Source: Arthrobacter sp. MYb229 (lineage in GTDB: Bacteria > Actinomycetota > Actinomycetes > Actinomycetales > Micrococcaceae). From it: a DNA stretch of 64,000 nt. The translations under genes and the position numbers were made by a program. Below are positions 1-64,000 of the stretch, piece after piece. The DNA lies in assembly GCF_002975405.1 (NCBI RefSeq), contig NZ_PCPS01000008.1:1-64000 (forward strand), written 5' to 3'. The notes under the pieces are model-generated. The model worked only from the letters and a program-made list of their open reading frames with translations. It had not been told where the DNA came from and made no database searches. The first letter of the stretch is position 1; every line of letters begins with the position of its first letter.

Positions 1-158
1 AGGGCTACCGGCTGACCATTGGCCGGGCAGAAGATCTGCCTGGTCGCGGCCGAGCTGGCCGGGCCAAAGCTGCCGTCGATGAACAGCGTTTCGCCGCTGT
101 GCAAGCGCGGATTCTGGTTGCTTTGAAGGCTCTTGGCTAATTGAGGTTGCAGGTTCAT
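1..158 (-). CDS. betB: Betaine aldehyde dehydrogenase, N-terminal part (cut by window edge)
   Basis: Only the first 52 codons are visible. The start ATG lies at 158 and the reading frame is open to base 1. The residues LFIDGSFGPA followed by a region ending FCPANGQPV match the N-terminal strand pair of aldehyde dehydrogenases (usual form 'iDG.wv.s....v.nPatg'). The gene begins 62 bp after the choline sulfatase stop on the same strand, which fits a step that oxidises betaine aldehyde to glycine betaine after choline release. The family is clear; the exact substrate is inferred from the sulfatase and BCCT neighbours. The catalytic Cys and Glu lie outside the window. Confidence 0.7.
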   Translation of the reverse strand, partial: MNLQPQLAKSLQSNQNPRLHSGETLFIDGSFGPASSAATRQIFCPANGQPVA

Positions 159-220
159 GTGTTCTCCAGAGAAAGTTTCGAAGGTTGTCGGTAGCGGCAG
201 CGCCGGGTGCGGCAGTTGCC

Positions 221-1756
221 CTAGCGCTCGGGGTCAGTGATGGTTCCGTATTTCAGCGCGTTCCAGAAATCGCCGCGCACGTAGCGCTGTTCGGGCTCCG
301 GATTGTAGTCCCAATGGTGCACCTTGCCCTGCTGCAGCGAGTTGGCGACCACCCGGCGGCTTGACTGGCTGGCCAGGATCTTGGACTCCAGCCGGGGCAG
401 GTCGTACCGGGATTCCAACGCGCCGCGCATTGCCGCGACGACCTCGGCATGCTGCGGGTCGGTGGCTGCATTGCGCAGCTCATCGGGGTCGGCCGCCAGA
501 TCGAAGAGCTGCTCCGGGTCTCCCGGGCAGAGCACGAACTTGTAGTTCCCGCGGACGATGGTCAGCTGCGGACGCAAGGTCCCTTCGGCCAGGTATTCGA
601 TGACCACATCGCGGTCCCCGGCTCCGGCTTCGCCGCGCTGCGCGCGGCGCATCGATTCTGTCAAGGAGCTGCCCGGAAGCTGCGCCGCTTCCATGCCGGC
701 CAAGTCCAGGAGCGTCGGCGCGAGATCGAGCAGGGACACCGGCTCGGCGAAGCGGCCGGTGGGCACCAGATGCGCCGGCCCGTGCATGATCAGCGGGACC
801 CGCGAAGACTGCTCATAGGGGGACATCTTGAACCACAACCCCTTTTCGCCCAGCATGTCGCCATGGTCGCTGATCACGATGATCACCGTGTTGTCGTCGA
901 GATCCAGTGCTTGCAGCTGGGCGCGGATGCGCCCGATCTGGTCATCGATGTAGCTCACCGCCGCGTAGTAGGCGCGGCGCGCCCGGCGCACGCCGTCGAG
1001 ATCCGGATAGCGCTGGTCGAAGCCGCTCATCGCGCGCAGGCGATGGCTATGCGGATCCTGGGCGGGGTCGGGAACCTCGGGGTGCGCCGGGTCGGGAATC
1101 TCGCCGTCGGCAAACCGGTCCCAGTGCTCGCGCGGCGGCTCATAGGGATCGTGCGGGTGGATGAAGGAGGTGACCATCAAGAACGGCAGGTCCTCGCCCG
1201 CGGCCTGGTTGGCCCGCACCCGGTCGTTGAGATGGCGCAAGGAACGGAACGTGACCTCATCGTCGAAGTCCTGCTGCACACTTGCCTTGGACACCCCGGC
1301 CTCGAAGACCGCGGCGGCATCGTGGTACCACTGCAAGCGCTGCTCCAGCGGGCGGGTCCAATCCGGGATCATGTCCAGATCCGCCGGGTAGACATCCGTG
1401 GTGAGCCGCTGCTCGAATCCATGCTGCTGGTCCGGGCCGATGAAGTGCATCCGGCCAATGAGGGCCGTGTGGTATCCGGCCCCGCGCAGCCGGTGGGCGA
1501 AGGTGGGAATCGAGGCGGCGAAGTCGTCGCCGTTGTCGAAGCAGCCCAGATCCGAAGGCATCTGTCCGGTCATCATCGAGGCGCGTGACGGGGCGCACAG
1601 CGGGGTGTTACAGTAGGCGCGGTCGAAAACCGCCCCGGATTCGGCCAATGCGTCGATATGCGGCGTCTTGGCTGCCTGATCTCCGTAGGCGCCAAGCGCT
1701 TGGGCGGCCATCTGGTCGGCTTGGATAACAATGATGTTAGGTCGTTTGATTGACAT
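221..1756 (-). CDS. betC: Choline sulfatase
   Basis: A 511-residue sulfatase predicted to hydrolyse choline-O-sulfate to choline and sulfate in the cytoplasm. The start ATG at 1756 gives MSIKRPNIIV; the open frame runs further upstream but across the divergent gene, so that extension is rejected. The active-site motif CAPSR at residues 54-58 carries the cysteine that must become formylglycine; the metal-binding DQ is at 14-15. Stretches such as HFIGPDQQHGFEQRLTTDVY, HPHDPYEPP, SDHGDMLGEKGLWFKM and PEQLFDLAADPDEL, and the C-terminal extension ending in a W-Y pattern, match known BetC proteins closely. It is divergent from its likely activating enzyme and upstream of betaine aldehyde dehydrogenase. 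Confidence 0.93.
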   Translation of the reverse strand: MSIKRPNIIVIQADQMAAQALGAYGDQAAKTPHIDALAESGAVFDRAYCNTPLCAPSRASMMTGQMPSDLGCFDNGDDFAASIPTFAHRLRGAGYHTALIGRMHFIGPDQQHGFEQRLTTDVYPADLDMIPDWTRPLEQRLQWYHDAAAVFEAGVSKASVQQDFDDEVTFRSLRHLNDRVRANQAAGEDLPFLMVTSFIHPHDPYEPPREHWDRFADGEIPDPAHPEVPDPAQDPHSHRLRAMSGFDQRYPDLDGVRRARRAYYAAVSYIDDQIGRIRAQLQALDLDDNTVIIVISDHGDMLGEKGLWFKMSPYEQSSRVPLIMHGPAHLVPTGRFAEPVSLLDLAPTLLDLAGMEAAQLPGSSLTESMRRAQRGEAGAGDRDVVIEYLAEGTLRPQLTIVRGNYKFVLCPGDPEQLFDLAADPDELRNAATDPQHAEVVAAMRGALESRYDLPRLESKILASQSSRRVVANSLQQGKVHHWDYNPEPEQRYVRGDFWNALKYGTITDPER

Positions 1757-1795
1757 CGTTTTTCCTTTCGTAGTAACTGAAATTGGAGCTAGTTG
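1757..1795. promoter_or_regulatory. 39-bp divergent betC/FGE intergenic region
   Basis: Only 39 bp separate the two divergent start codons. It contains the FGE ribosome site GGAG (1785-1788) and, on the other strand, AAAGGAAAAA before betC. There is no room for two separate sigma-70 promoters, so at least one promoter must overlap the opposite gene or the other promoter. Confidence 0.55.
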
Positions 1796-2710
1796 ATGAG
1801 TGCATGCTGTGGAGCCCAGCGATCGGGGAATACCCCTCCTGCGCGGCCGGTGCCGGCTGCGGCCCAGCAGGCAAGCCAGCTGGAGACCCTTGCGGCCCGG
1901 GCTCCGGAACAGCTGCGCCTGCTCGGATTGGCCGGCGGCAGCTTCCTGATGGGCAGCGAGGACGAACTGGCCTACCGGGCAGATGGCGAAGGCCCGGTGC
2001 GTGAAGTCGCCGTGGCGCCCTTCGCCATCGCCGCCACCGCGGTAACCGTCGCGGAATTCGCCGTTTTCGTCTTGGCCACCGGATACCGCAGCGATGCGGA
2101 AGTCCACGGGGATTCCCTGGTCTTCGACGGGAACTTGTCGAACGAAACACGCAGGCTTGCAACGCCCGACGAGCATGCCCCGTGGTGGTACACGGTCGCC
2201 GGGGCCAACTGGCAGCGACCCGAAGGTCCGGACTCGGATGCCCTGAAGCGGGCAAGCCATCCGGTGACCCACGTATCCCTGCGCGATGCCCGAAGCTACG
2301 CGCAGTGGGTCGGCGCCCGGCTGCCCAGCGAGGCGGAGTGGGAATTCGCCGCCCGGGGCGGGCTGGAGCAGCAGCCTTATCCCTGGGGCGCCGAATTCGA
2401 GCCCGGGGGACAGGCCCGGATGAAGACCTTCGCCGGAGAATTCCCGCATGGCCCCACCAGCCCGGTCGGCACCGTGGAGGTGGCCGCATATCCGCCCAAC
2501 GGATTCGGCCTCTACAACATGACCGGCAACGTGTGGGAGTGGACCTCGGGGACCTTCTCCGCTGAGGATCCGCGTCCCGCCGTGCGCGGTGGTTCGCACA
2601 TGTGCCACGCCTCGTATTGCCGGCGATACCGGACCTCGGCACGCACCGCCGTCACCGCCGACACCTCGCTGGCCCATACGGGATTTCGCTTGGCCGCCGA
2701 CGTGAATTGA
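1796..2710 (+). CDS. Formylglycine-generating enzyme (sulfatase activator)
   Basis: A 304-residue FGE-sulfatase family protein. It oxidises the cysteine of a CxPxR sulfatase motif to formylglycine using oxygen and copper. The diagnostic active-site stretch GGSHMCHASYCRRYR holds both catalytic cysteines (C270 and C275), so this is a true FGE rather than a SUMF-like lectin fold. LAGGSFLMGSED, the PSEAEWEFAARGG and NVWEWTSG blocks are typical. ATG at 1796 is preferred because GGAG at 1785-1788 sits 7 bp upstream; a TTG at 1793 is in frame but too close. Two extra cysteines at residues 4-5 are unexplained. It is divergent from betC, its obvious substrate. Confidence 0.93.
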   Translation: MSACCGAQRSGNTPPARPVPAAAQQASQLETLAARAPEQLRLLGLAGGSFLMGSEDELAYRADGEGPVREVAVAPFAIAATAVTVAEFAVFVLATGYRSDAEVHGDSLVFDGNLSNETRRLATPDEHAPWWYTVAGANWQRPEGPDSDALKRASHPVTHVSLRDARSYAQWVGARLPSEAEWEFAARGGLEQQPYPWGAEFEPGGQARMKTFAGEFPHGPTSPVGTVEVAAYPPNGFGLYNMTGNVWEWTSGTFSAEDPRPAVRGGSHMCHASYCRRYRTSARTAVTADTSLAHTGFRLAADVN

Positions 2711-2731
2711 GCTGCGCCGCCGGCAATCGGC

Positions 2732-4708
2732 TCAACGCCGCGGTTCGCCGCCGGGTTTTTCCGGGGAGTCCACCACCGGCTGCAGTGAAATCTCCCCGGT
2801 TTTCGGATCCCAGCCGTCGGCCCACTCGCCCGTGGCGTAGCTGTACCCCACCGGCTGTCCGTTCTCGTCCGTGCGCTGATACCACTCGGTGTATTCCTCG
2901 CTGGTGGAATCCACATCGGCACCGGCTCCTTCGCCGGGCGTCGTGGCGACCACGTGCAGGGCGAAGTCGTCCCCGTAGCGGTCGACACCTTCGAATACCG
3001 CGTTGTTGATCGCATTTTCGGCGTAGTGGTGCCGCAGCGCGAACGGATCGGTCCGCAAATCGCGGAACCAGGCGACGATGATCAGCAGCATGATGAAGGC
3101 AAATGGGACCGCGCTGACGATGACCAGTTGCTGGAGCCCTGCCAAGGCGGAGGAATCACCGAGCAAGAGCATGACGACGGCGATCCCGGACATCACCAGG
3201 CCCCAGAAGACCACGATCCACCGGCTGGGTTCCTGATTGCCCCGGGAGGTCAAGATGCCCATCACCACCGAGGCCGAGTCAGCGGAGGTGATGAAGAAGA
3301 TCGCCAGCACCACGATGGCCACGTACGGCAGCCACTGCAGGTACGGCAGATTCTCGATCATGGTGAAGAACACCTGCGGGGCGGGCATATCGGCGCTGAA
3401 CCCCGGCATTCCCTGCTGGTACATCCAGATCGAGGTGCCGCCCATGATGCCGTAGGCGACAAAGAGCAGCGACGAGGGAATCAGGATCGTGCCCAGCAGG
3501 AACTGCCGGATGGTCCGCCCCCGCGAGATGCGTGCGATGAACGAGCCGACGAATGGCGACCAGGAGATCCACCAGGCCCAGTAGTACACGGTCCAGACGG
3601 ACTGGAACTCCTGGGTTTCTGCGCCCCAGGACAGCGAACGCCCCATCAGCTCGAACATCGAACCGAGATATTCCATCAATGACGAGGGCAGCAGATTGAG
3701 CAGAAACAGCGTGGGGCCAAGGAACAGCACCAGCCCGACGATGCCCACGGTGAGGATGATGTTGATGCTCGACAGATACCGGATGCCCCGCGAAACCCCG
3801 GAAACCGCCGAGATGATGAAGGCAACCGTCAGCAGGAGAATCAGGATGACCAGCATGTTATTGGTCAGTTCACCCGCGCCGGTGACGATGGTGATGCCGG
3901 TGCCGATTTGCATCGCCGCAATGCCAAGGGCCGCCGCGGTGCCAAACAGGGTGGCCACGATCGCGAACACATCGATGAGCTTGCCGGCGAAGCCTTCCGA
4001 ATATCGCTGGCCGAATAAGGTGCGGAAGATGGAGGACATGAGCAGTGCCCGGCCGCGGCGGTACGCCGCGTAGGCGATGGCACCGCCAACCAGCGCGTAC
4101 ATGGCCCAGGCATGGAAGCCCCAGTGGAAGTAGGTCTGCGCCATGGCGCCGTGCATGGCCTCGGTAGTTTCCGCTTGGTGCGTCAACGGCGGAGGGGCAA
4201 TGAAATGCGTCAGCGGCTCGGACGGGCCGAAAAACAGTACTCCGATGCCGATGCCGGCCGCAAAGAGCATCGCGACCCAGGAGAATGTGCTGAATTCCGG
4301 CTTTTCACCGTCCTTGCCGAGGCATATTTTTCCATAGGGAGAGATCGCCAGGCCTATCAGGGAGACCAGGGTGATGATGGCGACGGTATTGAACAGCCAG
4401 CCCAGGTTGAGCGTGGACCAGGAGAACGCGGCGGAAGCTATATTGGCAACGCCGGCCGGATCGAGGATTCCCCACACGACGAATCCAATGGTCAGTGCCC
4501 CGGTGAGGCAGAGGACAAACTTGCTGACCTGGTAGCGACGACGCTGTTCGTCGATTCCGATACCCGGAACAAGCGCCGGGTGGATATTATGCGGATATCC
4601 GGGTCGGCGAAAATCGAGATTGGGCAACCGCCGCCGAGACTTTTTCCGTTTTCGGTCCTGCGCAGTTTCCGCCCCAGGGGTGGGCCGGGTTTCATCGGTT
4701 TTGGACAT
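2732..4708 (-). CDS. BCCT family choline/glycine betaine transporter
   Basis: A 658-residue betaine/choline/carnitine transporter, sodium- or proton-coupled, in the cytoplasmic membrane. The family signature is seen as WTVYYWAWWISWSPFVG followed by FIARISRGRTIRQF, plus about 12 hydrophobic spans between residues ~55 and ~540. The C-terminal ~100 residues are a hydrophilic cytoplasmic tail (DADSTSEEY, EWYQRTDENG, GEWADGWDPK), which in this family can sense osmotic state. The N-terminal ~60 residues are also basic and hydrophilic. ATG at 4708 is chosen; an in-frame ATG at 4786 lacks a ribosome site. It converges on the FGE gene with 21 bp between stops and fits choline uptake for the bet genes. 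Confidence 0.92.
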   Translation of the reverse strand: MSKTDETRPTPGAETAQDRKRKKSRRRLPNLDFRRPGYPHNIHPALVPGIGIDEQRRRYQVSKFVLCLTGALTIGFVVWGILDPAGVANIASAAFSWSTLNLGWLFNTVAIITLVSLIGLAISPYGKICLGKDGEKPEFSTFSWVAMLFAAGIGIGVLFFGPSEPLTHFIAPPPLTHQAETTEAMHGAMAQTYFHWGFHAWAMYALVGGAIAYAAYRRGRALLMSSIFRTLFGQRYSEGFAGKLIDVFAIVATLFGTAAALGIAAMQIGTGITIVTGAGELTNNMLVILILLLTVAFIISAVSGVSRGIRYLSSINIILTVGIVGLVLFLGPTLFLLNLLPSSLMEYLGSMFELMGRSLSWGAETQEFQSVWTVYYWAWWISWSPFVGSFIARISRGRTIRQFLLGTILIPSSLLFVAYGIMGGTSIWMYQQGMPGFSADMPAPQVFFTMIENLPYLQWLPYVAIVVLAIFFITSADSASVVMGILTSRGNQEPSRWIVVFWGLVMSGIAVVMLLLGDSSALAGLQQLVIVSAVPFAFIMLLIIVAWFRDLRTDPFALRHHYAENAINNAVFEGVDRYGDDFALHVVATTPGEGAGADVDSTSEEYTEWYQRTDENGQPVGYSYATGEWADGWDPKTGEISLQPVVDSPEKPGGEPRR

Positions 4709-5287
4709 GGAAATTCTACCTTTGGTGATGCAGGGGCACCCCGGCGGCGTGGGAACAGGCATGGCGGATGAGAGAGCGAACGACATGACTGATCGGCCAA
4801 CGGGGGCGCGGTGCGATTAAGGAGCTGGGATGAGTGAGCCGGCATCGAAGCCATGCTCAAGTGGAACCAAGCCATCGAGGCCTGGTTCTAAAGTGCCTAC
4901 ACGGGTGCCGTGTGGCTACGGCTCGCAGCCCCACCAGCCAATGGCATTGGATTCCCAGGAATCATTCTCGTAGCCTGCGGTTCGCCGAGGAGAGTTTATG
5001 CGAAGCTTCTCAGCTGCATTGATGCTGGACAGATTGCGCGCAACAGAGATCGACCAGTCCGTGGACTGTGTGTGGAAATCGACGTGGCGCATGACACAAG
5101 ACCCTAGACGTGGCGCATCACGGAGTCAAGGAAGCCCGGAAAAATCTTCGTACCAAGAAGCCGCGTCCGGCCCTCGATCGGTTCCTGCGCCAGCGGATGT
5201 TCCGGCGCGGTGCCCGATCGGACGCACTTATCCACAGATTTTTCTGGCGCATCCCGGCAGGCCGCGCATCGGGGCACACTGGTCTGC
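4709..5287. other. 579-bp region without a supported gene
   Basis: No open frame here has a convincing ribosome site or a recognisable family. A short conceptual reading near 4845-4890 (ending IEAMLKWNQAIEAWF and a stop) followed by another at 4905-5090 looks protein-like and could be the remains of a decayed gene, but I cannot name it. Confidence 0.3.
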
Positions 5288-6892
5288 ATGGACACCACCG
5301 ACCTGGATCAGGCCCTCGACGGGTACGGCCAGCTGCTGGAGACGCTGCAACCGGCCGACGCCGAGGCGTGCCGCCGGATCGACGGGGCCGCGCTGCGGGC
5401 GGTCATCGAACAAGAGACCCAGGTGCTCATCGGATTGCGGCGGGCGTTGCAGGACACCGCAGACCCACGCCTGGCCCTGGAACTTCTGGCCGCCGCGAAG
5501 CGGATCCAGGATGAATGCACCCGGATGAGCCTGGTGGCCGCGGATCGGCTGGCCGCCACCAACGCGCACCAGCTGGAAGCCGAAGAGCTCAGCGAACTGC
5601 GCGTCCAGCCCGCCGACACCACCCGCGCCGCACGCCGCGCTTCCGGGCGCTCCTGCTTCAAAGACCCTGCAGAGCTGCTGGCCAGCTGGCTGAAGATCAG
5701 CTACGCCAGGGCCAGGCGGATGATGCTCGACGCCAGCGACCTGATCGGGCGTCGTGATCCCGCAGGGCAACCGGTGCCGCCGCGCTTCCCGCATCTGGGC
5801 CAGCTGCTCGATGATCCGAAGGTCAGCCCCGAGGCGGTCTGCGAGACCAGCAAGAAGATCTCGCGCCGCGAACCGGAAGACACCACCTTTGAAGGCACCC
5901 CGACCGAGCCGACGCTGCTGGACAACTCCGGAATCGCGGTTGAAGAACGTGCGGCACAGATCCTGCACGATGAGCTGACCGAGAAGGAAGCCGAGAAGAA
6001 GATCGGCAGCCTGATCACGATCGCCAGCTCTCATCCCGAGACCTCCACCGCTGCGGCGCTGTGCCGGGGCATGTATCGGCGGCAAACCAGCAACCCACAG
6101 GTCGTTGAATTCGTTTTGCGCGTCGGGTTGCTCGAAGCCGAAATGCTCGACTCGCTGATCGCCCAGGCGAACAACCCGAAAACCCAGGCCGGCCAGCGCG
6201 CACGGCAAAACCCGGGTCATTCCGGGACGGCGCAGGGATCGGACTCCCTGCCCGAACAGCCCCAGCTGCCGGACTTCCTGCCTCCCGAGGCGGCCGGTGC
6301 CCGGTGGGAACCGGAGGCGCCGCAGATGCGGGTGAGCCCACCGGAACGAGCGTTGAATGCGCTCCTGGAACTGCTGGGCACCTCCGGAGAGGACGCCGGG
6401 AGACGCCGCATCGAACCCGAGGTCATCGTCCACATGAAGCTCGATGATCTGCGAAACCTGGCCGGGGCCCACGGGCGAACGGCCCATGGAATGGATCTTC
6501 CGCCGGGGGAGCTGAGAAAGCTCCTATGCGATGCGAAGATCATTCCGGCGGTGTTCGGCGGGCGCGGTGAACTTCTGGACTTCGGCCGAGCTAAGCGGCT
6601 GGTTCCGCCGAGCCTGCGCAAGGCGGTGCTGGCGCGGGACCGTGGATGCCTGGTGCCTGGCTGCACCACGCCTCCGGAACGGGTGGAAATCCACCACATC
6701 AAATCCCACGCCGACGGCGGGGATACGAGCCTGGAAAATTCCGGGCCAGGCTGCGACGCGCACCATACGGCCTATGACCTCGGAATTATCAAGGTCATCT
6801 TCCAGGACGGGCTGCCGTGGGTGATCCTGCCCAAGCACATCGACCCGGAGCAAAAGCCGCGGCGCAATACCTACTGGGGCGAGGACGGCTAG
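5288..6892 (+). CDS. DUF222 protein with C-terminal HNH endonuclease domain (13E12-repeat type)
   Basis: A 534-residue protein of the large actinobacterial DUF222-HNH family. The N-terminal ~350 residues are helical and rich in Ala, Glu and Arg (DUF222). The C-terminal HNH fold is visible as RDRGCLVPGC, then VEIHHIKSHADGG and CDAHHTAYDLG, giving a zinc-binding CxxxxC and the HH/N/H residues. The region ~330-370 is a low-complexity Pro/Gln linker. ATG at 5288 is chosen; an upstream GTG at 5210 adds 26 residues with no family likeness. Members of this family occur in many copies per genome and are linked to mobile introns or nuclease functions; the true role is unknown. Confidence 0.85.
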   Translation: MDTTDLDQALDGYGQLLETLQPADAEACRRIDGAALRAVIEQETQVLIGLRRALQDTADPRLALELLAAAKRIQDECTRMSLVAADRLAATNAHQLEAEELSELRVQPADTTRAARRASGRSCFKDPAELLASWLKISYARARRMMLDASDLIGRRDPAGQPVPPRFPHLGQLLDDPKVSPEAVCETSKKISRREPEDTTFEGTPTEPTLLDNSGIAVEERAAQILHDELTEKEAEKKIGSLITIASSHPETSTAAALCRGMYRRQTSNPQVVEFVLRVGLLEAEMLDSLIAQANNPKTQAGQRARQNPGHSGTAQGSDSLPEQPQLPDFLPPEAAGARWEPEAPQMRVSPPERALNALLELLGTSGEDAGRRRIEPEVIVHMKLDDLRNLAGAHGRTAHGMDLPPGELRKLLCDAKIIPAVFGGRGELLDFGRAKRLVPPSLRKAVLARDRGCLVPGCTTPPERVEIHHIKSHADGGDTSLENSGPGCDAHHTAYDLGIIKVIFQDGLPWVILPKHIDPEQKPRRNTYWGEDG

Positions 6893-7041
6893 CCGGAGTT
6901 CCCTTGCGCCGAACCGCGGCCTGGTCAATACGAGACCGAGCCCCACGAGCCGGCCGGCTGAGGCAAGGCAACGTCCGCCCGCTGCACCCTGATCTATGCG
7001 GAACTGCTACGATGAGGCACCCCAAAGCAAAGGAGCCTCCC

Positions 7042-7623
7042 GTGGGCAAGGTGGTCATGTACGGCTCGGTGTCGGTGGACGGTTTTATCGCGGATGCGAA
7101 CGACCAGCCCGGAGCGCTGTTCGACTGGTTGACCGGCGGCGAAGTCCCGTTGGACGAGAGCGGCGCATTGAAGGTGTCGCAGGCATCCTACGACTACACC
7201 CGGCCATACTGGGACCGGATCGGGGTGACGATCGTCGGCCGCCACGTCTTCGACATGACGGATGGCTGGGACGGGAAGCCGCCGAGCGGGGTCGAGCACA
7301 TGGTCGTCGTGACGCACCGGCCGAAGCCCGAGGGCTGGGATCCCGAGGCGCCTTTTCACTTCGCCGACGGCGTCGCCGCAGCCGTGGCCAAGGCGCAGGA
7401 GCTCGCCGGTGAGCGCATCGTCGAGGTCTCCGCTGGCGATGTTGGCGGCCAGGCGCTGGCCGCGGGCCTGGTCGACGAGGTGCGCATGGACGTCGTTCCC
7501 GTCGTGTTCGGCTCCGGCAAGCGCTACTTCGGGCCGGCCCACGCCCAGCACCCGCTGGAGGATCCCGACGCGGTGATTCAGGGCGACCGGGTGCTCCACC
7601 TGTGCTACCCGGTGCGCCGTTAA
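7042..7623 (+). CDS. Dihydrofolate reductase-like (RibD C-terminal domain) reductase
   Basis: A 193-residue protein with the RibD_C/DHFR fold. VVMYGSVSVDGFIADAND at the N-terminus and DRIGVTIVGRHVFDMTDGWDG, then IVEVSAGDVGGQALAAGLVDEVRM, are typical of the stand-alone 'dihydrofolate reductase family' proteins that bind NADPH. GTG at 7042 is preferred because AAGGAG at 7030-7035 sits 6 bp upstream; an ATG at 7012 would also be in frame but has no ribosome site. The gene stands alone and ends just before a strong hairpin. Substrate unknown. Confidence 0.85.
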   Translation: MGKVVMYGSVSVDGFIADANDQPGALFDWLTGGEVPLDESGALKVSQASYDYTRPYWDRIGVTIVGRHVFDMTDGWDGKPPSGVEHMVVVTHRPKPEGWDPEAPFHFADGVAAAVAKAQELAGERIVEVSAGDVGGQALAAGLVDEVRMDVVPVVFGSGKRYFGPAHAQHPLEDPDAVIQGDRVLHLCYPVRR

Positions 7624-7634
7624 CCGAGCGTGCT

Positions 7635-7730
7635 GCAACGACAAAATCCCGGGGCGCTGGCGAATTCAATCGCTAGCGCCCCGGGATTTGCACGGAGTAG
7701 CGCAGGCAAGCTGCGCCGGCTAGGTGCCTA
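7635..7730. repeat. Dispersed intergenic hairpin repeat, copy 1
   Basis: This ~96-bp stretch is a near copy of 16636-16730. The core is a long hairpin (7644-7689, arms AAATCCCGGGGCGCT and AGCGCCCCGGGATTT, with an inner GCGA/TCGC pair). Its flank CACGnAGTAGCnCAGG and a second small stem (around 7698-7715) are shared with copy 2. It lies between two convergent genes and its right end runs 8 bp into the carboxyltransferase coding region. Confidence 0.75.
7644..7689. terminator. Bidirectional rho-independent terminator
   Basis: A 15-bp perfect outer stem with A-rich 5' and T-rich 3' edges, so it can act in both directions between the convergent reductase and carboxyltransferase genes. Confidence 0.8.
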
Positions 7731-9228
7731 AGGTACCCAGGTTCTGGAACTTCTGCTGCCGGCGCTCCAACCTGTATTCGTCGGGAATCACCCGGGCCAA
7801 GGAAACCTCGGCGGCGATCGCCGCACAGAGCTTCTGCGCGAATTCACGCGGGTGCCCGGCGGCCTCATCGAGCTCGTCGACCACGTGGTCGACCAGCCCG
7901 AAAGCGCACAGCGAGCCGACTCCGATGCGTTGCGCGCGGGCCATCTGCGGGGCCTGCTCGATGCTGCGGTGGATGATGGCGCTCGCGCCTTCCGGCGGCA
8001 GCGGCGAGAGCCACGAATTCTGCGCGGCAATGGTCCGGTCGGCCGGGAGCAGCGCCAGCGCGGCCCCGCCGGTGCCTTGGCCAAGCAGCACCGATACCGA
8101 GGGGGAGCGAAGCCCGATCAGCTCGCTCAGCGACCGGGCGATCTCGCCGGCCAGCCCGCCTTCTTCGGCCTCGGCCGAAAGCTCGGCCCCGGTGGTGTCG
8201 ATGATGGTCACCAGGGCCAGGCCGAGCTCCTGGGCCAATTGCATGCCGCGGCGTGCCTCGCGCAAGGACGCTGGGCCCATGCTGGAGGTGCTCAGGTGGC
8301 GTGGACGCTGCTGGCCAAGTACCACGCATCGCTGGTCGCCGAAGCGCGCCAGCGCGAGAATCAGGCCGGGGTCCTTTTCGCCCTGCCCGGTCCCGTTCAG
8401 CGGCAGTGCGTCATCGGCGGAGGCGAGAACCATGCGGGTATCCGGGCGGCGCGGATTGCGGCTGATCTGCACCGATTCCCACACATCAGGCGTGCTGCCG
8501 GGCACCGTCCGGCCCAGCGGCGCGGGCAACGAAGTGCTCACCTCGGTCGGCTGCAGGATCCGCAACGCCCGCAGCACCAGCTCGGGCAGTTCCTGCGGGG
8601 CGACCACCGCGTCGATCAGCCCCTTGCGGAAGAGGTTCTCGGAGACCTGCACTCCTTCGGGGAACTTTTCCCCAGATAGCGCCTCATAGACGCGGGGTCC
8701 CAAGAAGCCGAGCAGCGCTTCGGGTTCGGCCACGGTGATATGTCCCAGCGAACCCCAGGAAGCCATCACCCCGCCGGTGGTCGGATGGCGCAAATACACC
8801 AAATAGGCCAGACCGGCTTCCTTATGCCGGCGCACCGCATCGGTGATCGCAACCATGCCGAGGAAGGCCAGGGTGCCTTCCTGCATCCGAGTGCCGCCCG
8901 AGGCGGGTCCGGCGAGCAGGGGCAGCCCTTCGCTGGTGGCCCGCGTGATCGCGGCGACGATGCGTTTCACCGCGGCTTGCCCGATGGACCCGGCCAGGAA
9001 TTTGAACTCCGAGACGATCACCGCCACCGGCCGCCCTTGGATCATTCCCTTGCCGGTGAGCACCGATTCATCGGCACCGCTCTTGAGCCGCGCGGCGTCC
9101 AGATCCGCCGCGTAGCTTTCGCTGAGCTCGGGCTGGTGCGGGGTGCTGTCCCAGGATTCAAAGGAGCCTTCGTCCAGCACGATGCCGAGCAGTTCGGCCG
9201 CGCCGAGGCGAGCGGTTTTGGTGTTCAT
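7720..9228 (-). CDS. Fused AccD/AccA-type carboxyltransferase
   Basis: A 502-residue carboxyltransferase with both halves in one chain. The N-terminal half is AccD-like: GPASGGTRMQEGTLAFLGMV, HPTTGGVMASWGSLGH and KFPEGVQVSENLF, but without the AccD zinc finger. The C-terminal half is AccA-like: IIDTTGAELSAEAEEGG and LLGQGTGGAALALLPADR, SPLPPEGASAI. No biotin carboxylase or biotin carrier gene is next to it. ATG at 9228 overlaps the stop of the CoA-transferase gene (ATGA), so the two are translationally coupled. In context it may decarboxylate a malonyl-type CoA ester, as malonate decarboxylase beta/gamma subunits (same fold) do; ordinary acyl-CoA carboxylation is the alternative. Confidence 0.85.
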   Translation of the reverse strand: MNTKTARLGAAELLGIVLDEGSFESWDSTPHQPELSESYAADLDAARLKSGADESVLTGKGMIQGRPVAVIVSEFKFLAGSIGQAAVKRIVAAITRATSEGLPLLAGPASGGTRMQEGTLAFLGMVAITDAVRRHKEAGLAYLVYLRHPTTGGVMASWGSLGHITVAEPEALLGFLGPRVYEALSGEKFPEGVQVSENLFRKGLIDAVVAPQELPELVLRALRILQPTEVSTSLPAPLGRTVPGSTPDVWESVQISRNPRRPDTRMVLASADDALPLNGTGQGEKDPGLILALARFGDQRCVVLGQQRPRHLSTSSMGPASLREARRGMQLAQELGLALVTIIDTTGAELSAEAEEGGLAGEIARSLSELIGLRSPSVSVLLGQGTGGAALALLPADRTIAAQNSWLSPLPPEGASAIIHRSIEQAPQMARAQRIGVGSLCAFGLVDHVVDELDEAAGHPREFAQKLCAAIAAEVSLARVIPDEYRLERRQQKFQNLGTLGT

Positions 9229-10454
9229 GACCGTTCTTCCCTTCCGGCGTCCAGCCATTGTTCGATGTCCGCGGCGTCGGCGTTCAGCAACGGTGGGGCG
9301 CTATGCCTGGTTTTGGTGGTTTCCGCGCTGGTGGCGGGGTCGAAGAAACGCAATGGCGGGCCGGGGAGGCTGATCTTGCCCAGCACCTCATGCTCGACCT
9401 CGACGATGAGCCCCTGGGATTTGACCTGTTCCCATTCGTAGACTTCCTCGATGCTCCGCACCTTGCCCGAGGGGATGCCGGCCGAGTCGAGCAGGGCCAG
9501 AAGTTCGGTTGCCCCGTAGCCGGAGAAGGCCTGCTCGATGAGCGGGTTCAGCTGCGACCGGTGCTCCACGCGGGCGGCATTGCTGGCGAAGCGGGCATCG
9601 TCGGGTGCCAGGCCGAAGGTCGCCGCGAATTTCTGCCAGAGTTTTTCGCTGCCGACGCTGATCTGCACCTTGCCTCCGTTGCAGGGGTAGAGGCCATAGG
9701 GGGCGATGGACGGGTGGTGGTTGCCGATGGCGTGGGGGTTCTGGCCGGCTACGGTGGCCCGGGTTCCTTGGAATGCGTGCACCCCAACGATCGAGGCGAG
9801 CAGCGAGGTGCGCACCACCTGTCCGCGTCCGGTCTGCTCGCGTTCCAGCAGTGCCGCCAGGGCGCCAAAGGCGCCGTACATCCCGGAGAGCAGATCCGCG
9901 ATGGGCACCCCGACCTTCTGCGGATCCTCGGGGCCGGAACCGGTAATCGACATCAGCCCGGCCTCGCCCTGCAGGATCTGGTCGTAGCCGCTGCGGTGGG
10001 CCTCGGGCCCGTCGTGGCCGAAGCCGGTGATGGACATGATCACCAGCCGCGGATTGAGCTCGTGCAGCACCGCGGTGCTGAATCCGAGCCGCTCCAGCAC
10101 CCCGGTGCGGAAGTTCTCCATCAGCACGTCGGCGTGCTTGATCAGCTCAACGAGCTTTTCCTTGTCCGCCGCGGCTTTCAGGTTCAGCGACAGCGACTGC
10201 TTATTGCGGTTGCAGGAGAGGAAATAGGTGGCTTGCGGGTTGTCCTCCGGTCCGGCAAAGGGCGGACCCCAGCCTCGGGTGTCGTCCCCGGTTTCGACGG
10301 ATTCCACCTTGATCACCTTGGCGCCAAGGTCGCCCATCATCATTCCCGCATGGGGCCCGGCCAGCGCCCGGGTCAGGTCGAGCACCACGTATCCGTTTAA
10401 GGGACCGGCGGTGGTTGACTGCATTTTCTCGGCAACGGCCGTCGTAGAGCTCAA
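9225..10454 (-). CDS. CaiB/BaiF family CoA-transferase
   Basis: A ~409-residue class III CoA-transferase. GYVVLDLTRALAGPHAGMMMGDLGAKVIKVE at the N-terminus (seen in parts), the RTGVLERLGF block and the catalytic-region Asp in GYDQILQGEAGLMSITG are hallmarks. It moves CoA from one acyl-CoA to an organic acid. TTG at 10454 is chosen because AGGAGG (10464-10459) lies just 4 bp upstream; an ATG 39 bp further in has no ribosome site. It sits between the dicarboxylate carrier and the carboxyltransferase, so the acid substrate is probably the one imported by the carrier. Confidence 0.9.
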   Translation of the reverse strand: MSSTTAVAEKMQSTTAGPLNGYVVLDLTRALAGPHAGMMMGDLGAKVIKVESVETGDDTRGWGPPFAGPEDNPQATYFLSCNRNKQSLSLNLKAAADKEKLVELIKHADVLMENFRTGVLERLGFSTAVLHELNPRLVIMSITGFGHDGPEAHRSGYDQILQGEAGLMSITGSGPEDPQKVGVPIADLLSGMYGAFGALAALLEREQTGRGQVVRTSLLASIVGVHAFQGTRATVAGQNPHAIGNHHPSIAPYGLYPCNGGKVQISVGSEKLWQKFAATFGLAPDDARFASNAARVEHRSQLNPLIEQAFSGYGATELLALLDSAGIPSGKVRSIEEVYEWEQVKSQGLIVEVEHEVLGKISLPGPPLRFFDPATSAETTKTRHSAPPLLNADAADIEQWLDAGREERS

Positions 10455-10496
10455 GGCTCCTCCTAGCAAATCTTGGATTGAATGGGGAGTGCGGGC

Positions 10497-11858
10497 TTAG
10501 AGCCAGCCCGGCAGCACCAGCGTGGCCCAGGCCAGCAGCGGTCCGACGAGGACAACGATGCCGCCGTAGCCGAGGACCTGCTTGTAGAAGCGGTCCTTGT
10601 CCGTGCCTTCCGGCGCATTGGCCAGCACCAGCGCACCGTTGGTGGAGAACGGGGAAACATCCACCACGGTGGAGGCGATGGCCAGCGCGCAGATCAGGCC
10701 GATAGCGCTGATGGATCCGGTGTTGAGGAAGGGGATGGCCAGCGGGATCAGCGCCGCCAGGATGGCGGTGGAGGAGGCGAAGGCCGAAACGAGTGCGCCG
10801 ATGTAGCAGATCAGCAGGCCCGCCAGCAGCGGTGCGCCCAGGGTGGCCACGGCGTTGGAGGCATATTCGATGGTTCCGGCTTCTTGGAGCACACCGACGA
10901 AGGTGAGCATGCCGCAGATGAGCAGCACCGTGGACCAGCTGATCTTGTTGACCGCGCCCTTTTGCCCGGCCGGGTTGACCAGGGCGAGGAAGACCGCGAT
11001 GGTGATGGATACGAATCCGACATCGACCTTGAAGCCCAGGGCGATCACGGCCAGGGCGATCAGCCCGATGATCGTCATGGTCTGTCCGAAACGCTGGCCG
11101 GGCGCCTTGGGCGCTGCGCCGTCTCCGGCCGGATCGCGTGGCCCGTAGGTGCCCGATCCGCTGCCCTTGAAATCGACGTCGGCCCCGCGGGTGCCCACGG
11201 ATACCGACAGGCGTGCCTCCGCGACGCGTTCGGCAATGGCGCCGGCGCGCTGTCCGGCGAGCTTCTTGCCGCCGAGCACCAGGAAGAGCACGACCGCGAT
11301 GACGAGGTTGAATACGAAGCTGGTCAGGAACAATGCGGTGGGGCTGAAGGGGAAGCCGGCTTCTTCGATGAGTCCGTTGACGATGACGCCGTAGACGGCG
11401 ATCGGGGAGAAGCCGCCGGCCTGCGCGCCGTGCACGATGAGCATGCCCATCATCAGCGGGTTGATCTTGTATTTCTGGGCGAAGGTCAGACCGATCGGCG
11501 CGATGATCGCTACCGCCGCCGGGCCCAGGGCGCCGATGGAGGTGATGGCCGCGGTGATGGCGAACATGACCCAGGGGATCAGCGAGATTCGATTGTCGAC
11601 GAGCTTCACCGCCTTGTCCACCAGGACGTCGATGGTGCCGTTATTCTGCGCGATGGCAAACAGATAGGTGACGCCGACCAGGGTCAGGAACAATCCTCCG
11701 GGGAAGTTCGCGAGGATGTCCTTGGCATCCATGCCGAGAAAAACCGTGCCGAGCAGAAATGCTCCGACGAAGGCCAAAGCCCCCATGTTGATCGGGAACA
11801 TCGTGGCAATTATGAACATCACCGCCAGCACGATGATGGAAACAAGCGCGACAGACAT
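10497..11858 (-). CDS. SLC13/MatC-like dicarboxylate carrier
   Basis: A 453-residue membrane protein with ~11-12 hydrophobic spans. The N-terminal part (IIATMFPINMGALAFVGAF, NFPGGLFLTLVGVTYLF, NNGTIDVLVDKAVKL) matches the N-terminal domain of MatC, the malonate carrier of rhizobia, and the C-terminal half is of the ion-transporter superfamily type (CGMLTFVGVLQEAGTIEY, FASSTAILAALIPLA, VVDVSPFSTNGAL). A hydrophilic loop sits at ~210-260. ATG at 11858 has AAGGAA upstream; the longer frame from 11915 is rejected. First gene of the operon leading to the CoA-transferase and carboxyltransferase; divergent from a GntR gene. Confidence 0.85.
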   Translation of the reverse strand: MSVALVSIIVLAVMFIIATMFPINMGALAFVGAFLLGTVFLGMDAKDILANFPGGLFLTLVGVTYLFAIAQNNGTIDVLVDKAVKLVDNRISLIPWVMFAITAAITSIGALGPAAVAIIAPIGLTFAQKYKINPLMMGMLIVHGAQAGGFSPIAVYGVIVNGLIEEAGFPFSPTALFLTSFVFNLVIAVVLFLVLGGKKLAGQRAGAIAERVAEARLSVSVGTRGADVDFKGSGSGTYGPRDPAGDGAAPKAPGQRFGQTMTIIGLIALAVIALGFKVDVGFVSITIAVFLALVNPAGQKGAVNKISWSTVLLICGMLTFVGVLQEAGTIEYASNAVATLGAPLLAGLLICYIGALVSAFASSTAILAALIPLAIPFLNTGSISAIGLICALAIASTVVDVSPFSTNGALVLANAPEGTDKDRFYKQVLGYGGIVVLVGPLLAWATLVLPGWL

Positions 11859-12012
11859 GGGAATTCCTTTTATTGAAGGTTGCGTGGTCGTTGATTTGCC
11901 TGTGATGGGCATCACTGGCTCACTGGCCTAGCCTCCTAGACTCTCGGTGTCTTGTCAAGCGAATTTTCGGTGTAGGTTTGAGCTATAACGCATTCGTGAG
12001 GAAGGAATCAAG
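11859..12012. promoter_or_regulatory. Divergent promoter region of the dicarboxylate cluster
   Basis: 154 bp between divergent start codons of the carrier and its GntR regulator. A small palindrome CTTGTCAAG lies at 11951-11959 and a direct repeat ACTGGC-TC-ACTGGC near 11913-11926. FadR-type regulators often bind short palindromes with a TTG/CAA pattern, so 11951-11959 is a possible operator; this is weak evidence. Confidence 0.35.
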
Positions 12013-12723
12013 GTGGCTGAAGCCAAGAAGCCCAGGCAGTTTGCAAAGGTGCAACGCCCGCGGCTCTATGAGCAACTGATGCAGCAGATCCTGACTTTTG
12101 TGGAAGAAGAGCAGCTCGGCCCCGGCGACCATCTGCCGGCGGAACGCGAATTGGCGGAGCAGCTGGGCGTTTCGCGGGCGACTCTCGCCCAAGCGCTGGT
12201 GGCTTTGGAAGTTCTCGGAGTCATCGATGTGCAGCATGGCACCGGAGCGGTGCTGATGTACCGGCCCAGCGTCGCCACCGTGCTGCGCGATCTGCGGGCG
12301 CACAAAAACCGCTTGCCGGATATCGTCGAGGCGCGCAGCACCTTGGAGGTCAAGCTGGCCGCGCTGGCCGCCGAGCGCCGCACGGAGGCCGACCTGCAGA
12401 AAATTGACCAGGCGCTGGAGGTGATGGCCGCAGAAATCGGCGATGGCGGACGCGGCGCGCGCGGGGATGAGCTGTTCCATGAGGCGATCACGGGAGCGGC
12501 GAAGTCATCAGTGCTGCAGAAGCTGATGACGTTCATCGCCGAGATGGTCCTTGAAACCCGCATCGAATCCCTCGGGCAGCCCGGTCGTCCCGAGCGTTCG
12601 CTGGAGTCCCACCACAAGATCGCCGACGCCATCCGCGCTGGTGATGCCCAAGGCGCCGCCGATGCCATGGGTGAGCATATTGAGATGGTGTCCGATGTGG
12701 CATTGCTGAAGGACGATAACTAG
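12013..12723 (+). CDS. GntR/FadR-family transcriptional regulator
   Basis: A 236-residue regulator. The N-terminal winged helix-turn-helix is seen at ~20-85 (LPAERELAEQLGVSRATLAQAL, then VIDVQHGTGAVL), followed by an all-helical FCD ligand domain from ~95 (ARSTLEVKLAALAAERR, ELFHEAITGAAKSS, SLESHHKIADAIRAGDAQGA) with the His/Asp pattern for metal or acid binding. GTG at 12013 has GGAAGGA upstream. Divergent from the MatC-like carrier, so it most likely represses that operon and responds to its dicarboxylate, as MatR does for malonate genes. Confidence 0.88.
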   Translation: MAEAKKPRQFAKVQRPRLYEQLMQQILTFVEEEQLGPGDHLPAERELAEQLGVSRATLAQALVALEVLGVIDVQHGTGAVLMYRPSVATVLRDLRAHKNRLPDIVEARSTLEVKLAALAAERRTEADLQKIDQALEVMAAEIGDGGRGARGDELFHEAITGAAKSSVLQKLMTFIAEMVLETRIESLGQPGRPERSLESHHKIADAIRAGDAQGAADAMGEHIEMVSDVALLKDDN

Positions 12724-12777
12724 TCGCATCACAGGTGCCTTCGGCCCGTGGGACGGACGTGCCCCGGTGCCTCGGCT

Positions 12778-13674
12778 CTAGTATTCCTGCATGTGCGCGG
12801 CGATCTGCTGAATTAAGGCGCTGACCAGGGCAGGTTGTCGCCGCCTTGGCATCGTGAGGATCTGCGCGGTGCGTTCGGCCAACGCCGGATGGTCGATCGG
12901 GATGAATTTCAGGCCGTGGCTCAGGCCGTCGCGGCGGGCGAAATGGCTCAATAGAGTCACCCCGGCTCCGGAGCGCGCAAACTCCATTGCCGGGTTGATG
13001 TGATCCGTGGTCAGCACGATTTTAGGTGTGAGGCCTGCCATGGACGTGGCTATGTCGAAGAGCTCGCGTTGGGTGATGCCTTTCGCGGGCATGGACATCG
13101 GATAGTCGCATAGCTCGGCCAGCGACACCTCGGTGCGAACCGCCAGGGGATGCCCGGTGCTGACGACGGCATATGCCGGCGCAGGGCAGGAATGCTCGAC
13201 GTTGACGCCGCGCTGCGGCCCCAGCGCAAAAATTGTGGCGAGGTCCGCCGTTCCTTCGATGACTTGCCGGGTGGCCTCCGCGGAGGGCAAGACGCTCAGG
13301 TGAACCGAAACCTCGGGGTGCTCCTTGCAAAAGGCCGACACCGCCCGCGGTGTCAGCGATGCCGCCAGCCCCTCCGAGCTGACCACCTCGATGATCCGCG
13401 ATGCCCCGATGGACAGTTCGCTCAGATCATGGGTCAGCTGCTCGCCCTCGGCCAGCATGCGACGGGTATGCGCCAGCAACAGGACTCCCGCATCCGTCAA
13501 TTCCATTCCACGGGCGTGGCGGCGGAAAACCGCGGACCCGACTTGATGCTCGAGCTGGGTGATCTGGCGGCTAATGGCCGAAGCGGAAACATGCTGGGCT
13601 TCGGCCGCTTCGGAGATGGAGCCGGTGCTGGCCACTTCGTGGAAATAGCGCAGCGCGGTCGGCAACGTTTGCAT
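12778..13674 (-). CDS. LysR-family transcriptional regulator
   Basis: A 298-residue LysR protein. The N-terminal helix-turn-helix is clear (ALRYFHEVASTGSISEAAEA, HVSASAISRQITQLEHQVG, ELTDAGVLLLAHTRRML), followed by a periplasmic-binding-like effector domain from ~90 to the end. ATG at 13674. It is divergent from the M20 peptidase and MHS transporter genes and is the natural candidate to control them. Ligand unknown. Confidence 0.9.
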   Translation of the reverse strand: MQTLPTALRYFHEVASTGSISEAAEAQHVSASAISRQITQLEHQVGSAVFRRHARGMELTDAGVLLLAHTRRMLAEGEQLTHDLSELSIGASRIIEVVSSEGLAASLTPRAVSAFCKEHPEVSVHLSVLPSAEATRQVIEGTADLATIFALGPQRGVNVEHSCPAPAYAVVSTGHPLAVRTEVSLAELCDYPMSMPAKGITQRELFDIATSMAGLTPKIVLTTDHINPAMEFARSGAGVTLLSHFARRDGLSHGLKFIPIDHPALAERTAQILTMPRRRQPALVSALIQQIAAHMQEY

Positions 13675-13801
13675 TCCTGGGAACTCCGCTCGACTAGCAT
13701 TTTGCGTTTAACTCAAACCTCATGCAGGAAACGGCACTGGTGCGCACGTAATTCATCTCCTACTGTGATCTACAGTACCTCACTGGGATAAGGGAGAAAC
13801 C

Positions 13802-15217
13802 ATGCAGAATAGACGAGATTTACTGGCTACTGCGGATCAATATGTCGACTCGGGCCAGCTGTTCGAGGATCTGTCCGAACTAGTTGCCTGCCCTACCGTC
13901 AGCACCGACGCAGCCATGAGAGTTGCAATGAACTCATATCTTGATGAGGTATTGCGCGCCAGGCTGGAGCGCATGGGTTTCACGGTGCAGTTGGATCTCG
14001 ACTGGCAAGGTTCGGGCAATTCCTTCCTTCGCGCGGTGCGCACCGAACACCATCAGCACCCAACGGTGCTCTGCTATGGGCACGCCGATGTGGTTGATGG
14101 CCAAGCCGGCCAGTGGGACGAAGGACGCGAGCCCTTCGTCCTGAGCGCCGAGGGCGACAGATGGTACGGACGCGGAACCGCAGATAACAAGGGCCAGCAT
14201 TTGGTGAACCTCAAGGCACTGGAGATGGTCCTGGCCCAGCGTGGCGCGCTCGGGTTCAACCTCGTCTTCCTCTTCGAAGCCGGCGAGGAAATCGGTTCGC
14301 CGCACCTGCAGGAATACGCCGCCGCCCATCGTGGTCAATTGGCCGCAGACGTGTTCATCGCCTCCGACGGTCCCAGGCTGTCCGCCGAGCGGCCCACGAT
14401 ATTTCTCGGCGCGCGCGGTGGAGCCACCTTCGAACTCAGCGTTCCGCTGCGTCCGGGCGGCTACCATTCGGGCAATTGGGGCGGGCTCTTGCGCAACCCC
14501 GCGACCACCCTCGCAGGTGCCATCGGAGTGCTCGTCGATGGCCATGGGCGCATCCAGGTGCCGGAGTTGCTTCCTAGCCAATTGCCTTCCTCGGTGCGCC
14601 AGTCGCTCGAAATGGTCAAGGTGGGCGGTGGCGCGCAGGATCCTGAACTGGATCCCCATTGGGGCGACACCAGCCTGAGCCCCGCTGAGCGGCTCTATGG
14701 CTGGAATACCTTGGAGGTACTCGCCCTTCGCTCCGCCGATATTTCCCGGCCGGTTAATGCCATTCCCGGCGAAGCGCGCGCGGTATTGCAGCTGCGCTTT
14801 GTGGTTGGCACAGATATGCATGAGCTGGAGGGAGCGATTCGCCGGGCGTTGAACGAGGCCGGGTATCCAATGGTGCAGCTGAAAATGGGCCAGTGCTTCG
14901 CGGCGAGCCGAATCGACCCCGATAACCCATGGGTGCGCTGGGCCAGCGATTCTGTCCAGCAGACCACGGGCATGCCCACCGTGGTGCTGCCGAATATCGG
15001 AGGCTCGCTGCCCAATGAGGTCTTTGAAGCAACTCTGGGCCTGCCGACGTTGTGGATCCCGCACTCCTATCCGGGGTGCCAGCAGCACGGGCCCAATGAG
15101 CACGCCCTGGAATCGGTGCTGCGGCAGGGATTGAAAATGATGTGCGGACTCTTCCATGACCTGGGAACTCGCAATGACCTGCCACGCACGGTGGCGTTGA
15201 CCAATGAGAAGATTTAG
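13802..15217 (+). CDS. M20 family metallopeptidase
   Basis: A 471-residue M20/M25/M40 zinc hydrolase. The metal ligands are in the usual order: His in CYGHADVVDG, Asp in GRGTADNKGQH, the Glu pair in LFEAGEEIGSPH (general base and ligand), Asp in IASDGPR, and His in the C-terminal GPNEHALES. The dimerisation domain spans ~195-315. AGGGAG lies 6-7 bp before ATG 13802. The transporter gene starts only 8 bp after its stop, so the pair probably imports and cleaves one compound (a dipeptide, acyl-amino acid or carbamoyl compound). Substrate not determinable. Confidence 0.88.
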   Translation: MQNRRDLLATADQYVDSGQLFEDLSELVACPTVSTDAAMRVAMNSYLDEVLRARLERMGFTVQLDLDWQGSGNSFLRAVRTEHHQHPTVLCYGHADVVDGQAGQWDEGREPFVLSAEGDRWYGRGTADNKGQHLVNLKALEMVLAQRGALGFNLVFLFEAGEEIGSPHLQEYAAAHRGQLAADVFIASDGPRLSAERPTIFLGARGGATFELSVPLRPGGYHSGNWGGLLRNPATTLAGAIGVLVDGHGRIQVPELLPSQLPSSVRQSLEMVKVGGGAQDPELDPHWGDTSLSPAERLYGWNTLEVLALRSADISRPVNAIPGEARAVLQLRFVVGTDMHELEGAIRRALNEAGYPMVQLKMGQCFAASRIDPDNPWVRWASDSVQQTTGMPTVVLPNIGGSLPNEVFEATLGLPTLWIPHSYPGCQQHGPNEHALESVLRQGLKMMCGLFHDLGTRNDLPRTVALTNEKI

Positions 15218-15225
15218 GACCCAGC

Positions 15226-16578
15226 ATGGAAAATCACCAGCAATCACCAGTTGAGGAACAAGCCGGCCTGCATCAACGGCCGGAGCGTGCCGCCTCCGGC
15301 GCGCCGCAACGCCGCCAGTCAGCAGCCCGCGGGATTGCCGCGGCCACCGTTGGAAATGCGCTGGAATGGTACGACATGTCCATCTACGCGCTGCTGGCCA
15401 TCTATATCGGCCACAATTTCTTCCCCTCGGATAATCCGGCGGTAGAAGTCATCCAGGCCTTTGCGGTCTTCGGCGTCTCCTATCTGATTCGTCCGCTGGG
15501 CGGGCTGGTGCTGGGGTCGTATGCGGACCGCAAGGGGCTGAAAAAGGGGCTGATCCTGACCATCAGGCTCATGGTGCTGGGCACGGCGATCATTGCCCTG
15601 ATGCCGGGCTATGACACGATCGGGATGCTGGCCCCGCTGGGACTCATCGTGGGCCGGCTCGTTCAGGGATTCTCCGCCGGCGGAGAGTTCGGCGCGGCCA
15701 CCTCCTACCTGCTGGCGCAGAACAAGGAGCGCAAGGGATTCCTCGGCAGCTTTCAATTCGCCAGCCAGGGGTTGGGTGCCTTGATGGCCGCGATCACGGT
15801 GGTCGTCTTGACGAGCATTTTCACCACCGAGCAAATGAACGAGTGGGCCTGGCGCATCCCGTTCTTCATCGGCCTGCTGGTGGGACCAGCCGGCTGGTGG
15901 ATACGGCGTCACGTCGACGAAGCACCGTTGCCGGAACGCCCTGCCACCGGCCCGCAGGGCGCAGTGCCCGCGGTGCATGCTCCGGTACGCGAGCTCTTTC
16001 GCTCCAATAAGGTCTCGGTGCTCATGGCCGGCGGCGGGCTCGCCATTTCCACGGCGCTGAACTTTGTGCTGCAGTACATGCCGACCTTCGGCATCAACCA
16101 CCTGGGGATGAGCCCTACGATCTCGTTCTCCTCGCTGATTATTTCCGGGGTCATCCTGACCTTCGCCACCCCGGTGGTCGGGCACCTTTCGGATCGCTTC
16201 GGCAGGCTGCGCATCATGGTTCCGGCGGCGCTGGCGATCATGGTGCTGACTATCCCGTTGTTCCTCTGGCTGATCGCGGGCCAGACCTTCCTGGTGCTCG
16301 CGGTCGTCATGACGATCCTGGGGCTGCTGAAGGCGTTGTATTTCGGTGCGCTGCCCTCGGTGATGGCGGACGTCTTCAGCGATTCCACGCGGGCTACGGG
16401 ACTTTCGTTCAGCTATAACGCGGCGGTGGCGGTATTCGGCGGATTCACCCCGATGATTTGCGCTTTCCTCATCGAGGCCACCGGGCAGCCGATCGCACCA
16501 GGTTATTACCTGGCGGTGCTGTCCATCGTCAGCATCGTGGCGCTGGGCTCGGCATTCCGTTTCCGGGCGGTGCGGTAG
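15226..16578 (+). CDS. MHS-type major facilitator (metabolite:H+ symporter)
   Basis: A 450-residue, 12-span major facilitator of the metabolite:H+ symporter group. AATVGNALEWYDMSIYALLA in the first span, then RPLGGLVLGSYADRKG and GRLVQGFSAGGEFGAATSYL, are the group's signatures (as in citrate, shikimate and proline/betaine symporters). The second-half loop HLSDRFGRLRIMV carries the MFS motif. A ~45-residue hydrophilic N-terminus precedes the first span. Co-transcribed with the M20 peptidase. Substrate unknown. Confidence 0.88.
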   Translation: MENHQQSPVEEQAGLHQRPERAASGAPQRRQSAARGIAAATVGNALEWYDMSIYALLAIYIGHNFFPSDNPAVEVIQAFAVFGVSYLIRPLGGLVLGSYADRKGLKKGLILTIRLMVLGTAIIALMPGYDTIGMLAPLGLIVGRLVQGFSAGGEFGAATSYLLAQNKERKGFLGSFQFASQGLGALMAAITVVVLTSIFTTEQMNEWAWRIPFFIGLLVGPAGWWIRRHVDEAPLPERPATGPQGAVPAVHAPVRELFRSNKVSVLMAGGGLAISTALNFVLQYMPTFGINHLGMSPTISFSSLIISGVILTFATPVVGHLSDRFGRLRIMVPAALAIMVLTIPLFLWLIAGQTFLVLAVVMTILGLLKALYFGALPSVMADVFSDSTRATGLSFSYNAAVAVFGGFTPMICAFLIEATGQPIAPGYYLAVLSIVSIVALGSAFRFRAVR

Positions 16579-16635
16579 GGCGGGTGGCGCACGAACCCCT
16601 GTGTGGCGCCCCGGCAGCCTGAAGGGGAATGAGGG

Positions 16636-16730
16636 GCAACGGCAAAACCCCGGGGCGCCAGCGAATCTAATCGCTAGCGCCCCGGGGTTTTCACGTAGTA
16701 GCTCAGGGAAGCTACGTCGGTGGGTTCCTA
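16636..16730. repeat. Dispersed intergenic hairpin repeat, copy 2
   Basis: Near copy of 7635-7730. Both copies share the hairpin core, the flank CACGnAGTAGCnCAGG and the tail GGTnCCTA, and both lie between convergent genes. Here the tail ends exactly at the hpaD stop codon. The small second stem GTAGC/GCTAC (16697-16714) is kept in copy 1 with a T-G wobble in place of T-A. Confidence 0.75.
16644..16691. terminator. Bidirectional rho-independent terminator
   Basis: Hairpin with arms AAAACCCCGGGGCGC and GCGCCCCGGGGTTTT and an inner AGCGA/TCGCT stem, between the convergent MHS transporter and hpaD. A-run and T-run on the two sides allow action in both directions. Confidence 0.8.
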
Positions 16731-17837
16731 GACCTGGTTTCCGAGCTTGAAGCCCTTGGAAGCCTGGCCGCGGTAGGTGCCGGTCTCGTCCTTCTCGCGG
16801 GTGTAGGAGAAGCCGTCGGCGCCGACGGTCACCGCCATTTCCGAATTATCGGTGCGCTCGATGATTTCCTGCACGTTGCCGTCCAGGTCCAGCACCTTCG
16901 AGGCTTCGGTGTACCACGATGGAACTACTGGGTTGCCCCACCAGTCGCGGCGCTGGTTGTCGTGCACATCCCAGGTGATGACCGGGTTGTCCGGGTCGCC
17001 GGTGTAGTAATCCTGGGTGTAGATCTCGATGCGGTGGTCATCTGGATCCAGGATGTAGAGGTAGAACGCGTTGGACACACCGTGGCGGCCCGGGCCGCGC
17101 TCGATGCGGTCCGAGATGCGCAGCGCGCCCATCTTGTCGCAGATCTGGATGATGTTGTGCTTCTCGTGGGTGGAGAAGGCCACGTGGTGCAGGCGCGGGC
17201 CGTTGCCGCCGGTCAGCGCGGTGTCGTGCACGGTGCCCTTGCGGTGCATCCAGGCGGCGTAGGTGGTGCCTTCTTCGTCCTGGATGTCCTCGGTGACGCG
17301 GAAGCCCAGGTCTTCGAGGTACTTGCGGCCGCGCGGCACATCCGGGGTGACCTGGTTGAAGTGGTCCAGGCGGACCAGCTCGCCGGCGGAGTACAGGTCA
17401 TAGCGCATGTGCAGGCGCTCGACGTGCTCGGTCTCGAAGAAGAACTCGTACGGGAAGCCCAGCGGATCCTCGACGCGCACGGCATCGCCGATGCCGCGCA
17501 CGAAGCCTTCGCTGCGGCGCTCGGTGCGGCAGCCCAATTCCTTGTAGTACGCCTCGGCGGCGTCGACCTCGGCGGTGGAACGCACACGGAAGGCCATGGC
17601 CTTCAGCGCGGCCACCGGGCCGAGGGTCAGCACCAGGTTGTGGTGGATGAACTCCTCGAAGGAACGCAGGTAGATCTGCGTGTCGTCCTCGTAGGACACG
17701 TGCAGGCCGAGCACGTCCACGTAGAACTTGCGCGAGGCGGCCAGGTCGGTGACGACCAGTTCGGCGTAGGCGCAGCGCAGGATGTCCGGCGCTGGAACCG
17801 AGGGGGTGGCGATGGGGTTGGAAATCTCTTTGCTCAT
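16728..17837 (-). CDS. hpaD: Homoprotocatechuate (3,4-dihydroxyphenylacetate) 2,3-dioxygenase
   Basis: A 369-residue extradiol ring-cleavage dioxygenase of the vicinal-oxygen-chelate type, like the Brevibacterium/Arthrobacter enzyme of ~365 residues. The metal ligands are in place at H159 (RLDHFNQ), H218 (RLHHVAF) and E271 (HRIEIYTQD), and the catalytic His (H204, TVHDTAL) and Tyr (Y261, YLYILDPD) are also kept, each four residues later than in the Brevibacterium enzyme. ATG at 17837 has AAGGAG 6 bp upstream. It opens homoprotocatechuate to 5-carboxymethyl-2-hydroxymuconate semialdehyde, the substrate of the gene just upstream. Confidence 0.95.
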   Translation of the reverse strand: MSKEISNPIATPSVPAPDILRCAYAELVVTDLAASRKFYVDVLGLHVSYEDDTQIYLRSFEEFIHHNLVLTLGPVAALKAMAFRVRSTAEVDAAEAYYKELGCRTERRSEGFVRGIGDAVRVEDPLGFPYEFFFETEHVERLHMRYDLYSAGELVRLDHFNQVTPDVPRGRKYLEDLGFRVTEDIQDEEGTTYAAWMHRKGTVHDTALTGGNGPRLHHVAFSTHEKHNIIQICDKMGALRISDRIERGPGRHGVSNAFYLYILDPDDHRIEIYTQDYYTGDPDNPVITWDVHDNQRRDWWGNPVVPSWYTEASKVLDLDGNVQEIIERTDNSEMAVTVGADGFSYTREKDETGTYRGQASKGFKLGNQV

Positions 17838-17872
17838 TGTGTTGCTCCTTTGCGAATGGGCAGGGTAAGTAA

Positions 17873-19378
17873 TTAGGCGCCGAACTTCGGGGTGTGCACG
17901 TCTCCCAGGGTGATGTGCACGGCCTGCTGGTCGGTGTAGAAGTCGATCGAGCGGTAGCCGCCCTCGTGGCCCAGGCCCGAGGCCTTCACTCCGCCGAAAG
18001 GCGAACGCAGGTCGCGCACGTTGTGCGAGTTCAGCCACACCATGCCGGCCTCGATGTCCTGCGCGAAGTTGTGGGCACGCTTCAGGTCGTTGGTCCACAG
18101 GTAGGCGGCCAGGCCGTACTTGGTGTTGTTCGCCAGCTCCAGGGCTTCTTCCTCGGTGTCGAAGGGGGTGATTCCCACGACCGGGCCGAAGATCTCTTCC
18201 TGGAAGATGCGTGCATCGGGTGCGACATCGGCGAACACGGTCGGGGCGACGTAGGAGCCGTTTTCCTGGCCTTCGGGCAGGTTCTCCGGGCGGCCGCCGC
18301 CGGCGACCAGGCGGCCTTCGGACTTGCCGATTTCCACGTAGCTCATGACCTTGTTGTAGTGCTCCGGGTGGACCAGCGCGCCGACCTGGGTGGTTGGATC
18401 GTGCGGATCGCCGACCTTGATGTTCTTCGCCCGGGCCGCGTAGGCCTCGACGAACTTCTCGTAGATGCCGCGCTGGACCAGGATGCGCGAGCCTGCGGTG
18501 CAGCGCTCGCCGTTCAGCGAGAACACGCCGAACAGGGTGGAGTCGATGGCCGCGTCGAAGTCTGCATCGTCGAACACGATGGCCGGGGACTTGCCGCCCA
18601 GCTCCATGGACATGCCCTTGAGGTTCTCCGCGCAGTTGCGGAAGATCAGCTGGCCGGTGGAGGATTCGCCGGTGAAGGAGATCAGCGGGACCTTCGGGTG
18701 CTTGACCAGTGCGTCGCCGGCTTCCTCGCCGATGCCGTTGACCAGGTTGAAGACACCGGCGGGCAGGCCGGCCTCTTCGAAGATGGTGGCCCACAGCGAA
18801 GCGGAGAGCGGGGTGAACTCCGCCGGCTTGAGCACCACGGTGCAGCCGGAGGCGATCGACGGGGCGAGCTTCCAGGATTCGAGCATGAACGGGGTGTTCC
18901 AGGGGGTGATCAGCCCGGCGACGCCGATGGGTTTGCGGTTCACGTAGTTCAGCTGCGAGCCCGGGACCTTGAGCGCATTGTCGTGCTGGGCGACGATCAG
19001 GTCGGCGAAGAAGCGGAAGTTCTCCGCGGCGCGCTGGGCCTGGCCCTTGGCCTGGGTGATCGGCAGGCCGGTGTCGAAGGTTTCCATCTCGGCCAGGCGG
19101 TCCTGCTGGGCAACGACCGCGTCGGCGATCTTGTACAGCACGTTGGCGCGTTCGCGTGGCTTCATCTTCGGCCATGGGCCGTTGTTGAAGGCCTCGGTGG
19201 CGGCGGCGACCGCTGCGTCGATATCGGCCTGCTGGCCGGCGGCGGCGGTGGCGTAGTCCTGGTTGGTGACCGGGTCCAGGACGCCGAAGGTTTCCCCGCC
19301 GATGGAATCGACGAACTTGCCGCCGATGTAGTGCTGCAGGTGGGTCGGCAGGTTTTCCGGAACGAAGTGCTTGCTCAT
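17873..19378 (-). CDS. hpaE: 5-carboxymethyl-2-hydroxymuconate semialdehyde dehydrogenase
   Basis: A 501-residue aldehyde dehydrogenase. GLITPWNTPFMLESWKLAP, the Glu in SMELGGKSPAIVFDDAD and the Cys in FSLNGERCTAGSR are the cofactor and catalytic blocks; the FSLNGERCTAGSR form is typical of HpaE. ATG at 19378 has AAAGGAAAA upstream. It oxidises the ring-cleavage product of HpaD with NAD. It lies 35 bp upstream of hpaD on the same strand. Confidence 0.93.
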   Translation of the reverse strand: MSKHFVPENLPTHLQHYIGGKFVDSIGGETFGVLDPVTNQDYATAAAGQQADIDAAVAAATEAFNNGPWPKMKPRERANVLYKIADAVVAQQDRLAEMETFDTGLPITQAKGQAQRAAENFRFFADLIVAQHDNALKVPGSQLNYVNRKPIGVAGLITPWNTPFMLESWKLAPSIASGCTVVLKPAEFTPLSASLWATIFEEAGLPAGVFNLVNGIGEEAGDALVKHPKVPLISFTGESSTGQLIFRNCAENLKGMSMELGGKSPAIVFDDADFDAAIDSTLFGVFSLNGERCTAGSRILVQRGIYEKFVEAYAARAKNIKVGDPHDPTTQVGALVHPEHYNKVMSYVEIGKSEGRLVAGGGRPENLPEGQENGSYVAPTVFADVAPDARIFQEEIFGPVVGITPFDTEEEALELANNTKYGLAAYLWTNDLKRAHNFAQDIEAGMVWLNSHNVRDLRSPFGGVKASGLGHEGGYRSIDFYTDQQAVHITLGDVHTPKFGA

Positions 19379-19455
19379 GGATGTTTTCCTTTCGCGTGGC
19401 TTTCAACTGTGAAAGTCATGAAATTGTGAAATCTTTTTCGGTGGCTGGGCGGAGG

Positions 19456-20115
19456 CTAGATGACCGAGGGGGCCATTCCGGCCTGGTCCAGATAGGCGTT
19501 GAGCGTATTGGTGCGGTGGGTGCGGGCGGCCTCTTCGATTTCCCGGGGGGAGGCGTGGGCGCGGATGAGTTCCAACAGGTGCTGGTGCTCTTCCACCGAG
19601 GCCCTGGCGCGGTGCGGGATGTGGGTGAAGGAGCTGGCTCGCATGGCCGCGAGCCGGCGCCAGCCGCGCTGCACCAGGTCCAGGATGTGCGGGTTCGGGC
19701 ACTGGCTGTAGAGCTGCTGGTGGAACTCGTTGTTCAACGCGGTGAAGGCCACCGGGTTGAAGTCCTCCAGGCACTGGCGCATCGCGTCGTTCAGCTCCTG
19801 CGCCCGCTTCAGCCACGCCTCGTCCATCGCCGCCGCCGCAAGTGCGGTGGCGGCCGGTTCGATGACCGCGAGGGTCTGCATGGTGTGCAGGTACAGGGTG
19901 GAGTCGACCTGCGCGACGGTGGCGCCCACATTGCGGGTGAAGTGCACCAGACCTTCGGCTTCCAAGCGTCGGATGGCCTCGCGTACCGGGACCACCGAGC
20001 AGCCCAGTTCTTCGGCGATGGTTCCCAGAACGAGTCGGTAGCCCGGGGAGTAGGCCCCGTTGACGATCCGTTCGGAGACCAGCGCGTAGGCGACCTCTGA
20101 CTTGGAATTGCTCAT
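19456..20115 (-). CDS. GntR-family (FCD) regulator of the hpa operon
   Basis: A 219-residue GntR regulator. The winged helix (YRLVLGTIAEELGCSVVPVREAIRRLEAEGLV, seen in parts) is followed by an FCD helical domain (AVIEPAATALAAAAM, NNEFHQQLYSQCPN, SSFTHIPHRA, VEEHQHLLELIRAHAS) with the His residues of the metal site. The ATG at 20115 shares its A with the TAA of the upstream fusion gene (TAATG), so it is translated by coupling inside the catabolic operon. It probably autoregulates the operon through the palindrome at 21649-21660. Confidence 0.88.
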   Translation of the reverse strand: MSNSKSEVAYALVSERIVNGAYSPGYRLVLGTIAEELGCSVVPVREAIRRLEAEGLVHFTRNVGATVAQVDSTLYLHTMQTLAVIEPAATALAAAAMDEAWLKRAQELNDAMRQCLEDFNPVAFTALNNEFHQQLYSQCPNPHILDLVQRGWRRLAAMRASSFTHIPHRARASVEEHQHLLELIRAHASPREIEEAARTHRTNTLNAYLDQAGMAPSVI

Positions 20116-21617
20116 TACAGTTCCCAGCTGGCCAGATCCGGGGATCCGGCGTCCTTCCAGGCGTTGTACTTGGTCTTCCACTCGGCGTTCATCGGGAACA
20201 GGCCCTCGATGCCGTGGCCGCGCTGGACCATGGCGAAGATGAACTCGTCGTTGGATTCGGTGATCATCGCTTCGGCGGCGACCTCTTCGACCAGTGCCGG
20301 CGGGATCACCACGATGCCGTCCGAGTCCGCCACGATGACATCCCCGGGCTGCACCGACACGCCGCCGCAGGCCACGGTCAGGTCCTTGTCCCAGGCCACG
20401 TGCTTGCGGCCGAGGACCGCGGGGTGCGCTCCGTTGTAGAAGACCGGGATCTCCAGGTTGCTCACCGCGTCAAGGTCGCGCACGCCGCCATCGGAGATGA
20501 TCGCCGCGGCGCCCAGCTGCTGGCTGCGCAGGGCGAGGATGTCGCCCAGGGTGGCCGAGCCGGTTTCCCCGCGGGCCTCCATGACCAGGATTTCGCCGTC
20601 GCCGAGGGAGTCGATGGACTGCTTCTGCATGTTGTAGCCGGCGCCGTGGGCCTTGAACAGGTCCTCGCGGTTAGGGATGTAGCGCAGGGTGCGGGCGGTG
20701 CCGATCACGCGCTTCATGCCCTTGGTGGCGCCGGGGACTTCGATGTTCACGTTGTTCAGCCCGCGCTTGCGCAGGGTGGCGGACAAGGTGGCGGTGGCCA
20801 CCGCGGCGAGCTGCTCGCGGACCTTGTCGGTGAGCACCGACTTGCCGGTGACAAGCGCTGGCATGCCGGCGGTTTCGCGGTCGCCGTAGGCATCTTCCTT
20901 GTCTTTGTCGGTGACCTTTGGCTGGTTGCCGAAGGCCGCGAAGGTCTGGGTGCCCTCGACCGCGGTGGTCTTCAGCCGGCCGGTGGTGGCGCCGGAGAGC
21001 AGGTCGGTGACCTCAACCTCGACGACGTCGCCCGGGAAGAAGACGGTGGAGCCGGCCGGGGTGCCGGTGAGGATGACGTCCCCTGGCTGCAGGGTCATCT
21101 GCTGGGAAAGATCCGCGACGATCTGCGCGAAGGAGAAGAGCAATTCCGAGGTGTCGGCGTCCTGGGCGATCTGGCCGTTGACCCAGGTCTGCACGCGCAG
21201 CTTGGCTGGATCCAGCTCGGCCGCCGCGAGGGCGGTGGGGCCCATCGGGGTGTAGCCGTCGCCGGACTTCGAGCGGATGTTCGAGCCCTTGTCCGCGTAC
21301 TTGATGTCGTGGACGCCGAGGTCGTTCGAGGCGGTAACCGAGCCGACGTAGCTCCAGGCTTCCTCAACCGAGACGCGGCGGGCGGCCTTGCCGATGATCA
21401 AGGCGATTTCGCCTTCGAAGGCGAGTAGCTCGGTGCCGGCCGGGCGTTCAACGGTGGAACCGGTGGTCGCCAGCGAGCTGGTGGCCTTCATGAAGTAGCT
21501 CGGGAACTTCGGGGTGCGGCCACGCTGGGCTGCCCGCGAGGAGTAGCTCAGGTGCACTGCAAGGACCTTGCCAGCCTGGGCGAAAGTTTCTTCGCTCACC
21601 GGGATCGGATTATTCAT
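20115..21617 (-). CDS. Fumarylacetoacetate hydrolase-RraA fusion (HpaG/HpcE-like plus aldolase-like domain)
   Basis: A 500-residue two-domain protein. Residues ~1-225 are a fumarylacetoacetate hydrolase fold: FEGEIALIIGKAAR and the Asp of TASNDLGVHDIKYADKG give the acidic metal site, and GDVILTGTPAGS is typical of HpaG/HpcE isomerase-decarboxylases. Residues ~255-500 are an RraA/HMG-aldolase-like domain with ALRSQQLGAAAIISDGGVRD, PVFYNGAHPA and PGDVIVADSDGIVVIP, keeping the DG-x-RD signature of oxo-acid aldolases and oxaloacetate decarboxylases. E. coli HpcE instead carries two hydrolase-type domains. ATG at 21617 is preferred over GTG at 21632. First gene of the operon; the RraA part might act as the missing aldolase step. 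Confidence 0.85.
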   Translation of the reverse strand: MNNPIPVSEETFAQAGKVLAVHLSYSSRAAQRGRTPKFPSYFMKATSSLATTGSTVERPAGTELLAFEGEIALIIGKAARRVSVEEAWSYVGSVTASNDLGVHDIKYADKGSNIRSKSGDGYTPMGPTALAAAELDPAKLRVQTWVNGQIAQDADTSELLFSFAQIVADLSQQMTLQPGDVILTGTPAGSTVFFPGDVVEVEVTDLLSGATTGRLKTTAVEGTQTFAAFGNQPKVTDKDKEDAYGDRETAGMPALVTGKSVLTDKVREQLAAVATATLSATLRKRGLNNVNIEVPGATKGMKRVIGTARTLRYIPNREDLFKAHGAGYNMQKQSIDSLGDGEILVMEARGETGSATLGDILALRSQQLGAAAIISDGGVRDLDAVSNLEIPVFYNGAHPAVLGRKHVAWDKDLTVACGGVSVQPGDVIVADSDGIVVIPPALVEEVAAEAMITESNDEFIFAMVQRGHGIEGLFPMNAEWKTKYNAWKDAGSPDLASWEL

Positions 21618-21648
21618 CTTTGATTTTCCCACTTTCGTCGTACATCAA

Positions 21649-21660
21649 ATCGTATACGAT
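21649..21660. promoter_or_regulatory. Palindromic operator, site 1 (hpa operon)
   Basis: Perfect 12-bp palindrome ATCGTATACGAT just downstream of the promoter of the FAH-RraA gene. The form fits GntR/FadR-family sites, and a GntR gene is in the operon. Confidence 0.65.
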
Positions 21661-21661
21661 C

Positions 21662-21690
21662 AGTGTGCGCTGAATCTCAGGCACTGTCAA
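21662..21690 (-). promoter_or_regulatory. Likely promoter of the hpa operon
   Basis: On the minus strand a consensus -35 TTGACA (21690-21685) is followed after 17 bp by CACACT (21667-21662), which is a weak -10. A palindromic operator lies directly downstream, over the expected transcription start. Confidence 0.5.
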
Positions 21691-21867
21691 GTCGCGGAGC
21701 CAAGTTGTTTGGTGGGTGGTGGTTGGCGGCTCTTGGCGAGGTGGATTTTTCCCGTGATTCCGCGGAGGATAACTCCGATTCTTCACCTGGGCGGGCGGTT
21801 AATCAACCACTTTTCTAGGCACGAATGGGTTGTAGAAATAGGCGCAAGTCAGTGCGATGGAGCGAGA

Positions 21868-21883
21868 GATCGTATATACGATC
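21868..21883. promoter_or_regulatory. Palindromic operator, site 2
   Basis: Perfect 16-bp palindrome GATCGTATATACGATC with the same half-site (ATCGTA) as site 1 but 2 bp wider spacing, about 220 bp upstream of the hpa start and 120 bp before the low-GC membrane protein gene. Confidence 0.6.
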
Positions 21884-22005
21884 CGGTGCCACTTTGTGGG
21901 TTCAACAGGATAGCCTGAGAAATCGACGTTCCCGATCAAGGCCCGCTCGGCTGGATGTTTCATGGCGGGTTGATTAACTAGACATCACCAAGGAGAGAAT
22001 TTTAG

Positions 22006-23061
22006 GTGTTCATAAGGCCCTCAAATGTGACGAAATACGGATCGCAGCCCACGAGGCCAATAAGCGAATCCATAGCTGAAGCTGTTGCTCTGGTCGTTGC
22101 CAGCTCAGTTGTTATTTTCGGGCTGATAAGTATAAATCTGGAAGGCGGCGAAATTGACCAAACTGTGCCAGTCGCGCGCGAATTCGGTGCCGCTATCCTC
22201 GATGAGATCGGATGGATCTGTGGTTTCTATCTAACTATCCTCATCGGCTTCTATGTGGTCACGATAAGTGGCCAGATCCGAGGTATCTCGGAGCGAGCGA
22301 CAAGGACAAGCCGGACGCTTGGGCTATACGCCACATTTATCGTAGGGGCGATCGTACCGGCATTGGTGCTTTGCGTAATGGCCGCTATTGGCGACCCTGA
22401 AAAATTGGGAAAACTCGTGGTCGCGGTCCCTGCGCTAGTTGTGTTGATAGTAATGTCCCTGACGCTGAGCGGTTTTGCAGTGAACGACAAGAAAGTGCAA
22501 CTGAAAATTGCCGAGATTAGGCTGAAGAAATCAATCGAAGACGGGATCGAATATAGAGAACGGTCCAAGATCAAAACATGGAAAGTTCTCGTTTTTGAAC
22601 CTTTGGTTTTGAGTTTTATTTTATGGATTTGCTGCTTGATTTTTTACCGTCCCGAATTTTCGATCGGGGTGGTGGTCCTGTTCGTATTGCTCCTCGTGCT
22701 ATCGGGAGGTTATATGCTGTTGTGCTTCGGCCTCTTAACATCTTTTTCTCCACGCAATGGCAAAATTGACAAGTATGCAACAGTCGCCATCGCACTGCTA
22801 TCGGCGCTGTTTTCTATACTGTTGATATCTATTTTCGTGGAGGCGGCTGGCATTTTTCCAGCGATCATAGTTCTTTTTACTTTCATCGTTCCCCTGGCCA
22901 TGCTGATATGGCCGAGAGCGATACCTGGCGGATTTCTATACGATTGGAGCCTCCGCGCGGTAGCTTCTCGATATCTGGCCAAGAAAGCCGCACTGAATAG
23001 GGCTAGTGCGCGGTTGCAAATTAGGAGCATCATTTCGGAATCGAACTCATCCGCAGGCTGA
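22006..23061 (+). CDS. Uncharacterised multispan membrane protein (low GC)
   Basis: A 351-residue protein I do not recognise. About eight hydrophobic spans are visible: ~27-47, ~65-88, ~107-128, ~135-155, ~205-222, ~228-250, ~262-282 and ~285-305, separated by a charged stretch at ~160-200 (KKVQLKIAEIRLKKSIEDG) likely to be cytoplasmic. GTG at 22006 has AAGGAGAG upstream. Codon use is clearly more AT-rich than the surrounding catabolic genes, which suggests transfer. It stands alone, downstream of an orphan operator and upstream of ilvD on the other strand. Confidence 0.7.
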   Translation: MFIRPSNVTKYGSQPTRPISESIAEAVALVVASSVVIFGLISINLEGGEIDQTVPVAREFGAAILDEIGWICGFYLTILIGFYVVTISGQIRGISERATRTSRTLGLYATFIVGAIVPALVLCVMAAIGDPEKLGKLVVAVPALVVLIVMSLTLSGFAVNDKKVQLKIAEIRLKKSIEDGIEYRERSKIKTWKVLVFEPLVLSFILWICCLIFYRPEFSIGVVVLFVLLLVLSGGYMLLCFGLLTSFSPRNGKIDKYATVAIALLSALFSILLISIFVEAAGIFPAIIVLFTFIVPLAMLIWPRAIPGGFLYDWSLRAVASRYLAKKAALNRASARLQIRSIISESNSSAG

Positions 23062-23230
23062 TCACAGACCGACGAGCTTGTGCTCGCTCCCAGGCAACAA
23101 GTTACTCGGCACTAGAATTGTCCGCTTGAAAAATCTTGGAGCTGATACGACGAGAGATCATTGTGTATGACAGGGGCTCCAAACTGCACGACAAGTATGT
23201 AGTTTGGAGCCCGCCAATTAGGTGTGCGAA

Positions 23231-25144
23231 TTAAATGTTTGCGGTAACGGCCGCGGCGCGCTCGTCCGCTTCGCGCAGGGCACGCTCCACACGGTCCACG
23301 TCTCGCACGGCGCCCTTATCTGCGGACAATGCCATGGCGGCATAGGCACGCAGTGCGGGGGAGACCACGCGCTCGCGGTTCGCCGGGCGGTAGCCGGTGG
23401 TGGCCAGCAAACGCTCGCGGCGCTCGGCCAAAACATCATCAGCTACATTCAGCGTCAGGTCGCGGGTCGGGATGTCGATGGAGATCGAATCGCCATCCTC
23501 AACCAGGGCGATGATGCCACCGGACGCCGCCTCGGGGGAGACATGTCCAATGGATAGTCCCGAGGTGCCGCCGGAGAAACGGCCATCGGTGATCAGCGCG
23601 CAGGACTTGCCCAGGCCGCGGCCCTTGAGGAAGGAAGTCGGGTAGAGCATTTCCTGCATGCCCGGGCCGCCCTTGGGGCCTTCGTAGCGGATGACCACCA
23701 CATCGCCGGCCTTCACCTGTTTGTTCAGGATCTTCTCTACGGCTTCGTCCTGGGACTCGCAGACTACCGCCGGACCGGTGAAGCTCCAGATGGAGGGGTC
23801 CACGCCAGCGGTCTTGACCACGGCGCCATCCACGGCAATGTTGCCGCGCAGCACAGCCAATCCGCCGTCCTGGGAGTAAGCGTGCTCCACCGAGTGGATG
23901 CAGCCTTCGGCTGCGTCGGTATCCAGTTCTTCCCAGCGCGCGGACTGCGAACCGGCGGTGGAGGAACGTATCCCGCCCGGAGCGGCGTGCCACAATTCGA
24001 GGGCCACGTCGGTGGCTTTGCCGCCGCGGATATCCCAGTCGTCCAGTACCTCGCCCATGGTGGCGGCGTGCACGGTGTTCACCGTGTCATCGAGCAGTCC
24101 GCCGCGGCGCAGTTCGCCGAGGATGGCAGGGATGCCGCCGGCACGGTGGACATCTTCCATGTAGTAGATCTTCCCCGCGCCGGCGGAGTTCGGCGCGACC
24201 TTGGCAAGGCATGGTACGCGGCCGGAAATTTCATTGATTTCTTCCAAGCCGAACTCGACGCCAGCCTCGTGGGCGGCGGCCAGCAGGTGGAGAATCGTGT
24301 TGGTGGAGCCGCCCATGGCAATATCCAGGGTCATCGCGTTGCCGAAGGCCTCGATGGTGGCGATATTGCGTGGCAGTACCGTCTCGTCGCTGTCAGCATA
24401 GAAGCGGTTGGCGATATCCACGATGGTCCTACCGGCGTTTTGATACAGCGCCGTGCGTGCGGTGTGAGTGGCCAGGGTGGAGCCGTTGCCTGGCAGAGCC
24501 AGACCCATGGCCTCGGTGAGGCAGTTCATCGAGTTCGCGGTGAACATGCCCGAGCAGGAACCGCAGGTAGGGCAGGCGGATTCCTCGATCCGAAGCAGGT
24601 CTGCATCGGAGACGTTCTCGTTCACTGCCTCCGAGATGGCGTCCACCAGATCCAGCGTGCGTACGGTGCCATCGACCAGGGTGGCGCGTCCTGATTCCAT
24701 CGGGCCGCCGGAGACGAACACGGTCGGGACGTTCAAGCGCAGGGCTGCCATGAGCATGCCCGGGGTGATCTTGTCGCAGTTGGAGATGCAGATCAGCGCG
24801 TCCGCGCAGTGCGCATTGACCATGTACTCGACCGAATCGGCAATCAGATCGCGGCTGGGCAGCGAGTAGAGCATGCCGCCGTGACCCATGGCGATGCCGT
24901 CATCCACGGCAATGGTGTTGAATTCGCGGGGGATGCCGCCGGCCTCGATGATGGCGTCGGAGACGATGCGTCCCACGGGCTGCAGGTGGGTGTGGCCCGG
25001 AACGAATTCGGTGAAGCTGTTGGCCACGGCGATGATCGGCTTGCGGCCGAGATCCGCGCCGTTGACTCCGGCTGCGCGCAGCAGTGCGCGGGCGCCTGCC
25101 ATGTTTCGGCCGTGGGTAATGGTGTGCGAGCGATAAGTGGTCAT
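23231..25144 (-). CDS. ilvD: Dihydroxy-acid dehydratase
   Basis: A 637-residue iron-sulfur dehydratase of the long (E. coli) type, which converts dihydroxy-isovalerate and dihydroxy-methylvalerate to 2-oxo acids in branched-chain amino acid synthesis. The cluster cysteines are in [12 protein letters not shown] and [47 protein letters not shown]-type [18 protein letters not shown] and the C-terminal [21 protein letters not shown] are family blocks. Starts at ATG 25144. It is separated by 83 bp from a divergent regulator. A second ilvD may exist elsewhere; this copy is not with other ilv genes. Confidence 0.95.
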
Positions 25145-25193
25145 TCTAAAATCCCATCATAGATTTGTTCCCTGACCCAGACGGCGTTGATAC

Positions 25194-25207
25194 TAGTAGT
25201 ACTACTA
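25194..25207. promoter_or_regulatory. Palindrome between ilvD and the MmyB-type regulator
   Basis: Perfect 14-bp palindrome TAGTAGTACTACTA in the 83-bp divergent region, a fitting operator for the helix-turn-helix protein starting at 25228 and perhaps for ilvD. Confidence 0.65.
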
Positions 25208-25227
25208 CCATGATAAAAGGACCAATA

Positions 25228-26013
25228 ATGGACGCTGGTCAGCGGCGCAGGGAAGAACTTGCAGCCTTCCTCAAAGACCGCCGAGCCCGGGCGGAGCGTG
25301 CCTCGCATGGACTGCCCGAGGTGGGGAGAAGCCGAGTGCGCGGGCTGCGACGCGAGGAGGTCGCCACCCTGGCCGGAGTTTCGGTGACCTGGTACACCTG
25401 GCTGGAGCAATCAAGGGATATCAATCCCTCACGTCAGGTACTGGACTCGCTGGCTCGGCTCTTTCGGCTGACTCCGGTGGAGAGTACTTACCTCTTGTCG
25501 TTGGGTGGTCACGGCGAAAGCGTTTCGGACGTGACTAGTGAGGTGACCCCCGCCCTGCAGCGATTGCTCGATGCCTTGGACTTCCCTGCATTCCTGATTG
25601 CCGCGGACTGGACGATTATCGGTTGGAACGCGGCCTACGCAATGCTCTACCCGCGGATTGCATCTCTTGAAGAGACTGACCGGAATCTTCTCTGGTTGGT
25701 GTTCACTGATGATCAATTACGCGAAATGCTCCCAGACTGGGAAGCGCAGAGTCGAAGCTTCGTGGGCAGCTTCCGTGCCGAAACCCGGGGCTGGCTCAGC
25801 CCTTCGGGGGATAGCGGCATCGTGGCACGCGTATCGGAAGCTTCACCGGAGTTCGCTGCAATCTGGAAGGAGCGTGATGTAGCCGGATTTCGCACAGGGG
25901 AGAGGTTGTTTAGGCATCCTTGCAAGGGGATGACAAGTTATGAACAGCACAATTTCATACCCGTTGAAGCATCGGATTTAACACTTATCTTCTACGCACC
26001 AGCTCAGTGCTAA
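25228..26013 (+). CDS. XRE-type regulator with MmyB-like ligand domain
   Basis: A 261-residue regulator. The N-terminal helix-turn-helix reads REELAAFLKDRRARA, then RGLRREEVATLAGVSVTWYTWLEQ and ILDSLARLFRLTPVE-type residues; the C-terminal half (residues ~110-261; ALDFPAFLIAADWTIIGWN, NLLWLVFTDDQLREMLPDWE, FRTGERLFRHPCKGMTSYEQ) is the MmyB-like PAS-fold that binds fatty acids or hydrophobic ligands. ATG at 25228 has AAAAGGA upstream; in-frame starts at 25210 and 25165 are possible but the latter would run through the palindrome. Divergent from ilvD. Confidence 0.87.
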   Translation: MDAGQRRREELAAFLKDRRARAERASHGLPEVGRSRVRGLRREEVATLAGVSVTWYTWLEQSRDINPSRQVLDSLARLFRLTPVESTYLLSLGGHGESVSDVTSEVTPALQRLLDALDFPAFLIAADWTIIGWNAAYAMLYPRIASLEETDRNLLWLVFTDDQLREMLPDWEAQSRSFVGSFRAETRGWLSPSGDSGIVARVSEASPEFAAIWKERDVAGFRTGERLFRHPCKGMTSYEQHNFIPVEASDLTLIFYAPAQC

Positions 26014-26162
26014 ATACGATTTGTAGGTACCTCTTGATCTGGCTGCTCACGTGTAATCTCCTCAATTCGTGGGCACTGAGATCAAAACTTCGTTGACAAT
26101 CGATCTCCATACTTTGTGTATCCTCAGAACAGAGGTACTGACTGAGGCTTTTCAGCACAATG

Positions 26163-29100
26163 TTAGTCTCGTTTGAACAATGTGCGACTAATAATTAAAT
26201 CCGATTCGTCGAGATTGGATAAAATGTCAATTATTCGATTTTGTGCGATTGGCTTTCCGAAATCAGACTTAAATAATAGGTATAGTTCTTCGACAGCAGG
26301 CAGTAAGGGATCGCGGACTTCATTGCTATCTTTGAATGACAGTCTAACGGCCTTTAGAATATGCGGGATTAGATCAATTCGTAACCGAAGATTAACCAAA
26401 AGAAATTTCAACAATAGTTGAAGATTACTCGATTGTGACTCAGGTGAGTCGCCTGCAAATTCTAAAACCCCTTTTGCGGCATAGAAAGCAACGATTTCTA
26501 AGTCCTCTTCTCCGTTTTCAGCGTTATTTTTGATGAACTCTTGAATGAAGGCATAAGCCTTCATCGGATTATTCCATACAGCCGCAAAACTCAAGTATGA
26601 AGCTGCTCCTGCAGCTTTCCAAGAATCTATCCTCGCCGCTTCAATCCACGTAGAAATGTCAGGGTTCATGTCAACGTGAAAATTTGCGACCAAGGTTGCC
26701 TCTGCCGCATCAAGATCTGCCTCATCAATCTCGCCTATTTTCGACAAATAGCGAAGTAGCGCAACGGTGCCAAATGTTGGAACACCTAAAAGTGTCGCGA
26801 GAGATCGAAGCGATGAATCGTCACACCAAAATGCAGTCCGATTGACTAGTGCTAAGTCAAGTGCGCTGAGCCATGCGGAACGAGGAAGGTCGTTATCCAC
26901 GAATGAAATCTGTGGCCATGACTTTCTGTGAGCTCTTTCCAGAATGGAGACCGTCGCCTCAATATGACTGTAACGCTTCTCGGCTTCGTCATCAGATATC
27001 GAGTGAAAATTTAGTTTTTGCGCTTCTTTGTTCCAGCCGACTGTCATGGTTGAGCGTCGCTGAAGGCTTAACCTTGCCTCGAGAGCATCTTTATAAATTG
27101 GTGTCGTAGTTTTTAGTACAGAAAACTTACCTATAAGGGTATCTTGTATTTTATCGTCCAATAAAGCAAGGGTTGATGCAGCTGTTGTGTCTAATGAAAC
27201 ATGCTTATTTAATGCTTCTGAAATGTTCGTTTCTGATACAATTTGCTGCTCATTGTCTGAACTAAATATTCGTCCAGCGGCACGTAGAATACAAGCTTCG
27301 GCTAAAGTCTTATCATATAGTAATGTCACCATTCCTAAGGGAAGCTTTCCTTCGCAGATCTGTCTTTCGTACTCCACAAGATCCTGATCTTCTTGTTGGT
27401 TTACAAAATGATTCTTCATGACGTCAAGTAGATCTTCGATGGACTCTGACTTGAAAGAACGCAGGGTGCTGCTTTCCGGATTTTCTGAGACGTAAGAACT
27501 GAGTTTTTCTTGTAGCTCCTCTAGATCTTTTTTGGGTGCTTTATCGGCCGATACTAATGTATTAGCCAGTAAAATCCCGACCAGTTCTGTATCTTCCTTA
27601 CGTTCTTCAATTAGCCTTAACGCACTGCGAACGAACGAGGGTCTATCGTCGAATTGTGATGAAAGGAAGATCCATAGTCGGGCATCGTGATGGTTGCGAG
27701 GGTCAAGTGCTGTACCGAAGTGATTTAGGGTATTCCAGGCAGGGGAATAATTTCCATCCCGGGCCAATGCATGTATGAGAACCCAGCGGGAATTCTGATC
27801 TTTAGGATTAGCGGAGACCATCTGGCGAGCCACACTAAGAGATTCCTCGTGCATGCCTAATTTTTCTAAAGACTCAAAGCGAACACGCAGGGCCCGTTCG
27901 TGTCCAGACGATCCGCGCATGCACATACTGACAGCTTCATGAGCAGTCTTCTCGGCCAACACGTAGTTTTCGGATCTAAAATAGGCTTCGGCTGCCATGA
28001 TCATAAGTTGAGCAGAATCCCACCGCAAGGAGGCCGCCTTTAGTAATTCAGCTGACTCGTGATGCATTCCTGATGTTGCTAGGTGTTCTGCCAGTAAAGA
28101 ATCCAGTAATTCTGATTTGCCGGCTCTCGCGCGCAGCAATATGATTTTATTGTCCGGATCAGACATAATTTCATGTATTTCTCGTATTTGGCTGATCGCT
28201 TCAGGATATTTGGCAGCTAACTTCTCTATATCCGGTAAGCCCATCCCTAGTGGGCTAAGCGCATTGGCGGCCCGGATAAGGTCGAAATCGTTCGTTGCTA
28301 ATTCGAAAGACTTGAACCAGTAGTCGACAGCTTCGTCGAGCCTTTTTGAATTGAATGAAGCCCAACCGTCAATGTAAGAAGTCGCGAAAGGATTATCTAG
28401 TTGGGAGACAATATTCTTCGCGAGTTTGAAGTTATTTTTACTAGCTGACACGAAAGCGGCTTCCAGCAAAATTCTAGAATCCTTGGCTTCAAGGTAGGTG
28501 GCCTCGCCAATGGGAGGAGCCTGGGTGATCTTCCAAGCCCTGTCACTATCGTTGCAAAGCATATATGCGTGTATTGCCACAAGAGCAGGTTCTGAGCTGT
28601 CCCCTGACCATAGTCGCCGCTGATTCCTTGCTAATAACGCAAGCTCACCTGCTTGTATGAGATCTCCAGAACTATTTTCACTGTTCCCGTGCAAGCTGCG
28701 CCATATTAGGTTGCTTGCGGCCGTAATCGCTAGCACATCTGAATTGTTGTCTTGATCGATCGATTCAACAAGGAGCGCTATCGATGAATTTATGTCGCCC
28801 TCTTCGGCAAGGCATACTGAGATGATTTTGGACTTGAGCATCCGATCATTCATCTCACTTGCATCCCATGCATCCAAGAATTGTCTAGCCTTCTGAAAAT
28901 TTCTTTGGGCTAATTGGCAGCAGGCGTTAGCCAACGAATGATCGAAGTGGAAGTTTCCCATCTCGTTTTTTAGGTTATTAATTGCTTCAGTATTCATGGG
29001 GTGCAATAGTAAGGCGGCTCGCGCAAACCAATAATCCGGCCTGGTAACACCTTTGGAAACGGCTACCTTAATAAATTCAACTGCAGCGCTATGATTCCCA

Positions 29101-29816
29101 TAGTCTTCAGCTAGAGTACCAAGCCATGCCCAAACAGAGGCCGGTGCATCTTCTAATTTGCTCGGTGGAATTCGGCTCCAGTTCGATAGAACTTTGGCTC
29201 GTTCTTTGTCATCGACTAAGGATACGACTAATTCTGTTAGATCTGGCCAAAGTTTCTGTAATTTGGTACCTTCGTTAACGCGCCAGGGATGCAGTTTCGA
29301 TAAGGAAAGTTTGAATAGATCATTAGAATCAATCTTATCAATTATTAATCCCGTGGAATGCGTGACTATTTCTCTGGTGGTCTCACTCTCATTGCCGAGA
29401 TGGTTTAGCATCATGTTGGTTCCCATGACCATTGCATCATTTATGGGTAACTCACGCTGATATTCTTGGTAAGTCAAGAATAGCACTTGCCTTGCGCGTG
29501 TCTTTCGATTTTCCGGGGATTCACTTTCAATGATGAAAGCCAAGCTGTTCAACGCCGAATCGATCTGGCTGGTGCTTCCCTCTGCAATTTGTTGTTTCAC
29601 GTCTTCTCGCTGAAGCCATTTTTTCAGGGCCTTACGGGAAACTGTGATTTCCTGTTGGGAACTCAACTTTGAAACAGCTTTTGCTACACGTGCAGATAGT
29701 CTTTTCTTCTTGAGTGTTTTCTTAGCTGCGTCGGATAAAGATCCGAAAACTGTCTTTGCTAGAGAAGACAAAATCGCACTACTGATTGGTTCCAAAGTGC
29801 TAGTCGAACCTTCCAT
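26163..29816 (-). CDS. Giant TPR-like protein with PIN-like nuclease region (low GC, possible defence protein)
   Basis: A 1217-residue protein, unlike its neighbours in base and codon use (markedly AT-rich). Residues ~1-160 are helical with a basic patch (KKTLKKKRLSARVAKAVSKL). Residues ~220-800 are a long alpha-solenoid of degenerate tetratricopeptide-like helical pairs (YGNHSAAVEFIKVAVSKG, NFQKARQFLDAWDASEM, HESAELLKAASLRWDSAQL). Around 870-1020 a PIN-domain pattern appears: SLDTTAASTLALLDDKI near 873, acidic residues in IYKDALEARL, then FWCDDSSLRSLATLLGVPTFGT near 997. The last ~200 residues are helical. No P-loop is present. Start by overlap with a short upstream frame. Function unknown; nuclease activity is inferred. 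Confidence 0.75.
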   Translation of the reverse strand: MEGSTSTLEPISSAILSSLAKTVFGSLSDAAKKTLKKKRLSARVAKAVSKLSSQQEITVSRKALKKWLQREDVKQQIAEGSTSQIDSALNSLAFIIESESPENRKTRARQVLFLTYQEYQRELPINDAMVMGTNMMLNHLGNESETTREIVTHSTGLIIDKIDSNDLFKLSLSKLHPWRVNEGTKLQKLWPDLTELVVSLVDDKERAKVLSNWSRIPPSKLEDAPASVWAWLGTLAEDYGNHSAAVEFIKVAVSKGVTRPDYWFARAALLLHPMNTEAINNLKNEMGNFHFDHSLANACCQLAQRNFQKARQFLDAWDASEMNDRMLKSKIISVCLAEEGDINSSIALLVESIDQDNNSDVLAITAASNLIWRSLHGNSENSSGDLIQAGELALLARNQRRLWSGDSSEPALVAIHAYMLCNDSDRAWKITQAPPIGEATYLEAKDSRILLEAAFVSASKNNFKLAKNIVSQLDNPFATSYIDGWASFNSKRLDEAVDYWFKSFELATNDFDLIRAANALSPLGMGLPDIEKLAAKYPEAISQIREIHEIMSDPDNKIILLRARAGKSELLDSLLAEHLATSGMHHESAELLKAASLRWDSAQLMIMAAEAYFRSENYVLAEKTAHEAVSMCMRGSSGHERALRVRFESLEKLGMHEESLSVARQMVSANPKDQNSRWVLIHALARDGNYSPAWNTLNHFGTALDPRNHHDARLWIFLSSQFDDRPSFVRSALRLIEERKEDTELVGILLANTLVSADKAPKKDLEELQEKLSSYVSENPESSTLRSFKSESIEDLLDVMKNHFVNQQEDQDLVEYERQICEGKLPLGMVTLLYDKTLAEACILRAAGRIFSSDNEQQIVSETNISEALNKHVSLDTTAASTLALLDDKIQDTLIGKFSVLKTTTPIYKDALEARLSLQRRSTMTVGWNKEAQKLNFHSISDDEAEKRYSHIEATVSILERAHRKSWPQISFVDNDLPRSAWLSALDLALVNRTAFWCDDSSLRSLATLLGVPTFGTVALLRYLSKIGEIDEADLDAAEATLVANFHVDMNPDISTWIEAARIDSWKAAGAASYLSFAAVWNNPMKAYAFIQEFIKNNAENGEEDLEIVAFYAAKGVLEFAGDSPESQSSNLQLLLKFLLVNLRLRIDLIPHILKAVRLSFKDSNEVRDPLLPAVEELYLLFKSDFGKPIAQNRIIDILSNLDESDLIISRTLFKRD

Positions 29817-29848
29817 TAATATACGACTGACGCTTTGTTTGGTTGCAT
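29816..29848 (-). other. Short upstream frame overlapping the TPR-PIN start (TAATG)
   Basis: A 10-codon frame (MQPNKASVVY) whose TAA stop shares its A with the ATG of the 1217-residue gene. The large gene has no Shine-Dalgarno sequence of its own, so its start may depend on translation of this frame. It has no clear ribosome site either, so this is tentative. Confidence 0.3.
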
Positions 29849-30020
29849 AAATTTCAGTCGAATAGTTGTTCTGTGGCGATACTTAGTCGTTTGGGCTCAG
29901 TTTATCGACGATTGACCGGAAATAAAAGATGGGGGCGTCACCCGTGCGGGAAAAGAGTTGACTCATGCTGGATCAGTTTATGCAAATGGCAAACTTTATC
30001 CGAGGAATTCAGTGATATTT

Positions 30021-30779
30021 TCACTTTAAAAACTCTAGGGCCTTCTCCCGGAATTCATGGCTAGTTACCGCATTCGCATGATTGCGTCCAGCGAGCCAGA
30101 GCACCTCGTTGGCGGTACCCGCATCTTTCAGGAGTCGGCGCAGATGGGGCATGGTCGTGGCGAGCTCATCGCGATCGCCGGCGACGAGCAAAGTCGGTAT
30201 CGAAGGCACCTTGGCGGCTGGATCGTACGGCTCGGATTTGATCGCTTCGATCAGCTCGAATAACGCGGTGAGATTGTTGCTTGGTTCGGCAGCGGCAATC
30301 TTCATGATTGTGGCGGTGTAATCATCATTGATTTCTTCGCCGGTAGCCTGGTTGGCGCGTGCCTGATCCAAGGCGAAAGCGGCCAGCGGATCGCCGGCGC
30401 CGGGGCCGCCGATCACCAAATGCTCCACCAGATCCGGGTTGTAAGCGGCGAATTCCCACGCGAGGCGTGAGCCGAGAGAATAGCCGATCACGTCAACCGG
30501 ACCCTCATCGCGATCCATGACGATCGCTGCCAATGCCTGGCGAATCTGGCTCGGTGCCCAGCTGCCGCTATTGCGGCGGGGACCCTCGCCGTGGCCCGGT
30601 AGGTCAATGAGCAGTACGTTACGTCCGGCATCGGTGAAATATTTCAGCCACCGCGAACGCACCCAATTCAATTCGCCGGATGAGGCGAAACCGTGGATGA
30701 AAAGCACGGATGGGCCGTTCACCTCAGCGTTTGCGGGAATCACTCGAAGATTAAGATCCAGGGTCATGCCTTCGATCAT
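30021..30779 (-). CDS. Alpha/beta hydrolase
   Basis: A 252-residue alpha/beta-fold hydrolase. FIHGFASSGELNW forms the oxyanion region, DVIGYSLGSRLAWEFA holds the nucleophile Ser (GYSLG), VAGDRDELATTMP gives the acid and GRNHANAV the His. Substrate unknown; the short lid resembles MenH/BioH-type esterases. ATG at 30779 is taken, with MTLD at 30767 as an alternative; neither has a strong ribosome site. It is divergent from the NAD synthesis operon and its start lies within a few bases of a candidate NrtR site. Confidence 0.87.
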   Translation of the reverse strand: MIEGMTLDLNLRVIPANAEVNGPSVLFIHGFASSGELNWVRSRWLKYFTDAGRNVLLIDLPGHGEGPRRNSGSWAPSQIRQALAAIVMDRDEGPVDVIGYSLGSRLAWEFAAYNPDLVEHLVIGGPGAGDPLAAFALDQARANQATGEEINDDYTATIMKIAAAEPSNNLTALFELIEAIKSEPYDPAAKVPSIPTLLVAGDRDELATTMPHLRRLLKDAGTANEVLWLAGRNHANAVTSHEFREKALEFLK

Positions 30780-30781
30780 AG

Positions 30782-30792
30782 GTCATTTTGAC
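30782..30792. promoter_or_regulatory. Candidate NrtR operator 1
   Basis: Inverted repeat GTCATTTTGAC, of the form GTCA-N3-TGAC (extends one base each side to GGTCA/TGACC), directly upstream of the hydrolase start and upstream of nrtR. Confidence 0.5.
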
Positions 30793-30833
30793 CCGGGACT
30801 GTGATCTGGAACTAGCGCGGCAATGCTGTTAAT

Positions 30834-30844
30834 GTCAGAATGAC
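30834..30844. promoter_or_regulatory. Candidate NrtR operator 2
   Basis: Inverted repeat GTCAGAATGAC with the same GTCA-N3-TGAC form as 30782-30792. The two centres are 52 bp apart, close to five helical turns, 42 bp before the nrtR start. Confidence 0.55.
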
Positions 30845-30885
30845 TCTAACCAATTCTGCAGCACTGGAAATGAGGCAAGGCATAG

Positions 30886-31611
30886 ATGTCATCGGCACCC
30901 GGATGGGCCAACGTCGACGAGCGGCGCAATCTGCCGCCCGCACTCGCCGTCTCCACCGTGATCCTCGGGATCCGGGAGGGCCAGGATGGCGGACCGGACA
31001 AGCTCTGCCTGCCGCTGGTGCGCCGGATCCGCCAGCCGCACGCCGGAAGGTGGGCGTTGCCCGGCGGTCCGGTGGAACCCCGCGAATCCCTGGGCCAAGC
31101 CGCCGGACGGAGCCTGGCCGACACCACCGGACTGCGGCCCAGCTACCTCGAGCAGCTCTACACCTTCGGGGATATCGACCGCTCGCCCACCGGGCGGCTG
31201 GTGACCATCGCGTACTTCGCGCTGCTCAACGCCGACCAGGTGGGGGCCACGGTGCGCGACGAGAACGTGGCCTGGTTCGATATCGATGACCCGCAGATCG
31301 CCCAGCTGGCCTTCGACCACCGCAAGATCGTGGACTATGCGCTGTGGCGGCTGCGAAACAAGACCGAGTACGGGCAGATCGCCCACCGGCTGCTCGGCGA
31401 GCGGTTCTCCCTGGCGGCCCTGCGCGGAGTGTACGAAGCGATTCTGGGACGGCGCCTGGACCCGGCGAACTTCCGGCGCACGCTGAAGAGCACCGCGACC
31501 ATCGAGGCCACCGACGAATACCTCGCCGGCGGGCAGCACCGCCCGCCGCGGCTCTACCGCTATGTGGGCCACGGGCCGGATCCGCTGGAAGTCGACCCGC
31601 AGCAAAGCTAA
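30886..31611 (+). CDS. nrtR: NrtR-type Nudix regulator of NAD synthesis
   Basis: A 241-residue protein: N-terminal Nudix fold (~20-145) and C-terminal winged helix (~160-235; FSLAALRGVYEAILGR, NFRRTLKSTATIEAT). The Nudix box is damaged: GGPVEPRESLGQAAGRSLAD has RS and LAD in place of the RE and EE needed for catalysis, as in NrtR proteins that only bind ADP-ribose. It sits directly upstream of nadA-nadB-nadC-nadS, so it very likely represses them when ADP-ribose is low, through the GTCA-N3-TGAC sites. Start ATG 30886. Confidence 0.92.
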   Translation: MSSAPGWANVDERRNLPPALAVSTVILGIREGQDGGPDKLCLPLVRRIRQPHAGRWALPGGPVEPRESLGQAAGRSLADTTGLRPSYLEQLYTFGDIDRSPTGRLVTIAYFALLNADQVGATVRDENVAWFDIDDPQIAQLAFDHRKIVDYALWRLRNKTEYGQIAHRLLGERFSLAALRGVYEAILGRRLDPANFRRTLKSTATIEATDEYLAGGQHRPPRLYRYVGHGPDPLEVDPQQS

Positions 31612-31657
31612 GCCCCCCCGACTCATCGATTTTTTGGCAAGGAATGGACAACACACC

Positions 31658-32941
31658 ATGAGCACGCAACTCACCGAAAACAACTCCGGATCCGTGGCGC
31701 AGAACATCACCCGGCTGACCCTGCTGGCCCCGGGCTCCACCTGCTCCACCGAACTGGCCTCCAATCCCTGGGACACCCCGGCCGGATACGGTCCGGGCGC
31801 CTCGCAGGAGGACCAGATCCCGTCCGGCTACCCGGTGCAGGGCAGCCTGCCGGAGGAATACCTCAAGGCCAGCGATGCCGAACTCGATACCCGCATCCGC
31901 GCCGCCAAGGAAACCCTGGGAGAGCGCGCGGTGATCCTCGGGCACTTCTACCAGCGCGACGAAGTGGTGCAGTATGCGGACTTCGTGGGCGACTCCTTCC
32001 AACTGGCCAATGCGGCGCTGACCCGTGACAAGGCCGAGGCGATCGTCTTCTGCGGCGTGCATTTCATGGCCGAGACCGCAGATATTCTCTCGCGCCCCGA
32101 GCAGGCGGTGATCCTGCCGAACTTGGCCGCGGGCTGCTCCATGGCCGATATGGCCGACGGCCCCAGCGTCCAGCAGTGCTGGGATGAGCTCACCGAGCTG
32201 TACCGGGATGAAGAAGATGACGGCCGGATGCCGGTGATTCCGGTGACCTACATGAACTGCTCGGCCGAGCTGAAGGCCTTTGTGGGACGCAACGGCGGGC
32301 TGGTGTGCACCTCCTCGAACGCCGCGACGGTGCTTGAATGGGCCTTCGAGCGCGGGCGCCGGGTGCTGTTCTTCCCGGACCAGCACCTGGGCCGCAATAC
32401 CGCCAAGGCCATGGGGGTGCCGCTGGAAAACATGCCGATGTGGACCCCGCGCAAGGCGCTGGGCGGAAACAGCGAAGAAACCATGCGCGAGGCGCAGGTG
32501 ATCCTCTGGCACGGGTTCTGCTCGGTGCACAAGCGCTTCAACACCAACCAGATCGCCAAGGCCCGTGAGGACTACCCGGGCGTGCGCGTGATCGTGCACC
32601 CCGAATGCCCGATGGGGGTGGTGGATGCCGCCGATGAGGCAGGGTCCACCGATTACATCCGCCGGGCTATCGCCGAGGCCATCGAGCCGACGGTGTTCGC
32701 CATCGGCACCGAGATCAACATGGTCAACCGGCTGGCGGCCGAATACCCGCAGCACACCATCTTCTGCCTGGATCCGGTGATCTGCCCCTGCTCCACCATG
32801 TACCGCATCCACCCGGGCTATCTGGCTTGGGTGCTGGAGGAACTCGTGGAAGGACGCGTGGTCAATCAGATCCGGGTGCCTCAAAACCAGCAGGCAGACG
32901 CCAGGATCGCCCTGGACCGCATGCTCGCGGCCAAGCCATGA
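31658..32941 (+). CDS. nadA: Quinolinate synthase
   Basis: A 427-residue iron-sulfur quinolinate synthase that joins iminoaspartate and dihydroxyacetone phosphate. HFYQRDEVVQYADFVGDSFQ, VFCGVHFMAETADILSRP, HPECPMGVVDAADEAGST and DPVICPCSTMYRIHP contain the three cluster cysteines. A ~75-residue N-terminal extension is typical of actinobacterial NadA. ATG at 31658 is chosen though AAGGA lies 14 bp upstream, longer than usual. Its stop overlaps the nadB start (ATGA). Confidence 0.95.
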   Translation: MSTQLTENNSGSVAQNITRLTLLAPGSTCSTELASNPWDTPAGYGPGASQEDQIPSGYPVQGSLPEEYLKASDAELDTRIRAAKETLGERAVILGHFYQRDEVVQYADFVGDSFQLANAALTRDKAEAIVFCGVHFMAETADILSRPEQAVILPNLAAGCSMADMADGPSVQQCWDELTELYRDEEDDGRMPVIPVTYMNCSAELKAFVGRNGGLVCTSSNAATVLEWAFERGRRVLFFPDQHLGRNTAKAMGVPLENMPMWTPRKALGGNSEETMREAQVILWHGFCSVHKRFNTNQIAKAREDYPGVRVIVHPECPMGVVDAADEAGSTDYIRRAIAEAIEPTVFAIGTEINMVNRLAAEYPQHTIFCLDPVICPCSTMYRIHPGYLAWVLEELVEGRVVNQIRVPQNQQADARIALDRMLAAKP

Positions 32942-34551
32942 ATGAAAGCACCGGGAAGCGGATCGTCATTATCGGTTCCGGGGTCGCCGGGCTGAGCGCC
33001 GCACTGGAAGCGGTGCGCCTCGGCTTGACGGTGACGGTGCTGACCAAGGATGCGCTCGGGGACGGGAACAGCAAGCTCGCCCAGGGCGGGCTCTCGGCGG
33101 TGACGGCACAAGGTCTGGCCGCCGGGGACAGCGTGCAGACCCATGTGGCGGACACCTTGAAGGCCGGGGCCGGGCATTGCGGGCACCATGCCGTGCAGGA
33201 AATGTGCGGCGCGGCCGGGAGCCTGGTCGCCAGCCTGGAAGAGTACGCGGTGGCCTTCGACAAGAACACGGATGGAAGCTACCAGCTGGGGCTGGAGGCG
33301 GCGCATAGTGCGCACCGGATTCTGCACGTGGATGGGGATGCCACCGGTGCGGGGTTGATCCAGGCGCTGCGACGGGCCGTGCGCTCCGCCCAGGCGGCCG
33401 GGCAACTGGAGATTATCGAGCATGCGCTGGCCGCCGAGCTCGAATTTTGTGCCCAGCGGCTCGGCGCGGTCCGCTACCTGCACGGCGATGAAGAGCTAAT
33501 GCTGGAAGCCGACGCGGTGCTGCTGGCCACCGGGGGATTGGGCGCGCTCTACCAGGCGAGCACCAACCCGAAGGGCGCCACCGCGGACGGGATCGCTCTG
33601 GCCGCCCAGGCCGGCGCGGTGATCACCGACGCCGAATTCATCCAATTCCACCCGACCCTGGTGGACCCCGAAGCCTACCCGGGAGCCGGAATGATCAGCG
33701 AGGCGGTGCGCGGCGAAGGCGCAATCCTGGTCACCGAAACCGGTGACCGCTTCATGCCGGGGATGCACCAGCGGGCCGAGCTCGCCCCGCGCGATGTGGT
33801 CGCCCGGGCGATCCACGCGCAAAACCTTGCCGGGCACCGGGTATTTCTCGACGCGCGGGGCGTGGAAGCAGAGCGCGGAGCCGGGTTCCTGGCGCGGCGT
33901 TTCCCCTCGATCTCCGCGCGGCTGAAGGCCGCCGGGCTGGATTTGGCCGCAGAGCCGATTCCCGTGGTGGCCGCCCAGCACTATGCCATGGGCGGGATCC
34001 ACACCGATACCCACGGACGCAGCAGCGTGCCCGGGGTCTATGCGGCCGGGGAATGCGCGAATACCACGGTGCACGGGGCGAACCGGCTGGCGAGCAACTC
34101 GCTGCTCGAAGCAATGGTCTTCGCCCGCAAGGCGGTGGCGGCCATGGCCCAGGACGAGCCCGGAAGCGCCTGCGAGCTGGATAACGTGGAGCTCGGCGCA
34201 TTGCCGCCGGTGCGCACCGACGCGCCCCTGGAACTGCCGCAGCTGCAGGCGCTGGCCAGCGAGCACCTCGGCGTCCACCGCACCGTGCAGGGTCTGCAAA
34301 CCTTGCTCCGGGTGCTGGGCTCCAGCGCCCCGGTGGCCCAGGGGCGGCGCGAACTGATCGAACTGGGCAACCTCTGGATCACCGCGCGGATAGTCGCCCA
34401 GGCGGCCGCCGCGCGCGGCACCAGCCTCGGCGCGCACCATCGGCTCGACGACGCGAGCCCGGGCGAGCACACCACCACACGATACGGCTGGGTTCTGGAT
34501 GCTGCGCAGCACACCGGCAGCCGGCCACAAAGCAAGGAAATCAACGCGTGA
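32938..34551 (+). CDS. nadB: L-aspartate oxidase
   Basis: A 537-residue FAD enzyme that oxidises aspartate to iminoaspartate. VIIGSGVAGLSAALEAVRLG is the dinucleotide-binding loop; GNSKLAQGGLSAV, HTVHGANRLASNSLLE-type (TTVHGANRLASNSLLEAMVF) and FIQFHPTL are NadB/fumarate-reductase family blocks. ATG at 32938 overlaps the nadA stop by ATGA; its own stop overlaps the nadC start. Confidence 0.95.
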   Translation: MNESTGKRIVIIGSGVAGLSAALEAVRLGLTVTVLTKDALGDGNSKLAQGGLSAVTAQGLAAGDSVQTHVADTLKAGAGHCGHHAVQEMCGAAGSLVASLEEYAVAFDKNTDGSYQLGLEAAHSAHRILHVDGDATGAGLIQALRRAVRSAQAAGQLEIIEHALAAELEFCAQRLGAVRYLHGDEELMLEADAVLLATGGLGALYQASTNPKGATADGIALAAQAGAVITDAEFIQFHPTLVDPEAYPGAGMISEAVRGEGAILVTETGDRFMPGMHQRAELAPRDVVARAIHAQNLAGHRVFLDARGVEAERGAGFLARRFPSISARLKAAGLDLAAEPIPVVAAQHYAMGGIHTDTHGRSSVPGVYAAGECANTTVHGANRLASNSLLEAMVFARKAVAAMAQDEPGSACELDNVELGALPPVRTDAPLELPQLQALASEHLGVHRTVQGLQTLLRVLGSSAPVAQGRRELIELGNLWITARIVAQAAAARGTSLGAHHRLDDASPGEHTTTRYGWVLDAAQHTGSRPQSKEINA

Positions 34552-35414
34552 ACCAGCCAATCCACCCGGTGCCCACCGCGGCCATTGACCGCATCCTCGA
34601 ATTCGCCTTTTCCGAGGATAATCCGCGCGGGGATCTGACCGCGGATACCATCGTGCCCGCCGGGGCCAAGGCCACCGCCGCGGTGCGGGCGCGCGAGGCC
34701 GGGGTCATGGCCGGCGGCGCCGTCTTCGCCCGGGCGATGAAAATGGTCAACCCCGAGATCCACGTGGTCCAGCTCGTCAAGGAGGGGCACGTCTTCGAGA
34801 CCGGGGACAGGCTGTTGACGGTGGCCGGTCCGGCCGCCTCGGTGCTGACCGCCGAACGGGTGGCGCTGAACCTGCTGCAGCGGATGAGCGCGATCGCCAC
34901 CGCCACGCGTCAGCTGGTGGACCTGGTGGCGCACACCAACGCAAGGATCGCCGATACCCGCAAAACCACCCCGGGGCTGCGCGTGCTCGAACGCTATGCG
35001 GTGCGCTGCGGCGGCGGAGTGAACCACCGCGACAACCTCTCCGAGGCGTTCATGGCCAAGGACAACCACCTGGCCTTGTTGGATGACGGCGAGGAACTGA
35101 CCACGGCGTTGAAATCGGTGCGCGCGCGGCTGGGGCACACCACCGCCATGGAGGTGGAGGTGGACTCCATCGACCAGCTTCCGGCGGTGCTGGCGGCGAA
35201 GGTGGATGTGATCATGCTGGATAACTTTGCGCTGGCGGATCTGCCGGCGGCCATCAAGCTGATCGACGGGCAGGCGATCATCGAGGCCAGCGGCAATGTG
35301 CGCGCCGAGACGGTGGCGGGCATCGCCGAGACCGGGGTGGATATCATCTCCTCCGGGGCGATCACCCACTCGGTGCAGGCCATCGACCTGGGGCTGGATA
35401 TGGTGGTTGCATGA
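34548..35414 (+). CDS. nadC: Nicotinate-nucleotide pyrophosphorylase (carboxylating)
   Basis: A 288-residue quinolinate phosphoribosyltransferase. EDNPRGDLTADTIVP, ARIADTRKTTPGLRVLERYAV, GGGVNHRDNLSEAFMAKDNH and IEASGNVRAETVAGIAETGVD are the substrate- and PRPP-binding blocks. GTG at 34548 overlaps the nadB stop (GTGA); its stop overlaps nadS (ATGA). Makes nicotinate mononucleotide from quinolinate. Confidence 0.95.
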   Translation: MNQPIHPVPTAAIDRILEFAFSEDNPRGDLTADTIVPAGAKATAAVRAREAGVMAGGAVFARAMKMVNPEIHVVQLVKEGHVFETGDRLLTVAGPAASVLTAERVALNLLQRMSAIATATRQLVDLVAHTNARIADTRKTTPGLRVLERYAVRCGGGVNHRDNLSEAFMAKDNHLALLDDGEELTTALKSVRARLGHTTAMEVEVDSIDQLPAVLAAKVDVIMLDNFALADLPAAIKLIDGQAIIEASGNVRAETVAGIAETGVDIISSGAITHSVQAIDLGLDMVVA

Positions 35415-36553
35415 TCGACATGGATGCCGCCTCCACCGCTCCTCCGCGCCAGGAGGTGCTGGACCTGGTCACCCCGCTGCTGACCAGCAACTTCGGCAAT
35501 CCCGCCTCGCTGCACGAGCTGGGGCACCAGGCCAAGCGCGCCAACGACTGGGCTCGCACGCAGGTTGCGGCCGCATTGGGCGTCACCGAGCCGGAAATCT
35601 ACTTCACCTCCGGCGGTACCGAGGCGGATAACACCGCGATCATCGGCGCCGCGCTCGCAGCGGCGCGCGGCAAGGTCGTGGTGACCAGCTCCATCGAGCA
35701 CCCCGCGGTGCTCGAGGCCTGCGCCTATCTGGTGAACTTCCACGGATTTGAGCACCGGATGATTCCGGTGGATGCGTATGGGATGGTGCGCCTCGATGAG
35801 GCGGCGGCGCTGATCGACGAGCAGGTTGCAGTGGTCTCGGTGATGGCGGTGAACAACGAGGTGGGCACGATCCAGCCGATCGCCGAAATCGCCCAGCTGG
35901 CTCGGGCGGCCGGGGCGCTCATGCACACCGACGCGGTGCAGGCCGCCGGCTGGCTGGATTTGGCGCAGCTGGCCGCGCAGGTGGATGCCTTGAGCCTGTC
36001 CGGGCATAAGATCGGAGCGCTCAAGGGCAGCGGAGTGCTGTACTTCTCCAAAGATCACGCGCTGGTGCCGCTGCTGCACGGCGGCGGGCAGCAGGGCGGG
36101 GTGCGTTCGGGCACCGAAAATCCGGCCGCCGCGGTGGGCATCGCCCGCGCCCTGTCGCTCTGCGCCGAACAGCGCCTGGCCGGAGTGGGGGATAGCTATG
36201 GCGACTATCTGATCGAACGCATCAGCAAGGGCCTCAACTCCGAAGAAGAAGGCCTGGTCCAGCTGACCGGGCATCGAGAGCAGCGTGTGGGCGGGATCGT
36301 CTCCTTCGTCTTCCCGCGCACCGCGGGGGAGACCGTGCTGATCGAATTGGAACGCCGCGGGGTGCTCTGCTCCTCGGGTTCGGCCTGCTCGGCCGGAAGC
36401 ACCGACCCCTCGGCGGTATTAACCGCGATGGGCTACGAAGCGGAACTGGCGCACACCGCCGTCCGGCTGTCCTTCACCCGGGGGATCAAGGAAAACGAAA
36501 TCAGCCAGGTAGCCAGCGCCGTGGTGGCCACGGTCAAGGCGCTGGTTGGCTAA
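35411..36553 (+). CDS. NadS-type cysteine desulfurase
   Basis: A 380-residue NifS-family PLP enzyme. The Schiff-base Lys is K200 (SLSGHKIGALKG) and the sulfur-carrying Cys is C320 (GVLCSSGSACSAGS). DMDAASTAPPRQEVLDLV and FTSGGTEADNTAI are family blocks. It is fused by ATGA overlap to nadC. NifS-like proteins in nad operons supply sulfur for the NadA iron-sulfur cluster, which fits this place. Start ATG 35411. Confidence 0.92.
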   Translation: MIDMDAASTAPPRQEVLDLVTPLLTSNFGNPASLHELGHQAKRANDWARTQVAAALGVTEPEIYFTSGGTEADNTAIIGAALAAARGKVVVTSSIEHPAVLEACAYLVNFHGFEHRMIPVDAYGMVRLDEAAALIDEQVAVVSVMAVNNEVGTIQPIAEIAQLARAAGALMHTDAVQAAGWLDLAQLAAQVDALSLSGHKIGALKGSGVLYFSKDHALVPLLHGGGQQGGVRSGTENPAAAVGIARALSLCAEQRLAGVGDSYGDYLIERISKGLNSEEEGLVQLTGHREQRVGGIVSFVFPRTAGETVLIELERRGVLCSSGSACSAGSTDPSAVLTAMGYEAELAHTAVRLSFTRGIKENEISQVASAVVATVKALVG

Positions 36554-36583
36554 GTCCCCGAAGCAGGACCGGGACGATATAAC

Positions 36584-36606
36584 AGTTCGCTTGTTGACCG
36601 CGAACT
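36584..36606. terminator. Weak hairpin between convergent genes
   Basis: Inverted repeat AGTTCGC/GCGAACT with a 9-base loop between the nadS stop and the convergent dehydrogenase. No T-run, so a terminator role is uncertain. Confidence 0.3.
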
Positions 36607-36663
36607 CAGGGCAACGGCAGCGGCTGCACGGTGCCCGAACTGTGCGGGATTCGTTGGGCGCGA

Positions 36664-37602
36664 CTAGCGCTCGGCGATGAAGCGCTTGGTCACCGCCAGA
36701 TCCCTATCACCCAGCCCGGCGTCGATGACCTCGTCCACCGCCTGCCGCAGGGCAGGCAGCAACACTGCGTGCGTACTGGTAGCCTCGGCGAGCTCCCGCG
36801 CGCAGTCGAGGTCCTTGCGCAGATACTTGATGACCCCGGATGGCGAATCATCCCCGCTTACCAAGCGATCCCTGCGGCTGTCCAGCAACCGCGAAGAAGC
36901 GTAGCCGCCACCTAGCAATTCCCACATGGCCGCGAGATCCAGTCCCGAGCGTTCAGCCAAGACGGAGGCCTCTCCCAAAGCGAAGATCGTGGCGCTCACC
37001 ACCAGCTGATTGCATGCCTTGGCCGCCTGGCCCGCACCGAGCTCACCCAGCCGTACGGCAGTGCCGCAAGGTGCCAGCATTTGGGCGGCCCGGTGGCAGT
37101 GCTCCTCGACGCCGCCGAGCATGATCGACAACGTCCCTGCCTTCGCCCCGTCCTCTCCACCCGAGACCGGCGCGTCAACCAGGACTATGCGCTCGCCGTG
37201 CGTTCGGTGCAGTCGTCCGGCCAAGTTGCGCACTCCCGTAGCCGAGCAGGTGGAGCCAATGGCCAGCAACAAGGCCGGCGCCGCAGCGGTACGGCGCTCC
37301 AGGCCCGCCAACAGTCCGTCAACCGCGTCCAGGCATTCGATGATCTGTGGCAGATCGGGGAGCATCAGCAGGATTTCATCGCAGGAAGCTGCCAGATCCG
37401 CAGGGGTTTCGCACCAATGGATACTCCCCGAAACCTGCGAACCTTCCGAATCGAGGTCGGATAGAACTTGCCTCGCCGGACGGCTTGAGGTGACATATGC
37501 GTCCCCATGCCCGGCCGCAAGCAGGCGGGCCATGGGCCAGCCCATGGCCCCCAGCCCGATAACTCCCACGCGGTTTGGCCGTTCTTCGGTCACAGCATTC
37601 AT
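36664..37602 (-). CDS. 3-hydroxyisobutyrate dehydrogenase family oxidoreductase
   Basis: A 312-residue beta-hydroxyacid dehydrogenase. VGVIGLGAMGWPMARLLAAG is the NAD(P)-binding loop, VDAPVSGGEDGAKAGTLSIM is the substrate-site block, and the catalytic Lys lies in GAGQAAKACNQLV. Members reduce tartronate semialdehyde or oxidise 3-hydroxyisobutyrate, threonate and similar acids; the sugar-acid genes nearby favour a sugar-acid substrate. ATG at 37602. Divergent from a 2-hydroxyacid dehydrogenase. Confidence 0.88.
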   Translation of the reverse strand: MNAVTEERPNRVGVIGLGAMGWPMARLLAAGHGDAYVTSSRPARQVLSDLDSEGSQVSGSIHWCETPADLAASCDEILLMLPDLPQIIECLDAVDGLLAGLERRTAAAPALLLAIGSTCSATGVRNLAGRLHRTHGERIVLVDAPVSGGEDGAKAGTLSIMLGGVEEHCHRAAQMLAPCGTAVRLGELGAGQAAKACNQLVVSATIFALGEASVLAERSGLDLAAMWELLGGGYASSRLLDSRRDRLVSGDDSPSGVIKYLRKDLDCARELAEATSTHAVLLPALRQAVDEVIDAGLGDRDLAVTKRFIAER

Positions 37603-37660
37603 GGGCTAATCCTCTGTCTTTAGGCGCCGCAGCTAACTCTCGACACACGTGGTCAATATG

Positions 37661-37681
37661 TAGAACTCTGTTCAATATACT
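37661..37681 (+). promoter_or_regulatory. Promoter/operator of the hydroxyacid dehydrogenase-IclR operon
   Basis: A good -10 TATACT at 37676-37681 is preceded by an inverted repeat GAACTCTGTTC (37663-37673) and the motif GTTCAAT that recurs before the MHS transporter at 39721. This is a likely IclR site. Confidence 0.5.
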
Positions 37682-37726
37682 GTCTAAGCGGTTATGCTGT
37701 CATCTAAACGGAAGGATGAAGGAACC

Positions 37727-38788
37727 ATGAATCCAATGAAACAGAAGCTACGGGTGGGCATCGCCGTAGATTTGCCGGACGCAGACCTCGAATTGATCAG
37801 CGAAATTGAGCCCCGGCTCGACCTGATCCATGAACCTGGGCTCTATCGTCCGCATCGCTGGAACGGCGACTGGGAAGGCGACCCGGATTTCACCCGGACA
37901 CCAGCGCAGAACGAGCGCTACACCCGTATGCTGAACTCGGTGGACGCGCTGTTCGGAATCCCCGATGTCAACCCGGCCCTGCTGGGCGAGACGGTGCGCG
38001 CCAATGGGGATCTGCGCTGGGTGCACACCACGGCCGCCGGGGGAGGCGCGCAGGTCAAGGCCGCCGGGCTGACTGCCGCAGAGCTGGAGCGCGTAGCCTT
38101 CACCACGAGCGCCGGGGTGCATGGATCTACTTTGGCCGAGTTCGCGCTCTTCGGGGTGCTGGCCGGGGCCAAGAACCTGCGCAAGCTTCAGGCAGACCAG
38201 GCGCAAAAGCTGTGGCCGGCCGAACGCTGGCGAATGCGCCACCTGGACGAGATGACTGTTCTGGTGGTGGGCCTCGGCGGCATCGGTGCCGCGGTGGCCG
38301 AGCGCTTTAAGGCCTGCGGCTCCACCATCTGGGGAACCTCGCGCAGCGGGAAGGCGGTGCCCGGGGTGGACCGGCTGATCGATCCGTCCCAGCTGGCGCA
38401 GGCCGCGGGCAAGGTGGATGCCATTGTGGCCACCCTGCCGGGGACCGCAAGCACCGAGGGACTACTTGGCTCCGAGGTCTTTGCCGCGGTGCGGCAGGGA
38501 ACAATTCTGGTGAACGTGGGACGGGGCACCGTGGTGGACGAAGCGGCCCTGATCCCCGCTTTGGACGACGGGCGGATCGGCTTCGCCGCGTTGGACGTGG
38601 TGGCCCACGAACCGCTGGTGGCCACCAGTGCACTCTGGGATCATCCCAGCGTGCTCATTAGCCCGCATACGGCTGCGCTCAGCGATCAGGAGACTAGTCG
38701 GATCGCCCGCCTGTTCGCGCAAAACGCGACGTGCCTGCTGGACGGAAAGCTGTTGCGCAACCGGGTGGATACCGTAGAGTTCTACTGA
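37727..38788 (+). CDS. D-2-hydroxyacid dehydrogenase family protein
   Basis: A 353-residue NAD(P)-dependent dehydrogenase. VVGLGGIGAAVAERFKACG is the nucleotide loop, NVGRGTVVDEAALIPALDDGRIGFAALDV and the SPHTAA block carry the Arg/Glu/His of the family. The N-terminal substrate domain has an insertion (LYRPHRWNGDWEGDPDF) not usual in glycerate dehydrogenases. ATG 37727 has GAAGGA upstream. Its TGA overlaps the IclR gene start (TGATG). Probably reduces a keto-sugar acid; substrate unknown. Confidence 0.87.
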   Translation: MNPMKQKLRVGIAVDLPDADLELISEIEPRLDLIHEPGLYRPHRWNGDWEGDPDFTRTPAQNERYTRMLNSVDALFGIPDVNPALLGETVRANGDLRWVHTTAAGGGAQVKAAGLTAAELERVAFTTSAGVHGSTLAEFALFGVLAGAKNLRKLQADQAQKLWPAERWRMRHLDEMTVLVVGLGGIGAAVAERFKACGSTIWGTSRSGKAVPGVDRLIDPSQLAQAAGKVDAIVATLPGTASTEGLLGSEVFAAVRQGTILVNVGRGTVVDEAALIPALDDGRIGFAALDVVAHEPLVATSALWDHPSVLISPHTAALSDQETSRIARLFAQNATCLLDGKLLRNRVDTVEFY

Positions 38789-39606
38789 TGACAAGCGTAA
38801 ATGAGGCGGAGAGCGAAGCAGCTGAACGTGCCACGCGTGACCCCGCGCCCGCGGTCAGCCGTGCACTGGGCATTCTGGGACTTCTGGCCGAGTCTGATGG
38901 GCGGGCGTTGTCGCTGAGCGAATTGGCCCGCACTCTGGGCATCGCCAAATCGTCCTGCGCCAATCTCTGCCAGGCCCTGGAAGATGGCGATATGATCCGG
39001 CGCACCAGCGAGGGCTTCGGGCTGGGCCGCCGCACCGCAGAACTCGGCGGCGCCTATTCGCTGCAATTCAACCAGGTGCGTGAATTCTTCGGCCTGATCT
39101 CCTCCTCGCCAACCTTGCGCGGCGAGGTAGTGCAGATCGCCATGCTGGACGGCGCCGATGCGCTGTACCTCGCCCGCCATGAGGGTCGCGCCCCCTACCG
39201 GTTCGGCACGCCGCTCGGATCGCGCCTGCCTGCCGTATTCAGCGCCGCTGGCAACGCCCTGCTGCTTTCGCTAGATGCCCTGGAGCTGGAGCAGCTGCTC
39301 GCACCAGTCTTGCCGCTGCGCAGCGGGGTAGACGGATTGGAATTGAACCTCGACGAGCTGCAGGGTCGACTGGAGGTGGCTCGCCAGCGCGGCTACGCCG
39401 TGGACGAGGGGCATTCCACCGTTGGCGTGCTCGGAGTTGCCGTGCCGCTGCCGGCTTGGTCGCCCGGGGATCCGCCGCTGGCCCTAGGGGCTGCGATACC
39501 ATCCGACCAAGCTGATCAGGTGCGCATCGCCGCCATTGGAACCGCGCTTCGCGAGGTCGCCGCGCGGCTGGAGAACCCTTGGCGAGCACGCACCGCACGC
39601 GACTGA
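38788..39606 (+). CDS. IclR-family transcriptional regulator
   Basis: A 272-residue IclR protein. The N-terminal winged helix (AVSRALGILGLLAESDGRAL, LSELARTLGIAKSSCANLCQAL) is followed by the GAF-like effector domain (GEVVQIAMLDGADALYLARHEG, RLPAVFSAAGNALL, YAVDEGHSTVGVLGVAVPL). ATG 38788 overlaps the preceding stop. It probably controls both its own operon and the MHS-SDR-dehydrogenase operon, whose promoter shares a motif. Confidence 0.9.
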   Translation: MTSVNEAESEAAERATRDPAPAVSRALGILGLLAESDGRALSLSELARTLGIAKSSCANLCQALEDGDMIRRTSEGFGLGRRTAELGGAYSLQFNQVREFFGLISSSPTLRGEVVQIAMLDGADALYLARHEGRAPYRFGTPLGSRLPAVFSAAGNALLLSLDALELEQLLAPVLPLRSGVDGLELNLDELQGRLEVARQRGYAVDEGHSTVGVLGVAVPLPAWSPGDPPLALGAAIPSDQADQVRIAAIGTALREVAARLENPWRARTARD

Positions 39607-39639
39607 GCTAACTACGCGGGAATGTCCGCATTGCCGTCA

Positions 39640-39688
39640 AAGAGCAACCCTGTTGCCCCTTTTAGGGGCGGCGGGGTTGCTCTTTTTT
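39640..39688 (+). terminator. Rho-independent terminator after iclR
   Basis: Long hairpin with arms AAGAGCAACCC and GGGTTGCTCTT, inner CCCCT/AGGGG stem, followed by TTTTTT. It ends the dehydrogenase-iclR operon. Confidence 0.9.
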
Positions 39689-39716
39689 GACCGTTCGGCG
39701 GCTCGGATCGCAAAAA

Positions 39717-39759
39717 CGTCGTTCAATGGGTTGTACGACGTTCGCTATGCTGATATCTT
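39717..39759 (+). promoter_or_regulatory. Promoter and operator of the sugar-acid operon
   Basis: -35 TTGTAC (39731-39736), 17-bp spacer, extended -10 TGA-TATCTT (39752-39759). Inverted repeat CGTCGT...ACGACG spans 39717-39740 over the -35, and AAAACGTCGTTCAAT resembles the site at 37661-37676. Confidence 0.6.
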
Positions 39760-39807
39760 CGATGCACAGGAAGAAGTGATGCGACTCACTCGTCGAAGGA
39801 GACCTCC

Positions 39808-41286
39808 ATGAACACCACACCAGCCACACCCACCGGGTCGGACGGACCCGCCGCGGATCCGAACTACGCCAAGAACCTGCAGCGGGCCACGCTCGCAGCC
39901 AGCATCGGCAGCGCCCTGGAGTATTTCGACTTCGCGCTCTACGGACTGGCCACCGCACTGATCTTCAACGTGCTGTTCTTCCCGCAGGCAGATCCCGCCA
40001 TGGCCACGGTGGCGGCCTTCGCGACCTTCGGCGTCGGATTTGTCGCCCGCCCCTTCGGCGGCCTGTTCTTCGGAATGCTCGGCGATCGTCTGGGGCGCAA
40101 GCTCGTGCTGATCATTACGATCATGCTCATGGGCGGGGCCTCCACGCTGATCGGCGTGCTGCCCACCTACGAAACTGCCGGGATGTGGGCGCCGGCCCTG
40201 CTGGTGCTGCTGCGCCTGCTCCAGGGCTTCGGAGCCGGCGCCGAACAGGCCGGAGCTACCGTATTGATGGCCGAATATGCTCCGCCGGCGCGCCGAGGAT
40301 TCTTCTCCGCGCTGCCATTCATCGGAATCCAGGCCGGTACCCTGCTGGCCGCGGTGGTCTTCTCGCTGCTGACCATGCTGCCCGAGGAAGCCCTGATGAC
40401 TTGGGGTTGGCGTGTGCCTTTCCTCGCGTCCTTTGCCTTGATCATCCTGGCGGTACTCATCCGCGCCAAGCTCGAGGAGACGCCGACCTTCGTGGAGATG
40501 GAGAAGCGGGACCAGGTTTCCGAGCACCCGCTGCGGGAACTATTCCGCAACGGGCTGCCCGGCGTGCTGGTGGGCATCGGCCTGCGCATGGGGGAGAACG
40601 GCGGATCCTACATGTTCCAGGGGCTAGCGCTGAGCTTCTTCGTCACCGTTGTCGGACCGGAAGCCGACAAGGGCTTGCTGACCTGGGGCGTGACCATCGG
40701 TTCGCTAATCGGAGTGTTCACCGTTCCCTTCGCCGGGGCCCTTTCGGACCGCTATGGGCGGCGGATCATCTACCGTTTCGGTGCCGTCTTCATGCTGGCC
40801 TATTCCATCCCGGCCTGGTGGGCCCTGACGCTGGGCAACCATGCACTGGCCATCGCCGTGATCGCAGTGGGTATCGGGGTGGCCGTGTGCACCATGCTCG
40901 GCCCGCAGTGCGCCATGCTGCCCGAACTCTTCGGCAGCCGCCACCGCTACCTGGGTGTGGCCATGGCCCGCGAGCTTTCCGCGGTGCTGGCCGGCGGCCT
41001 GGCCGGTGTGCTCGGCGCGTACCTGATCGCCATCACCGACGCGAACTGGCTGGTGCTTGGCCTCTACATGGCTGCACTGGCCGCAATCACCGTTGCCTCC
41101 ACCTTCCTGGTACCCGAAACCCTGCGCCGGGACCTGACCCGCACCGATGACGCGGTCAAGATTTCCTCGGTGGAAGCCGGAGACGACGTCTGGCTGGCCG
41201 GGAGCCAAGGTGCGGGAGCCTCTGTGGTCACCGCGCACACCTCCTTCACCGCAGAACGCACGGTCTCCGCGGGAGAGAAGCATTGA
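39808..41286 (+). CDS. MHS-type major facilitator, likely sugar-acid transporter
   Basis: A 492-residue, 12-span metabolite:H+ symporter. LAASIGSALEYFDFALYGLA, RPFGGLFFGMLGDRLGRK and LRLLQGFGAGAEQAGATVLM are group signatures; GALSDRYGRRIIYRF is the second-half MFS loop. A ~70-residue hydrophilic C-terminus follows the last span. TTGA overlap with the next gene. In an operon with two sugar-acid dehydrogenases, so it likely imports that acid (for example L-idonate or a ketogluconate); this is inference. Confidence 0.88.
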   Translation: MNTTPATPTGSDGPAADPNYAKNLQRATLAASIGSALEYFDFALYGLATALIFNVLFFPQADPAMATVAAFATFGVGFVARPFGGLFFGMLGDRLGRKLVLIITIMLMGGASTLIGVLPTYETAGMWAPALLVLLRLLQGFGAGAEQAGATVLMAEYAPPARRGFFSALPFIGIQAGTLLAAVVFSLLTMLPEEALMTWGWRVPFLASFALIILAVLIRAKLEETPTFVEMEKRDQVSEHPLRELFRNGLPGVLVGIGLRMGENGGSYMFQGLALSFFVTVVGPEADKGLLTWGVTIGSLIGVFTVPFAGALSDRYGRRIIYRFGAVFMLAYSIPAWWALTLGNHALAIAVIAVGIGVAVCTMLGPQCAMLPELFGSRHRYLGVAMARELSAVLAGGLAGVLGAYLIAITDANWLVLGLYMAALAAITVASTFLVPETLRRDLTRTDDAVKISSVEAGDDVWLAGSQGAGASVVTAHTSFTAERTVSAGEKH

Positions 41287-42062
41287 GCCCGGCGGCGGAG
41301 CACGGCTTCGACCTGGGCGGAAAGCTCGCCCTGGTGACCGGAAGCTCGCGCGGCATCGGCCGTGCGCTGGCCGCAGGGCTTTCCGCGGCCGGAGCCACCG
41401 TGATCGTGCACGGGCGGAACGAGGGTGCGGTACGGGCCACCGCCACGCAGATCGCCGCCGGAACCGGGCGGCCGGTGCACACCACGGTCTTCGACGTCAC
41501 CGACGAGGCTGCGGTGGAAACCGCGCTGGCTGCGCTGGCGGCCGAGCATGGAGTGCTGGACATCCTGGTCAACAACGCCGGCATGCAGCTGCGCGCACCA
41601 ATCACCGAATTCTCGCTCAAGGATTGGCACACCCTGATCGAGACGAACCTGACCAGTGCCTTCCTCATGTCCCGCGCGGTGGCATCCTCGATGGCCAAGC
41701 GCGGGAGCGGACGCATCATCAACATCGGTTCGGTCCAATCCCAGCTGGCCCGTCCCGGAATCACGCCCTATGCGGCAACTAAGGGCGGGATTGTGATGCT
41801 CACCCGCGGGTTGTGCGCCGAACTGGCCCCGCACGGCATCACCGCCAACGCCCTGGCTCCGGGCTATTTCAGCACCGAGCTGACCGCCGGCCTGGTGGCG
41901 GACGCGGAATTCTCCGCCTGGGTGGCCCAGCGCACCCCGGCCGGACGCTGGGGGCAGATCCAGGAGCTGGTCGGGCCGCTGGTCTTCCTGGCTTCGGACG
42001 CGGCCACCTTTGTCAACGGCCAGGTGCTCTACGTCGATGGCGGGATGACTTCCGTTGTCTAG
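41283..42062 (+). CDS. Short-chain dehydrogenase, gluconate 5-dehydrogenase-like
   Basis: A 259-residue classical SDR. LVTGSSRGIGRALAAGLSAAGA is the cofactor loop, LVNNAGMQLRAP follows, and the catalytic residues are Ser in NIGSVQSQLARPG, Tyr in PYAATKGG and the Lys three residues later. The sequence style (FDLGGKLALVTGSSRGIG; NALAPGYFSTELT; PAGRWGQIQELVGPLVFLAS) is that of gluconate 5-dehydrogenases. TTG start overlaps the transporter stop (TTGA); its end overlaps the next gene by 8 bp. Confidence 0.87.
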   Translation: MSPAAEHGFDLGGKLALVTGSSRGIGRALAAGLSAAGATVIVHGRNEGAVRATATQIAAGTGRPVHTTVFDVTDEAAVETALAALAAEHGVLDILVNNAGMQLRAPITEFSLKDWHTLIETNLTSAFLMSRAVASSMAKRGSGRIINIGSVQSQLARPGITPYAATKGGIVMLTRGLCAELAPHGITANALAPGYFSTELTAGLVADAEFSAWVAQRTPAGRWGQIQELVGPLVFLASDAATFVNGQVLYVDGGMTSVV

Positions 42063-43098
42063 TCCCGAAAACCTGGCGGTGGTAGCGCACGCTGCAGATG
42101 ATGTGCGCCTGGAAATCCTTCCAGAGCCGGTTCCGGCAGCAGATGAAGCGGTAGTGGAGATCGCCTACGGCGGGATCTGCGGCTCGGATCTGCATTACTG
42201 GAAGCACGGTGCGGCAGGCGCCTCGATCCTGCGCGAGCCGATGGTGCTGGGCCACGAGGTGGTGGGCACGGTGCATGCCGCCGCTGCCGATGGCTCCTCG
42301 CCTCCGGCAGGCACGAACGTGGCAGTGCACCCGGGCACCGCCCATGCCGACGGAGAGACCCGCTGGCCACAGGACAAGCCGCATCTGGCGCCCGGTGCCA
42401 CCTACCTGGGCTCGGCGGCCCGCCTGCCGCATACCCAGGGCGCCTTCGCCCGGCGGGTGGCTCTGCCCTCGCGGATGCTGCGGGTGCTGCCAGCAGGTCT
42501 GGAACTGCGCACTGCGGCTCTGGCCGAGCCTGCCTCGGTGGCCTGGCATGCGGTGCAGCGCGCGGGCTCGGTGGATGGCCGGAGCGTAGCGGTCATTGGC
42601 GGCGGGCCAATCGGCCTGCTCTGCGTGGCCGCGGCCAAGGCCCTGGGCGCGTCGCGGATTGTGCTCAGCGATTTGGCGCAGGCCCCGCGGGATCGCGCGG
42701 AGCAGCTTGGCGCCGACGAAACCATTGACGCGACGGACGCGCAGCAGATCGCGGCGCTTGGCGCCGACGTGGTCATCGAGGCCTCCGGTTCGGTGCCTGG
42801 GTTGGCCGCGGCCATCAGCGCGGCACTGCGCGGCGGCACGGTCATCATGGTGGGCCTGCAACACCAGGGCGAGGTCGCGGTGCCCATGGCGCATGCCATC
42901 GCACGCGAGCTGGATCTGCGTGGAGCCTTCCGCTTCAATGACGAGATGGACCGAGTGCTGGCGGCGCTGGCAGATGGCTCGCTAGACGTGGATGGGATCG
43001 TGACTCACACCTTCGCGGCCCGGGACCTCCATGGTGCGCTGAAGACGGCGCTGAACAGTGAGGAATCGGGAAAGGTGCTGCTGGACTTCCGCGGCTGA
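42055..43098 (+). CDS. Zinc-type alcohol dehydrogenase, L-idonate 5-dehydrogenase-like
   Basis: A 347-residue medium-chain dehydrogenase. GGICGSDLHYWKHGAAGASI and VLGHEVVGTV hold the catalytic zinc ligands (Cys, His, Glu), and VIGGGPIGLLCVAAAKALGA binds NAD(P). The HYWKHG-x-GAS form is typical of L-idonate 5-dehydrogenase. The usual four-cysteine structural zinc loop is reduced (VHPGTAHADGETR). TTG 42055 within the SDR end. With the SDR it would convert idonate to 5-ketogluconate and then gluconate. Confidence 0.85.
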   Translation: MSSPENLAVVAHAADDVRLEILPEPVPAADEAVVEIAYGGICGSDLHYWKHGAAGASILREPMVLGHEVVGTVHAAAADGSSPPAGTNVAVHPGTAHADGETRWPQDKPHLAPGATYLGSAARLPHTQGAFARRVALPSRMLRVLPAGLELRTAALAEPASVAWHAVQRAGSVDGRSVAVIGGGPIGLLCVAAAKALGASRIVLSDLAQAPRDRAEQLGADETIDATDAQQIAALGADVVIEASGSVPGLAAAISAALRGGTVIMVGLQHQGEVAVPMAHAIARELDLRGAFRFNDEMDRVLAALADGSLDVDGIVTHTFAARDLHGALKTALNSEESGKVLLDFRG

Positions 43099-43120
43099 AC
43101 GGCGAATGTTGCTGGCTCCC

Positions 43121-43170
43121 AAGTGGTGGTGACCCCACGGCAAACGCCGCGAGGACACCACCACTTTTAT
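43121..43170 (+). terminator. Rho-independent terminator after the sugar-acid operon
   Basis: 11-bp perfect stem AAGTGGTGGTG/CACCACCACTT with an inner GGC/GCC pair, followed by a TTTT-ATATA tail. Confidence 0.75.
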
Positions 43171-43357
43171 ATACTGCCGCCGGTAGGCCCCACGGTCCCA
43201 GAGGAACAAACGGAGTTGGCCGAAAATCTCATGGTGACGATGCACTGCCTGCGCGGGGCTTTCGTGACCCGCTGAATGGCCCCCTGATGCTTGCCTTCGT
43301 ACCGAAATGCGGGGCATGGGACTGGAAGCGGAAGCTCCGCTATGTTTCCATGACTTC

Positions 43358-43861
43358 ATGAGGATCGTGCTGGTCGAGGGGGAAAGCGACGCGGTGGCGG
43401 TGCGGACGCTGGCCGCAAGGCTGCAGATGCCCGTCCCGCGGGTGCTGCCGGTGGGCGGATCCAAGGGCGCCCGCCGTGCCGCCCAGCAACTGGCAGGCGC
43501 GCAGTTGTTCGGCTTGGTGGACGCCGCCGAGCGGCGCGACTTCGAACGCGTACTGGCAACGGTGTTCGTCTGCGACCCCGATCTGGAAGACGAATTCATC
43601 CGGGCGCTCGGACCGCTGGGCGTCGAATCGGTGATCGCCGGGCAGGGAGAGCTGGGGTCCTTCCGCCGCTTGCAGGCCCAGCCCTACCAGCGGAACCAGC
43701 CCGTGGAACGGCAGCTGGCCAGATTCTTCGGCGGGCGCAGCGGCAACAAGGTGCGCTACGCGCGGCTGCTGGCGCAGGCGGTGCCGCTGGAGGACATCCC
43801 GGCTGCGCTCGCGGCCTTGCTTGAGTGTCTTGGCTGCTCGCATGCTCCGGAGGAAGCCTGA
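43358..43861 (+). CDS. Stand-alone TOPRIM protein (OLD-endonuclease-like)
   Basis: A 167-residue protein made of one TOPRIM fold. MRIVLVEGESDAVAVRTLA gives the catalytic Glu; LFGLVDAAERRDFERVL and VFVCDPDLEDEFIRALG give the acidic metal-binding residues in the pattern of OLD-family nucleases and topoisomerases. It lacks the ABC-type ATPase part of OLD proteins. ATG 43358 is chosen; a longer frame from 43307 adds a non-conserved stretch. Alone on its strand and convergent with the peptidase gene. Nuclease activity is inferred. Confidence 0.8.
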   Translation: MRIVLVEGESDAVAVRTLAARLQMPVPRVLPVGGSKGARRAAQQLAGAQLFGLVDAAERRDFERVLATVFVCDPDLEDEFIRALGPLGVESVIAGQGELGSFRRLQAQPYQRNQPVERQLARFFGGRSGNKVRYARLLAQAVPLEDIPAALAALLECLGCSHAPEEA

Positions 43862-43903
43862 GCACTCGAGTACGCCGCAGATCCACCTTGGAGACTGTGG
43901 ATA

Positions 43904-45319
43904 CTACCTGAGGTAAGTTCCCGAGACCCAGCCCGTCTTCGACTTGTACTTCACCGGGTACCAACCGGACTTCTTCGACCCGGTGACTTCGACCTTTTTG
44001 CCCTTCGGGATGGTCAGGATGATCTTTTTCTTGGTGCTGTTGCCGGTACGCATATTCAAGTTCGCCGTCGTCTGCTTGGCGCTGGTCTTTTTCTTTGGCG
44101 TGCTTTCGCTCTTCGGCTTGGACTTCTTCGGCGCGGAGGTATTGGCCAAGTACGTCCCGGAGACCCAGCCGGTCTTCGACTTGTAGGTCACCTGCAGCCA
44201 GCCGGAGGTGCTCTTGCCCGTGGCCTTGACGCGCTTGCCCTTCGGGATCGTGAGGATGACGCGGTTGCCCGTGCCGGCGTCGGTGCGCATGTTCAGGTTT
44301 GCGGTGGTCTTCTTCGTCGAACCGGTATTCTTCTTCGGCGCCGGTTTCTTCTTGGTTTCGGTCTTTGGCTTCGAGGTCTGCGGCATCGACACGTTGCTCA
44401 GGTAGGTCCCGGAGACCCAGCCGCTCTTGGACTTGTAGCTGACCTGGTACCAGCCGGATTTCTTGGAGCCGGTGAGCTTGATGGTCTTGCCTCGCGGGAT
44501 CGTGAGGACAACTCGATTGCCGGTCCCCACTCCGGTGCGCATATTCAGGTTCGCGGTGGTTCGCGCGGTGCCCTTGCCGGACTTGGGAGGGTTCTTCTTC
44601 GTGGCGGCCACACCGTGGAAGTGCTCGAAGGTTTTGGCGCCCGAATTTGTGTAGGACTTGGCCAGCGAGGTGCCGACATAGCGGAAGTGCCACGGCTCGT
44701 ACGCGTATCCGGTGACCGATTCCTGGCCTTTAGGGTAGCGCAGGATGAAGCCAAACTTGTGGGCGTTCTTCTTTGTCCATTTGCCGACGGGAGTGTTTTC
44801 GAAGCAGGACTGCAAGGCGCAGGCGCCATTGCTGTTACCTACGTCTGCGGCTAGTCCGGTCTGGTGCTCGCTGGTGCCGGGCCTAGCGGAGATGCGTTCG
44901 GCATACTTCTTGCCATACATCCTGGTGTATTGATTGAACAGCTGCGCTTGGCGGTCATAGGAGCGGTAGCCGCTGATCAGCTGGATGCGGACCCCGGACT
45001 TCTTGGCGTCCTTGACCATCTTGTTGTAGGCCTTGGCCGCCTCCGGGTGCAGCCGGATGCCGGTGCCCTGCACCTTACTGGTCTTCGGTACGTACTTCGC
45101 TGGCTTCAGCGGGTAGCTCTTATTGACGAAGACATCGAGGTGGCTTGGATTCCGGTCTAGCTTCCTGGCTGCGGCCACGGGCAACGAGGCGGGGTTCACC
45201 GCGGACTGTACTGCGCTTGGTTGGCCGGCGGCCATGGCCGGTCCGGGCAGTACTCCGAGCGCGAGGACCGTGCTGACGGAAAGAGCCATTAAAAGCTTGG
45301 TGCGAGAATATTTGGGCAT
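43904..45319 (-). CDS. Secreted D-alanyl-D-alanine carboxypeptidase (VanY/M15) with three SH3 repeats
   Basis: A 471-residue exported protein. Residues 1-31 form a signal peptide ending PGPAMAAG. The M15 peptidase domain (~60-225) has RIQLISGYRSYDRQAQLFNQY and the zinc ligands in GTSEHQTGLAADVGN and YEPWHFRYVG. Three bacterial SH3 domains follow (each starting TTANLNMRTG-like and ending GWVSGTYL), at ~250-315, ~330-400 and ~410-471, joined by Lys/Pro/Thr-rich linkers. It would trim peptidoglycan side chains at the cell wall. ATG 45319. Confidence 0.92.
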   Translation of the reverse strand: MPKYSRTKLLMALSVSTVLALGVLPGPAMAAGQPSAVQSAVNPASLPVAAARKLDRNPSHLDVFVNKSYPLKPAKYVPKTSKVQGTGIRLHPEAAKAYNKMVKDAKKSGVRIQLISGYRSYDRQAQLFNQYTRMYGKKYAERISARPGTSEHQTGLAADVGNSNGACALQSCFENTPVGKWTKKNAHKFGFILRYPKGQESVTGYAYEPWHFRYVGTSLAKSYTNSGAKTFEHFHGVAATKKNPPKSGKGTARTTANLNMRTGVGTGNRVVLTIPRGKTIKLTGSKKSGWYQVSYKSKSGWVSGTYLSNVSMPQTSKPKTETKKKPAPKKNTGSTKKTTANLNMRTDAGTGNRVILTIPKGKRVKATGKSTSGWLQVTYKSKTGWVSGTYLANTSAPKKSKPKSESTPKKKTSAKQTTANLNMRTGNSTKKKIILTIPKGKKVEVTGSKKSGWYPVKYKSKTGWVSGTYLR

Positions 45320-45560
45320 CTCGTGTCGCTCCGTAGTCCGAGTGATGATGATTCATTCGACCATCCTTGACCATGTGTGGGCAAGGGTTCAAGTGACTTA
45401 TTGCGCAAAGTTCGTCTGCCGATTGTTGTTTATTGCGGCGAGTGACAAAACTAAATTCACCTATAGGGCATGGATTTAATCGGCCTGATGCCACGTGAGC
45501 GTGAGATCCTGTGAACTATCGAGTCTTCATCGGACCCACAATTTTGGTAAGTTATCCATC

Positions 45561-46073
45561 ATGCAGATCAGGCAAGAAGTCTTCGATGACAGGGCGGGAA
45601 TCTACGCTGTGACGCATGCGGCCTTCAGCAAGGACGACCATCTGGTCGAGCCGATCGAGGTCGGATTAGTGCAACGGCTTTTTGATTGCAACGCCTATTC
45701 GCCGACCTTTTCGCTGGTGGCGACGAACGACAAAACGGTGATAGCGCATGTGATTGCCACCTGGGGTACGGTCGATGGGAAACACAGCCTGCTGGGCCTT
45801 GGGCCCCTTGCGGTAGCACCCGAATACCAGAATATGGGCGCAGGGACCGCGCTGATGCAGGCCATCTCGGACCGCGCGGAAAATGAACGCATTTCCGGGA
45901 TCGTGTTGCTGGGCGCGACGAAGTACTACCAGCGCTTCGGCTACGAGCCGGCCATCGCCCGCGGCATTATTCCCACGCAGCGTTCGTGGGGAGATAACTT
46001 CATGGTTCGCGTTTTTGACGAGCGAAGCCTGCCCGCCGGACAGTATCGGTACGCCTCCCCGTTTGGGTGTTGA
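45561..46073 (+). CDS. GNAT-family N-acetyltransferase
   Basis: A 170-residue acetyltransferase. LGLGPLAVAPEYQNMGAGTALMQ is the acetyl-CoA-binding motif (Q-x-x-G-x-G/A), and GIVLLGATKYYQRFGYEPA is the typical C-terminal strand-helix. This form resembles YhbS-type proteins. ATG 45561; the ribosome site is weak. It ends 1 bp before the convergent arsR stop. Substrate unknown. Confidence 0.87.
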   Translation: MQIRQEVFDDRAGIYAVTHAAFSKDDHLVEPIEVGLVQRLFDCNAYSPTFSLVATNDKTVIAHVIATWGTVDGKHSLLGLGPLAVAPEYQNMGAGTALMQAISDRAENERISGIVLLGATKYYQRFGYEPAIARGIIPTQRSWGDNFMVRVFDERSLPAGQYRYASPFGC

Positions 46074-46074
46074 G

Positions 46075-46446
46075 CTAACTCTTGAGTTCCAGGGTCCGGG
46101 CTAGTTCGCCCAGGGCTCCGGGCACCACGGAGTAGTAGGCCCAGACTCCGCGTTTCTCACGGTGCAAGAGGCCCGCGTCCACCAGGATCTTCAGATGGTG
46201 GGAGACCGTGGGCTGCTTGAGTCCCAGCGGTTCGGAGAAGTCGCAGACGCAGGTTTCGGCCTCGGCGCTGGAGGAAATGATGGACAGGATGCGCAGCCGG
46301 TTTGGATCGGCCAGCGCCTTGAAGCGCGCGGCCAAGAGCTCGGCATCGGAAGCGTTCAGTGACGGTTGGCCACTCTCGGGCACGCAGCATCCGGGGCCCT
46401 GGGAAAGGTCGGTGCGGTTGGTTTCGAGTACGACGTTTTGTGGCAT
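46075..46446 (-). CDS. arsR: ArsR-family arsenic repressor
   Basis: A 123-residue winged-helix repressor. AARFKALADPNRLRILSII and EPLGLKQPTVSHHLKILVDAGLL form the fold. The arsenite-binding pair is C66 and C68 (ETCVCDF), as in E. coli ELCVCDL, and an extra C20-C21 pair sits in the N-terminal arm. ATG 46446 follows GGAAGAA. Divergent from acr3, which it should repress until arsenite binds. Confidence 0.92.
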   Translation of the reverse strand: MPQNVVLETNRTDLSQGPGCCVPESGQPSLNASDAELLAARFKALADPNRLRILSIISSSAEAETCVCDFSEPLGLKQPTVSHHLKILVDAGLLHREKRGVWAYYSVVPGALGELARTLELKS

Positions 46447-46478
46447 CCTTGTGTTTCTTCCTGAACGGCTACGGGCAG

Positions 46479-46541
46479 ATCGATCATATTGACAACCTTC
46501 GATGCATCTCATCATACTAGGTATATCGATATTCTTCGATG
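46479..46541. promoter_or_regulatory. arsR/acr3 divergent promoter region with repeats
   Basis: For acr3, -35 TTGACA (46489-46494) and -10 CATACT (46513-46518) are 18 bp apart. TTCGATG occurs at 46498-46504 and 46535-46541, and ATCGAT at 46479-46484 and 46525-46530; these are likely parts of the ArsR operator. Confidence 0.55.
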
Positions 46542-46561
46542 TCTATGATTTGGATGTACTC

Positions 46562-47662
46562 GTGAGTCAATCTGTAGCGCCCGTTGACACCGCCAAGGTG
46601 GCAGCAAAAATGTCGACCCTTGATCGCTATCTAGCCGTCTGGATCCTCGCCGCAATGGTCATTGGCCTTGCCTTGGGGCGCGTGATTCCCGGGCTGGGTG
46701 AGGCGTTGGACTCCCTGCAAGTTGCCGGGGTTTCACTGCCTATCGCCATCGGTTTGCTGGTGATGATGTATCCGGTTTTGGCCAAGGTGCGCTATGACCA
46801 GACGCATCGGGTAATCGGCGACAAGAAGCTGATGATTACCTCGCTGCTGATCAACTGGATCCTTGCCCCGGCATTCATGTTCGTGCTGGCCTGGGTATTC
46901 CTGCCCGATTTGCCCGAATACCGCACCGGCCTGATTATCGTCGGTCTGGCGCGCTGCATTGCCATGGTGCTGATCTGGAACGACCTGGCCTGCGGCGACA
47001 GCGAAGCGGCCGCGGTGCTGGTGGCGATCAACTCGGTATTCCAGGTATTCGCCTTCGGCGTGCTCGGCTGGTTCTACCTGCAGGTGCTGCCGGGCTGGCT
47101 GGGACTGGAAACCACGAGCGCGCAATTCTCCGTCTGGGCCATTACGCTCTCGGTGCTGGTCTTCCTCGGCATCCCGCTGCTCGCCGGATTCCTCACCCGC
47201 ACGCTGGGCGAAAGGGCCAAGGGGCGCGAATGGTACGAGTCGCGCTTCCTGCCAAAGATCGGCCCGTTGGCGCTCTACGGCTTGCTGTTCACCATTGTGC
47301 TGCTCTTCGCGCTGCAGGGGGACACCATCATTTCCCGTCCGTGGGATGTGGCCCGCATGGCCGTGCCGCTGCTGACCTACTTCGTGGTGGTCTTCGGGGC
47401 CAGCATGCTGATCGGTTGGGCGCTGAAGCTCGGATACGCGCGCACCACCACCTTGTCCTTCACCGCGGCCGGCAACAACTTCGAACTGGCCATCGCGGTG
47501 GCCATCGCCACCTTCGGCGTCACCAGCGGCCAGGCGCTTGCCGGCGTCGTCGGACCGCTGATCGAGGTGCCAATCCTGGTTGCCCTGGTCTACGTGGCGC
47601 TTTGGTCGCGCAAATTCTTCCCCACCCAAGTCCTCGCCAACTCGGCACCTAGCAAAGGCTAA
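46562..47662 (+). CDS. acr3: ACR3-type arsenite efflux permease
   Basis: A 366-residue, 10-span arsenite permease. The conserved transport Cys is C132 in GLARCIAMVLIWNDLACGD; FTAAGNNFELAIAVAIATFG is the second key span. DRYLAVWILAAMVIGLALG is the usual first span. GTG at 46562 is the best supported start (an ATG at the MSTLDRYL position is possible); an upstream frame to 46502 would run through the promoter. First gene of the resistance operon. Confidence 0.93.
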   Translation: MSQSVAPVDTAKVAAKMSTLDRYLAVWILAAMVIGLALGRVIPGLGEALDSLQVAGVSLPIAIGLLVMMYPVLAKVRYDQTHRVIGDKKLMITSLLINWILAPAFMFVLAWVFLPDLPEYRTGLIIVGLARCIAMVLIWNDLACGDSEAAAVLVAINSVFQVFAFGVLGWFYLQVLPGWLGLETTSAQFSVWAITLSVLVFLGIPLLAGFLTRTLGERAKGREWYESRFLPKIGPLALYGLLFTIVLLFALQGDTIISRPWDVARMAVPLLTYFVVVFGASMLIGWALKLGYARTTTLSFTAAGNNFELAIAVAIATFGVTSGQALAGVVGPLIEVPILVALVYVALWSRKFFPTQVLANSAPSKG

Positions 47663-47666
47663 GATC

Positions 47667-48086
47667 TTGTCTACTCCTCTAAAGAAGCCATCGGTCCTGT
47701 TCGTCTGCGTGCACAACGCCGGCCGCTCGCAGATGGCGGCAGCATTCTTGTCCAACCTCTCGGATGGTCGCATCGAGGTCCGCTCGGCCGGCTCGGCTCC
47801 GGCCGCGGAAATCAACCCTTCCGCCGTGGCCGCGATGACCGAGGTGGGCATCGACATGTCCGCCGAGGTGCCGAAGGTGCTGACCACCGAAGCAGTCAAG
47901 GAATCCGACGTGGTCATCACCATGGGCTGCGGAGACACCTGCCCAGTCTTCCCGGGCAAGCGCTACGAAGACTGGGTGCTTGAGGACCCGGCCGGGCAAG
48001 GCATCGATGGAGTGCGCCCGATCCGCGACGAGATTCGCGCACGCATCGAAAACCTCATCACCGAATTGCTCGAAAACAAAGTCTAG
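47667..48086 (+). CDS. arsC: Arsenate reductase (low-molecular-weight phosphatase type)
   Basis: A 139-residue reductase. FVCVHNAGRSQ is the phosphatase-like P-loop with the catalytic C14; C88 and C92 (MGCGDTCPVF) are the resolving pair seen in thioredoxin-linked ArsC, and TEAVKESDVVITMG, then KRYEDWVLEDPAGQ, are typical. TTG 47667 has AAAGG 8 bp upstream and starts 4 bp after the acr3 stop. Makes arsenite for Acr3 to export. Confidence 0.93.
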   Translation: MSTPLKKPSVLFVCVHNAGRSQMAAAFLSNLSDGRIEVRSAGSAPAAEINPSAVAAMTEVGIDMSAEVPKVLTTEAVKESDVVITMGCGDTCPVFPGKRYEDWVLEDPAGQGIDGVRPIRDEIRARIENLITELLENKV

Positions 48087-48107
48087 AGTTTGTAGCGAAG
48101 GAGCACC

Positions 48108-49559
48108 ATGGAATCCCAGTTCCCCGTCGTCGTCATCGGCGCCGGCCCCATCGGCTTGGCGGCCGCAGCGCACCTGCTCGAACGCGGACAGGCGGTTCGC
48201 GTCCTGGAAGCCGGAGCAAGCGCCGGAGCCGCCATCAAGCAGTGGGGGCATATCAAGCTGTTCTCCACCTGGCGCTACAACATCGACGAGGCCAGCCGCC
48301 GGCTGCTCGAAACCCCGACCGAGCACTACGCTGGCGACTGGCAGGCGCCGAATCCCAAGCGCCTGCCCACCGGTGCGGAGCTGGTCTCCGAATACCTTGA
48401 GCCATTGGCCGCCCACCCGCAGCTGCGCGAAGCCATCGGCTACGGGCAGCGAGTCACCTCGGTCAGCCGGGTGAGCGCCGAGGGCGGCGGGCTGGACAAG
48501 GGACGTTCGGCCGCGCGCGACGAATCGTTGTTCCTGGTCCGGGTCGAAACCGCGGACGGCGCAACCGAGCTGACGGCGCGTGCGGTCATCGATGCCTCCG
48601 GAACCTGGGAAACTCCCAACCCGATTGGCCGCTCGGGTCTCCGCGCGTTCGGTGAAGAAACGGCGAGAAGCGAAGGTTTCATCACCTCGCCCTTGCCGGA
48701 TCCCTTGGGCGCCGATGCGCAGCGTTTTGCAGGCAAGAGGGTGCTGGTGCTCGGAGCCGGGCACTCGGCCGCCAACACCTTGATCCTCTTGGGACGGCTG
48801 AAGCAGCAGAATCCGGAAACCCAACTTCTCTGGGGACTGCGTGGGCAGGCTAACCCGGTTCGCCTCTACGGCGGCGGATCCGCCGATGAACTGCCGGCTC
48901 GTGGCCAGCTGGGCACAAGCCTGCGACGCCAGGTGGAGACCGGACAGGTGACCTTGCTCGAACACGTCTCGGTGCGCGAGCTGCACTCGGCAGAAAGCTT
49001 GCAGGTGTCGCTCGCCGATGGGCGCGAGCTCGAGGTTGACTTCGTGGTGCCTGCCACCGGCTTCCGCCCCGACCTGAGCATGCTTTCCGAGCTGCGCCTG
49101 GATCTGGACCTCGCGGTGGAAGCACCGCGTGAACTGGGCCCGCTGATCGATCCCGAGTTCCATAGCTGCGGCACCGTCTCGGCCCACGGCGAACGAGTAC
49201 TGGGGCACCCGGAGAAGAACTTCTACATTGCCGGCATGAAGAGCTACGGCCGCGCCCCGACGTTCCTGTTGGCTACCGGATACGAGCAGGTTCGCTCGCT
49301 GGCCGCCGCCCTGTCCGGAGACCGCACCGCGGCGGATCAGGTGGAACTGGATTTGCCGGAAACCGGAGTGTGCTCCACCGACACCGGCAACTCCTGCGAG
49401 GTGCCGGCAGCCTCCGCCGCCGGAGCGAGCAGCTGTTCCGCAGAATCGGCCCAAGCGCCTGCGCAGGAGGACTCCTGCTGCTCGGCTCCTGTGCCGGTGA
49501 GCTTCGGGATAGCCACCGGAACCCAGCATGGATTCGCCGAACTGGTTGAGCGGACTTAA
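48108..49559 (+). CDS. FAD-dependent oxidoreductase of the ars operon, Cys-rich tail
   Basis: A 483-residue flavoprotein. VVVIGAGPIGLAAAAHLLERG binds FAD, VLVLGAGHSAANTLILLG is the NADPH loop, and DASGTWETPNP and VVPATGFRPDLSM are typical of ArsO-like monooxygenases or thioredoxin-reductase-like enzymes in actinobacterial ars operons. The last ~60 residues are unusual: five cysteines at 422, 430, 443, 457 and 458 in an Ala/Ser-rich tail. ATG 48108 follows GAAGGAG. Precise activity (ArsO or ArsT type) is not settled. Confidence 0.82.
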   Translation: MESQFPVVVIGAGPIGLAAAAHLLERGQAVRVLEAGASAGAAIKQWGHIKLFSTWRYNIDEASRRLLETPTEHYAGDWQAPNPKRLPTGAELVSEYLEPLAAHPQLREAIGYGQRVTSVSRVSAEGGGLDKGRSAARDESLFLVRVETADGATELTARAVIDASGTWETPNPIGRSGLRAFGEETARSEGFITSPLPDPLGADAQRFAGKRVLVLGAGHSAANTLILLGRLKQQNPETQLLWGLRGQANPVRLYGGGSADELPARGQLGTSLRRQVETGQVTLLEHVSVRELHSAESLQVSLADGRELEVDFVVPATGFRPDLSMLSELRLDLDLAVEAPRELGPLIDPEFHSCGTVSAHGERVLGHPEKNFYIAGMKSYGRAPTFLLATGYEQVRSLAAALSGDRTAADQVELDLPETGVCSTDTGNSCEVPAASAAGASSCSAESAQAPAQEDSCCSAPVPVSFGIATGTQHGFAELVERT

Positions 49560-49603
49560 CCGCAACCGTTGACGTGCGGAGGGCTGCCGGGTAAGGATGC
49601 AGT

Positions 49604-50080
49604 ATGGAAACTAATCTGCCGTCCGAACCGCTGTCCTTCGACGTCACCGGCCGCATCTCCACCTCGTGCCACGAGGTCTACGAAGCCGTGGCGGATCCGG
49701 AAAAACTATCCGCCTACTTCACTACCGGGGGAGCGCAGGGACGCTTGGAAACCGGCGCCGAAGTCAGCTGGGATTTCCACGATTTCCCGGGCCGCTTCCC
49801 GGTGCAGGTGCTCGAAGCCATTCCGGACGAGCTCATCGTGTTGAAATGGGCGGGCGAGGGTGTCGCCGCGGACGACGGAATGAACACCGTCACCTTCGAA
49901 TTCGAAGCGATCGACGATGCTGCGCGAACCAAGGTGAAGATCACCGAGTCGGGATGGCTCTCCTCGCCGCAGGGGCTCACCGGGGCCTTCGGCAATTGCG
50001 AGGGCTGGACCGGGATGCTCTGCGCGATGAAGATCTGGCTGGAGCATGGAATTAATCTGCGCGAAGGTTTCTACAAGTAA
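49604..50080 (+). CDS. SRPBCC (AHSA1-like) domain protein
   Basis: A 158-residue START/AHSA1-fold protein. VTGRISTSCHEVYEAVADPEKLSAYFTTG at the N-terminus, VSWDFHDFPGRFPVQVLEAIP and the C-terminal helix NCEGWTGMLCAMKIWLEHG match the family, which binds hydrophobic ligands. ATG 49604 with a weak ribosome site. It follows the ars flavoprotein by 44 bp; whether it belongs to that operon is unclear. Confidence 0.82.
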   Translation: METNLPSEPLSFDVTGRISTSCHEVYEAVADPEKLSAYFTTGGAQGRLETGAEVSWDFHDFPGRFPVQVLEAIPDELIVLKWAGEGVAADDGMNTVTFEFEAIDDAARTKVKITESGWLSSPQGLTGAFGNCEGWTGMLCAMKIWLEHGINLREGFYK

Positions 50081-50086
50081 TTATGG

Positions 50087-50416
50087 CTACTCCATCAGGG
50101 GCCGGATCTCCACGCTCCCGTAGGGCAGATGCGGCATGCGCCGGGCAATTTCCTGGGCCTGCGCTTCATCGGAGACCTTGATCGCGTGCACGGCGAATAC
50201 GATTTCCGCTTCAGTGTCCAACTCGGCGTTGCTTTCCTGCGAGCACACCGAGCCGCGGTCCTGGAGGGCATAGGCCGAGATCAGGATGTCTTCGGAGCGC
50301 AATTGGGCATCCAGCGATTCCCACTGGAGCATTTCCGCATCGAACTCTTCGCTCGGCGGTTGCGGGCCGCTGCCCGGAAGATAGCGGTGGATCAGAAGGT
50401 GCGTTGCGATGTTCAT
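50087..50416 (-). CDS. YCII-related (DGPF-type) small protein
   Basis: A 109-residue protein with the ferredoxin-like YciI fold. THLLIHRYLPGSGP, LISAYALQDRGSV, the IVFAVHAIKVSDEAQAQEIARRM block and the C-terminal YGSVEIRPLME match DGPF/YCII proteins usually found beside ECF sigma factors; none is here. ATG 50416 has AGGAG upstream. Function unknown. Confidence 0.75.
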   Translation of the reverse strand: MNIATHLLIHRYLPGSGPQPPSEEFDAEMLQWESLDAQLRSEDILISAYALQDRGSVCSQESNAELDTEAEIVFAVHAIKVSDEAQAQEIARRMPHLPYGSVEIRPLME

Positions 50417-50588
50417 GAGAACTCCTGCACGTCGGTTGGTTGCTGCCACAGACGATACCGGATCGGGCCTGCATGTACAGGGGGAGTTGTTCCGATTGGG
50501 CAAATCGTCGCCGGGAATTCACTTCTCGAGGAATGCCGGGATAAATCTCAGCATGTCATTAGCGCTGGGGACCTAAGCTGAGTGGATA

Positions 50589-50627
50589 CGCCAAAGGGCT
50601 GCCGGTACTTAATTGGTAGCCCTTTTG
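50589..50627 (-). terminator. Terminator after the LLM-marR operon
   Basis: Hairpin with arms CCAAAGGGCTGCC and GGTAGCCCTTTTGG (one bulge) in the gap after the marR stop. Confidence 0.6.
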
Positions 50628-50644
50628 GCATGAACTTGCAGTCC

Positions 50645-51103
50645 CTACTCCACGGCGTTGCGCAGCTTGGTGCTCAACCGTTGGAGCTCGATGAATTCTT
50701 CTTCGCTCAATGCCTCGCCCATCAGCCGATGCAGCTGCTTGACGTGAGCCCGGCCGATGTCCCGCTGCGTGGCCAGGCCCGCTTCGGTGAGCCTGATCCG
50801 GCTCGCCCGCTGATCGGTGGGATCGGTGCACCGGGAGACCAGCCCGCGCTCTTCGAGGCGAGTGATCATCCGGCTCAGGCTGGGCTGGGAGATCAGCAGG
50901 TGCTTATTCAAATCCACCAACCGAGTCTCGTTCTCCGGTGCGTGGCGCAGGTTGAACAACACGTCGTACTCCCGGATGGAGAGCTTGGCGAATTCGGGCA
51001 TCGCGGTGATCTGGCGCATCACCGCGACCTGCGCCCGGAACAGCGCCTCCCACGCGTCGGTGGTGACCTTCAACGAGGCCTGGGTGCTACTGGTCCCGGT
51101 CAC
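50645..51103 (-). CDS. MarR-family regulator
   Basis: A ~152-residue MarR protein. FAKLSIREYDVLFNLRHAPE, LISQPSLSRMITRLEERGLV and STDQRASRIRLTEAGLATQR-type residues form the winged helix. GTG at 51103 overlaps the end of the oxidoreductase gene by 17 bp and has GAAGGAG 10 bp upstream; a longer frame from 51190 lies wholly inside the oxidoreductase. Probably autoregulates through the inverted repeat at 52273-52284. Confidence 0.85.
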   Translation of the reverse strand: MTGTSSTQASLKVTTDAWEALFRAQVAVMRQITAMPEFAKLSIREYDVLFNLRHAPENETRLVDLNKHLLISQPSLSRMITRLEERGLVSRCTDPTDQRASRIRLTEAGLATQRDIGRAHVKQLHRLMGEALSEEEFIELQRLSTKLRNAVE

Positions 51104-52223
51104 TGACTTCTGGCTCCTTCGGGGCGTTGGCTTGCTCGGCTTCCAGTTTAGCCTTGCGGGCAGCCACGCGGCCCACGTGGGTTGGGGCATCGGCGATATC
51201 CGGGGCCGCCCGCGATGCCATTTCCTTCTTCAGCTCCGGCAATACGTACTCGCCGAACATATCCAGCTGGTTCAGCACGGTCTTCAGCGGCAACCCGGCA
51301 TGGTCGATGAGGAACAGCTGGCGCTGGTAGTCGCCGAAGTACTCCTGGAAGCTCAGGGTCTTCTCCAATACCTGCTGCGGGGAGCCGACGGTGAGCGGGG
51401 TCTGCGCGGTGAAGTCCTCCATGGATGGGCCGTGTCCGTAGACCGGGGCGTTGTCGAAGTACGGACGGAATTCCTTGACCGCCTGCTGGGAATCCTTGGC
51501 CATGTAGAACTGGCCGCCCAAGCCGACGACCGCCTGGTGCGCCTTGCCGTGGCCGTAGTGCTCGTAGCGCTCACGGTAGAGGTCGATCAGCTGCTTGTAG
51601 TGCTCCTTGGGCCAGAAGATGTTGTTGGCGAAGAAGCCGTCCCCGTAGTAGGCGGCGATCTCTGCCACCTGCGGGGTGCGGATCGAGCCGTGCCAGACGA
51701 ACGGCGCCACGTCGTCCAGCGGGCGCGGGGTGGAGGTGAAATTCTGCAGCGGGGTGCGGAACTTGCCTTCCCAGTTCACCACGTCTTCATCCCAGAGTCG
51801 GCGCAGCAGGTCGTAGTTCTCCACGGTGAGGTTCACCGAGTCCTGCATGTTCTTGCCGAACCATGGGTAGACCGGACCGGTGTTGCCGCGTCCCAGCACC
51901 AGGTCCACGCGTCCGTTGGACAGGTTCTGCAGCATCGCGAAGTCCTCGGCGATCTTCACCGGGTCGTTCGTGGTGATCAGCGTGGTCGCCGTGGAGAGGA
52001 TGATGCGTTCGGTCTGCGCGGCGATGTAGGCCAGCGTGGTAGTGGGCGAGGAGGAGAAGAATGGGCGGTTGTGGTGCTCGCCGATGGCGAAGACATCCAT
52101 GCCGATCTCTTCGACCTTCTTGGCGATGGCTACCGAAGCGTCGATGCGCTCTTTTTCGGTTGGCATCTTGCCGGTGGTCGGGTCGCGGGTGATGTCGCTG
52201 ACTGAAAAGACTCCGAATTGCAT
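51087..52223 (-). CDS. LLM-class flavin-dependent oxidoreductase
   Basis: A 378-residue bacterial luciferase-like monooxygenase. MQFGVFSVSDI, FAIGEHHNRPFFSSSP, LSTATTLITTNDPVKIAEDF and LGRGNTGPVYPWFG are family blocks that bind reduced FMN or F420. The C-terminal ~40 residues are a charged, Ala/Glu-rich tail. ATG 52223 has TAGGAGC upstream. Substrate unknown; the linked MarR suggests response to an aromatic or toxic compound. Confidence 0.88.
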   Translation of the reverse strand: MQFGVFSVSDITRDPTTGKMPTEKERIDASVAIAKKVEEIGMDVFAIGEHHNRPFFSSSPTTTLAYIAAQTERIILSTATTLITTNDPVKIAEDFAMLQNLSNGRVDLVLGRGNTGPVYPWFGKNMQDSVNLTVENYDLLRRLWDEDVVNWEGKFRTPLQNFTSTPRPLDDVAPFVWHGSIRTPQVAEIAAYYGDGFFANNIFWPKEHYKQLIDLYRERYEHYGHGKAHQAVVGLGGQFYMAKDSQQAVKEFRPYFDNAPVYGHGPSMEDFTAQTPLTVGSPQQVLEKTLSFQEYFGDYQRQLFLIDHAGLPLKTVLNQLDMFGEYVLPELKKEMASRAAPDIADAPTHVGRVAARKAKLEAEQANAPKEPEVSDRDQ

Positions 52224-52265
52224 GTCCGCTCCTAAGCTGTCGAGATACGCTGTGTGCTTACCTCT

Positions 52266-52294
52266 AATTTATATGCGTATGCATGTAATAACAA
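52266..52294 (-). promoter_or_regulatory. Promoter of the LLM-marR operon with a repeat in its spacer
   Basis: Minus strand -35 TTGTTA (52294-52289), 17-bp spacer, -10 TAAATT (52271-52266). An inverted repeat ATGC-N4-GCAT (52273-52284) fills the spacer and may be the MarR site. Confidence 0.5.
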
Positions 52295-52596
52295 GTTGAT
52301 GCGTCAAATATTCCCTGAGGTGGAGTATGGCGTCGGACACGCGCCTGTGCGAGAGTTCGGAAAATTGCGCATTCGAAGCAGTGCCACCCTATGCGGATTG
52401 AATGCTTGGTAGTTGCCGGCGAGTGCGGGTTGCGGTGGTGGGTGGCGTGTTGACCCGAGGATCTGCAGTCCGCATTATTGAACCGCAGTAGTGGCCAACT
52501 TGCCCATTGCATCGTTGCGTGCCATCGGGGCCGTCGGCTGAAGCTTGGGCTGACCCTCATCCGTTAGTTGGTTATGAGGTGAATTCTAGGCATCGC

Positions 52597-52649
52597 AATG
52601 TAGCTATTTGCACTCACTGTATGCGATAATGTTTATAAGTAGCTACATT
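52597..52649 (+). promoter_or_regulatory. hipBA operator/promoter
   Basis: A perfect 10-bp inverted repeat AATGTAGCTA (52597-52606) and TAGCTACATT (52640-52649), 33 bp apart, each with the palindromic core TAGCTA. A -10 TTATAA with extended TGT lies between the arms at 52633-52638, and TTGCAC at 52608 may be the -35. The arms are placed for HipB dimers to cover the promoter. Confidence 0.65.
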
Positions 52650-52659
52650 AGGAGCTTAA

Positions 52660-52938
52660 ATGCTTGAGGCTCAAAAGCTCGGTGCAAGCCTGCAGGAATG
52701 GCGCATTATTCTTGGGTTGACTCAAGAACTGGTTGCCGAGCGGGCCGGCATCTCCAGGAGCACGCTGATCAAACTAGAACAAGGCGCAGGAGCAAAACTC
52801 GAAACCTTCCTTGTAGTCGCCAAGGTTCTCGGCATTGTCGACCGTATAAATGATGCTGTCGAGCCACTCAACACCGACTTGGGTCGTGCCAGATCACGAC
52901 TGCTTAGTCGCCAGCGTGCACCAAGGGGGAGTTCATGA
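52660..52938 (+). CDS. HipB-like XRE antitoxin/regulator
   Basis: A 92-residue helix-turn-helix protein. SLQEWRIILGLTQELVAERA, GISRSTLIKLEQG and LETFLVVAKVLGIVDRI form the XRE fold as in HipB. AGGAG lies just before ATG 52660. Its TGA overlaps the hipA-like start (ATGA). It should bind the operator upstream and neutralise the kinase. Confidence 0.85.
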   Translation: MLEAQKLGASLQEWRIILGLTQELVAERAGISRSTLIKLEQGAGAKLETFLVVAKVLGIVDRINDAVEPLNTDLGRARSRLLSRQRAPRGSS

Positions 52939-54335
52939 GCCGGCGGAACCGCATAAAAATCAGGCGTGTCGAGGTACTGACTGGCGAGACTGCAACGGGC
53001 ACTTTGACGATCGAGTCCGATGCCCTCTCACCACTGGAGCATATAGCCTTCACGTACTCCGACTCCTGGCTTGCCTCTGACTGCTCCTTCGCTATCTCGC
53101 CCGAACTTCCGTTGATAAAGGGGCCGCAGCGCCCCACCTTGGGACGGGAGATGTTCGGCTCGTTCATGGATGCTGCACCGGATGCATGGGGTCAGCGACT
53201 CCTCCATGAGGAGGCACGGCTGCATTCCAAGGCAACTGGCGTACCAGCACCGAGGAATACGCAGATATCCCGGCTCTTCATGGTCAACGACCAGACGAGG
53301 CAAGGCGCACTGCGGTTCCGGGAAAACGGAAAATTCCTCTCCAGCTGGGGACAATGGGCGGGTGTTCGCGACCTGCCAGTGCTTGCCGAACAGTCACGCG
53401 CTTACGAGGAGACCGGGTACATAGACGAGCAAAACAGCTTGCTCATCGGGGCTGGATCATCTCCTGGAGGTGCTCAGCCAAAAGCTTGGGTTCGCGACGC
53501 GGATGGGTCGATGTTGCTCGCCAAATTCCCAAAGACCTCGGACCTGGGCAATGTCCAGCTCTGGGAAATGGTAGCGATACGCCTGCAGCAGCGAGCTGGA
53601 ATCGAAGTCCAACCTTCCCGGCTGATGAGGCTGGATGAATACCACCAGATCTTCCTCACCAAGCGTTTCGACAGGTCGGGCGATGAGCGCATACCATACA
53701 TGAGTGCACGCACGGCCCTCCAGCTAAACGACGGCGAGCACCCAAGCTATGTCAAGCTTGCCCGTGAAATTTCGATGGTCTCATCCAATCCCGTGGCAGA
53801 TTCCAAGGAGATGTTCAGCCGAGCAGCGTTCGGCGCTATGGTCAACAATATCGATGACCACATGCGAAATCACGGCCTGCTCAAGATTGGCAGGGGCTGG
53901 AGGTTATCGCCGTCGTTCGACGTGAATCCCATGCGGACAGGCACCTCCGACACTCCTCTCGTGCCGGGTGGGGATACCTTCGACCGGAACGTACTCGAAC
54001 TGCTGGACCACCTTGACTCGTTCCGGCTCACCCGTACCGAGGCCGTCACGCGTCTGCGCCGGATCAATGAAGCTGTCTCCCATTGGGCCGAGGAGGCGAT
54101 CAGGCTCGGTGCCGAGGCCGACGCGGCCGAATCAATGCACCGCGCCTTCGAGGGCTCGAACCGCAACCGAGTCGCGGGCCTCAAAGACATTTCGCCACCC
54201 ACTGCCATCAGCCTCGGGGAAGCGGCTGGAGAACCCGGAGATTCCGGCCAGCCGAAAACCGGACAGGTGTGGATTAAAGCCCACCACCGCGCAGGCAGGT
54301 ACGTCCCAGGACACTACAGGTCCCGCCCTAAGTAG
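52935..54335 (+). CDS. HipA-like kinase toxin
   Basis: A 466-residue HipA-fold Ser/Thr kinase. The flexible loop with a probable autophosphorylation Ser is GAGSSPGGAQPK (172-183), the ATP-binding Lys is K197 (LLAKFPK), the catalytic loop is NNIDDHMRNH (304-313) and the metal-binding Asp is D329 (SPSFDVNP). All key residues are present, so it should be active. The last ~25 residues (VWIKAHHRAGRYVPGHY) are basic and repetitive, an addition not found in HipA. Coupled to the antitoxin by ATGA. In HipBA systems the kinase inactivates a tRNA synthetase to slow growth. Confidence 0.87.
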   Translation: MSRRNRIKIRRVEVLTGETATGTLTIESDALSPLEHIAFTYSDSWLASDCSFAISPELPLIKGPQRPTLGREMFGSFMDAAPDAWGQRLLHEEARLHSKATGVPAPRNTQISRLFMVNDQTRQGALRFRENGKFLSSWGQWAGVRDLPVLAEQSRAYEETGYIDEQNSLLIGAGSSPGGAQPKAWVRDADGSMLLAKFPKTSDLGNVQLWEMVAIRLQQRAGIEVQPSRLMRLDEYHQIFLTKRFDRSGDERIPYMSARTALQLNDGEHPSYVKLAREISMVSSNPVADSKEMFSRAAFGAMVNNIDDHMRNHGLLKIGRGWRLSPSFDVNPMRTGTSDTPLVPGGDTFDRNVLELLDHLDSFRLTRTEAVTRLRRINEAVSHWAEEAIRLGAEADAAESMHRAFEGSNRNRVAGLKDISPPTAISLGEAAGEPGDSGQPKTGQVWIKAHHRAGRYVPGHYRSRPK

Positions 54336-54909
54336 CAGCAGCACTGGATGGACGGGCAGCTTCCACCGGTCGCCGCTCGGCGCGCTGGGTTGCAGGAATG
54401 ATCTATCCATGACGTCCTACGAGTTTTCTCCGGCCGAACTTCCGCCGATGTCAGCTAGGGATCCTCGGACCAGCTGAAAGTGCCAACAGCGAAGGCGTTT
54501 CGCGGGGTGGTTCAGCCTCGCTGGGAATCCACTTGGTTTGTCAAGGGAATCCCGATAATGCGGACGGACGGTATAGGGATAACTGGCACGAAACCCGAGC
54601 AGTTCTGGGAAAGTCGGCGGGCCTTCATCCCTGGTCTTCCAGAACGGATGAACGACCAATGGCCTGAATCCGAATAGCTCCTCTTCGGCATGCTTGAATA
54701 TAGGTCGACCATTGTTGCCATATCATCTGATGGCGTTTAAATCCCTGCCGCAACCTCGACGAACTCAGTTTCGATGAACGTGTCGAGAAGGCCGCATGCT
54801 GCGATGAGATCAACGGGCTGCTGCGTCGTGAAAAGCCACCTTTTGGGATGAGCGGTGCGTTCAACATTCTCCGCCCCTGCCGGCAGCCTGCGAAACATGT
54901 CGTGAGCCG
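54336..54909. other. 574-bp region without a supported gene
   Basis: No frame has a ribosome site and family likeness. Short protein-like readings (plus strand 54480-54677, and about 54738-54900 with LDELSFDERVEKAACCDEIN) could be remains of a gene, but I cannot identify them. Confidence 0.3.
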
Positions 54910-55578
54910 CTACGGGTGGACAACACCCGCGCGATAGGCAATCAGCGCGGCATCCACGCGGTTGCGCGCGCCGAGCTTAAGCAGGATCGCGGTCATATGC
55001 CCCTTGACCGTCGCCTCGGTGAGCACCAGCCGGGCGGCGATCTCCGCGTTGGTCAGGCTCGATCCCACCAGCGCCAGCACCTCGCGTTCGCGCACGGTCA
55101 GCCCTTGGACCAAAGTGCGGGCGCGGGCCAGCGAGGCGGTATCGATGCCGCGCACCTTGTCGATCACCCGACGGGCAATGCGCGGGGACAGCGCCGCGGC
55201 GCCCTCGGCCACCGCATGGATGGCTCCGAGTAGTTCCTCGGGCCCCGAGCTTTTGAGCATGAATCCGCAGGCTCCGCCGGACATGGCCCGGTCGATGTAG
55301 TCTTCCTCGCCGAAGGTGGTCAGGATCAGCACCTTGGCCTCCGGGGCCTGGGCCAGGATCGCTTCCAGGGCGCCCAGCCCATCGAGCTGCGGCATGCGGA
55401 TATCCATGAGGATTACCGACGGCGCCAGGCGTTCGGCCAGTTCGATGGCGCGCGCCCCGTTCTCCGCTTCGCCGATAATCGAGATGCCCGGGTCGCTGGC
55501 GAGGATCGCGCGCAGCCCGGCGCGGATCAGGGCGTCGTCATCCACCAGCAGGATGCTGACTGGGGTATCCATGCTCAT
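54910..55578 (-). CDS. NarL/LuxR-type response regulator
   Basis: A 222-residue response regulator. The receiver domain has ILLVDDDALIRAGLRAIL (acidic pocket), the phosphorylated Asp in SVILMDIRMPQLDG and the LILTTFGEEDY switch; the C-terminal helix-turn-helix is LTVREREVLALVGSSLTNAEIAARL and EATVKGHMTAILLKLGARNR. ATG 55578 has AAGGAG upstream. It follows the kinase gene by 15 bp. Confidence 0.93.
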   Translation of the reverse strand: MSMDTPVSILLVDDDALIRAGLRAILASDPGISIIGEAENGARAIELAERLAPSVILMDIRMPQLDGLGALEAILAQAPEAKVLILTTFGEEDYIDRAMSGGACGFMLKSSGPEELLGAIHAVAEGAAALSPRIARRVIDKVRGIDTASLARARTLVQGLTVREREVLALVGSSLTNAEIAARLVLTEATVKGHMTAILLKLGARNRVDAALIAYRAGVVHP

Positions 55579-55593
55579 CTGCAGCTCCTTTGG

Positions 55594-56952
55594 TTAGCCG
55601 GCGGGGTAGAGGTGGTCGGTGGAGACCAATACGTCATCGGTGAAGCACAGGCGGAACATCTCGCTGCCCAGATCCAGCAGGCCGGTCCGCGCCGCATAGT
55701 AGCGGCACTGCGCATTCTCCGGCGGCGCCGGTTCGTCGATCACGGGAAGCGGTTCATCCAGGCCCGGGGCGCGGACCAGCGAAGCTACCTCGCCCGAGTC
55801 CATGCCCACTTTGAGCTTCTGGTACTCCGACGGGTGCAGGGCCGTGGCTTGGTAGGTGGCATGCTGCAACAGCAGCAGGGCCGCGGAAATCACCGTGACG
55901 GCGAGGATCGGCAACAGCACCAGCATCGAGGTGCTGGTGCGCTTCACGGGAGAGTGCATCCCGGCAGGCGCCGGGGGCGAGGATGACTGGGCAATGCAGG
56001 CGCGCAGTTCGAAGCGCTCCTTCGTGCGGTGCACCGCCAGCGAACCGCCGGCGGCTTCGAGGGCGCCGCGCAGCGAAGCGATTCCGGTGGCCCCGGGCCG
56101 GACCGGCGGGACAGGGCCATGCAGGGGATTGGAAATCCTCAGCACCGCCTGCTCCGAGCGCGTATCGAGTTCCAGCTCCACCTCGGCGTGCGGCGCGTAC
56201 TTCGCCGCATTGGTCAACGCCTCCTGGGCCACTTGGCGCAGCACGGCGGCCCACCGGATGGATCCGGGGGCCTGCGGCGAGGGACCATGCCGGGTGAAGT
56301 TGATCTTCATGCCCTTGGCCCGGGCTTGCTCGACCAGCTGCTCCAGCGATGAACCTGCCGGACCCAGCGGCGCTTGGTCGCCGTCCTCGTGCAGCACCCC
56401 GATGATCTGGTGCAGATGCTCGATGGACTCATCGGCCTGCTCGCGGATCCGCGCCGCCTGCGCATAGGCCGGCGTGCCCTTTTCCAGGGACACCTGCAGC
56501 CCGCTGGAGGACAGCGCCAGCAGCGCCAGATCGTGGCCCAGCTGATCATGCATGGCTTCGGCGATGCGCGCCCGTTCGCGCAGCTCGGCTTGCACCACCA
56601 CATGCCGGCGCTCCTGGCTGCGGAACAGCACCGCATTGCGCCGCGCCCGGCCGGCCCACCAGGGCAGCAGCGCAAAGAGCACCAAGCCGGTGAGGATATT
56701 CAGCGCAAAGGTCAACAGGCTCAGGTGCGAGGACAGTGCCAGCGTCACCCCGGCGGCCAGCGTCCCCGCCCCAAGGGCCAGCAATCCATGGGCCAGGGAG
56801 GAAACATGCCGTCCGGCCAGGTAGCTACAGGCCGCGGCCAGGGGAGCGAGCACAACCCAGGCCCCGTTCGTGGAGATGGGGACCAAATAGGCGCAGAGAG
56901 CCAGCAGCAACAGCAGAACCAGCTGCTTCCACGAGGTAGTCATGAACAACAT
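55594..56952 (-). CDS. Sensor histidine kinase with extra C-terminal membrane/extracytoplasmic domain
   Basis: A ~452-residue HisKA_3 kinase. Residues ~10-100 hold four to five membrane spans. H135 in RARIAEAMHDQLGHDLALLAL is the phosphorylated His; the ATPase domain has EALTNAAKYA and TGIASLRGALEAAGGSL but lacks the usual Asp of the first G box. Unusually, after the ATPase domain (~330) a further span (SMLVLLPILAVTVISAALLLL) and a ~80-residue domain follow, starting YQKLKVGMDSGEVASLVRAPG, like SmpA/OmlA-type repeats. Start at 56952 or 56943; neither has a ribosome site. Confidence 0.85.
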   Translation of the reverse strand: MLFMTTSWKQLVLLLLLALCAYLVPISTNGAWVVLAPLAAACSYLAGRHVSSLAHGLLALGAGTLAAGVTLALSSHLSLLTFALNILTGLVLFALLPWWAGRARRNAVLFRSQERRHVVVQAELRERARIAEAMHDQLGHDLALLALSSSGLQVSLEKGTPAYAQAARIREQADESIEHLHQIIGVLHEDGDQAPLGPAGSSLEQLVEQARAKGMKINFTRHGPSPQAPGSIRWAAVLRQVAQEALTNAAKYAPHAEVELELDTRSEQAVLRISNPLHGPVPPVRPGATGIASLRGALEAAGGSLAVHRTKERFELRACIAQSSSPPAPAGMHSPVKRTSTSMLVLLPILAVTVISAALLLLQHATYQATALHPSEYQKLKVGMDSGEVASLVRAPGLDEPLPVIDEPAPPENAQCRYYAARTGLLDLGSEMFRLCFTDDVLVSTDHLYPAG

Positions 56953-57083
56953 GCTACGCAGAATCGCCGCGGGCAGACACCGACCAAGGTAGGGGTTCGG
57001 TGCCGCGAGAATGCAGACCTCCAGCCGGTGCGCGGCGGCAGCGGCGAATCCTAGGGTGGAGAGCAGAACTAAAGGAGCACACC

Positions 57084-58010
57084 ATGATCGCATTCGAAGC
57101 GCTGAGCAAGGACTTCGGCGCCACCCGCGCAGTCAATGCGCTGACCGCAACCATAGAACCCGGGCAAGTGACCGGATTCCTCGGCCCCAACGGGGCCGGC
57201 AAATCGACCACCATGCGCATGATCCTCGGACTGGACGCACCAAGCAGCGGGCAGGCGCTGGTCAATTCGGTTCCCTACGCGCAGCTGCGCTACCCGCTGC
57301 ATACGGTAGGTGCGCACATCTCCGGCACGGCGGGGCACCCCGGGCACACCCCGCGCACCTTCCTCAAGTCCCTGGCGCAATGCAATCGGATCCCGGCATC
57401 CCGGGTGGATGAGGTGCTGGCCGAAGTCGGCTTGCAGCCGGTGGCCGGCAAACGGATCGGCGGATTCTCCCTCGGCATGCGCCAGCGGCTGGGAATCGCC
57501 GCCGCCCTGCTGGGCGACCCGCAAATCCTGATCCTGGACGAGCCAATGAACGGGTTGGATGCCGAAGGCATCTCCTGGATCCGGCAGCTGATGCGCACCC
57601 GGGCCGAGCGCGGCGGAACCATCTTCGTCTCCAGCCACCTGATGAGCGAGGTGCAGCAGGTCGCGGACCAGCTGATCCTGATCGGACGCGGGGCGCTGAT
57701 CACCCAAGCACCCACGCAGGAGCTGATCAAGCAATTCACCGAACCGGTCATCACGGTGCGCTCGCCGCAGGCCGCCGCGCTCGCCGGGTTGCTGCTGCAA
57801 CCCGGTGTCGAGGTGAATGCCACCGCCGGAGACCGTCTGGAAGTGATTGGATTGCCGCTGGAAGCTATCGGCGCCTCGGCCTTTGCCGGTGGTATCGAGC
57901 TGCATGAACTCAGCGTTGCCCACGGGTCGCTGGAAAACGCCTACAACCAACTGACTCACGACACGGTGGAATACTCCACCGAGCTAGCAGGGAGAGTGGG
58001 AAGCAAATGA
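57084..58010 (+). CDS. ABC transporter ATP-binding protein
   Basis: A 308-residue ABC ATPase. Walker A is GPNGAGKST, the signature is GGFSLGMRQRLGIAAAL-type (FSLGMRQRLG), Walker B is ILILDEPMNGLD and the switch His is in FVSSHLMSEVQQ. The last ~90 residues form the C-terminal extension of drug/antibiotic exporters. ATG 57084 has AAAGGAG 6 bp upstream. Partner of the next gene and divergent from the two-component system, which probably controls it. Confidence 0.93.
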   Translation: MIAFEALSKDFGATRAVNALTATIEPGQVTGFLGPNGAGKSTTMRMILGLDAPSSGQALVNSVPYAQLRYPLHTVGAHISGTAGHPGHTPRTFLKSLAQCNRIPASRVDEVLAEVGLQPVAGKRIGGFSLGMRQRLGIAAALLGDPQILILDEPMNGLDAEGISWIRQLMRTRAERGGTIFVSSHLMSEVQQVADQLILIGRGALITQAPTQELIKQFTEPVITVRSPQAAALAGLLLQPGVEVNATAGDRLEVIGLPLEAIGASAFAGGIELHELSVAHGSLENAYNQLTHDTVEYSTELAGRVGSK

Positions 58011-58801
58011 GCACGCTGCAGATCGGTGAATCCAGGACCGGTGACTTTGCCGGACCGCTGTTGCGGGCAACCGGCGCCGAGGCCACCAAATTCTTCGGGC
58101 TGCGTGCCCTGGTCGGGCTCTATGCCTCGGGAATACTGGTGACCATCGCATTGGGCTGGCTACTAGGGGCCAGCGCGAAAGCCAGCGGGGACAATGGCTT
58201 CGACACCGCGATGCCGGCGCCGCTGCTGGTGTTTGCGACCCTGCAATTCAGCCAGCTGTTCTTTGCCGCCGTGGCCGCCTTGCACATCACCAACGAGTAC
58301 TCCAGCGGGAGCATCTACACCACCTTGCAGTCGGTGCCGCGCCGCTCGGTCATGCTCGGCGCCAAGGCGCTGCTGCTGGCCGGGCTCGGCTTGGTTGCCG
58401 GGGTCTGCATGATCGGCTTGGGCACCATCCCGGCAACGCTCAGTGCGGGGCAGTACGGCGCCTTCGCTCTCTCCGACCTGGTCTCGGCCTGCCTCGGCGC
58501 CGGTGCATATCTGGCGCTATTGAGCTTGATGGTGCTCGGCCTCGGGCTACTCTGCCGGAACTCGGCGGGAGCGATCGTCTCGGCGATCATGCTGGTGATC
58601 GGGCTTCCGCAGATCCTGCAGCTGATTCCGTTCGAGTGGGTGCAGACGCTGGCCCAATACCTGCCGACCAACGCGGCGACGTTCATGGCCACCGGCGCGT
58701 CCGAACCCTATGGGCCGCCGGCGGCGCTGCTGGTGCTGATCGGCTGGACCGTGGCCCTGCTCGGAGCCGGGTATATTTCGCTGAAGCGGCGCGACGCCTA
58801 G
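58007..58801 (+). CDS. ABC-2 type transporter permease
   Basis: A 264-residue membrane protein with six to seven spans. AALHITNEYSSGSIYTTLQSVPRRSVMLGAK is the ABC-2 family block after the second span (seen in parts), and the C-terminus ends LGAGYISLKRRDA, as usual for these permeases. ATG 58007 overlaps the ATPase stop (ATGA). Exported substrate unknown. Confidence 0.88.
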   Translation: MSTLQIGESRTGDFAGPLLRATGAEATKFFGLRALVGLYASGILVTIALGWLLGASAKASGDNGFDTAMPAPLLVFATLQFSQLFFAAVAALHITNEYSSGSIYTTLQSVPRRSVMLGAKALLLAGLGLVAGVCMIGLGTIPATLSAGQYGAFALSDLVSACLGAGAYLALLSLMVLGLGLLCRNSAGAIVSAIMLVIGLPQILQLIPFEWVQTLAQYLPTNAATFMATGASEPYGPPAALLVLIGWTVALLGAGYISLKRRDA

Positions 58802-58844
58802 CCGCGGCCGGTGCGGGGGACCTGCCAACGCAGTTGCACAGACA

Positions 58845-58891
58845 GCGCAAAGCGAGGTATCCGGCTCACCGCCGGATACCTCGCTTTGCGC
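58845..58891. terminator. Bidirectional terminator
   Basis: Perfect 21-bp stem (arms begin GCGCAAAGCGAGG and end CCTCGCTTTGCGC) with a 5-base loop between the convergent permease and doxX genes. Confidence 0.85.
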
Positions 58892-58906
58892 AATTGGTTG
58901 CTGTAA

Positions 58907-59344
58907 CTATGCCTTGGACCGGAGCTGCGCCCGATCGCGCCATGCGGCGGTGCTCCAGAGCGCAAGCGCGATCAGCACCGGTTGGAAGAACAGCCGGGTG
59001 AGCCGTTTCCCGTCGGTATCCAGTCCGAACGCGTCGCGTCCCTCCTGCCATTGCGCGAAATTGCCGGGGAACACCGCGACGAAGAAGAGTGCGGCAATCC
59101 AGCCCACGGCTACCCGCTTTTTGAGCAGCGCCAGCAAGGATAGCCCCAGCCCGATTTCGGCCACGCCGGAGAGAATCACCGTCAGGTCCGGATCCAAGGG
59201 GACAAAGTCCGGGACCTGGGAGCGGAATTCCTCGCGGGCAAAGGTCAGGTGGCTGACCCCGGCGAAGCCAAGGAATGCTCCGAGCCCAATGCGTGCGCCG
59301 TGCCGGGCGAACCCCAGCGGTTTCGCCGCCGGCGACTTAGTCAT
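58907..59344 (-). CDS. DoxX-family membrane protein
   Basis: A 145-residue protein with four hydrophobic spans. RIGLGAFLGFAGVSHLTFAREEFRSQVPDF and GVAEIGLGLSLLALLKKRVAVGW are the DoxX/MauE pattern (seen in parts). ATG 59344 overlaps the end of ohr by 8 bp, so it is co-transcribed with the peroxide-defence gene. DoxX proteins are linked to thiol redox balance at the membrane. Confidence 0.85.
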   Translation of the reverse strand: MTKSPAAKPLGFARHGARIGLGAFLGFAGVSHLTFAREEFRSQVPDFVPLDPDLTVILSGVAEIGLGLSLLALLKKRVAVGWIAALFFVAVFPGNFAQWQEGRDAFGLDTDGKRLTRLFFQPVLIALALWSTAAWRDRAQLRSKA

Positions 59345-59759
59345 CGCTGACGCTCACCAAGACATCGATGTTGCCGCGGGTGGCGTTGGAATAGGGGCAG
59401 ACCTGGTGGGCCGCATCGGCCAGTTCCTGGGCCAGTGCGGGTTCCATGCCGGGAATGATGACCTCCAGCTCAACTGACAGCTTGAATCCGTCATCGCCGT
59501 CGCGGTTCAAATGGACTCGCCCCCCCACGCTGGAGTCCTCGATCTTGACCTTGCGGCTGCGCGCCACCACGTTCAAGGCCGAGTGGAAGCAGGCGGCGTA
59601 GCCCGCGGCGAAAAGCTGTTCCGGGTTCGTTCCGGTTCCCGAGCCGCCCAGTTCTGCCGGGGAGGTCAGGGACAGGTCGAGCTTGCCATCGGGGGTCTGG
59701 ACGCGGCCTTCGCGGCCTTGGCCGGAGGACAGGGATTCTGCGGTGTATAGGGTTTCCAT
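59337..59759 (-). CDS. ohr: Organic hydroperoxide resistance protein
   Basis: A 140-residue thiol peroxidase of the Ohr/OsmC family. The two catalytic cysteines are C57 (GYAACFHSAL) and C121 (HQVCPYSNATRGN). TPDGKLDLSLTSP and PEQLFAAGYAACF are typical. ATG 59759 has AAAGG upstream. Detoxifies organic peroxides; next to its repressor. Confidence 0.95.
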   Translation of the reverse strand: METLYTAESLSSGQGREGRVQTPDGKLDLSLTSPAELGGSGTGTNPEQLFAAGYAACFHSALNVVARSRKVKIEDSSVGGRVHLNRDGDDGFKLSVELEVIIPGMEPALAQELADAAHQVCPYSNATRGNIDVLVSVSDD

Positions 59760-59793
59760 GGAACTGCCTTTCGATGATGGTGAAAGCTTGTAG

Positions 59794-60246
59794 TTATTCT
59801 CCGGAGGGTTGATCCGGAGAAGAGATTTCCTGCATGGAGGTGGTGATGCGGTGCAGGGCTGCCAGCAGTGCCTGCGCGCTCTGGAGATCCGGGAGTCCGG
59901 TGCCGCAAGCAATCTGCGCCGGAATATGCGCCAATTCTTTGCGCAGGGATTCTCCGGCGGGGGTCAGGCTGACGTTGACGACGCGGCTATCTTCCTCATC
60001 GCGCTGGCGTTTTATGAATTCCTTCTGTTCCAGCCGGCGCAACAGCGGGGACAGGGTCCCGGAATCCAGCTGGAGCATTTCGCCGATTTCGCGCACCGGC
60101 TTATCGCCTTCGGACCACAGCGCAACGAGCACCAGGTACTGGGTGTAGGTCAGCTGCCATGGGGCGAGCAGTTCGGCGTACGCCCGGGTGGTTGCCCGGC
60201 TCGCCGAATAGAGGGAGAAGCACACCATTTCGTCAACTATTGCCAT
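59794..60246 (-). CDS. ohrR: OhrR organic-peroxide sensing repressor
   Basis: A 150-residue MarR-fold regulator. The peroxide-sensing cysteine is C9 in MVCFSLYSASR, and LTYTQYLVLVALWSEGDKPVREIG and LDSGTLSPLLRRLEQKEFIKRQR form the winged helix exactly as in OhrR. It is upstream of ohr on the same strand and should repress both until the cysteine is oxidised. Confidence 0.93.
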   Translation of the reverse strand: MAIVDEMVCFSLYSASRATTRAYAELLAPWQLTYTQYLVLVALWSEGDKPVREIGEMLQLDSGTLSPLLRRLEQKEFIKRQRDEEDSRVVNVSLTPAGESLRKELAHIPAQIACGTGLPDLQSAQALLAALHRITTSMQEISSPDQPSGE

Positions 60247-60256
60247 AAAATAATGA

Positions 60257-60281
60257 TTGCACGCAATTCAATTGTGCGCAA
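60257..60281. promoter_or_regulatory. OhrR operator
   Basis: Inverted repeat TTGCACGCAATT-C-AATTGTGCGCAA (two mismatches) directly upstream of ohrR, with the AATTG core seen in OhrR sites. Confidence 0.65.
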
Positions 60282-60465
60282 CTTAAATTATTGGTCCTTT
60301 GGGCGCGGTGCTGCTCGGGCTACCGATCGGGCTCTTGGCGATGGCGCCGAATTGGTTATGGATTCGGGGTGCTTAGCTAGCTGGAGGCATCGGGAGAACT
60401 CCAGCCCTGTAGCTTGATCCGGTCACGTTTCGCGCAGTTCGGCTGGCATCGCTAAGCTGGGATTC

Positions 60466-60903
60466 ATGAACATCGGCAAGCATCTGGCGAATGCCGGCGG
60501 GCGCAGCTACCCCCGCCTGGCGATAGTTCGCTCGCTGTTGCTGATTAGCGCGGTGCTTTTCGGTTTGTTCTCGATGCACGTGATGAATCATGGACTCTCG
60601 GCTGACTCCTCGGCCCCGCCGGCGCAGGCGCATTCGGCAGAAGCCCTGCCCATGCACCACGCTCCGCTAGCCGATCCGGGCCATCCCTCCGAGCAGGGCT
60701 GCACCGACTGCCCGCTGGGCCATGAGATGGCCGCCGCAGGTTGTGTTTTGGCGCTGCTGATCATGCTGTTGTTCCTGCGGCCACCGCATACCGTAGCTGT
60801 GGCCCGGACGGTGTTCCTGCGGACCTTGCGCGCAGCTTCGAAGCTTCGTGGGGTCGCGCCGCGCAAACCCGATCTGACGGCCTTGGGGATCTGCAGAACG
60901 TGA
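60466..60903 (+). CDS. DUF6153-family membrane protein
   Basis: A 145-residue actinobacterial protein. One span at ~20-40 and another at ~92-108 flank an extracytoplasmic loop rich in His and Cys (HVMNHGLS, ALPMHHAPLADPGHP, QGCTDCPLGHEM), suggesting metal binding. It is followed by DUF305 and CueP-like lipoprotein genes on the same strand, so an envelope copper role is likely but not shown. Confidence 0.75.
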   Translation: MNIGKHLANAGGRSYPRLAIVRSLLLISAVLFGLFSMHVMNHGLSADSSAPPAQAHSAEALPMHHAPLADPGHPSEQGCTDCPLGHEMAAAGCVLALLIMLLFLRPPHTVAVARTVFLRTLRAASKLRGVAPRKPDLTALGICRT

Positions 60904-60997
60904 GAGCTTGGCAGGTCATTTGGCCTGCCGCCAGCTCGTTCCGGCGCCGCCGCAGGCAGGCGCCGCTCACGTTCCGAACTCATCAGGAGAATCACCC

Positions 60998-61603
60998 ATG
61001 AACAAGCAGACCTTCTTTTCCAGCGCCCTCGCACTGGGCGCAATGCTCGCCCTCACCGGTTGCGCGGGGGAACCATCAAGCACTCCGGCGCCGAGCGCCT
61101 CGGCTTCCGAAGCGCATTCCGGGCATTCCATGGAGCAGTCCCCATCGGCCAATGACGCCGATATGGCGTTCGCCTCGGGCATGAAGATGCACCACGAACA
61201 GGCGATCGACATGTCCGAGATCCTGCTGGACAAGTCCGGGGTTCCCGCCGAGGTGGTGGCCCTGGCCGAACGGATTAAGGCGGCGCAAAGCCCGGAGATC
61301 GAACGCATGGACCGCTGGCTTTCCGAATGGAACATGCCCGAGGGCATGGATCACGGGGCTATGGACCACGGCGACGGGATGGTTCCGGAAGATGAGATCA
61401 AGGCCTTAGAGGACGCAACGGGGTCCGAAGCTGCCCGGCTCTTTCTTGAGCAGATGATCATGCATCACGAAGGTGCCGTGGTGATGTCCGAGACCGAGAT
61501 CAACGAAGGAAGCTACCCGGCGGCCATCGACCTGTCCAAGCAGATCGTTGATTCCCAGACCAAGGAAATCAACGAGATGAAGCAGCTGCTTGAAACGCTG
61601 TAG
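60998..61603 (+). CDS. DUF305 lipoprotein
   Basis: A 201-residue lipoprotein. The signal ends at a lipobox LALTGC. The DUF305 four-helix ferritin-like fold is shown by MKMHHEQAIDMSEILL and MIMHHEGAVVMSETEI, with paired His and Met residues fit for copper, and a His-rich linker at MDHGAMDHGDGM. ATG 60998 has AGGAG upstream. Confidence 0.88.
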   Translation: MNKQTFFSSALALGAMLALTGCAGEPSSTPAPSASASEAHSGHSMEQSPSANDADMAFASGMKMHHEQAIDMSEILLDKSGVPAEVVALAERIKAAQSPEIERMDRWLSEWNMPEGMDHGAMDHGDGMVPEDEIKALEDATGSEAARLFLEQMIMHHEGAVVMSETEINEGSYPAAIDLSKQIVDSQTKEINEMKQLLETL

Positions 61604-61637
61604 CCAGGAAGTGAAGACAGAAAGGTTGGGATTGACC

Positions 61638-62276
61638 GTGCCCAAAAAATTTGAAGGCAGCAAAGGTGCGCGCGCCGGGATTGTGGCCGCGGCGGCCGGC
61701 GCGGTGCTCGCGCTGGCCGCGTTGACCGGGTGCAGCACTGCACCGGCGCCCGTCGCGCAGCCCGAGCCTACGGTGGTTGCGGCCGAGGACACCGGGGAGT
61801 TCCTCGCGGAGCTTGGCCTGGCCGGGCTCGATGCCAGGGCGGCGATCGATCGGCTCGACCGGATGCCGGTGGCGCAGCGGCCGGGCGACTTCACCGCCTC
61901 GGTGCAGCCGGCCCAGCTGGTGCTCACCGATGCGTCGGGACGCACCGCGGGTCTGCCGATGCCGGAAGATGAGTACTACCTTTCGGCGGCACCCTATGTG
62001 AGCCAGACCCACAGCTGCCATTTCCACAGCCTGACCACCTGTCTGGGGGAGCTGGCGGGAAAGGAAGTCCAGGTGAAGGCAACTGACGCCGACACCGGCG
62101 AGGTGCTGGTGGAGAAGGGCGTAAAAACCTTCGACAATGGATTCCTTGGACTCTGGGTTCCGCGTGGAATTATCCTGGATATGGAATTCAGCTACGAAGG
62201 CAAAACCGCGAAGACCACCGTGTCCACCGCCGGCAGCACAAACGCCACCTGCCTGACCGAGCTGCCGCTGGTCTAA
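61638..62276 (+). CDS. CueP-family copper-binding lipoprotein
   Basis: A ~212-residue lipoprotein. Signal and lipobox at LAALTGC. The CueP block YVSQTHSCHFHSLTTCLGEL carries Cys and His ligands, with a final Cys in NATCLTELPLV. CueP binds periplasmic copper in Gram-negatives; here it is a lipoprotein. GTG 61638 is chosen; TTG 61632, with AAAGG 6 bp upstream, is equally possible. 34 bp after the DUF305 stop. Confidence 0.85.
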   Translation: MPKKFEGSKGARAGIVAAAAGAVLALAALTGCSTAPAPVAQPEPTVVAAEDTGEFLAELGLAGLDARAAIDRLDRMPVAQRPGDFTASVQPAQLVLTDASGRTAGLPMPEDEYYLSAAPYVSQTHSCHFHSLTTCLGELAGKEVQVKATDADTGEVLVEKGVKTFDNGFLGLWVPRGIILDMEFSYEGKTAKTTVSTAGSTNATCLTELPLV

Positions 62277-62301
62277 GACAGCGCGTCTGCACAACCAAAA
62301 A

Positions 62302-62350
62302 AAGCATTCGGGCCTGCAACCACATCTAGTGGTTGCAGGCCCGAATGCTT
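62302..62350. terminator. Bidirectional terminator
   Basis: 22-bp stem (AAGCATTCGGGCCTGCAACC against its complement) with a 5-base loop and an A-run before it, between convergent cueP-like and RND genes. Confidence 0.9.
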
Positions 62351-62363
62351 GGCGCCGGAGAAC

Positions 62364-64000
62364 TTAGTCCTTGGGCTCCTGGGCCGCCTTGTTCATCAAT
62401 TCCTCGAACGCCCGGCGCTCCTTGCGGGAGACGGGGATCTGGCCGGTCAGCGGATTGACCACCTGGCCCGGAATCGCCTTGGGATTAACCGGATCCGCCG
62501 GCTTGGCGTCCGCCACCTTCGGCTCGGGCTTGGCCTGCTTCTTGTCCTTGGCCTGCACCGGCACCTGCTTGGCCCCCGGGGTGATCTTCGCGGTGGCCCC
62601 GTTCATGGCCAGCGCAAGATCCTGGGCTCCCGTGTGCTGCTCGGTGGAGTGCTTGCGTCCCGCGCGGCGCAGCTCGCGCTTCTCCTTGCGCGACTCCACC
62701 AGGCGGTAGAGCACCGGTACCAGGATCAGGGTCAGCAAGGTGGAGGAGATCAGGCCGCCGATGACCACCACGGCCAGCGGCTGCGAGATGAATCCGGACT
62801 GGCCGGTGAGTCCCAGACCCATCGGGATCAGCGCGAAGATGGTGGCCAGCGCGGTCATCAGAATCGGGCGCAGACGCTGGCGGGCACCTTGCATGATGGC
62901 CTCATTCAGCGCCATCGCCGGCCGCTCGGGGGTATCGGCCCGATACTGGTTGATCAGGTCGATCAGCACGATCGCGTTGGTGACCACGATGCCCACCAGC
63001 ATCAGCATGCCGATCAAGGAAGGCAGCCCCAGCGGGATGCCGGAGATCAGCAGCAGGCCGATGGCCCCGGTAGCGGCGAACGGAATGGAGATCAGCAGGA
63101 TCAGCGGCTGGATCAGCGACTTGAAGGTAGCCACCATGATCACGTAGACGATCGCGATGGCCGCCAGCAAGGCGAGGTAGAGCTGGTTGAAGGATTCGGC
63201 CTGCTCGGTGGCCGCGCCGCCGATTTCGGCACTGGCGCCCTCGGGCAAATCCACCGAGTCGAGGCGCTCGGTGACGTCCGTGGAGACCTTGCCAAGCATG
63301 TTCTCCGCCGGGGTCAGCGTGAGGGTGGAGATGCGCTCGCCATTGGAGGTGGTGACCTGCTGGACGACCTTGGTGCGTTCCACCGTCGCCAAATCCTGCA
63401 GCTGCACCAGGCCGGCGGCGGTGGGGATCTGCAGTTCGCGCAGCTTGTTCAGCCCGTTCAGATCCATGGGCTCGCCGATCTGCACGGTCATGTCCGTGTA
63501 GTCCAGGCGCAGGGTGCCCGCCGGGACGGCGGAGACCTGTGAGGCGACCAGACCGGAAAGCTGCGCCTCGGTCAGCCCCGCCTCGGCTGCCTTGTCCGCG
63601 TCGATATCGATGGAGACCTGCTCGCGTTCCGCCGAGAGGTTGTCCGCGATGCCGGTGACATGCTCGGTGCCGGCCAGCGCTTCGCGCAGCTTCTCGGTGG
63701 CCTCGCGCAGAATATCCTCATTCGGGGCCTTGACCTCCACGGTGACGTCGCTGGACATCATCGCCGAGGAATTGGAGCCGAAGCTCAGGGTGACATCCTC
63801 GGACAACTCCAGGCCCTGGATCTGTTCGCGGACCGTATTGCTCAGCGCCTCCTGGTCGCGATCGGGGTCGGTGATCGCGGTGAAGCTTGCGGTGTCCGCG
63901 CCGGAGGCGAACATCGCCGCCATGCCGCTGGCGGTGCCCACGGTCATCTGCACATCTTCCAGGCCCTCGATGTCCTGCAGCTTTGCTTCCACCTTTTCGG
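62364..64000 (-). CDS. RND efflux permease, C-terminal part (cut by window edge)
   Basis: 545 visible residues of a large RND pump; the N-terminal half lies outside. The visible part holds the second porter domain and the last six spans: LYLALLAAIAIVYVIMVATF, LPSLIGMLMLVGIVVTNAIVLIDLINQYR, ILMTALATIFALIPMGLGL and LISSTLLTLILVPVLYRLVE, closely like SwrC/AcrB-type pumps. The C-terminal ~110 residues are a Lys/Pro-rich cytoplasmic tail (VQAKDKKQAKPEPKVADAKP) ending EELMNKAAQEPKD. Substrates unknown. Confidence 0.9.
   Translation of the reverse strand, partial: EKVEAKLQDIEGLEDVQMTVGTASGMAAMFASGADTASFTAITDPDRDQEALSNTVREQIQGLELSEDVTLSFGSNSSAMMSSDVTVEVKAPNEDILREATEKLREALAGTEHVTGIADNLSAEREQVSIDIDADKAAEAGLTEAQLSGLVASQVSAVPAGTLRLDYTDMTVQIGEPMDLNGLNKLRELQIPTAAGLVQLQDLATVERTKVVQQVTTSNGERISTLTLTPAENMLGKVSTDVTERLDSVDLPEGASAEIGGAATEQAESFNQLYLALLAAIAIVYVIMVATFKSLIQPLILLISIPFAATGAIGLLLISGIPLGLPSLIGMLMLVGIVVTNAIVLIDLINQYRADTPERPAMALNEAIMQGARQRLRPILMTALATIFALIPMGLGLTGQSGFISQPLAVVVIGGLISSTLLTLILVPVLYRLVESRKEKRELRRAGRKHSTEQHTGAQDLALAMNGATAKITPGAKQVPVQAKDKKQAKPEPKVADAKPADPVNPKAIPGQVVNPLTGQIPVSRKERRAFEELMNKAAQEPKD

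What the first reader, a model, noticed from the sequence alone, without database searches (positions are those of the whole stretch)
26163..29848. Low-GC 1217-residue TPR solenoid with a PIN-like nuclease region
Seen: a single very large gene with AT-rich codon use in a GC-rich chromosome, a basic helical N-terminus, ~550 residues of TPR-like helical pairs, and near residues 873-1020 a PIN-type order of acidic motifs (SLDTTAASTLALLDD, KDALEARL, CDDSSLRSLATLLGVPTFGT). Known: PIN domains are metal-dependent RNases, and TPR-nuclease fusions on islands are frequent in phage defence. Inferred: this may be a one-gene defence or stress system not yet described.
Basis: partly seen in the sequence, partly recalled or inferred. 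Interest (0 to 1): 0.75.

Follow-up and report, generated by a model that had tools for sequence, protein, structure and literature searches.

The report
TPR–PIN nuclease defence protein variant
This is a large single-gene bacterial conflict (probably anti-phage) protein that joins a swappable front module, a long helical repeat scaffold and an RNA-cutting-type PIN domain; the kind was already predicted in 2021, but this lineage lacks the part once thought to dock it on RNA polymerase.

The parts
26163..29816 (-). Whole gene: 1217-aa N-module/TPR/PIN/C-terminal helical protein (P0001)
   Evidence: single open frame, no internal stop
29337..29816 (-). N-terminal helical module, residues 1-160; the exchangeable part of the family
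   Evidence: Homologous module in 14 of 31 proteins with a complete N-terminus, this one included; replaced by DUF4365, TM-like helices or other segments in the other 17; residues 1-28 and 143-159 low confidence
27483..29324 (-). TPR solenoid, residues 165-778
   Evidence: Pfam TPR_19, TPR_14; all-helical model, mean pLDDT 86.2 for residues 1-800; Foldseek matches to TPR chains of APC/C, OGT and the SKI complex, 173 chains at E 0.001 or less, though with low TM-scores over the whole model
26739..27218 (-). PIN domain, residues 867-1026 (Pfam match 875-1008)
27189..27191 (-). Codon D876, PIN acid 1 (after strand 1)
   Evidence: D in 43 of 43 aligned proteins
27087..27089 (-). Codon D910, PIN acid 2
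   Evidence: D in 42 of 43, E in 1
26856..26858 (-). Codon D987, candidate PIN acid 3
   Evidence: D in 28 and E in 5 of 43; other residues in 10
26817..26822 (-). Codons D999-D1000, PIN acid 4 region (WCDD)
   Evidence: Invariant in the 7 proteins; conserved by construction of the search pattern
26166..26738 (-). C-terminal all-helical domain, residues 1027-1217
   Evidence: Helical in the model, pLDDT 84-97 over most of it; in nine Pseudomonadota members 155-232 residues follow the PIN match
26014..30020 (.). Variable spot between convergent HTH gene (25165-26013 +) and alpha/beta-hydrolase gene (30021-30779 -)
   Evidence: Both flanks found close together in 15 of 17 other genus genomes, 79-3157 bp between the match ends, with different cargo

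Best explanation
The gene encodes a self-contained conflict (most likely anti-phage) protein of the TPR/PIN family of Kaur et al. 2021, in a sub-lineage without the GreA/B-C domain. Shown by computation: an exchangeable N-terminal module, a long TPR solenoid, a PIN domain with conserved acidic positions, a helical C-terminal domain, and a sporadic, variable-spot distribution. Inferred: the solenoid keeps the PIN RNase silent and senses or binds an infection-related partner; on binding, the PIN domain cuts RNA (transcripts, tRNA or rRNA), stopping phage growth or the cell. The N-terminal helical module acts as a second effector or as an adaptor that joins other proteins, since relatives carry a DUF4365 module (matched by a PADLOC REase model) or membrane-type helices in the same place.
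Against: No PADLOC model fits this protein itself (best E 0.0077, Cas11e). No phage-challenge or RNase data were found or made. The neighbouring genes scanned were picked by eye and no background rate was measured; one of eight scanned neighbours had no hit (L013:12668-13840), and the G045 and G374 homologs had no defence neighbour that I recognised. Foldseek's own E-values for the PIN matches are weak (0.02 and above). Auto-inhibition, trigger and substrate are inference only. D987, the candidate third acid, is not acidic in 10 of 43 proteins.
Confidence: 0.62

Rival explanations
1. It works as Kaur et al. proposed for the archetype: it docks on RNA polymerase hijacked by a virus and its PIN domain cuts the extruded transcript; in this lineage another surface replaces the GreA/B-C domain.
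For: Same PIN family and TPR core; the proposed model is in PMC8195603 section 7.
Against: The domain that model relies on is not found here: residues 1-800 show no strand of 3 or more residues, and a profile of the Pseudomonadota GreA/B-C region gives nothing significant in 52 rows of this branch.
Confidence: 0.15
2. A stress-response or toxin-antitoxin RNase of VapC type, regulated in normal growth.
For: The PIN fold matches VapC toxins among others.
Against: The spot holds no other sizeable gene: outside the gene only short frames of 35-73 aa that overlap it or a flanking gene, none of which was searched for antitoxin homology. The protein is about nine times the size of a 132-aa VapC.
Confidence: 0.1
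3. A housekeeping RNA-decay factor resembling eukaryotic SMG6 (helical repeats plus PIN).
Against: Found in only 1 of 18 genus genomes and 6 of 395 family genomes, low GC, variable N-terminus, plasmid copy.
Confidence: 0.04
4. The PIN domain is catalytically dead and serves as a binding platform; the N-terminal module is the real effector.
For: Some PIN domains are inactive (recalled); the third acid varies; module swapping places weight on the N-terminus.
Against: D876 is D in 43 of 43 and D910 D or E in 43 of 43.
Confidence: 0.09

Closest known systems
TPR-GreA/B-C-PIN conflict system (Kaur et al. 2021, PMC8195603; Pfam PF20698)
   Same: Same PIN family above the curated cut-off, TPR repeats before it, variable N-terminal module, standalone gene
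   Different: No GreA/B-C domain in this protein, and none detected in the other rows of its branch. The N-terminal module had no Pfam match, so it could not be equated with any module named in the section read (EAD10, REase, HNH, PNPase, TIR, SIR2, trypsin, BTLCP, a HetE-type domain); whether Pfam holds EAD10 was not checked
VapC-type PIN toxins
   Different: No antitoxin gene recognised beside it; fused to a helical scaffold of about 780 residues and a C-terminal helical domain
SMG6/EST1A (eukaryotic NMD endonuclease)
   Different: Not among the four PDB sequences matched by the full-length protein; sporadic bacterial distribution
PARIS (AriAB)
   Same: A gene matching its model occupies the same chromosomal spot in genus relative G075
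   Different: A different protein (AAA ATPase with a DUF4435 match); it shares the niche, not the domains

Membership tests
TPR-GreA/B-C-PIN conflict system | PIN domain of family PF20698 | tested here: met
TPR-GreA/B-C-PIN conflict system | TPR repeats N-terminal to the PIN domain | tested here: met
   Pfam TPR_19 and TPR_14 above cut-off; model and fold search
TPR-GreA/B-C-PIN conflict system | GreA/B-C domain between TPR and PIN | tested here: not met
   No PF01272 hit listed at E up to 10 (the filters drop most matches above about 0.1); no strand of 3 or more residues in 1-800, only single bridge residues, and helices only in 790-868; our profile finds 8 of 9 Pseudomonadota members in leave-one-out and none of 52 rows of this branch (best L091, E 1.8), a few of which are fragments without the region
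TPR-GreA/B-C-PIN conflict system | N-terminal effector or EAD that varies between relatives | tested here: met
   Four recurring N-terminal types and three unassigned ones in 31 proteins; swap between close cores. That the module is an effector or EAD was not tested
TPR-GreA/B-C-PIN conflict system | Mostly a standalone gene | tested here: met
   Only sizeable gene in the spot 26014-30020
Active PIN ribonuclease | Quartet of acidic residues | tested here: inconclusive
   D876, D910 and D999/D1000 present; D987 present here but acidic in only 33 of 43
Anti-phage defence system | Protects against phage | not testable with these tools
   Only context evidence
VapBC toxin-antitoxin | Adjacent antitoxin gene | tested here: inconclusive
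   Outside the gene only frames of 35-73 aa that overlap it or a flanking gene; not searched for homology

The most novel reading that the evidence does not exclude
A large, mainly Actinomycetota branch of this system works without the RNA-polymerase-docking domain. Transcript cleavage at RNA polymerase would then not be the core mechanism; the TPR-PIN unit would be a general infection-sensing RNase module that is paired with interchangeable N-terminal killers, including membrane-inserting ones.
Probability: 0.4. Interest if true: 0.55.

Novelty: new variant of a known kind. Interest (0 to 1): 0.4.

Why it matters
The only mechanism that I found in print for this family, a computational prediction, depends on the GreA/B-C domain. 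A natural branch that lacks it, in proteins of about 1200 aa from many Actinomycetota genera, gives a direct test of whether RNA polymerase docking is needed. It also gives a compact one-gene candidate for defence assays, with natural module swaps on closely similar cores.

Tried and rejected
Of these, 42 were kept with P0001 for the 43-row alignment; 11 were set aside as fragments, duplicates or non-matches (L071, L075, L079, L080, L083, L084, L086, L095, L108, L109, L118). The structure alignments used 34 of the 37 loci that covered residues 790-1217 and 28 of the 31 that covered 1-800. The 52 rows tested for GreA/B-C are those 43 plus nine from other calls. They include P0001 itself and places fetched twice (L003/L094, L005/L087, L065/L101), and L073, L096, L119 and L121 lack part or all of the region.

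Phage records and a viral-contig scan with the DUF4365-type homolog gave nothing. NCBIfam gave no family above cut-off in 4 proteins. The PDB sequence search gave gamma-SNAP at 5.2e-4 and ClpC1 at 0.57 and above. The idea that the N-terminal module is shared with a NACHT-type NTPase rests on one weak hit (E 0.0055; NACHT Pfam E 0.073, below cut-off) and is kept as a lead only. Reading the weak C-terminal Pfam hit HTH_ABP1_N as a DNA-binding domain was rejected (below cut-off, one member of seven).

The PF01272 hits in Pseudomonadota were 4 of 9, all below the curated cut-off (20.1-26.8 bits against 26.9); leave-one-out with our own profile found 8 of 9, not L133. In the tree all nine Pseudomonadota rows, L133 included, were labelled as GreA/B-C bearers. 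The split follows phylum, the tree is unrooted, and L133, L066, L137, L113 and L136 are long branches, so loss and gain are not told apart. Three two-TM rows score weakly with the helical-module profile (E 0.009-0.03), probably through a shared tail. The simple hydropathy rule also marks one helix in L074 (helical type) and L111 (glycine-rich type).

Paper searches for an experimental test of this family: 20 of 33 papers listed; none; 20 of 88 listed; 8 of 8; 10 of 36 listed, all on animal behaviour; none. No such test was seen in the listings. Figure 2K and the supplements of PMC8195603 were not seen, so members without GreA/B-C may be shown there.

Full report
What is there. The minus-strand frame 26163-29816 encodes one uninterrupted 1217-aa protein. 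Its GC is 0.445 and GC3 0.42. Of six nearby genes measured, five have GC 0.57-0.67 and GC3 0.61-0.89; the sixth, the 351-aa gene at 22006-23061, is also low (0.49 and 0.54). The genome is 4.0 Mb in 23 contigs and holds one PF20698 match. Two same-family genomes, G058 and G361, have contigs of the same lengths as contigs of Arthrobacter gandavensis and Pseudarthrobacter sp. NamE2, so the host family is probably Micrococcaceae (inference).

Active site. D876 is D in 43 of 43 and D910 is D in 42 of 43 (E in L113); neither was part of the search pattern. D987 is D in 28 and E in 5 of 43. D999, D1000 and R1004 were in the pattern and so are conserved there by construction, but they are invariant in the seven proteins, whose six homologs were found without the pattern.

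Relatives. By protein search 6 of 395 genomes of the family have a match, the window's own included; the other full-length matches are 27-28% identical. None of the 17 other genus genomes in that search has one. PF20698 occurs in 3 of 396 genomes of the phylum, own included, and in 13 of 398 genomes of the phylum of an alphaproteobacterial MAG, 9 of them over the cut-off. A plasmid of Arthrobacter sp. NicSoilB8 has a 33% identical protein over 99% of the length; the plasmid is typed mobilizable. The motif pattern found 53 loci in named genomes; by their titles 50 are Actinomycetota (genus placements partly recalled), two are from one unplaced bacterial MAG and one, a non-match, is alphaproteobacterial.

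The spot. The HTH gene before and the alpha/beta-hydrolase gene after converge on the insert. Both flanks were found near each other in 15 of 17 other genus genomes; in the other two the HTH gene was not matched. The distance between the match ends is 79, 109 and 165 bp in three (empty) and 908-3157 bp in twelve. The twelve carry: a lipoprotein-like gene with an antiporter-like gene in four, the lipoprotein-like gene alone in four, small membrane-type genes in two, a GNAT-like gene in one (these names by eye), and in G075 a 665-aa AAA ATPase at 46% GC that Pfam links to AAA_15 and AAA_21 and, below cut-off, DUF4435, and PADLOC to AriAB of PARIS (127.9 bits). None carries the TPR-PIN gene. The shared lipoprotein-like gene may be an old resident rather than cargo.

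Neighbours of homologs. Of six homolog neighbourhoods read, four have PADLOC-modelled genes: a type I restriction system beside G202, a type IV restriction enzyme beside G058, and PDC-S02 genes beside G361 and on the plasmid. G045 and G374 showed none to the eye. I scanned eight neighbour proteins chosen by eye (seven had hits at E 1e-5 or less, one of these only weak ones), and no background rate was measured.

Exchangeable N-terminus. Among 31 proteins with a complete N-terminus and over 1000 aa, some of them near-duplicates, the N-terminal part falls into: a helical module like the window's (14; leave-one-out E 4.8e-9 or better for the ten used to build the model), DUF4365 (4: three found and a fourth whose N-terminus is 98% identical to one of them), TM-like helices (5), a short glycine-rich segment (5, by eye), and three unassigned. 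Micromonospora and Actinoplanes-type proteins have cores 72-76% identical but N-termini 33-38% identical, helical module in one and two TM-like helices in the other. The G202 homolog also carries DUF4365, which PADLOC links to Argonaute-associated REase models in L112.

Known or new. Kaur et al. 2021 (PMC8195603; section 7 read whole, other passages) describe an EAD10 or one of 13 effectors fused to TPR, GreA/B-C and PIN, mostly standalone genes. They predict docking on hijacked RNA polymerase, transcript cleavage by PIN, and back-up killing by the N-terminal effector. The window's gene shares that family's PIN, TPR, swappable N-terminus and solitary setting. It departs by lacking GreA/B-C, so the printed mechanism cannot apply unchanged, and I file it as a variant rather than a full member. 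DefensePredictor (PMC13092281, passages) reports two other PIN-containing phage-defence systems, DS-3 and DS-5, whose catalytic residues are needed. That makes a PIN effector plausible, but they were not compared by sequence here. PMC7159879 was seen only as passages.

Mechanism. Most likely the solenoid holds the PIN domain inactive and responds to an infection cue; the PIN domain then cuts RNA, and the N-terminal module recruits or kills. Only the parts list and the evolutionary pattern are shown; trigger, substrate and outcome are inferred.

Noticed in passing
window 22006-23061 (+): A 351-aa protein, membrane-type by eye, with low GC (0.49) and no Pfam match above cut-off, between genes of higher GC; possibly another recent arrival.
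   Followed up: partly
L053 (G075) 2395-4389: A single 665-aa PARIS-like (AriAB) ATPase at 46% GC sits in the same chromosomal spot in a genus relative.
   Followed up: partly
L070, L076, L105, L111, L114 (N-terminal 77 residues): In five Streptomyces loci the TPR-PIN core carries a short glycine-rich segment instead of a recognised domain; it recalls amyloid signalling motifs (recalled, not tested).
   Followed up: no
L123 (G804): A protein with a P-loop and NACHT-like order (by eye) has an N-terminus weakly like the window's N-module (E 0.0055; NACHT Pfam E 0.073), a hint that the module is shared with STAND NTPases.
   Followed up: partly
L082 N-terminal 228 residues: An N-terminal module with no Pfam match that by eye resembles a REase-type nuclease, on an Acidimicrobiia TPR-PIN core.
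   Followed up: no
L077 and L099 (G1047): One MAG carries two TPR-PIN paralogs on different contigs.
   Followed up: no
L139, L140, L142: Open frames of 1946, 1948 and 2065 aa in three Pseudomonadota genomes match PF20698 weakly (21-24 bits, below cut-off); possibly a longer related family.
   Followed up: no
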